The translations under genes and the position numbers were made by a program. A stretch of 36,147 nt of DNA from Alphaproteobacteria bacterium (GTDB taxonomy: Bacteria; Pseudomonadota; Alphaproteobacteria; Rhodobacterales; Rhodobacteraceae). The notes under the pieces were generated by a model. It saw only the letters and a list, made by a program, of their open reading frames with translations. It ran no database searches and was not told where the DNA came from. Location of the stretch: NCBI GenBank assembly GCA_030428915.1, contig JAUIDM010000006.1, positions 1 through 36,147 on the forward strand, given 5' to 3'. Below are positions 1 to 36,147 of the stretch, in pieces; position 1 is the first letter of the stretch; each line of letters starts with the position of its first letter.

Positions 1-152
1 GGAACGCGGTCGAACTTCACGAAATCCCAACCCGAGGCGGACAGCATCGTTGCCTCGCTGTCGAGCGAAGCGGCCATTGCCTTGCGGTCGTTTTTCAGCA
101 TTTCGCCATCGCAGATCTGGAGCGGTGTCGGAAAGAATTTGTACTCATACAT
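1..152 (-). CDS. DUF4177-like small protein, truncated at the left window edge
   Basis: Reverse strand reads MYEYKFFPTPLQICDGEMLKNDRKAMAASLDSEATMLSASGWDFVKFDRV..., open to the edge; resembles the DUF4177-like ORF at 425-811 (YEYK..P.P start, GW[DE] motif). Confidence 0.65.
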   Translation of the reverse strand, partial: MYEYKFFPTPLQICDGEMLKNDRKAMAASLDSEATMLSASGWDFVKFDRV

Positions 153-424
153 GTCAGGTCCCCACCTTCTTGTGCTTCCGAGCTTTTGCCAGGTGTGCTG
201 TCGGCTCAAGCGAAATGTGGCGGAAATGCGGCTTAAATGCGCCAAGATTAGGATGCTTGCACGTCCAATTTTAGACTTAAATATATGAAATTAATTGATT
301 TTTTAGGGTATTGATTATCGATCGGCGGTGGATTGCAAGGCTGTTTGAGCCGGGCAGACAAAGCTTTGTGCCGACCGGTATTGCCCACGGGATGGCGACG
401 CTGGCCGAAACCGCTGGCGAATCC

Positions 425-811
425 CTAACGCGAATTCTCGTCGGTCGAAGGGGCCGGGTCGGTGTCCGACGGGGCGGGGTTCGTCCCCCCCCGGGCAGGT
501 TCGACGGTCAGGGCCGGTGCTTTTCCTTCCGGGGCCGTGGCCATGAGCAGCTTGCGCGGGGCTTCGTCTTCCGGTCTGGACGCAGAGCGGCGGAACACAA
601 GAACCGAATGATAGACCGTGGTCCGCTTTGTGAAGCCCGAACGTTCTTCCGAGGGCAGAGTGTCGGCGCGAATGTATTCCCAGCCTTCGCGGGCCATCAC
701 GTTCATCAGGGATGTCAGTGCGTGGGCGAAGCGGTCGGGCGGCGTTTTCGCGCCGGGTGCCTTTTCGCCCCGGTTCGGGGCGGGCACGACCTTGTACTCG
801 TACTTCTGCAT
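425..811 (-). CDS. DUF4177 domain-containing protein
   Basis: MQKYEYKVVPAPNRG...LTSLMNVMAREGWEYIRADTLPSEER: typical DUF4177 pattern (YEYKVVP, L..REGWEYI). Confidence 0.75.
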   Translation of the reverse strand: MQKYEYKVVPAPNRGEKAPGAKTPPDRFAHALTSLMNVMAREGWEYIRADTLPSEERSGFTKRTTVYHSVLVFRRSASRPEDEAPRKLLMATAPEGKAPALTVEPARGGTNPAPSDTDPAPSTDENSR

Positions 812-939
812 CCTGGCCTCGTTTGCTTGATCCCGCCAACCCGCGCCCCATACCGAAAGCCGGGCTTTTCGGCAAGAGCTACGCCCCGTCCATGGCGGGG
901 GCCGTCGCCTTTTCCGGCGGGGTTGCCCGCAGAATGCCG

Positions 940-1872
940 TCAGGTCTCAGGCAGGTTGGTGCCGATCGCTCCTATGTCGAACGGGGTCGATTGGTAGATC
1001 TCGTTGATCCAATTGCCGTATAGAAGATGGGCATGGCTTCGCCAGCGATTGAGCGGCTGCTGGCGTGGGTCATCGTCAGGGTAATAGTTCATCGGTACAT
1101 TGATCGGTGTGCCGTTGGCGATGTCGCGGTCGTACTCTTCCTTCAGCGTGCCGCTGTCATATTCGAAATGATTGAAGATATAGAGCGCGCGGTGGCAGCG
1201 GTCCTCGATCAGACAGGGGCCGACCTCGTCCGAGCCGAGCAGCGTGCGCAGCCCTTCGGCGCCATCGACCTCCGCCTGCTTCATCTCGGTCCAGCGGCTG
1301 ACCGGAATGACGAAATCGTCTGAGAAGCCGCGCAGATAGGGCGAAGCCGGGGCGAGGTTCTGATGGCGAAAGCAACCGAAAGCCTTGGCGTCGAGAATGT
1401 GTTTCTTGAGCCCGTGGAAGTGGTACGCCATCGCCATTCCACCCCAGCAGACGCCGAAGGTGGAATGGACATTGGTCTGGGTCCAGTCCATGACCTCCAG
1501 CAGTTCGTCCCAATAGCTCACCTCCTCGAACGGCAGATGTTCGATCGGGGCGCCGGTGATGATCAGCCCGTCGAACTTCTCCGCCTTCACCTCCTGAAAC
1601 GGGCGGTAGAAGGCCTCCATATGCTCAGCAGCGGTGTTCCTGGTCTGGTGCTCGCTCATGCGGATCAGTTGGAAGTCGATCTGCAGGGGTGTCGCGCCGA
1701 TCAGGCGGGCGAACTGGTTTTCGGTCTGGATCTTCTTCGGCATCAGATTGAGAAGGCCGATGCGCAGGGGCCGGATGTCCTGATGCGCGGCCCGGTCGGG
1801 CGACATCACCATGACGCCTTCCTGCGACAGAACGTCGAAGGCTGGCAGCGTCTCGGGCAGGGTGATGGGCAT
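940..1872 (-). CDS. metA: Homoserine O-acyltransferase (MetA family), predicted acetyltransferase
   Basis: [20 protein letters not shown]...[20 protein letters not shown]...[15 protein letters not shown]; start set at MPITL (1872), not the upstream ORF start. Confidence 0.93.
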
Positions 1873-1909
1873 CGGGGTTCTCCTGATCGGAAGGGCAGAG
1901 ATAGTCCGG

Positions 1910-2773
1910 TCAGCCGCGCGCCTCAAGGGCCCCGGCGATCAGGTTATCAAAATCGCCCTTGCTGCGGACCCGCGCGACCTCTTCGGCGGTCACGGTGACG
2001 CCCCAGTTTTCCGCCATCGTCTCGTAGAGCGGCTGCCGGTGGGCCAGCGCGCGCGAATACGTCCAGCGCACGAAGGCGTCGGGGTCCACCCGGTTTTCGG
2101 TCAGGTCTTTGGCCTTCAGATACTCAACCCAGGCGGAATTCAGGAAGTCGGGCTGGTAGTACATCGGCTTCGGCGCCCGGTCGAAACGGCGGATCAATTC
2201 GTCGGTATGGGCCTCGGACCCCTTGATCCAGACCATGAGCGCGGCATCCGACAGCGAGGTCAGGACCGGGTCGGCCCTGTCCCCGGGATCGACGACTTCG
2301 CAGATAGAGCCGCCGCTGTCGCAGATGAAATGATCGTAGCCGTAGAGCGTGTGGGCCCGGTCGATGAAATGCGCGGTGTCCAGAAGCGCCGCGATCTCGG
2401 CCGTGCGGTGCTGATCCTGACGCTTCATGTATTCTGCGAAGGGCAGCCCCCCCTTGGCCGGGTCGCCGGGCTTGCCGAGATAGGTCGAGAGCGGCGCGAG
2501 ATTGTTGAAGGTGATGTTAGAGGTGATGTGGACGGAATCCGACATCAGGAGTTCGCGCAGAAGCGGTACCTTCATTGCCTCGCGCTTGAAGTTGTCGGCG
2601 ATGTGTTCGCCCATGTAGCGCGTGCCGATGCGGTAATCGATCGAATAGTGGAACCAGTTGCCGCCCGCGCGCAGAAGATTGGCGATATGGGTCTTGCCAA
2701 GACCGGACATGCCAAAGACCAGCACCCGCTTGTGCGCCGCCGCCCGCCACTCATCCGCCGTCCTGTAGATCAT
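1910..2773 (-). CDS. P-loop ATPase-like protein, function unknown
   Basis: [35 protein letters not shown]: Walker A GMSGLGKT; long ORF with good coding character. Confidence 0.75.
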
Positions 2774-2858
2774 CGCAAGCGTCCCGCTGAAGCCGTTTGC
2801 GGCCTGCCTAGCGCCAAGCGGCATCGAGATCACGTGGTTTTTGCGGCCAGAAAACGAA

Positions 2859-2890
2859 AAAGGCCCCGCTGTTGCGGGGCCTTTGAGTGA
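2859..2890 (-). terminator. Rho-independent terminator of the fadL-like gene
   Basis: AAAGGCCCCGC-TGTT-GCGGGGCCTTT perfect 11-bp stem; on the minus strand followed by a T-rich TTTCGTTTTC. Confidence 0.85.
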
Positions 2891-2900
2891 TCTCGTCGGA

Positions 2901-3995
2901 TCAGAAGCTGTAGCCGACCCGGAGGCCTACGCCGATACCGTCGTTGTCGGCGAAGTCCGATCCGATGGTCGTAGTGGCGTCGCCAATGTCGACGTAGCGG
3001 ATACCACCGGTGATCTTGACGTTGTCCTGAGTGTAGGTCGCGGCCAGGCCGATGCTCTTGAAGCCGTCAGTCGGACCAAGGTTTCCGGTCGGCGTGCCAA
3101 TGTTCTTCTCGTAGCCGACCGACACAGCCCCGGACCAGTTTTCATTGAACCTGCGACCGACGCCGAGGTTGTAGGTGATGATGTCGTCGGAATAGGACAC
3201 AACCGGCACGCCCAGGAACGGCGGCGTAATATTCGTCTTCGACCATTCCACCCAACGGATTGAGCCGAACAGCAGCGTGTCGGGGGCGACCCCGGTCTGG
3301 AATTCGAGATTCACCGATTGTGGGATTTCGACTTCCATCGTGTTGGCCGCAAGCGGAATGGGTGCGAGGCCGTTTTCGACCGTATCGAACGTGTGCGTGA
3401 TCTTCGAGTTGTAGGTCAGCGCGACGCGCGCCGCGATATCGGGCCGTTCCCAGGCAACACCGGCAACGTAGCCGACCTGGTAGTCGCGGTTGGACGACAG
3501 GCTGTAGTTCGTGAACGCCGGGCTGATCAAAGGCGCGACAATGGTCAGATCGCCCTTGACGCTTTGCAAGCGCAGACCGCCATAGACCGAGAAGTTGGAG
3601 GGCAGCTTGTAGCGCAGAAGCCCTGTCACGGCGGTGGACCGGACCTTTGCCGACGAACCGGCAAACGGATAGGGCGCAGCGCTGACGGGATAGCTGACAT
3701 CGGCTCCAATCGGCTGATCCACTATCAGAGCGAGGTCGAGATCATCGCTGAGCGCCCGCTTGTAACCGAGCGAATAGGTGACGTAGGAACCTGCCATGTC
3801 GCCGCTGGCCAATCCGGTAAAGAATCCGGTGCCGACGCCGCTGACGCCCGGATTGAACGAACCGAGCGAGAACTCGGCGTAATTTCCCGTTTCAAAGAGA
3901 ATGGCAACGGATTGGGCGGACCGCTCCATCCCGCCCGCATAGGCGGTGGTTGCACTCAATGCGATGCCCGCGGCGACGCTACATACTTTCTTCAT
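2901..3995 (-). CDS. OmpP1/FadL-family outer membrane transporter
   Basis: MKKVCSVAAGIALSATTAYAGGMERSAQSVAILFETGNYAEFS... signal peptide, beta-rich repeats, C-terminal ...GVGLRVGYSF. Confidence 0.88.
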   Translation of the reverse strand: MKKVCSVAAGIALSATTAYAGGMERSAQSVAILFETGNYAEFSLGSFNPGVSGVGTGFFTGLASGDMAGSYVTYSLGYKRALSDDLDLALIVDQPIGADVSYPVSAAPYPFAGSSAKVRSTAVTGLLRYKLPSNFSVYGGLRLQSVKGDLTIVAPLISPAFTNYSLSSNRDYQVGYVAGVAWERPDIAARVALTYNSKITHTFDTVENGLAPIPLAANTMEVEIPQSVNLEFQTGVAPDTLLFGSIRWVEWSKTNITPPFLGVPVVSYSDDIITYNLGVGRRFNENWSGAVSVGYEKNIGTPTGNLGPTDGFKSIGLAATYTQDNVKITGGIRYVDIGDATTTIGSDFADNDGIGVGLRVGYSF

Positions 3996-4056
3996 TTTTC
4001 CTCATCCCAGACGCGATCGTGGTTGCTTGTTTTTTTGGCGAACCCTAGTCAGGCCT

Positions 4057-4083
4057 TGACGCGCGCGTCAATTAATGACGTCA
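4057..4083. promoter_or_regulatory. Two adjacent palindromes in the fadL-like promoter region
   Basis: TGACGCGCGCGTCA (4057-4070) and TGACGTCA (4076-4083), both perfect; a minus-strand TTGACG -35-like element overlaps the first. Confidence 0.5.
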
Positions 4084-4101
4084 CGTCTCAGTCTATCGCG
4101 T

Positions 4102-5007
4102 TCAGGTTGTTACGCTACGGAAACCTCTTCCGGCGGACACATTAATCCAGTTTGCGGCAAGGATCACACAGCCGCCGGCCAGGACCCAGAAATCCATGGG
4201 TTCCGCATAAAAAGCCGTTCCGATGAGGGCAATGACCGGGAGCCGCAGGAAATCCACAGGCGTCACGATCGACGCCGGCGCAAGCGAGAGCGCCTTGGTC
4301 AGGCTGAAATGCGCGACAAGCCCGGCAAGCCCCATGACGATGACCCAGGGAAGCACTTGCATCTCCGGCCAGGCAATATCGCCGTCGAACCCGGCGCACA
4401 CCAGGCCGAGAATGCTTTGCATGACCGCCAGCCAGAACAGGATACCGATTACCGATGTCACGCGGGTCAGGCGTTTGGTCGCAATGGCTGTGCCCGCGAA
4501 CGCGAACGCGCAGAGAAGCGCGGCGATCAGGCCGATGGACAGACCACCGGTGCCAAAGGGCCGCGCGACGATCAGGATGCCGCAAAAGCCCAGCAGGACC
4601 GCGATCAGCTTGATGCGTGTCATGCGCTCGGACAGCAAGAAAGGTGCCGTCAGTGCGACGATGAGGGGACTTGAAAACTCCAAGGCGAAAAGCTGCGCCA
4701 GCGGGATGAGCGCAAGCGCGTAGAGCCAGAGGTTCTGACCGACGAAATGGATGACGTTGCGCAAGGCATGCTGGCCCAGATGGCGGGGCTCGATCTCGGC
4801 CAGCCGTCCGGTCGCTGCGGCAATGGCGACGACGACGGCGACTCCGATAAGCGAGCGGTAGAGCATCATCTCGAACGTATCGAGCGTCGCGCCGATCTCG
4901 CGCCCCGAGATGGCGAGGGCGGTGAAGCCGATGATGGAGCCAATCATCCACAGTGCCGCGGCCACCGGACGATGAACGACGACCCGCGAAGCATCGACCG
5001 GCGTCAT
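4102..5007 (-). CDS. DMT-superfamily (EamA) transporter
   Basis: Ten hydrophobic segments; FxxxLY(R)SLIG..., EFSSPLIVALTAPFLLSERMTRIKLIAVLLGFCGILIVARP typical of EamA; overlaps speB stop by ATGA. Confidence 0.88.
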   Translation of the reverse strand: MTPVDASRVVVHRPVAAALWMIGSIIGFTALAISGREIGATLDTFEMMLYRSLIGVAVVVAIAAATGRLAEIEPRHLGQHALRNVIHFVGQNLWLYALALIPLAQLFALEFSSPLIVALTAPFLLSERMTRIKLIAVLLGFCGILIVARPFGTGGLSIGLIAALLCAFAFAGTAIATKRLTRVTSVIGILFWLAVMQSILGLVCAGFDGDIAWPEMQVLPWVIVMGLAGLVAHFSLTKALSLAPASIVTPVDFLRLPVIALIGTAFYAEPMDFWVLAGGCVILAANWINVSAGRGFRSVTT

Positions 5008-5978
5008 GCGGATGCACCGCTGGCGGCGCCGCGTGCGTGAAAGATGAAGCCGAGGAAATTCAGCAATATCTGCGCGGCGAGGATCGCCGTCGATCCGGTC
5101 GGATCGTAGTCGGGCGCGACCTCGACCAGGTCGATGCCGACGATGTCGTGCGCATTCGCCACACCCTGAAGGATCTCCAGCACCTCGTAATAGAGGAAAC
5201 CGCCATGGCTCGGCGTGCCGGTCCCCGGCGCGATGGAGGGACAGAAGCCGTCGATGTCGATCGTGACGTAAAGCCGCGCGTCCTTGGGAATGCGCGCCAG
5301 TACGCCCTCGGGCCCCAGCGCCCGCACCTGACGGACCGAGAGGATATCCGCCCCCATCTTGCGGGCGGCGTCATAGCCTTCCTTAGCGGTGGACGACACG
5401 TTGCGAATCCCAAGCTGGGTCAGGCCCGTGACATAGTCCTTCTCTGCCGCGCGCCGCATCGGATTGCCGTGGCCGTGGCGTACTCCGTGGCGTTCGTCGA
5501 CGAAGTCGAGATGGGCGTCGATCTGCAGGATATGGATCGGCCCCTGACCGTCGAAGGCACGAATGCAGGGGATATTGACCGAATGATCGCCGCCGATCAC
5601 CACGGGCAAGGCGCCCGCGTTCACGATCGCACGAACGCCCGCCTCGATGTTGGCGTGGCTTTTCTCGGTATCGGTATGGACGATATCGGCATCGCCGAGA
5701 TCGACGATGCGCACATCGGGGCCAAGATAGGTCGCATCGTCCTCGTGGTCATAGGCCCCTGCATGGCCGAAGGAAAAGAGCGTCGAGGCCTCGCGCACCG
5801 CGCGGGGGCCGAAGCGCGCGCCGGGACGGAACTGGGTGCCAAAGTCGAAGGGCGCGCCGAGGATCGCGACATCCGCCTCGATCCGGGTCCAGTCCTCGAG
5901 ATAAGGCCGCTTGCCAAAGGTCGAAATGCCGACGAAGGGCAGGTTCAGCCGTCCGCCTTCATATCCGTGTCCGCCCAT
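5004..5978 (-). CDS. speB: Agmatinase / ureohydrolase family protein
   Basis: GPRAVREAS, VVIGGDHSVN, QIDAHLDFVDE, TIDIDGFCPSIAPGTGTPSHGG: metal-binding motifs of arginase/agmatinase; exact substrate not determinable. Confidence 0.88.
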   Translation of the reverse strand: MGGHGYEGGRLNLPFVGISTFGKRPYLEDWTRIEADVAILGAPFDFGTQFRPGARFGPRAVREASTLFSFGHAGAYDHEDDATYLGPDVRIVDLGDADIVHTDTEKSHANIEAGVRAIVNAGALPVVIGGDHSVNIPCIRAFDGQGPIHILQIDAHLDFVDERHGVRHGHGNPMRRAAEKDYVTGLTQLGIRNVSSTAKEGYDAARKMGADILSVRQVRALGPEGVLARIPKDARLYVTIDIDGFCPSIAPGTGTPSHGGFLYYEVLEILQGVANAHDIVGIDLVEVAPDYDPTGSTAILAAQILLNFLGFIFHARGAASGASA

Positions 5979-6064
5979 CTGAAATACCCCTGTTTCGTCA
6001 TCCGGTAAGTCTTGGCATGTTTCCGGCGGGAAGTAAGCCCCGCTGCATCAGGCGCGACCGAAAT

Positions 6065-6090
6065 GCCGCAACCCAACGGAAAGTTGCGGC
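6065..6090. promoter_or_regulatory. Inverted repeat in divergent speB/tehA-like intergenic region
   Basis: GCCGCAAC-ccaacggaaa-GTTGCGGC, perfect 8-bp arms. Confidence 0.45.
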
Positions 6091-6156
6091 GATGCCGTTC
6101 GGCCACTCGCAAGCCCCGGTCGTCTTCGCCATCTTGTCGGCACCTTACAGGCAGGG

Positions 6157-7131
6157 ATGATGGTGATGGCATTCAAACCTCCGGCACCGACGAAACCGGG
6201 GCTGTGGCGCCGGACCCCTCCGGCGCTCTTTCCGCCGGTGATGGGTCTGTTCGGTCTTGGTCTGGCATGGCGACGTGCCGTCGAGGCCGCGGGCGTGCCG
6301 GCGGGTATCGGCGAGGCCATTCTGGGCGCTGTGACGCTGCTCTATCTTTTTGCGCTTGCGGCTTATGCTGGCAAGCTCATGCGCCGTCCCGCCGTGATCG
6401 TCGAGGATTTGCGCATCCTGCCCGGGCGCGCCGGAATCGGAACGATGGTGCTTTGCCTCTATCTGCTGTCCCTGACCATCTATCCCTATGCGCCTGACGC
6501 CGCGCTGGGCCTGCTCTATGCCGCCTTCGCGGTCCATTCGGCTTTCGTCCTTCTGCTGATCTACGTCTTTGCGACAGGGCCGGCCGAACAGCGCCGTGTG
6601 ACGCCGGTCTGGCATCTCAATTTCGTGGGCTTCATCATCGGCGGGCTTGCGGCAGTCGCGACCGGCCTGATCGGTACGGCCCTTGCGGTGCTTGGCATCA
6701 CGGCGCTCATCGCGGTGGCGATCTGGGCGGTCAGCCTTGATCAGATCGTCAAGGAAACGGTGCCAGCCCCACTTCGCCCGTTGCTGGCGATCCATCTCGC
6801 CCCGGCGGCCCTTCTGGGGCTTGTCGCCAACGGGCTGGAGTTTGAGGCTGTTTCGCAGCTCTTCGCAGTGCTTGCCGCCTTGCTTGTGGCCGCGCTGGCG
6901 CTGCGCGGCTTCTGGCTGACCGCGGCGGGCTTTTCGCCGCTCTGGGGGGCCTTTACCTTTCCGGCCGCGGCCACCGCATCCCTGTGGCTGGTGCTGGGCG
7001 GGGTCTGGTACTGGCCGGGCGTTGGTCTCCTTGTGCTTGCGACGTTTGCCATTCCGGTCATCGCGTTCCGCATCCTGCGGCTTTGGGCGGGTGGGCAGCT
7101 TGCGGTCAAGACCAACGCCGCGACGGCCTAA
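6157..7131 (+). CDS. TehA/SLAC1 (TDT)-family transporter
   Basis: FPPVMGLFGLGLAWRRA... LYLLSLTIYPYAPDAALGL... about 10 TM segments ending GAFTFPAAATASLWL. Confidence 0.8.
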   Translation: MMVMAFKPPAPTKPGLWRRTPPALFPPVMGLFGLGLAWRRAVEAAGVPAGIGEAILGAVTLLYLFALAAYAGKLMRRPAVIVEDLRILPGRAGIGTMVLCLYLLSLTIYPYAPDAALGLLYAAFAVHSAFVLLLIYVFATGPAEQRRVTPVWHLNFVGFIIGGLAAVATGLIGTALAVLGITALIAVAIWAVSLDQIVKETVPAPLRPLLAIHLAPAALLGLVANGLEFEAVSQLFAVLAALLVAALALRGFWLTAAGFSPLWGAFTFPAAATASLWLVLGGVWYWPGVGLLVLATFAIPVIAFRILRLWAGGQLAVKTNAATA

Positions 7132-7153
7132 CGGCACGCCCCGGATTCACCTT

Positions 7154-7186
7154 TGAGTGTCGGCGGCAACTTGAACACTCAGTTGC
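7154..7186. promoter_or_regulatory. Overlapping inverted repeats upstream of guaB, around a putative -35
   Basis: TGAGTGT(7154-7160)/ACACTCA(7175-7181) and GCAACT(7166-7171)/AGTTGC(7181-7186); TTGAAC-N17-AATGAT possible promoter (7171-7199). Confidence 0.4.
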
Positions 7187-7198
7187 GTTCTCAAATGA

Positions 7199-8740
<1,542 letters not shown>

Positions 8741-8795
8741 AAACCTGATCGCCTTGCCTTGCAGGGTGATCCTGATGTGATCGGAAGGCTGGATC

Positions 8796-9980
8796 ATGAC
8801 CCCGGCGGCACGGATCGGCGCAGCCATCGAGATACTGGATCAGGTGATTGCGGGCGCCGCCGCCGAGCAGGTCCTGACCTCGTGGGGCCGATCGCACCGC
8901 TTCGCCGGGTCGGGCGACCGGGCGGCAATCCGCGATCATGTCTTCGACGCGTTGCGGTGCAAGCGGTCCTTCACGGCCCTGTCTGGGGCAGAGGTGCCTT
9001 CCGGGCGTGCCCTGATGATCGGAGCCTTGCGGGCGTCGGGCGACGATCTGGCGGCGGTGTTCAGCGGGGAGGGGCACGCACCCGCGTCCCTCAACGAAGC
9101 GGAGCGGCAATGGCTGGCGACAGCACCGACGCCCGAGGATCTGTCGGAGGCGGTGGCGATTGATTGCCCCGACTGGCTGGTGCCCGCCCTACGCCACGCG
9201 CTTGGGGAAGATTTCGCCCCGATCATGAAGGCAATGCGGGACCGCGCACCAGTTTTCCTGCGTGTCAATGCGGCCCGAACCACGCGGGACGAGGCGCAAG
9301 GAGTGCTGGCGCGCGAAGGCATCCAGACCCGGCCGCATCCTCTCGCGGAATACGCACTGGAAGTCACCGGCAACGCCCGCAAGCTGCGCAATGCGGCGGC
9401 CTATCGCGACGGTCTGGTCGAACTTCAGGACGCCAGCCCGCAAGCGGCGGTGGAGGCGCTACCGCTGCGTCCGGGGATGCGGGTTCTTGATTATTGCGCT
9501 GGCGGTGGCGGCAAGGTGCTGGCCATGGCTGCGCGGATGCCAGGGCACTACGTTGCGCATGACGCCTCGGTGCAGCGGATGCGAGATCTGCCCGAACGCG
9601 CGCGGCGCGCGGGTTCGAAGATCGAGATCAGGGACCGGGGTGGCCTGAGCCGGCAGGACTTCGATCTGGTCCTGCTCGACGTCCCTTGTTCGGGCAGCGG
9701 CACCTGGCGACGCCAGCCGGATACGAAATGGACCCTTACCCCCGAACGGCTGGAAGAACTTGTCCGGCTTCAGGCCGCGATTCTCGATCAGGCACCGGCC
9801 TACACAGCGCCAGGCGGTGTCATTGCCTACATGACCTGCTCTCTGCTGGACGCTGAGAACCGAAGCCAGATCCACGACTTTCTCAGCCGTAACGTCGGCT
9901 GGCAGTTGTCGAAGGAACGGCTCTTCACCCCGATTGAAGGCGGCGACGGGTTTTACAGCGCTCTCTTGACGCGGGCGTAG
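8796..9980 (+). CDS. RsmB/NOP-family RNA (16S) cytosine-C5 methyltransferase
   Basis: NusB-like N-terminus; RVLDYCAGGGGKVLAMAARM, DVPCSGSGTWRRQPDTKW, YMTCSLLDAEN motifs. Confidence 0.9.
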   Translation: MTPAARIGAAIEILDQVIAGAAAEQVLTSWGRSHRFAGSGDRAAIRDHVFDALRCKRSFTALSGAEVPSGRALMIGALRASGDDLAAVFSGEGHAPASLNEAERQWLATAPTPEDLSEAVAIDCPDWLVPALRHALGEDFAPIMKAMRDRAPVFLRVNAARTTRDEAQGVLAREGIQTRPHPLAEYALEVTGNARKLRNAAAYRDGLVELQDASPQAAVEALPLRPGMRVLDYCAGGGGKVLAMAARMPGHYVAHDASVQRMRDLPERARRAGSKIEIRDRGGLSRQDFDLVLLDVPCSGSGTWRRQPDTKWTLTPERLEELVRLQAAILDQAPAYTAPGGVIAYMTCSLLDAENRSQIHDFLSRNVGWQLSKERLFTPIEGGDGFYSALLTRA

Positions 9981-9990
9981 CGCGAGCCGT

Positions 9991-10015
9991 ACACAATTCA
10001 GGATTGTGTTTTATT
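9991..10015 (+). terminator. Possible weak terminator after rsmB-like gene
   Basis: ACACAAT-tcagg-ATTGTGT followed by TTTATT. Confidence 0.45.
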
Positions 10016-10020
10016 GTCGG

Positions 10021-10035
10021 TTAATCGCTGCTTAA
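10021..10035. promoter_or_regulatory. CtrA-type box upstream of cckA
   Basis: TTAA-TCGCTGC-TTAA, exact TTAA-N7-TTAA, about 22 nt before the predicted cckA start. Confidence 0.6.
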
Positions 10036-10057
10036 GCATTTACCGTCCGAATGCGAT

Positions 10058-12391
10058 GTGACCGAATCTACTGGGAGTCATTTGGTGTCGCATCCGGCGC
10101 TTACACCGCATCCTCTGACCCGGGCCGCGCTCGTCCTGGCGCCGCGCAGCCAGTATCTGTTGGTGGCGTCGGTGCTTTGCGCCATGATAGCCTATTTCGC
10201 GACAGACCGGTTCATGGGGGCTGCGGTTCTTTCCGTCGCCGGGACTTTCGCGGTGCTGGCCGGGATCATAACGCTGCTGAATGCCAGCCATGTGCGCGCG
10301 CGGAACGATCTGCAGGTGCAGATCGCCGAATTCATCGCGCACGATGCCTCGCCGAGTTTCACCACCGATGCCGACGGCGAGATTTGCGCGCAGAACCGTG
10401 CCGCGCTGGAGCGCTTCGGCAGCCGGGGTGGTCAGACAATGACTCGCGCATTGGCCGAGGTCTTTGCCAATCCGTCGGCCGTACTCTTCCGCATGCAGAA
10501 CCGGGCCGAGGCGAATGGCGCCGCGCATGAAGACCTTGTGACGCGACGAGGCCATGTTCGTCTTGCGGTCCACCGCGTGGGCGAGACGCACTTCCTGTGG
10601 CGGCTGGAGGATATGACCGAACGCCCGATTGGTGGACGCGGGGCCGAGACGATCAGCCTGCCGATGCTGACGGTCTCGAAATCCGGTACGATCCTGTTCA
10701 TGAACGAGGCCATGCGCCGCCTGGTCGGTACCCGTGTGAAGACACTCGACAGGATCTTTAGGGACTTGCCTGTACGCTCGGGCGAGGAGCATGAGATCGA
10801 AGGGGCAGACGGTCCGGTCCGTACGCTGGTGACATCGGTGGACAGCGGCGGCGGGCGGCGCGAGATCTACCTTCTCCCCGTCGCAGAAGGGGGCGTTCAG
10901 ACCGGCGATCCGACGGCATTTGAGACCTTGCCGGTCGCGCTGATCCGGCTCGACGCAGATGGCCGCTTGCGTGAAGCCAACCGCGCTGCGCGGACGCTTC
11001 TGGGGCCGGTGGAGCCGAACACTGAACTGGCGTCGATTCTGGAAGGGCTTGGCCGCCCCATCGGCGATTGGCTGGCAGACGCCATTGCAGGCCGCAACGA
11101 CCGGCGCCCGGAAGTGCTGAAGCTGCGCAGTTCCGACAAGGATGCGTATCTGCAGGTCACGCTGACCCGGGTCCTGGATGCGGGCACGCCCGGCCTTGTC
11201 GCGGTTCTGTCGGATGCGACGCAACTCAAGACGCTGGAGGCCCAGTTCGTCCAGAGCCAGAAGATGCAGGCGATCGGCCAGTTGGCCGGGGGCGTCGCGC
11301 ATGACTTCAACAATCTGCTGACAGCGATCTCCGGCCATTGCGACCTGCTTCTTCTGCGCCATGACAGGAGCGACCCGGACTATGCGGATCTGGTTCAGAT
11401 CAATCAGAACGCCAACCGCGCGGCGAGCCTGGTGGGCCAGTTGCTCGCCTTCTCGCGCAAGCAGACGCTCAAGCTGGCGACGATCGATCTGCGTGATACC
11501 TTGTCCGACCTGACGCATCTTTTGAACCGGCTGGTGGGCGAGAAAGTGCGGCTGACCCTGACGCATGACCCGGACCTTGCACCGATCCGGGCCGACAAGC
11601 GACAGTTGGAACAGGTGATCATGAACCTTGTCGTGAATGCGCGCGATGCCATGCCGGAAGGCGGTGAGATCCGTATCGAGACGGAGACTCTGACACTCAG
11701 GGAAAGGCTGCTGCGTGACCGCGCCACGGTGGCGCCCGGCGACTATGTCGTCGTACGGGTCAGCGATGAAGGTTTCGGCATTGCGCCCGAACAACTGCCT
11801 AAGATATTCGAGCCGTTTTTCACGACCAAACGGCAGGGCGAGGGCACGGGCCTTGGCCTGTCGACCGCCTATGGCATCATCAAGCAGACTGGCGGTTTCA
11901 TCTTCTGTGACAGCGTCCCAGGGCAGGGCACGACCTTTACACTCTACTTTCCCGCGTATCACCAGGTTGATGAGGCCGAGCCTGATCCGGTGCCGAAAGC
12001 CGCACCGCGGCGCGCGCCCGTCTCTGGCGAGGGCGTCGTTCTGCTGGTGGAGGATGAGGCCCCGGTGCGTGCTTTTGCGAGCCGCGCCTTGCGGATGCGC
12101 GGTTATACGGTGATCGAGGCCGAAAACGCCGAAGAGGCGCTGAAGACGCTGGAAGACAAGTCGTTGGCGGTCGATGTGTTCGTGACCGACGTGATCATGC
12201 CGGGGATGGATGGTCCGTCATGGGTGCGGATGGCGCTGAAACAGCGCCCGAACACGCGTGTGGTCTTTGTATCGGGCTATTCCGAGGAAAGCCTGAGCCA
12301 GACCCGCGACAGTATTCCCAATTCGGTATTTCTGCCGAAACCCTTTTCGCTCAGCGAGTTGACGGCAACGGTGCAGGGCCAGCTTCACTGA
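10058..12391 (+). CDS. cckA: Hybrid sensor histidine kinase CckA
   Basis: Two N-terminal TM segments, PAS regions, MQAIGQLAGGVAHDFNNLLTAISGHCDLLL H-box, HATPase (NLVVNARDAMPEGG, GTGLGLSTAYGIIKQTGG), C-terminal receiver (VTDVIMPGMDG). Confidence 0.93.
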   Translation: MTESTGSHLVSHPALTPHPLTRAALVLAPRSQYLLVASVLCAMIAYFATDRFMGAAVLSVAGTFAVLAGIITLLNASHVRARNDLQVQIAEFIAHDASPSFTTDADGEICAQNRAALERFGSRGGQTMTRALAEVFANPSAVLFRMQNRAEANGAAHEDLVTRRGHVRLAVHRVGETHFLWRLEDMTERPIGGRGAETISLPMLTVSKSGTILFMNEAMRRLVGTRVKTLDRIFRDLPVRSGEEHEIEGADGPVRTLVTSVDSGGGRREIYLLPVAEGGVQTGDPTAFETLPVALIRLDADGRLREANRAARTLLGPVEPNTELASILEGLGRPIGDWLADAIAGRNDRRPEVLKLRSSDKDAYLQVTLTRVLDAGTPGLVAVLSDATQLKTLEAQFVQSQKMQAIGQLAGGVAHDFNNLLTAISGHCDLLLLRHDRSDPDYADLVQINQNANRAASLVGQLLAFSRKQTLKLATIDLRDTLSDLTHLLNRLVGEKVRLTLTHDPDLAPIRADKRQLEQVIMNLVVNARDAMPEGGEIRIETETLTLRERLLRDRATVAPGDYVVVRVSDEGFGIAPEQLPKIFEPFFTTKRQGEGTGLGLSTAYGIIKQTGGFIFCDSVPGQGTTFTLYFPAYHQVDEAEPDPVPKAAPRRAPVSGEGVVLLVEDEAPVRAFASRALRMRGYTVIEAENAEEALKTLEDKSLAVDVFVTDVIMPGMDGPSWVRMALKQRPNTRVVFVSGYSEESLSQTRDSIPNSVFLPKPFSLSELTATVQGQLH

Positions 12392-12475
12392 GCACGCAAA
12401 CTTTCGCTCCGTCGGCTGCGGATGCCGTTCGGCCAGAGGCCGCCAAGACAGCACCTCCGGTAACTTGGGTACCGG

Positions 12476-13081
12476 TCAGAGCGCCGCTACGGGCTTAAGC
12501 GAGTCATAGAGCGCAAAATCGCGTGCATATTCGGTGACCAGCCGCGTTCGCATCGCCGGAGCCAGATCGAGCGAGCCTGCCGGCGAAACATTGAGCCGAG
12601 GCAGGGAGATTTCACAATCCAGCCGGTCTTCGAGAAAGGAGACGAATCCGCCCATGTCGTCGTAACGGAAGATGCGGTCGACGCCGGGCCCCTTCTCGGG
12701 AACCAGAAACCGGCTTTGGTGGCCGACGCGGGCGAAATCCGGCTGCGGATCGGAAAGGTAGCCTTCGACGAAGGTGTTGAAGCTCATGCCAGCGGTACTG
12801 CGCTCTGCCTGGACTTCGTCACCGCGCTGGCGGTAACGGTACCAGCTGCCCAGCCAGTCCAGCGGTTCGCGCATGACCGCCACAACCAGGAAATCCTCGT
12901 CCGCTGCCTTGGCCAGATAGGGCGCGATATGGCGCCAGTAGCGCCCGGCGGAGGTGTGCTTCAACTCGGGCGGGCGCTGGATGATGACACTGGCAAGCGG
13001 CTCCAATGCGGCTTCGACAGCCGTCGATCCGGTCTTGGGGGTGGCCAGATAAACCAGCCTTTGCTTCCAGAAAACCAGCAT
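12476..13081 (-). CDS. Sulfotransferase-like protein
   Basis: [36 protein letters not shown]-binding-like motif; [17 protein letters not shown] 3'-phosphate-binding-like motif. Confidence 0.7.
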
Positions 13082-13175
13082 GGAGAACCCTTTTCACGCT
13101 GCGTCCGACCTTTTTGCGCATGCGTTAACTAAAGATTTACCTGAAGGAGAAAAAGTCGATTTTAGGAAAATTGGG

Positions 13176-13204
13176 TTGATCTGTTCGCTTTTTGATCTCA
13201 TAAG
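13176..13204 (+). promoter_or_regulatory. Putative recA promoter
   Basis: TTGATC-N17-CATAAG immediately upstream of the SOS box. Confidence 0.45.
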
Positions 13205-13209
13205 AATGA

Positions 13210-13224
13210 GAACAAGAGGCGAAC
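13210..13224 (+). promoter_or_regulatory. Alphaproteobacterial LexA (SOS) box
   Basis: GAAC-AAGAGGC-GAAC: exact GAAC-N7-GAAC direct repeat upstream of recA. Confidence 0.8.
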
Positions 13225-13274
13225 ACAGGCGAAGATTGCCGCGCCCTACCGGGTGTGAAATAAGGAAGCAGAAC

Positions 13275-14351
13275 ATGGCGACAGCGGACCTTCTGAGCAT
13301 GAACGACAAGCGGAGTGCGGACAAGCAAAAGGCGCTCGACAGTGCGCTCGCACAGATCGAACGGCAGTTCGGCAAGGGCTCCATCATGAAGCTCGGCGCG
13401 GACAATCCCGTGATGGAGATCGAGGCGACCTCGACCGGGTCGCTCGGCCTCGATATCGCACTCGGCATTGGCGGTTTGCCGAAGGGACGTGTGATTGAGA
13501 TCTATGGCCCGGAAAGCTCCGGCAAGACGACGCTTACGCTGCATGCGGTGGCCGAGGAGCAGAAGAAGGGCGGCGTCTGCGCCTTCGTCGATGCCGAACA
13601 CGCGCTTGACCCGCAATATGCCAAGAAGCTGGGCGTCAACCTTGACGAGCTTCTGATCTCGCAGCCAGATACGGGCGAACAGGCGCTGGAGATCGTCGAT
13701 ACGCTGGTGCGGTCGGGCGCGGTCAGCCTCGTCGTGGTCGACTCGGTCGCGGCGCTCACGCCGAAATCCGAACTGGAAGGCGACATGGGCGATTCGAGCG
13801 TCGGTGTGCATGCAAGGCTGATGAGCCAGGCGATGCGCAAGCTGACCTCGTCGATCAGCCGCTCGAACTGCATGGTGATTTTCATCAACCAGATCCGCAT
13901 GAAGATCGGCGTGATGTTCGGCAGCCCGGAAACCACAACGGGCGGCAATGCGCTTAAATTCTATGCCTCCGTCCGCCTCGATATCCGCCGCATCGGCGCG
14001 ATCAAGGACCGCGACGAGGTGGTGGGCAATACGACACGCGTCAAGGTCGTGAAGAACAAGGTTGCCCCGCCGTTCAAGCAGGTCGAGTTCGACATCATGT
14101 ATGGCGAGGGCATCTCCAAGACCGGCGAACTGATTGATCTGGGCGTCAAGGCCGGTGTCGTTGAAAAGTCCGGCGCCTGGTATTCCTACGGCGACGAACG
14201 CATCGGTCAGGGACGCGAAAACGCCAAGCAGTTCCTGAAGGACAATCCCGATATCGCCTGGCAGATCGAGGACAAGATCCGGGCGAGCCACGGGCTCGAC
14301 TTCGGATCGTCGGATGAGGAAGGGCCCGGCGACGAGGTCATGGAGGCCTGA
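13275..14351 (+). CDS. recA: Recombinase RecA
   Basis: [76 protein letters not shown]; start at 13275. Confidence 0.99.
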
Positions 14352-14390
14352 CACCAAAATGTTGCCCTGAGGCGCATCGACGATATCATG

Positions 14391-14427
14391 ACGGCGTGGA
14401 CAGGCTTGTCCGCGCCGTTGTTTGCTT
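14391..14427 (+). terminator. recA terminator
   Basis: ACGGCGTGGACA-GGCT-TGTCCGCGCCGT (12-bp stem with one G-U) then TGTTTGCTT. Confidence 0.65.
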
Positions 14428-14437
14428 GGGGGAACAG

Positions 14438-14797
14438 ATGGGGGCATACGAAGCCATAGCCGCGGTTGTTGCGGACTACGTAACGGGAATGGCTCGGGGA
14501 GATGGGGCACTGCTCCGCGGCGCCTTTCATACGAAGGCCGCCTCAATCGGTCATTTCGATGGCGGGCTTGAATGGGCAAGTGTCGAAGAGTTCATTGCGA
14601 CCTGCGAAATTGAGGCGATCGACGCCGATGCTCCGGTTCCGCCTTATGAGATCGAGTCGATTGCGATTGCCGGAGATACGGCGATTGTGCGGGTGCACGA
14701 TGTATGGGCAGGGCTCAATTTCCGTGACACGCTGTCCCTTCTTAAGCAGGAAGGCCGCTGGCAGATCGTCTCAAAGGTCTTTCTGCACCTTAGCTGA
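14438..14797 (+). CDS. NTF2-like / putative lumazine-binding family protein
   Basis: MGAYEAIAAVVADYVTGMARGDGALLRGAFHTKAASIGHFDGGLEWASVEEFI...DTLSLLKQEGRWQIVSKVFLHLS. Confidence 0.75.
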   Translation: MGAYEAIAAVVADYVTGMARGDGALLRGAFHTKAASIGHFDGGLEWASVEEFIATCEIEAIDADAPVPPYEIESIAIAGDTAIVRVHDVWAGLNFRDTLSLLKQEGRWQIVSKVFLHLS

Positions 14798-14888
14798 ACG
14801 CGATGCTGCACTGCAGGAATATGGACACGGGGGCCGACAAGGGCTAACACGCCAAGGCTGATCCCTTCCGCCCCACGAGGCCCGCCCG

Positions 14889-17552
14889 ATGTCCAGCCTG
14901 AACGATATCCGCTCCACCTTCCTCGACTACTTCCGGCGCAACGATCACCGGATCGTCGACAGCTCGCCGCTGGTGCCACGCAACGACCCGACGCTGATGT
15001 TTACCAACTCGGGCATGGTGCAGTTCAAGAACCTCTTCACCGGGGTGGAGACGCGGGATTATGTGCGCGCCTCGACCAGCCAGAAATGCGTGCGCGCGGG
15101 CGGCAAGCACAATGACCTCGACAATGTCGGCTATACCGCACGGCACCATACTTTCTTTGAAATGCTGGGGAATTTCAGCTTCGGCGACTACTTCAAATCC
15201 GAAGCGATCCCCTTTGCCTGGGAACTTCTGACCAAGGATTTTGGCCTGAACAAAGACAAGCTGCTGGTCACGGTCTATCACACCGATGACGAGGCGGCGG
15301 GGATCTGGAAGAAGGTTGCCGGGCTGTCGGATGACCGCATCATCCGCATTCCCACCGACGACAATTTCTGGCGCATGGGGCCGACCGGACCCTGTGGCCC
15401 CTGCACCGAGATCTTCTATGACCACGGGCCGAGCATCTGGGGCGGCCCTCCGGGCTCGGCCGAGGAGGATGGCGACCGCTTCATCGAGATCTGGAACCTC
15501 GTCTTCATGCAGAACGAGCAGTTCGAAGACGGCTCGATGCGCGCACTCGACATGCAGTCGATCGATACCGGTATGGGTCTGGAACGGATCGGTGCGCTGT
15601 TGCAGGGCAAGCACGACAACTACGACACCGATCTGATGCGGAGCCTCATCGAAGCCTCGGCGCATGGTACCTCGACCGATCCCGACGGTCCGGGCAAGGT
15701 GCATCACCGGGTCATCGCCGACCATCTACGCTCCACCTCGTTCCTGATCGCCGACGGGGTGATGCCGTCGAATGAGGGGCGCGGCTATGTGCTGCGGCGC
15801 ATCATGCGGCGCGCGATGCGGCATGCACATCTGCTTGGCGCGCAGGACCCACTGATGCACCGGCTCGTGCCGGCGCTTGTCCGGCAGATGGGCGCGGCCT
15901 ATCCGGAGCTGACCCGCGCCCAGTCTCTCATCGAAGAAACGCTGAAGCTGGAGGAGACACGTTTCAAGCAGACGCTGGACCGTGGCCTGAGGCTGCTCGA
16001 CGACGAACTCGGCAGGCTCGGCGAAGGCCAGCCGCTGCCCGGTGCTGCGGCCTTCAAGCTTTACGACACCTACGGTTTCCCCCTCGACCTCACGCAGGAC
16101 GCGTTGCGCGAAAAGGGCCGCGTGGTTGATGTCGAGGGCTTCGACCACGCGATGCAGGAGCAGAAGGCCAAGGCGCGCGCAGCCTGGGCGGGGTCGGGAG
16201 AGACCCAGGATGCCACGATCTGGTATGACCTTGCCGAAAAGCACGGGGGAACCGAGTTCCTCGGCTACGATACCGAGACGGCGGAGGGACAGATCCTCGC
16301 GCTGGTCGCGGATGGCAAGGAAACCGGAGCGGCCGCGAGTGGCGTAAAAGTGCAGGTCGTCGTCAACCAGACGCCCTTTTATGCCGAAAGCGGCGGTCAG
16401 GTCGGCGATAGCGGCCTGATACGCACCGATACTGGCATGGCCACCGTGACCGATACCAGGAAATCGGCGGGCGTCTTCATCCACATCGCTGAGGTGACAG
16501 AGGGCGAGATCGCGCGCGGCCAGCCCGCAAAGCTGGAAGTGGCCCATGCCCGCCGGACAGCGATCCGCGCAAACCACTCCGCGACCCACCTTCTGCACGA
16601 GGCGCTTCGCAAGGCGCTCGGGTCCCATGTCGCTCAGCGCGGCTCGCTGAATGCCGAGGACCGGCTCAGGTTCGATTTCAGCCACTCAAAGGCGCTCAGC
16701 CTTGAGGAATTGGCAGGGGTCGAGGCCGAGGTGAACGCATATATCCGTCAGAACGCGCCCGTCGAGACGAGGATCATGACGCCGGATGATGCGCGAAACC
16801 TCGGGGCGCAGGCGCTGTTCGGTGAGAAGTACGGGGATGAGGTGCGCGTCGTCTCGATGGGCCGTGAGGCCGGGTCGGGCAAGGGGGGCGATGGGGCGAC
16901 ATACTCGATTGAGCTTTGCGGCGGCACGCATGTGAGGCGGACCGGCGATATCGGTGCCTTCGTCACGCTGGGTGACAGCGCCTCTTCCGCGGGGGTGCGC
17001 CGGATCGAGGCTCTTACCGGGCAAGCCGCACTTGATTATCTGCGCGCGCAGGATCACCGACTGGCCGAGGTGGCGCTGACGCTGAAGGCGCAGGCCGCCG
17101 ACGTCCCGGCGCGGGTAAGGGCGCTGATGGACGAACGCAAGGCTCTGACCAACGAAGTCGCGCAACTGCGGCGCGAACTGGCGATGGGCGGTGGGGCATC
17201 GGGCGCTGCTGCGGATCGCGAGGTCAACGGCATCAAGTTCCTGCCGCAAGTCGTCTCGGGCGTCTCGGGCAAGGACCTGCCCGCATTGGTCGATGAGTTG
17301 AAGACCCGCGTCGGGTCGGGCGTCGTTCTGGTTGTGGCCGATACCGGCGGCAAGGCGGCGGTGGCGGCGGGTGTCACACAGGACCTGACCGGACGCCTCT
17401 CTGCCGTCGATATCGTCAAGGCAGCAGCCGAGGCGCTTGGCGGCAAGGGCGGTGGCGGACGGCCCGATATGGCGCAGGCAGGCGGTGCGGATGCGTCGAA
17501 AGCCGATGACGCCGTCAAGGCCGCCGAAGCCGTGATTGGAGGGATGAAATGA
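14889..17552 (+). CDS. alaS: Alanine-tRNA ligase
   Basis: [50 protein letters not shown]...[13 protein letters not shown]. Confidence 0.99.
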
Positions 17553-17845
17553 GCGAAATCAAATCCGCACTCTGGATCGCGCATGTGACGGTGACTGACG
17601 CCGAGGCCTACGGCAAATACGCTGCGGCCGCCGGTCCGGCGATAGCCAAGCATGGCGGCGTGTTTCTTGCCCGTGGCGGGCGTTACGTGCAGCTCGAGGG
17701 CAATGACCGCCCGCGCAATGTCGTGGCGCGCTTTCCGTCGCTGGAGGCAGCGGTCGAGTGTTATCACAGCGCCGAGTATCAGGCGGCGCTTGCCCATGCG
17801 AAAGGGGCGTCCGAACGTGACCTGATGGTGGTCGAGGAAGCCTGA
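17549..17845 (+). CDS. DUF1330 domain-containing protein
   Basis: [77 protein letters not shown] overlap with alaS. Confidence 0.88.
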
Positions 17846-18333
17846 TGGCAAATCTTGCCCGGCTTCTGGCGACGCATGCCGGGGCAGGGCGGGTGATTTG
17901 GATCGGGCTCCGCCCCGAAAGGCTGGCCGACCCGATCGCCGTATCCGAAGCCGAGGTGACAGAGGCCGGGCTTGCGGGCGATCATGCCCGCGTTGGTCGG
18001 CGGGCCCTTACGCTCATCCAGGCCGAACATCTACCCGCGATAGCGGCTCTCTGCCGCCGGGATCACGTCGCGCCGGAACTTCTGCGTCGCAATATCGTGA
18101 TCGCAGGGATCAACCTGACTGCGCTTCGCCATTCGCGACTGGTGATCGGCAGTGCCGAAATCGCCATCACCGGCCCGTGTCCGCCCTGTTCGCGGATGGA
18201 AAGGGCGCTCGGAACGGGCGGGTACAACGCGATGCGTGGTCATGGCGGCTGGTATGCGGAGGTGCTGAGGCCGGGGCGGATCGCGGTGGGTGACGCGGTC
18301 AGGGTTTTTGCAGTGGAACCGCCTGATGCATGA
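17845..18333 (+). CDS. MOSC domain-containing protein
   Basis: WIGLRPERLADPIAVSEAEVTEAGLAGDHA...LLRRNIVIAGINLTALRHSRLVIGSAEIAITGPCPPCSRME. Confidence 0.85.
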   Translation: MANLARLLATHAGAGRVIWIGLRPERLADPIAVSEAEVTEAGLAGDHARVGRRALTLIQAEHLPAIAALCRRDHVAPELLRRNIVIAGINLTALRHSRLVIGSAEIAITGPCPPCSRMERALGTGGYNAMRGHGGWYAEVLRPGRIAVGDAVRVFAVEPPDA

Positions 18334-18431
18334 CGGCGTCCCACCCTCTGATACAACGCGCATGAAATCTGTCGATATCCGGCGCGTATCGTTTTAAATT
18401 GGGGTAATCTTAACGAGGCGTGCGCCAGACT

Positions 18432-18469
18432 TTCGCGATCGTGGCGGGAGCGGCATCACCGCCCGCGAA
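18432..18469 (+). promoter_or_regulatory. Leader hairpin before the amidotransferase gene
   Basis: TTCGCG-atcgt-GGCGG-(loop)-CCGCC-CGCGAA, ending 13 nt before the ATG at 18483. Confidence 0.35.
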
Positions 18470-18482
18470 CCGAGGCGAGAGC

Positions 18483-19274
18483 ATGTGCAGATGGGCGGCC
18501 TATACCGGCACTCCGATCTTTCTTGAGGACATCGTCAGCCGACCGGGTCATTCGCTTGTCCATCAAAGCCAGGGCGCGACCCAATGCAAGTCGGCGATAA
18601 ATGCCGACGGATTCGGGCTCGCCTGGTACGGCGAACGCCCCGAGCCGGGGCTGTTTCGCGACATCCTGCCCGCCTGGTCGGATCCGAACCTGCGCTCGCT
18701 GACAGCGCAGGTGAAATCGCACCTTTTTCTCGCGCATGTCCGCGCCTCGACCGGGACCGCCACCAGCCGGAACAACTGCCACCCCTTCACGGTCGGGCGC
18801 TGGTCCTTCATGCATAACGGCCAGATTGGCGGGTATGACGGCTTCCGCCGGGATGCCGAAATGATGATCCCCGATCACCTCTATGCTCACCGCAAGGGCG
18901 CGACAGACAGCGAGGCCCTCTTTCTGATCGCACTGGGTGAGGGGATGGACGATGATCCCAAAGGGGCGCTCGAACGCGCGACCGCACGGCTGGAAGCGCT
19001 GTCACGCGAAAAGGGCACAGGCCCCCATGTGCGGATGACGGTCGCGTTTTCCGATGGGGTCCGGCTTTACGCCGCGCGTTATGCGACCGATGACAAGGCG
19101 CCCACGCTCTATCATCGCTGGTCTGAGACAAGGGCCGGCCGTGCGGTCGTTTCCGAGCCGCTCGAGGCTGGCGAAAGCTGGGATTCCGTGCCGCCGGGAA
19201 GCTTTTGTACATTTGCGGACGCGGCCGTGACGGTGGAGCCGTTCCTGCCCGATCGCCTTACCCGCGCAGCCTGA
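18483..19274 (+). CDS. Class II glutamine amidotransferase
   Basis: MCRWAAYTGTPIFLEDIVSRPGHSL...NADGFGLAWYG...FLAHVRASTGTATSRNNCHPF...FMHNGQIGGYDGFRRD; Cys2 nucleophile sets the start at 18483. Confidence 0.9.
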   Translation: MCRWAAYTGTPIFLEDIVSRPGHSLVHQSQGATQCKSAINADGFGLAWYGERPEPGLFRDILPAWSDPNLRSLTAQVKSHLFLAHVRASTGTATSRNNCHPFTVGRWSFMHNGQIGGYDGFRRDAEMMIPDHLYAHRKGATDSEALFLIALGEGMDDDPKGALERATARLEALSREKGTGPHVRMTVAFSDGVRLYAARYATDDKAPTLYHRWSETRAGRAVVSEPLEAGESWDSVPPGSFCTFADAAVTVEPFLPDRLTRAA

Positions 19275-19282
19275 TCGCGGGC

Positions 19283-19330
19283 ACCGCGGCTGGTTCACTT
19301 GTCGCTGAGCCCGCGGTCAAATGTCGTTTT
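19283..19330 (+). terminator. Possible terminator after the amidotransferase gene
   Basis: ACCGCGG(CT)...(AGC)CCGCGGT near-perfect stem followed by CAAATGTCGTTTT. Confidence 0.35.
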
Positions 19331-19354
19331 CGCACGTGAAGCGCCGCATTGCGC

Positions 19355-19399
19355 AATCGGTTGGGGTGCATTCGGAGTACAAGGTGGCCCAAACCGATT
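19355..19399. promoter_or_regulatory. Long inverted repeat in mttB-like leader/promoter
   Basis: AATCGGTTGGGG (19355-19366) / CCCAAACCGATT (19388-19399), 11 of 12 positions complementary, ending 18 nt before the ATG. Confidence 0.5.
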
Positions 19400-19417
19400 T
19401 GTGAGGAGACTCAAGGG

Positions 19418-20962
19418 ATGAGCGAAGTTGCGGAAGGCCGGCGGGCGCGGGGTGGCGGCGGTGCCGCACGGCGGGCGGAACGGACGGCTGTGCGTATCGA
19501 GTGCGCGAAGTTCATCGAACGCAACATCCCGAACCTCGAAATCCTGAACGATGAGGCGCTGGAGATCATCGAGGCCAATGCCGAGACGATCCTCGAAGAG
19601 GTCGGCGTCAACTTCGTCGAGAACCCCGAAGCGTTGAAGCGCTGGAAGGATGCCGGTGCCGACGTTCAGGGCGAGCGTGTCCGCATTCCGAAGGGACTGG
19701 CACGTCAGCTCTGCAAGACGGCGCCTTCGTCTTATGTTCAGCATGCGCGCAACCCCGAACGCAACGTGACAGTGGGTGGCCGCGGCCTTGTGCTTGCGCC
19801 CGTCTATGGCCCGCCCTTCGTTCGCGACGCCGATGGCGGTCGGCGCTACGCGACGCTCGACGATTTCCACAAGTTCGTGAAGCTCGGCTATATGTCGAAA
19901 TGGCTACACCATTCGGGCGGCACGGTCTGCGAACCGACCGACGTGCCAGTAAACAAACGCCACCTCGACATGCTGCTTGCGCACATGACGCTTTCCGACA
20001 AGCCCTATATGGGTTCGGTGACGGAGCCGGTTCGGGCCGAGGATTCGGTCGAGATGTCGAAGATCCTGTTCGGGTCGGACTTCGTCGATCAGAACACTGT
20101 CATGACCTCGCTTATCAACATCAACTCGCCGATGACATTCGACGGGATCATGATGGGCGCGCTGGAGGTCTATGCCAAGGCCAATCAGGCCGCGATCATC
20201 TCGCCCTTCATCGTCGGCGGCGCAATGGCTCCGGTGACGGTCGCGGGCACGCTGACGCAGGTCATGGCGGAGGTTCTGGCTGGCGTCGCCTATAGCCAGC
20301 TCGTTCGTCAGGGTGCGCCGGTGATCATGGGGGCCTTCGTGACCTCGATCGACATGAACTCGGGTGCGCCGACCTTCGGCACGCCGGAAGCGGCCCACAT
20401 CACCTATGGCGCGGGTCAACTTGCCCGGCGCATGGGGCTGCCCTACCGCTCGGCGGGGTCGTTCTGCGGCTCGAAGCTGCCGGATGCGCAGGCGGCCTAC
20501 GAGACGTCGAACTCGCTCAATATGGGCCTGCTCGCAGGCGTGAACTTCATGCTGCATTCCTGCGGCTGGCTGGAAGGCGGTCTTGTGTCGTCCTTCGAGA
20601 AGTTCGTGATGGACGCCGATCAACTCGGCGTGCTGCATCACCTCGCCAAGGGCATCGACATGTCGGAAACCGGCCAGGCAATGGACGCCATCCGCGAAGT
20701 GGGGCCGGGCGGCCACTATCTGGGCTGCGCCCATACCCAGGCCAACTTCAAGCAGGCCTTCTGGCGGACGGAGCTTCTGGACTACAAGCCGTTCGAAACC
20801 TGGGATGAGGAAGGCGCCCGCGACACGGTCGCGCTGGCAAAGGCGCGCGTGACGAAGCTTCTCAACGACTATCAGAAGCCGGCCATTGATCCCGCGGTCG
20901 AAGAAGCACTGAACGAATACGTCGCAAAGAAAAAGGCCTCCATGCCGGACGCCTTTATGTGA
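19418..20962 (+). CDS. Trimethylamine methyltransferase (MttB) superfamily protein, non-pyrrolysine
   Basis: NIPNLEILNDEALEIIEANAETILEEVGVNFVENPEAL...APVYGPPFVRDADGG...LINSPMTFDG-like...GAPVIMGAFVTSIDMNSGAPTFGTPEAAHITYG; full-length without in-frame TAG. Confidence 0.9.
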   Translation: MSEVAEGRRARGGGGAARRAERTAVRIECAKFIERNIPNLEILNDEALEIIEANAETILEEVGVNFVENPEALKRWKDAGADVQGERVRIPKGLARQLCKTAPSSYVQHARNPERNVTVGGRGLVLAPVYGPPFVRDADGGRRYATLDDFHKFVKLGYMSKWLHHSGGTVCEPTDVPVNKRHLDMLLAHMTLSDKPYMGSVTEPVRAEDSVEMSKILFGSDFVDQNTVMTSLININSPMTFDGIMMGALEVYAKANQAAIISPFIVGGAMAPVTVAGTLTQVMAEVLAGVAYSQLVRQGAPVIMGAFVTSIDMNSGAPTFGTPEAAHITYGAGQLARRMGLPYRSAGSFCGSKLPDAQAAYETSNSLNMGLLAGVNFMLHSCGWLEGGLVSSFEKFVMDADQLGVLHHLAKGIDMSETGQAMDAIREVGPGGHYLGCAHTQANFKQAFWRTELLDYKPFETWDEEGARDTVALAKARVTKLLNDYQKPAIDPAVEEALNEYVAKKKASMPDAFM

Positions 20963-20982
20963 CCTGACGACAGTTCTGAAAA

Positions 20983-21018
20983 GAAAAGGGCCGCGCGGGA
21001 AACCGGGCGGCCCTTTTT
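20983..21018. terminator. Bidirectional terminator between mttB-like and DUF6477 genes
   Basis: AAAAGGGCCGCGCGG-gaaa-CCGGGCGGCCCTTTTT. Confidence 0.8.
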
Positions 21019-21025
21019 CGTGGAC

Positions 21026-21316
21026 CTACTTGACTGCCGGTTCGGAGACAAGCCGCGCCTCGCCCATCATGGCGATCAGCAGTTCGATATGGCGAAGAAA
21101 GCTGTAGCTGGCATCGCCGGCGCGTCGGGTGGATTCCATCCGCTCTTCTTCTGCCAGAAGAATGGCAAGGGCCCGGTCGGGTGAGGGCGCGTTAGCGGTA
21201 CGCATCACTCGGCCAAGGTCGCGACCGCGCCTGTAGTCCACAACCCCTGCGCGTGCGGCGCGGATCAGAAGGCGGGGGCGGCGCAGGTCGCGGACCATGG
21301 ACAGGATATCGGACAT
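21026..21316 (-). CDS. DUF6477-like small protein
   Basis: M(MM)SDILSMVRDLRRPRLLIRAARAGVVDYRRGRDLGRVMRTANAPSPDRALAILLAEEERMESTRRAGDASYSFLRHIELLIAMMGE; three tandem ATGs (21322/21319/21316), the last has best SD spacing from GGGAGA. Confidence 0.75.
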   Translation of the reverse strand: MSDILSMVRDLRRPRLLIRAARAGVVDYRRGRDLGRVMRTANAPSPDRALAILLAEEERMESTRRAGDASYSFLRHIELLIAMMGEARLVSEPAVK

Positions 21317-21318
21317 CA

Positions 21319-21351
21319 TCATTCTCCCGGATCGTTTCGGCGGGAGAATGA
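21319..21351. promoter_or_regulatory. Perfect 11-bp inverted repeat over the DUF6477 start/SD
   Basis: TCATTCTCCCG (21319-21329) - gatcgtttcgg - CGGGAGAATGA (21341-21351). Confidence 0.65.
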
Positions 21352-21449
21352 AACAGGACGAGGACATGTTGCGGATTGTTGCCGGGCAGCGTCCGCCAGA
21401 TTCAAGGAAATTTATAATTTATCAACAATTCTCAGGAACGTGCTCGGCC

Positions 21450-21510
21450 TTAACGATCAGGTAACGAATGCAACCGACGGTTGCTGAGGATTTGGTTAAG
21501 GCGGCGTAAA
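21450..21510. promoter_or_regulatory. Near-consensus CtrA-like motifs upstream of the DUF6456 gene
   Basis: TTAA-CGATCAG-GTAA (21450-21464) and TTAA-GGCGGCG-TAAA (21496-21510; reverse TTTA-N7-TTAA). Confidence 0.35.
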
Positions 21511-21536
21511 CCGCCGAAAAATGTTCGGGGAAAAAT

Positions 21537-22682
21537 ATGACGGTAATGATCCAACTGCCAGCGGGTTTGCCCGGCTGGCTGCCGGAAAACGCGCGCCTCT
21601 ATCTACGCCATATCGAAGAGGGGCAATCGCTCCGGGCGATCGCCCGATCCGAGGGCTGCCACGCTTCGACGGTCCTGCGAAAGGTCCGCGCGTTCGAAAA
21701 CCGCCGTGACGATCCCCTGATCGACGAGGCTTTGAACCGGCTGGGCTGCTTCTTCGCGCGCCCAGCCGCGCCGGGCCGAGCACAGGAGAGAACGCCAGAA
21801 ACATCGACCCAGGAAGGAACTTGCCCAATGAGTGCACCGATCCGTTCAAGCCAGATCCAGATTGCCGATGAAGCAACGTTGCAGCGCGAGGGTCGCCGGA
21901 TTTTGCGGCGGCTTTGCGAAATCGGCGCCGTCCTGGTGGTTGCGGCGGAAATGGAAAAGGCTGTGGTTTTGAAAGGCACGGTCAGAACAGCGGTTGTGGA
22001 CCGCGCCGTCGCGCAGGCTTTTGCCCTGAAGGACTGGATTGCCGTGCAAAAAAGCGGCCGGGTGACGACCTATGAGATCACTGGTGCCGGTCGGTCAGCA
22101 CTGAAGCGGCTTTTGGCTGACGAGCAGGCGGCGCGGACGAGCGGTTCTGTCGATGCCCACAACCCGTTCGGCGAGCAGCACCGCGACTGGGGAGAGTGCA
22201 CCGTGAGCGGCGATGAAGACCGCAGCCAGCGCCGCATCCGCTACAATCTCGCCGAGAGCCCGCTGGCGGTATTGGCGCGGCGGAAGGAGAAGGACGGCAC
22301 CCCCTTTCTCGGCGCCGATCTGGTGGCGGCGGGGGAGCGGCTGCGCGAGGATTTCGAACTGGCGCAGATGGGGCCGCGCGTGGCGCAGAACTGGGACCGG
22401 TTCCTGACAGCGGGCGAGCGGGGCAGTTTCGGCGCGGATGGCGGGGGCGGCGGCGGCTCGGGCCGGGCGCGGGATCGTGTTGCGGCGGCCTTGCGCGATC
22501 TGGGACCGGGACTGGGCGACATGGTGCTGCGTTGCTGCTGCTTCCTGGAAGGGCTGGAGGCGGCGGAAAAGCGCATGGGCTGGTCGGCCCGGTCCGGCAA
22601 GATTGTCCTGCGGATCGCGTTGCAGCGGCTGAAGCGGCACTACGATGAAACTTATGGTGGGCAGGCACCGTTGATCGGCTGA
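21537..22682 (+). CDS. HTH + DUF6456 protein, candidate GafA-type gene transfer agent activator
   Basis: N-terminal HTH (YLRHIEEGQSLRAIARSEGCHASTVLRKVRAFENRRDDPLIDEALNRLG) and C-terminal DUF6456-like region (RIRYNLAESPLAVLARRKEKDGTPFLGADLVAAGERLREDFELAQMGPRVAQNWDRF...LRCCCFLEGLEAAEKRMGWSARSGKIVLRIALQRLKRHY). Confidence 0.8.
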   Translation: MTVMIQLPAGLPGWLPENARLYLRHIEEGQSLRAIARSEGCHASTVLRKVRAFENRRDDPLIDEALNRLGCFFARPAAPGRAQERTPETSTQEGTCPMSAPIRSSQIQIADEATLQREGRRILRRLCEIGAVLVVAAEMEKAVVLKGTVRTAVVDRAVAQAFALKDWIAVQKSGRVTTYEITGAGRSALKRLLADEQAARTSGSVDAHNPFGEQHRDWGECTVSGDEDRSQRRIRYNLAESPLAVLARRKEKDGTPFLGADLVAAGERLREDFELAQMGPRVAQNWDRFLTAGERGSFGADGGGGGGSGRARDRVAAALRDLGPGLGDMVLRCCCFLEGLEAAEKRMGWSARSGKIVLRIALQRLKRHYDETYGGQAPLIG

Positions 22683-22694
22683 CGCCGCCAACGC

Positions 22695-22723
22695 AAAGGG
22701 GCGCCGTGCGGCGCCCCTTTTTG
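22695..22723 (+). terminator. Terminator after the DUF6456 gene
   Basis: AAAGGGGCGCC-GTGC-GGCGCCCCTTTTT. Confidence 0.85.
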
Positions 22724-22742
22724 GTCACTGATAGTGCAGTGA

Positions 22743-26037
<3,295 letters not shown>

Positions 26038-26043
26038 AAGGCC

Positions 26044-26733
26044 TTACTCAGCAGCGGCGCGGGTTGCGCCCACCGCATGTACGAGCCCTGCCACGATGCC
26101 GCCCAGAAGGGGCGCCAGGATGAACAGCCAAAGGTCGCGGAGTGCCTCGCCACCCACGAAGATGGCCGGGCCGAAGGATCGAGCCGGGTTCACCGACACG
26201 CCCGTCACGTTAATGCCGACCAGATGGATACCGGTAAGCGTCAGACCGATCGCAAGACCGGCCATGGCGGCAGGCGTGCCGTTCTGCGTCGCACCGAGAA
26301 TGACAGTGACAAAGACGAAAGTCGCCACAGCCTCGAACAGGAAGGCGGAAGCCATCGAGTATTCGCCGAGGTAGCCCTGGCCATATCCATTCTGGCCCAG
26401 ACCGTTGGCCGCGAGCGTGTAGTCCGTCTGGCCGGAGGCGATCAGCAGGACAAGCGCCGCCCCGATCACCGCGCCGAACACCTGCGCGATGCTGTAGATC
26501 GCGGCGTCGCGCCCCGACATGCGGCCCGCTGCGACCATGCCGAAAGATACAGCTGGATTGAGATGTGCGCCCGAGATGGGACCCAGCCCGTAGGCCGCGG
26601 CGACGATCGACAGGCCGAAGGCCAGCGCGATGCCGTGCATGCCGATCTGCTCGCCCATTAAAACGGCCGAACCGACGCCGAAAAACACAAGGATGAATGT
26701 GCCGATGGCCTCGGCAAGGAACTTTTTACCCAT
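26044..26733 (-). CDS. aqpZ: Aquaporin Z-like MIP channel
   Basis: GISGAHLNPAVS-type (PISGAHLNPAVS) and VSVNPARSFGPAIF NPA motifs, six TM segments; start MGKKFLAEAIGTF. Confidence 0.93.
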   Translation of the reverse strand: MGKKFLAEAIGTFILVFFGVGSAVLMGEQIGMHGIALAFGLSIVAAAYGLGPISGAHLNPAVSFGMVAAGRMSGRDAAIYSIAQVFGAVIGAALVLLIASGQTDYTLAANGLGQNGYGQGYLGEYSMASAFLFEAVATFVFVTVILGATQNGTPAAMAGLAIGLTLTGIHLVGINVTGVSVNPARSFGPAIFVGGEALRDLWLFILAPLLGGIVAGLVHAVGATRAAAE

Positions 26734-26838
26734 GGAACCTCCTACCTGCTGCGCATGCTGTTCCCGCATGCGCGCATGTTGTATTTCTAGTGAATAAGGC
26801 CTATCCCGTGCCGGAACGCGAGTTAGGGGGAATTATCC

Positions 26839-27789
26839 GTGCGCGATCTCAAAATTCCCGACCAGCGCCACCCGGAAAAGGCGCACCGCCCCGATCAGGC
26901 GCAGCCGAAGAAGCCCGACTGGATCCGGGTCAAGGCCCCGACCTCGGCCGGCTACAAGGCGACCCGCGACATTTTGCGCAGCAACAAGCTGGTAACAGTC
27001 TGCGAAGAGGCGGGCTGTCCGAATGTCGGCGAATGCTGGTCGCAGGGCCATGCGACCATGATGATCATGGGCGAGATCTGTACCCGCGGCTGTTCGTTCT
27101 GCAATATCGCCACCGGCCGGCCGGAAGCGCTTGATGTGTTCGAACCGGGCCGCGTCGCCCATGCGGTGGAGACGCTGGGGCTGAATCACGTCGTCATCAC
27201 CTCGGTCGACCGCGACGATCTGGAGGATGGCGGGGCGGAACATTTCGCCCAGACGATCCGCGCGATCCGCCATCGTTCGCCTGAGACGACGATCGAGATC
27301 CTGACGCCGGATTTCCTGAAATGCGAGCCGGACGTACTGGAAAAGGTTGTGGAGGCGCGGCCTGATGTCTTCAACCACAATCTTGAAACCGTACCGGGCC
27401 TCTATCCTTCCGTCCGTCCCGGCGCACGCTATTTCCATTCGCTGCGCCTTTTGCAGCGGGTGAAGGAACTGGACCCGGCAATGTTCACCAAATCGGGCAT
27501 CATGGTCGGACTCGGCGAGAACGCACAGGAGGTGCGGCAGGTCATGGACGACATGCGCGCCGCCGATATCGATTTCCTGACCATCGGTCAGTACCTGCAA
27601 CCGACGCCGAAGCACCACCGGGTCGATCGCTTCGTAACGCCCGAGGAATTTAAGGGCTATGAGAAGGCCGCCTATGGCAAGGGCTTTCTCATGGTTTCGG
27701 CCACGCCGCTGACCCGGTCCTCCTATCACGCGGGCGACGATTTCGCGCGGCTTCGGGCGGCGCGGCTGGAGCGGCTTGGCAGCAGGTGA
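26839..27789 (+). CDS. lipA: Lipoyl synthase
   Basis: [14 protein letters not shown] and [15 protein letters not shown] Fe-S motifs; GTG start. Confidence 0.97.
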
Positions 27790-27843
27790 AAGCGGGGCGC
27801 TGTCCGGCAGGCAACCCGCTTGCAGCAGTTCTGGATTGTCGGT

Positions 27844-28155
27844 TCAGAAGTTGAGGCCGACAGAAAGATCGAGGCGGGGTCCCGACGTGTCACTGCCATG
27901 CAGCTCAGCTTGGGTGGAAATCCGGTCGCCTGAGAGCAGACCGATCCCCATACCGATGATATCAGGAAGTAGGCCGCGTTGTGCGTGCAGCAGAAAGCGC
28001 GATGTCCGATCCGGGGCCGGCAGGTCGTATAATCCGTGCGTTTGCTGCGCCCGCGCGACAGGCGTCGTGGGTGAGGGCAAAAACGTCTCGGCATGACCGG
28101 CTGTGGCAAGAGTCACGCTGACGAGGAGGGTCAGGTTAAGCGAAGCGGATGGCAT
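27844..28155 (-). CDS. Small secreted/periplasmic protein, unknown function
   Basis: MPSASLNLTLLVSVTLATAGHAETFLP... signal peptide-like N-terminus, ends GPRLDLSVGLNF; 103 aa. Confidence 0.6.
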   Translation of the reverse strand: MPSASLNLTLLVSVTLATAGHAETFLPSPTTPVARAQQTHGLYDLPAPDRTSRFLLHAQRGLLPDIIGMGIGLLSGDRISTQAELHGSDTSGPRLDLSVGLNF

Positions 28156-28236
28156 GGCAGTGTCCCGCAGTTCCGGCCGCCGCGCGCCCACCCATCAGCA
28201 CCGTCGGACCATCGCCCGATCTTGCGTCACACGAGA

Positions 28237-28251
28237 TTAACGCAACGTTAA
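28237..28251. promoter_or_regulatory. CtrA-type box upstream of the small secreted protein
   Basis: TTAA-CGCAACG-TTAAC, exact TTAA-N7-TTAA, about 80 bp upstream of the start at 28155. Confidence 0.55.
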
Positions 28252-28259
28252 CGGCGCGA

Positions 28260-29150
28260 TCACTCCGATACCGGTACACGTTTAAGGTAAGCAGCAATAG
28301 CCGCCCGGTCGCTTTCGGGCAGTTTCGCGGTGTTCTGCACGACGAGCGCCATGTGCCCGCCGGCGCTGTCATAGTCGGGCGTAAAACCCGACGTCAGATA
28401 CTCGACAATGTCGGAGTTCGACCAATCGAGTTTCGCAGGCGTGATGTTGGGGAAGTTGCCGCGCCCGGCAGGCACCGGCCCGCCCGCGAACCAGCGGCCG
28501 GTATCCATTCCGCCCAACGCATTTCTCGGCGTATGGCATTCGCCGCAATGGCCCAAGGCTTCGGCCAGATAGCGTCCGCGCCGTTCCTCTTCGGTCAGAT
28601 CGCCATCGATCACCCAGCCATCCTTCAGGAACAGGAGTTTCCAGCCACCGAGGCTGAGACGGATGTTGAAGGGAAAGCCGACCTCATGCGCGCCGCTGGG
28701 CGTCGGATCGGCGGGCAGTGTGGCCAGATAGGCGCGCAGATCGACCACATCCTGCAACTCGGCCTTGGCATAGCTCGCATAGGGAAAGACCGGGTAATAG
28801 TGCTGCCCGCCGGGCGAGACGCCGCGTACCATCGCATTGGCGAGGTCAAGGTCGCTCCATGCGCCGATACCGACATCGGGGTCGTTGGAGATATTCGGCG
28901 CAAGGAACGTCCCGAAGGGCGACGGGAAGCGCTGCCCGCCCTTCAGCACCAGCTTTTCATCGCCGCTTGCATTCTCCCCGGCGTGGCAGGAGGCGCAGCC
29001 CCCGGCCCAGAAAACAAGTTCGCCCCGGCTTGCATCGCCATTCATCCCCGCCAAGGCGTCATCCGGAAGGGGCCTGGGACGCAAAACCAGCCAGGCCACA
29101 CCGAGCCCGACCACGAGCAGCAAAAGGAAAAGGCGAAGCAATCGGCGCAT
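28260..29150 (-). CDS. Diheme c-type cytochrome
   Basis: N-terminal TM/signal anchor; two CxxCH sites (CASCH, CGECH); FGTFLAPNISNDPDVGIGAWSDLDLANAMVRGVSPGGQHYYPVFPYASYAK. Confidence 0.9.
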   Translation of the reverse strand: MRRLLRLFLLLLVVGLGVAWLVLRPRPLPDDALAGMNGDASRGELVFWAGGCASCHAGENASGDEKLVLKGGQRFPSPFGTFLAPNISNDPDVGIGAWSDLDLANAMVRGVSPGGQHYYPVFPYASYAKAELQDVVDLRAYLATLPADPTPSGAHEVGFPFNIRLSLGGWKLLFLKDGWVIDGDLTEEERRGRYLAEALGHCGECHTPRNALGGMDTGRWFAGGPVPAGRGNFPNITPAKLDWSNSDIVEYLTSGFTPDYDSAGGHMALVVQNTAKLPESDRAAIAAYLKRVPVSE

Positions 29151-29219
29151 GGGTGCCCTCGCAAGATGGGGGCGGATGCGCCCCGCCCCCTTCCGTTAAA
29201 GCAAGTCTAACGCGGAAGC

Positions 29220-29687
29220 TCAGTTCTGCGGAATGCGCGCGACCTCGTGGCAACCGCTGCAGGACTTGCCCAACGGCCCCATCGCGGCCTTGAGCGCGTC
29301 AAGCCCCGTACCCGCGGCCGCCTGCATCGCCTCGGCTGCCGCCGTGAAATCAGCCGCCTTGGCGCCGATGCCGACATCTTCGGTAAAGAGTTCGGGCTTG
29401 ACGGTCGAGTCCGGGTTTTCGGCATTGCTGGAGCCGGGAAGATAAAGCATCGAAACGTCGAGTTGGCCCGAGGCCACGATCGCATCCGCCGCTTTCTGGG
29501 CGGCTTCGGCGTTGTACTCCACCTCTTCCTTCGCCATCGCGCCCAGAACTCCGACATTCAGCGCGCGATAAACCATGAGACCCTGACGGGCCTTGATTTC
29601 CTTGGCGAAAGGGGCGTCCTGCGCAGAAACGGAACCAGTGAAAGCAATGGTGGCGAACGCCAAACCGGCTAGAACCTTCTTCATCAT
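29220..29687 (-). CDS. Cytochrome c' (class II cytochrome c)
   Basis: MMKKVLAGLAFATIAFTGSVSAQDAPFAKEIKARQGLMVYRALNVGVLGAMAKEEVEYNAEAAQKAADAI...CSGCHEVARIPQN with C-terminal CxxCH. Confidence 0.9.
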   Translation of the reverse strand: MMKKVLAGLAFATIAFTGSVSAQDAPFAKEIKARQGLMVYRALNVGVLGAMAKEEVEYNAEAAQKAADAIVASGQLDVSMLYLPGSSNAENPDSTVKPELFTEDVGIGAKAADFTAAAEAMQAAAGTGLDALKAAMGPLGKSCSGCHEVARIPQN

Positions 29688-29734
29688 GCAACTCCCTGTT
29701 GAGGATAGGGGCAGAGTACTTGTGCTGAATTTGA

Positions 29735-29761
29735 TTACCATACGAAAATTCCGCATGGTAA
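29735..29761. promoter_or_regulatory. Dyad operator candidate between cytochrome c' and LysR genes
   Basis: TTACCATACG-AAAATTC-CGCATGGTAA, 9 of 10 arm positions complementary. Confidence 0.6.
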
Positions 29762-29872
29762 ACGTGAAAAAACGCACAAGAAGCGTATTTCCCCCGTTTT
29801 TCGCCGGAATGGCCGCCGGAGCGGGGCGTGCCGGGCAATTCTGGCCGGTCACAAAGGCGTGAGGACCGCAGC

Positions 29873-30733
29873 ATGAGGGAAAACTGGGACGATCTGAGGT
29901 TTGTCCTGGCGGTGGCGGAAGAAGGTTCGGTCAACGCTGCCGCACGGCGGCTGGGGGTGAATCACGCCACAGTCCTGCGCCGGTTGGCCGCCTATGAGGA
30001 CGCGACCGGAGTCGCGATCTTCGACAAGTCGGCGCGAGGTTACGTGGTTTCCGGCGCTCAGCAGCGCGTCATAGAGGCCGCGCGTGAGGTTGACCGGGCG
30101 GTACAGGCGGTGGCACGGACGCTACAGGGGATGCGCGCGCCGCTGACCGGTGACGTGCGCGTCACCTCCACCGATACATTCTGTCAGCATGTACTGCCTT
30201 CGGTGGTGTCGGAATTGCGCAAGGCGTCGCCGGAGCTTCGGATCGAGCTTTTGTGTACGAATAGCCATCTCGATTTGGCGCGGACCCATGCCGACATTAC
30301 GGTTCGACCAACCGACAAACTCGCCGATGATCTGGTCGGCAGTATCGGAGCCCCTTTAGGCTTCGGGTTGTTCCGTCAGAGGGGCAGCGGCAGCAGCGAC
30401 TGGCTCGGCCTCTGTGGTCCGGTGTCGCGTTCGCTGATCGGCCGCTGGATGGCAGATGAACTCGACCCGGACCGTATTGTCGCCAGTGCCGACAGTTTCC
30501 TGGTCCTGCGCGAAATGGCTGCAGCCGGACAAGGCATGGCGCCGATGCCCTGGTTCCTTGGAAATGAGGATGCGCGTCTGGAGGAGGTCCGCGGGATCAT
30601 ACCGGATATCTCGGTCGACATCTGGGTCGCAAGCCACGCCGATCTGGCCGATGTGCCGCGCATCGCCGAGACGCGACGGGCGCTTGTCGCGGCACTTTAT
30701 GAAATGGCACCGCGATTGCGCGGCGGTATCTAG
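29873..30733 (+). CDS. LysR-family transcriptional regulator
   Basis: MRENWDDLRFVLAVAEEGSVNAAARRLGVNHATVLRRLAAYEDATGVAIF winged HTH plus LysR substrate-binding region. Confidence 0.92.
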   Translation: MRENWDDLRFVLAVAEEGSVNAAARRLGVNHATVLRRLAAYEDATGVAIFDKSARGYVVSGAQQRVIEAAREVDRAVQAVARTLQGMRAPLTGDVRVTSTDTFCQHVLPSVVSELRKASPELRIELLCTNSHLDLARTHADITVRPTDKLADDLVGSIGAPLGFGLFRQRGSGSSDWLGLCGPVSRSLIGRWMADELDPDRIVASADSFLVLREMAAAGQGMAPMPWFLGNEDARLEEVRGIIPDISVDIWVASHADLADVPRIAETRRALVAALYEMAPRLRGGI

Positions 30734-30921
30734 GGAAGCGGTTTGATGTTCGGCTTGTTGCTGCCCGGTGACAATCCGAACCCGTCCGGCAGAACGCCTG
30801 CCCATTCCAGCCCTGCGAGTGTCAGGCAAACCGCGATCACCCCGAAGACCAGAGCGACGCGCCTGGCCGAGGGCGGATTGTGCGCCCAGTGAGCCATTCG
30901 CAGGAAATGGCGCAGGTTCAT
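30730..30921 (-). CDS. Small single-TM protein translationally coupled to hpt
   Basis: [67 protein letters not shown] overlap with the hpt stop. Confidence 0.6.
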
Positions 30922-31472
30922 TCCTTCGCGCTCTCCTCGATGAAACGCACCTTGCCGATATGCGGCAGGTTGCGGTTTCTCTGGGCGAAGTCGATGCCGT
31001 AGCCCACGACGAACTCGTCCGGAATCTCGAACCCGGTCCATGTCGCCTTGATCGGCACCTCGCGGCGCGAAGGCTTGTCGAGAAGTGCGCAGACCTCAAG
31101 CCGCTTCGGTTCACGCGAACGCAGGAGGTTGACCACGTGGTGCAGCGTGAAGCCTGTATCCACGATATCCTCAACCACAAGCACGTCGCGGCCCGAAATC
31201 TCGCCCCTCAGATCCTTGAGAATGCGCACCTCGCGGCTCGACTCCATCGCATCGCCATAGGACGAAGCCTCCAGGAAATCGACCTCCACCGGCAGGTCGA
31301 TCTCGCGCACGAGGTCCGCGATGAAGACGAAGGATCCGCGCAGAAGGCCGACGACGACAAGTTTGTCGGTGCCCTTGAAAGCTTTGGTGATCTCCTTGGC
31401 CAAAGCCTCCACCCGTGCGGCAATGGACTTTGCGGATATCATTTCGTCGATGACGTAATCGCGATGCGGCAT
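30918..31472 (-). CDS. hpt: Hypoxanthine phosphoribosyltransferase
   Basis: [21 protein letters not shown]...[12 protein letters not shown]...[25 protein letters not shown] motif. Confidence 0.94.
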
Positions 31473-31537
31473 GCGGCCCCCTTGAATTCCCTTCTCCATT
31501 TAGCGAGATGGGGCAACGGAGTCACCAAGGACGCGCG

Positions 31538-31993
31538 ATGCCAACCCATTCGGAAACCCGCGTGATGCCTTACACGGCACGCCAGATGTATGATCTGGTG
31601 GCCGATGTCGGACGCTACCCGGAATTTCTGCCCTGGACCGCCGCCGCGCGCATCCGGTCGCGCAAGCCGCGCCCAGATGGGGCGGAGGTGATGGAGGCTG
31701 ATCTGGTGATCTCGTTCAAGGTCTTCCGCGAGCGGTTCGGCAGCCGGGTTGTGCTGTGGCCTGCCGAGAGCCGGATCGACACCGAGTATCTCGACGGGCC
31801 GTTTCATCACATGCGCTCGAACTGGGCCTTTCAAGATCGCGAAGAGGGCGGCTGCGAGGTCTCGTTCTTCGTCGATTTCGCGTTCCGGAACGCGATCCTG
31901 CAAAAGCTGATCGGCGTTGTCTTCGACGAGGCGATGCACCGGGTGGTCCGAGCCTTCGAAGAGCGGGCAAAGGTGCTTTACGGACCGGTTTGA
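31538..31993 (+). CDS. COQ10/RatA-like START-domain (ubiquinone-binding) protein
   Basis: MPTHSETRVMPYTARQMYDLVADVGRYPEFLPWTAAARI...VSFFVDFAFRNAILQKLIGVVFDEAMHRVVRAFEERAKVLYG. Confidence 0.88.
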   Translation: MPTHSETRVMPYTARQMYDLVADVGRYPEFLPWTAAARIRSRKPRPDGAEVMEADLVISFKVFRERFGSRVVLWPAESRIDTEYLDGPFHHMRSNWAFQDREEGGCEVSFFVDFAFRNAILQKLIGVVFDEAMHRVVRAFEERAKVLYGPV

Positions 31994-31999
31994 TTCAAA

Positions 32000-32028
32000 G
32001 GGAAACGGGCCTCAAGTGGCCTGTTCCC
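32000..32028. terminator. Possible bidirectional terminator between COQ10-like and amt genes
   Basis: GGGAAacgGGCC-tcaagt-GGCCtgTTCCC imperfect hairpin between convergent genes. Confidence 0.4.
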
Positions 32029-32046
32029 GGGATGCATCTCTCGCGC

Positions 32047-33225
32047 CTATGACGTGATGTCGTAGGCGCGCTCCCCGTGGGCCGAGATGTCGAGGCCGTT
32101 GAACTCTGTTTCCGCATCGACGCGGATGGGCGTCACAAGGCCCGCGATCTTGGCCAGAACCCAGGTGCCGGCGACGGTGAAGATGCCAACGATGGCTAGC
32201 GCACCGAGTTGCGCAATCCAGTCGCCCGCGCCGAACGCCGCGATCATGATCGTGCCGAAGATGCCGCCGACGCCATGAACGGCAAAGACGTCGAGCGTAT
32301 CGTCAATGCGGATCTTGTTGCGGACGAGGGCGACGGCCTCCTGGCAGAGAACGCCCGCGACCGCGCCGATCACCAGCGCTTCGATGGGGCCGACAAAACC
32401 TGACGCAGGCGTTATCGAGGCAAGCCCTGCGATGGTCCCGGTGACGAGGCCAACGAGTGAGGCCCGGCCGAACTTCACCCGTTCCCAGAGCGCCCAGGTC
32501 AGCGACGCGGTGGCCGCCGAGATATGCGTGACAGTAATCGCCATTGCGGCACCGCCATCGGCGGCAAGCTGCGAACCGCCGTTGAAGCCGAACCAGCCGA
32601 CCCAGAGAAGCCCCGCGCCGATGGCGACGAAGCCGGGATTGTGCGGTGGCGTGGTGCGGTTCTTGCGGGGCCCGATCATGACGGCCAGAACCAGCGCGGC
32701 CAGCCCTGCCGTCTCGTGCACGACGATGCCGCCCGCGAAGTCACGGGTGCCGATATCGCCGAAGATACCGCCATCGGACAGGAACCCGCCGCCCCAGATC
32801 CAATGGGCGACAGGGGCATAGATGCCGAGCATCCAGAGAGCTGAGAAGAGCAAGACGAAGCCGAACCCCACACGTTCGGCAAAGGCGCCGAGGAAGAGCG
32901 CGGGCGTTATGATGGCGAAGGTCATCTGGAAGGCGAAGAAGAGGACCTCGGGCAGGGTGCCCTTGATCGTCGTCGCATCAACGCCCATCAACAAGACACG
33001 GTCAAGGCCGCCCCAAACGGGGCCTTCATCACCGAAGGCAATGGAATAGCCGGCGATCAGCCACAGGACGCTCATCAGACAGGCGATAGCAAAGCACTGC
33101 ATGAAGACGGACAGAACGTTCCGCGCCCGCACGAGACCGCCATAGAATAGCGCGAGCCCGGGCAGCGTCATCAGAAGCACAAGGCCGGTGGCCACGATGA
33201 TCCAGGCTGTATCGGCGCCGTTCAT
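32047..33225 (-). CDS. amt: Ammonium transporter
   Basis: MNGADTAWIIVATGLVLLMTLPGLALFYGGLVRARNVLSVFMQCF...DFAGGIVVHETAGLAALV...FAVHGVGGIFGTI twin-His motifs. Confidence 0.96.
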   Translation of the reverse strand: MNGADTAWIIVATGLVLLMTLPGLALFYGGLVRARNVLSVFMQCFAIACLMSVLWLIAGYSIAFGDEGPVWGGLDRVLLMGVDATTIKGTLPEVLFFAFQMTFAIITPALFLGAFAERVGFGFVLLFSALWMLGIYAPVAHWIWGGGFLSDGGIFGDIGTRDFAGGIVVHETAGLAALVLAVMIGPRKNRTTPPHNPGFVAIGAGLLWVGWFGFNGGSQLAADGGAAMAITVTHISAATASLTWALWERVKFGRASLVGLVTGTIAGLASITPASGFVGPIEALVIGAVAGVLCQEAVALVRNKIRIDDTLDVFAVHGVGGIFGTIMIAAFGAGDWIAQLGALAIVGIFTVAGTWVLAKIAGLVTPIRVDAETEFNGLDISAHGERAYDITS

Positions 33226-33355
33226 GGAATGAAGTCCTTTCGCGTGTTGGCTCGCGATGGGAAAAGCGTGGGACAAATGCTGTGAAAAGCGGCATCTCAT
33301 CTGGACTTGCCGAAAATGGTGGCAATTCCAGAACTGCCCAAAAAACATGCGGTCC

Positions 33356-33371
33356 AGCACATCCTTTGCCT
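33356..33371 (-). promoter_or_regulatory. Weak sigma54-like -24/-12 element upstream of amt
   Basis: Minus strand AGGCAAAGGATGTGCT: GG-N10-GC geometry, partial match to TGGCAC-N5-TTGCW. Confidence 0.25.
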
Positions 33372-33392
33372 GGAATCTGACCGTTATCCGGA

Positions 33393-33866
33393 TCAGGAGC
33401 TTAGGGAAACCTTGATCAGATCCAGCGCGTGATCGACCGCAGCGCGGCGCACAGCGGCCCGCCCCAACGCGCCGAACTCGACCGTTTCTACGCGGGTAGC
33501 AGTTCCTGTCCGGGCGAGACCGAAACAGACCCGACCTTCGGGCTTGTGGTCCGATCCGCCCGGTCCGGCGATGCCCGTGACCGAAACGGCGATCGTGGCC
33601 GCAGAGCGCGCCAGAGCGCCTTCCGCCATCTCGCCTGCGACCTCTTCGCTGACGGCCCCGAACGTGTCGAGCGTTCTGGCCGCAACACCCAGCATGTCTG
33701 TCTTGGCCGCGTTGGAATAGGTCACGAAGCCCCGGTCAAACGCGTCCGATGACCCCGGGACATCCGTGATTGCGGCGGCGATCATGCCGCCGGTGCAGCT
33801 TTCAGCCGTGGCGATGATCGCCCCCTTGCCGCGGGCGAGCACGAGGAGCTGTTCGGCCCGGTTCAT
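33393..33866 (-). CDS. pncC: CinA-family nicotinamide-nucleotide amidohydrolase
   Basis: [43 protein letters not shown]...[23 protein letters not shown]. Confidence 0.93.
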
Positions 33867-34363
33867 GCGCCCATTAGTCCATGCGCCAGGCCCGCCGCGA
33901 TCATCGTGGCGACCCCGGCAAAGAGCCCGGCCCAGAGGTCGTCCTCCATCGTTCCAAAGGCGGTGTGCTTGCGGTCCGCGCGGCCTATGGGACCCGGTTT
34001 CCAGATGTCAAAGAGCCGGAAGAAGAGAAAGGCCGCGACCCAGCCCGGCCAGGGGAAGTGCCAGCTGTCGAGCCCCATCCACCAGAACCCGGCGGACGGA
34101 AACAGGAGCGCGATCCACTGACCCGCTACCTCGTCGATGACGATCTCGGACGGGTCCTTGTCGGTTTGACCCGCGACAGTTAGGGCCGTCGCCCAGAACC
34201 CGAGCGGCGTGATGATGAGCGTCGCCGCCAGCAGCAGCGGGAAATGCCCGATCCCGTGGACAAGAAGCCCGAGGGCCACCGCAACCGCCGAACCCCATGT
34301 TCCGGGCGCCGGGCGCAGAAGCCCCGTGCCGAACCAGGTGGCAAGAAGGCGGGGAAAGGTCAT
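33863..34363 (-). CDS. pgpA: Phosphatidylglycerophosphatase A
   Basis: [23 protein letters not shown]...[17 protein letters not shown]...[18 protein letters not shown]...[14 protein letters not shown]. Confidence 0.93.
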
Positions 34364-35487
34364 GGCTTCATCAGCGTGACGGTGGCGAGGGCGGCGATAC
34401 CTTCCTCGCGGCCGGTGAAGCCCAACCGTTCTGAAGTGGTCGCCTTGACGCTGATCCGGTCGCGGCCCACGCCAATAATTCGCGCGAGTTCCGAAGCCAT
34501 TTCATGGGCGTGCGGTCCGATCTTCGGACGCTCGCAGACCAACGTCACATCGGCATTTGTAATCCGGTAGCCGTTGTCGCGGGCCATTTCTGCCGCATGG
34601 GCCAGGAAGATATGGCTCGCAGCGCCTTTCCACTGAGGGTCAGAAGGAGGGAAGTGGCGGCCGATGTCGCCCTCTGCCAGCGCGCCGTAGATGGCGTCTG
34701 TCAGAGCATGCATGCCGACATCTGCATCGGAATGGCCCAGCAGCGCCTTCGCATGCGGAACCCGCACGCCACAAAGCATCACATGATCGCCGTCGGTAAA
34801 GGCGTGAACGTCATAGCCGTTGCCGGTGCGGATATCCATGCCAGTTCCCAGCATCCGTTCGGCACGGGCGAAATCGCCGGGCCAGGTGAGTTTGATATTC
34901 TCCTCGTCGCCCTCGACGATGGCGACGTCAAGCCCCGCGGCAAGCGCCACCTCCACGTCATCGGCCGCTCCGCCCGGATGGGCGCGGTGCGCATCGAGGA
35001 TGGCGGGGAAGCGGAAGCCTTGCGGGGTCTGGGCGCGAAAGAGCCCGTCGCGCGGTTGAAGGCCGGTGACCTTCGCATCGGCCCCGGTCCAGAGTGCATC
35101 GGTGACGCCTAGGGCAGGGGCGGCTGCCGTCGCGGTTTCCAGCGCTGCCGTAACCCGGGCAATGACGGCGGCCGAAACCATCGGACGAGCCCCATCATGG
35201 ATCAGAACTTGGGATATTTCATTTGCGTCAATGGTTTCCAAGGCATTTTTCACAGATTCAAATCGTGTTTCGCCGCCCGCGACCAAGGTCGCCCGCCCGG
35301 CGAATTCGGCGATACCCCGTGCCATGTCATCGGGATGCAGGACGACGATGATCCGGCCCGCACCGCGAAAGGCCGCCACTGTCCGGGCCAGTACGCTTTG
35401 CCCGCTCAACATGCGCCACTGCTTGGGCTCGCCGCCCGCCCGTGTGCCGCGCCCTGCCGCGACGATGATGATTGCAGTACCGCTCAC
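34360..35487 (-). CDS. ispDF: Bifunctional IspD/IspF
   Basis: Isp[37 protein letters not shown]; Isp[54 protein letters not shown] start at 35487 inferred. Confidence 0.94.
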
Positions 35488-35675
35488 GTCTCTCTCCGTT
35501 TGCCCTGCTGTAATCTCCCCCGCGCGTGACGGCAATGCCCGGCCGTCGCGCATTGGAAAGGCAATGCGCCCAAAAATTGAGCAAAATGCGACCCGCCGCT
35601 GCCGCTCGCGGTGTTTCCGTTGCCTTTTTGCCAAAGTCTGCTTAGGACCGAGGCAGCTGCACAAGGATTAGGCAT

Positions 35676-36147
35676 TTGGCCCTGACGCTCGGCGAAATCA
35701 CACTGGACCCGCCGGTCTTCCTGGCACCGCTCGCGGGGATCACCGACCTGCCGTTCCGCCGTCTGGTGGCACGGTTCGGCGCAGGGCTTGTCGTGTCCGA
35801 GATGGTGGCCTCGGGTGAACTGCTTACGGATAAGCCCTCGGTCCGCGCAAAGGCGCGCACCGATCTGGGGCTTGGCGATGACACTGCAACCTCAGTCCAA
35901 CTCGCGGGACGTGAAGCTAGGGCAATGGCCGAGGCGGCGAAGGTCGTGGCCGATATGGGCGCGCGGATCATCGACATCAACATGGGATGCCCGGCAAAGA
36001 AGGTGACGGGCGGTCTGTCCGGTTCGGCGCTGATGCAGAACCTCGACCATGCGTTGACGCTGGTCGAGGCGGTCGTCGGCGCGGTGGATGTGCCGGTGAC
36101 GCTGAAATGCCGCCTTGGCTGGGATGTGGACTGCCTGAACGCGCCCG
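35676..36147 (+). CDS. dusB: tRNA-dihydrouridine synthase DusB (NifR3), truncated by window end
   Basis: TTG start: (M)ALTLGEITLDPPVFLAPLAGITDLPFRRLVARFGAGLVVSEMVASGELL...IIDINMGCPAKKVTGGLSGSALMQ...VPVTLKCRLGWD; not in the supplied ORF track. Confidence 0.92.
   Translation, partial: MALTLGEITLDPPVFLAPLAGITDLPFRRLVARFGAGLVVSEMVASGELLTDKPSVRAKARTDLGLGDDTATSVQLAGREARAMAEAAKVVADMGARIIDINMGCPAKKVTGGLSGSALMQNLDHALTLVEAVVGAVDVPVTLKCRLGWDVDCLNAP

Follow-up and report, generated by a model that had tools for sequence, protein, structure and literature searches.

The gafA gene of the 36,147-nt stretch of DNA analysed here (the window) very likely contains a second, internal translation start that is under RNA-level selection across the family. 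Its product, GafA, is most probably a GafY-GafZ fusion translated from two starts, giving the full-length protein and a predicted GafZ-like form of ~284 residues with a likely helper role. The open reading frame at 21537–22682 is a genuine gafA, and its conserved internal Shine-Dalgarno (SD)/ATG signal lies far above chance. The gene and its surroundings have the following features:

21026–21367, minus strand: DUF6477 gene, homologue of rcc01866 (PF20083, E = 1.8e-34)
21450–21465, plus strand: CtrA-type site TTAAC-N6-GTAAC, TTAACGATCAGGTAAC, 71 nt before the gafA ATG
21527–21532, plus strand: Shine-Dalgarno-like GGGGAA of the full-length start, read from the sequence (duplex −5.7 kcal/mol)
21537–22682, plus strand: gafA, full-length product of 381 aa (DUF6456, E = 2.9e-63)
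21585–21746, plus strand: GafY-like HTH module, residues 17–70 (AlphaFold helices; weak HTH_38/HTH_23 matches)
21762–21851, plus strand: hypervariable linker predicted to be disordered, residues 76–105 (pLDDT <50; gappy, unconserved alignment columns)
21870–22142, plus strand: central domain, residues 112–202 (AlphaFold pLDDT about 90)
22239–22649, plus strand: DUF6456 domain (PF20057, profile match)
26839–27789, plus strand: lipA, lipoyl synthase, a conserved synteny partner of gafA (PMC6363796)

The assembly comprises 4.38 Mb in 568 contigs, of which the window is C61, and the closest named relatives of the organism are Defluviimonas and other Rhodobacteraceae. A preliminary description had proposed a 381-aa GafA-type protein with an HTH at about residues 20–70 and a C-terminal DUF6456-like region, and both modules are borne out: the profile search places DUF6456 at residues 235–371, the sole DUF6456 in the assembly, and the AlphaFold model has helices at residues 17–27, 32–39 and 43–58, with weak profile matches of the N-terminal region to HTH_38 and HTH_23. 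That region aligns with its counterpart in R. capsulatus, and the protein is ~65% identical to the homologue L092 of R. capsulatus SP108. The region equivalent to the central domain binds the omega subunit of RNA polymerase in R. capsulatus (PMC9638019). A fold search of the PDB with the whole GafA model returned no match with E <0.1; a weak fold match to the sigma region-4-like structure 3hug (probability 0.9+) agrees with the published sigma-like reading of GafA and is no proof of it. GafA homologues occur in all 22 members of the genus and in 276 of 298 genomes of the family, and dN/dS of gafA against congeners is 0.11–0.14.

The locus supports the same identification. The CtrA-type motif is the only perfect match in the window, where 100 shuffles gave none, and gafA promoters are known to have a CtrA site 65–71 nt before the start codon (PMC6363796); a motif resembling it lies 5' of gafA in 97 of 175 homologues. 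The divergent DUF6477 gene is found 5' of gafA at 71/71 loci, R. capsulatus included, and lipA lies within 3 kb 3' of gafA at 51 of these 71, R. capsulatus being among the loci examined. The gene thus resembles R. capsulatus gafA (rcc01865), a direct activator of the gene transfer agent (GTA) RcGTA (PMC9638019, PMC6363796), in full-length homology, in its three modules, in the CtrA site and in its rcc01866/DUF6477 and lipA neighbours. It differs in that the R. capsulatus protein is described as a single 382-aa product, and in that the genome of the window is without the RcGTA structural genes. The earlier naming of rcc01865/rcc01866 as the GafA pair has to be corrected, since R. capsulatus gafA is the single ORF rcc01865 and rcc01866 is the adjacent divergent gene (PMC9638019, PMC6363796).

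The internal start lies in the linker, within a frame that runs uninterrupted from 21537 to 22682:

21811–21817, plus strand: internal Shine-Dalgarno AGGAAGG (−6.5 kcal/mol; RNA-level conservation and synonymous-codon test)
21828–21830, plus strand: internal start codon ATG, codon 98 (conserved in homologues)
21828–22682, plus strand: predicted 284-aa GafZ-like isoform with the central and DUF6456 domains (homologous to separate gafZ ORFs and equivalent to GafA-Cx(87-382))

The AGGAAGG, the ATG, the 10-nt spacer between them and the 284-aa product are all as first described. The further claim that the internal SD is stronger than that of the full-length start is right for the gene in the window, marginally (−6.5 vs −5.7 kcal/mol), and fails for the family, where the means over 175 homologues are about equal (internal −6.22, full-length −6.61 kcal/mol). 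The open-access main texts on GafA consulted here, the R. capsulatus papers included, mention neither an internal start nor an isoform; the internal start is thus new as far as this literature goes, and the regulator itself is known.

The position of the start has a counterpart outside the family. Across sampled members of the class, other alphaproteobacterial families usually encode the DUF6456 region in an ORF of its own, which begins at the same module boundary and is preceded or overlapped by a separate HTH ORF. A strong SD stands before many of these gafZ ORFs, and in several the start overlaps the stop of the HTH ORF as TGATG or TAATG. This arrangement agrees with Caulobacter, in which GafY and GafZ are two ORFs (PMC11150451), and with the Hyphomicrobiales, in which gafA is split in two genes (PMC9638019); it is to these that the two-ORF form belongs, and not to R. 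capsulatus as the preliminary description had it when it placed the break point between the modules. The window shares their module boundary, its internal ATG corresponding to the gafZ start, and differs from them in being one fused ORF that retains the second start. The simplest history would have the two genes of an ancestral gafY-gafZ operon joined in the lineage of the Rhodobacteraceae: the gafY stop disappeared, and the gafZ ribosome-binding site and ATG stayed. One ORF with an in-frame internal start and a shared stop is also the plan of phage endolysin genes that encode two polypeptides (PMC9430671), which differ in that gafA encodes a transcription regulator whose halves are separate genes elsewhere. 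Two relatives have divided frames, G076 with an in-frame TAA just 5' of an intact SD and ATG and G019 with a frameshift and an ATGA overlap; these were rejected as proof of internal initiation, as both genomes have decayed GTA genes and the split genes may be pseudogenes. Among phages, only separate HTH or DUF6456-like pieces were found as relatives of the fused protein: a freshwater phage (MW462191.1:76124-76648) encodes a protein related to the GafZ half, with 36% identity across 50% of the query, and the matches in Rhodobacter phages are confined to the HTH half.

The properties of a known fragment suggest what the second product could do. GafA-Cx(87-382), which covers almost the same residues as the predicted isoform, was constructed as an artificial truncation, with no suggestion that it occurs naturally (Sherlock and Fogg 2022, PMC9638019); it is dimeric, binds omega and activates the gafA promoter although it lacks the HTH, and its overexpression raises GTA production in the wild type, although it cannot replace full-length GafA (PMC9638019). 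Caulobacter GafZ acts in anti-termination, in elongation past a terminator (PMC11150451). We infer that initiation at codon 98 takes place in cells and that the two forms divide the work as follows. Full-length GafA from the first start would bind GTA promoters through its HTH, contact omega through its central region and bind promoter DNA through its C-terminal DUF6456 half. Initiation at codon 98 would yield the ~284-aa GafZ-like protein, consisting of the central and DUF6456 domains only, which most likely forms dimers both with itself and with the full-length protein and may boost the gafA promoter, supply an elongation or anti-termination role, or both. A stronger version, in which gafA works as a two-in-one operon, the free GafZ-like protein is needed beside the full-length one and the ratio of the forms determines how strongly GTA is induced, by way of gafA promoter self-activation and transcription read-through, seems to us evenly poised between right and wrong.

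Codon 98 could also be a real start whose product is a dominant-negative brake limiting GTA release. Regulators truncated of their DNA-binding domain are often inhibitory, the Tn5 transposase inhibitor being an example, and a short form without the HTH would fit this pattern. The fact that GafA and Cx both dimerise (PMC9638019) would suit such a brake as well; against it, Cx overexpression activated the gafA promoter and increased GTA production rather than reducing it (PMC9638019), and Caulobacter GafZ is an activator (PMC11150451). The Cx activation data and the part of Caulobacter GafZ in elongation make a helper role more likely in our analysis, and the brake unlikely.

The case for the start itself is made by its conservation. 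Met98 is present in all 106 non-redundant homologues of a first set, and in a wider Rhodobacteraceae set of 189, to which the most divergent homologues were deliberately added and in which R. capsulatus is included, it stands in the exact column in 172 and within five residues in 176. The homologues that have it span most of the sampled genera. R. capsulatus SP108 L092 has the equivalent SD and ATG, with the Met at about residue 87 when numbered from an in-frame ATG near the usual start, so that the number in SB1003 (382 aa) may differ by two. In a 42-sequence alignment, Met98 is the sole invariant column between D63 and E118. Neither the length nor the sequence of the linker around it is constrained, and disorder is predicted there (pLDDT <50 over residues 76–105), so the protein structure is unlikely to require this Met. 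The 13 of 189 homologues without an internal Met, 12 of which come from the divergence-picked set, have shortened linkers and lie mostly in one fast-evolving part of the tree; their genomes retain GTA_TIM genes, so the short form must be dispensable in these 13 lineages.

The RNA signal is conserved along with the codon. When SD strength is taken as the pairing of positions −18 to −5 with the 3' tail of the 16S rRNA, the internal SD has a mean of −6.21 kcal/mol and reaches −4 kcal/mol or lower in 94% of homologues. Codon-shuffled linkers have a mean of −2.17 kcal/mol and reach that level in 22.5% of cases (Wilcoxon p = 1.5e-30 against the observed values), the lowest mean of 200 shuffled sets was not below −2.97, and only 33% of the further in-frame ATGs downstream in gafA reach −4 kcal/mol. 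The signal is written by differing residue pairs (KD 55, KE 35, EG 15, ED 12, EE 10), which argues that it is the RNA and not the peptide that is conserved. A synonymous-recoding null around the SD proved uninformative, as the amino acids there already determine the SD, and a test of codon choice was used instead. Lysine before D or E is encoded by AAG rather than AAA in a ratio of 88:2 at the SD and 32:32 in the rest of the linker (p = 4.8e-13), and glutamate before D or E is GAG rather than GAA 22:0 at the SD and 82:80 elsewhere in the linker (p = 2.4e-6); the homologues share ancestry, so that these p-values and the Wilcoxon value above overstate the number of independent events, and the direction is consistent. 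In the EG register, in which the SD requires GAA, the glutamate is GAA in 15/15. The mRNA is also more open at the internal ATG, where folding energy has a trough of −5 against about −13 kcal/mol around it; after correction for composition the trough stands at z of about +1 against about 0 elsewhere and is thus partly independent of composition. Conserved signal, SD-matched synonymous codons and reduced mRNA structure together make initiation at the site first described very likely.

These data bear on two further explanations. The SD and ATG might be left over from the former gafZ start and be undergoing slow loss, with little or no protein made from them. The fusion history offers a ready relic, and the 13 divergent members that lack the signal keep their GTA genes; a relic, however, would decay alongside the linker, and here the linker has been replaced many times while the SD and ATG stay, the synonymous codons fit the SD and flip with its register, and the open trough persists, which renders this explanation very unlikely. 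Still more improbable is that the Met and the charged pair before it are kept for the protein, as part of a docking motif M-[TS]-A-P-I-R with an incidental likeness to an SD: the residues following Met98 are fairly conserved (T/S, A, P, I, R) and such a motif may coexist with the start, but the residues before the Met change freely while the SD is kept, the synonymous bias is specific to the SD, the region is predicted to be disordered and separate gafZ genes start at this very boundary.

The genome of the window has an intact gafA and little left for it to activate among RcGTA genes. In the assembly, which is 96% complete, the profile search gave a single GTA_TIM match, on contig C392, in an 841-codon frame (L027:5695-8196, minus strand) that joins TerL up to the Walker B region to g15 from TIM position 204. 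About 11.4 kb is missing by comparison with intact relatives, and this terL::g15 remnant is all that was found of an RcGTA-type structural cluster in the assembly. The absence of a GTA cluster, which the preliminary description gave as a ground for refuting its proposal, holds in part here; such a cluster characterises the regulon rather than the GafA protein. The only capsid gene found belongs to an unrelated prophage on C151 (L256), which was rejected as a GTA: it is of the HK97 type, with portal, Clp-type protease, capsid and its own 551-aa terminase. Most members of the genus retain a full-length GTA_TIM gene. In this genome, therefore, the short form cannot at present modulate GTA induction as proposed; in the many relatives with a retained cluster it may. 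Since gafA dN/dS is still 0.11–0.14, the cluster may have been lost only recently, or GafA may retain further targets.

The deletion itself recurs. An identical terL::g15 junction is found in seven genomes of several genera (L027, L263, L266, L270, L271, L272 and L273), which include isolates and a complete genome. The deleted forms are not grouped in a g15 tree, requiring at least 4 changes, and a brief coding similarity (GPQFDAAWxDE / PQSKPVWFTE) coincides with the junction; this points either to a single hot spot where deletion recurred or to a deletion allele that spread locally. The fused frame is open over 841 codons in two species (L027:5695-8196, minus strand, vs L263:6337-8766; 77% DNA identity) with dN/dS of about 0.13, as if still under selection, and is frameshifted in G019 and G076. 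A different and smaller deletion, of about 1.5 kb, lies inside the GTA tail region of L264 (G021). Five genomes (G004, G007, G132, G274 and G314) have multiple GTA_TIM genes (3–8 matches), which suggests extra GTA-like prophages beside the RcGTA cluster. Broken gafA genes (G033, G204, G076, G019 and G144) tend to go with broken or missing GTA genes, a pattern to be expected of a gene devoted to GTA; the genome of the window, in which gafA is intact and the cluster deleted, is an exception.

Among gene transfer agents, the best studied have GafA as their master switch. An isoform resembling GafZ, if it occurs naturally, would unite the fused system of Rhodobacter with the split systems of Caulobacter and the Hyphomicrobiales, and would explain why the artificial Cx fragment activates the gafA promoter alone. 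It would also alter the reading of gafA knock-outs, tags and overexpression, since the short form would survive an upstream stop or an N-terminal tag.
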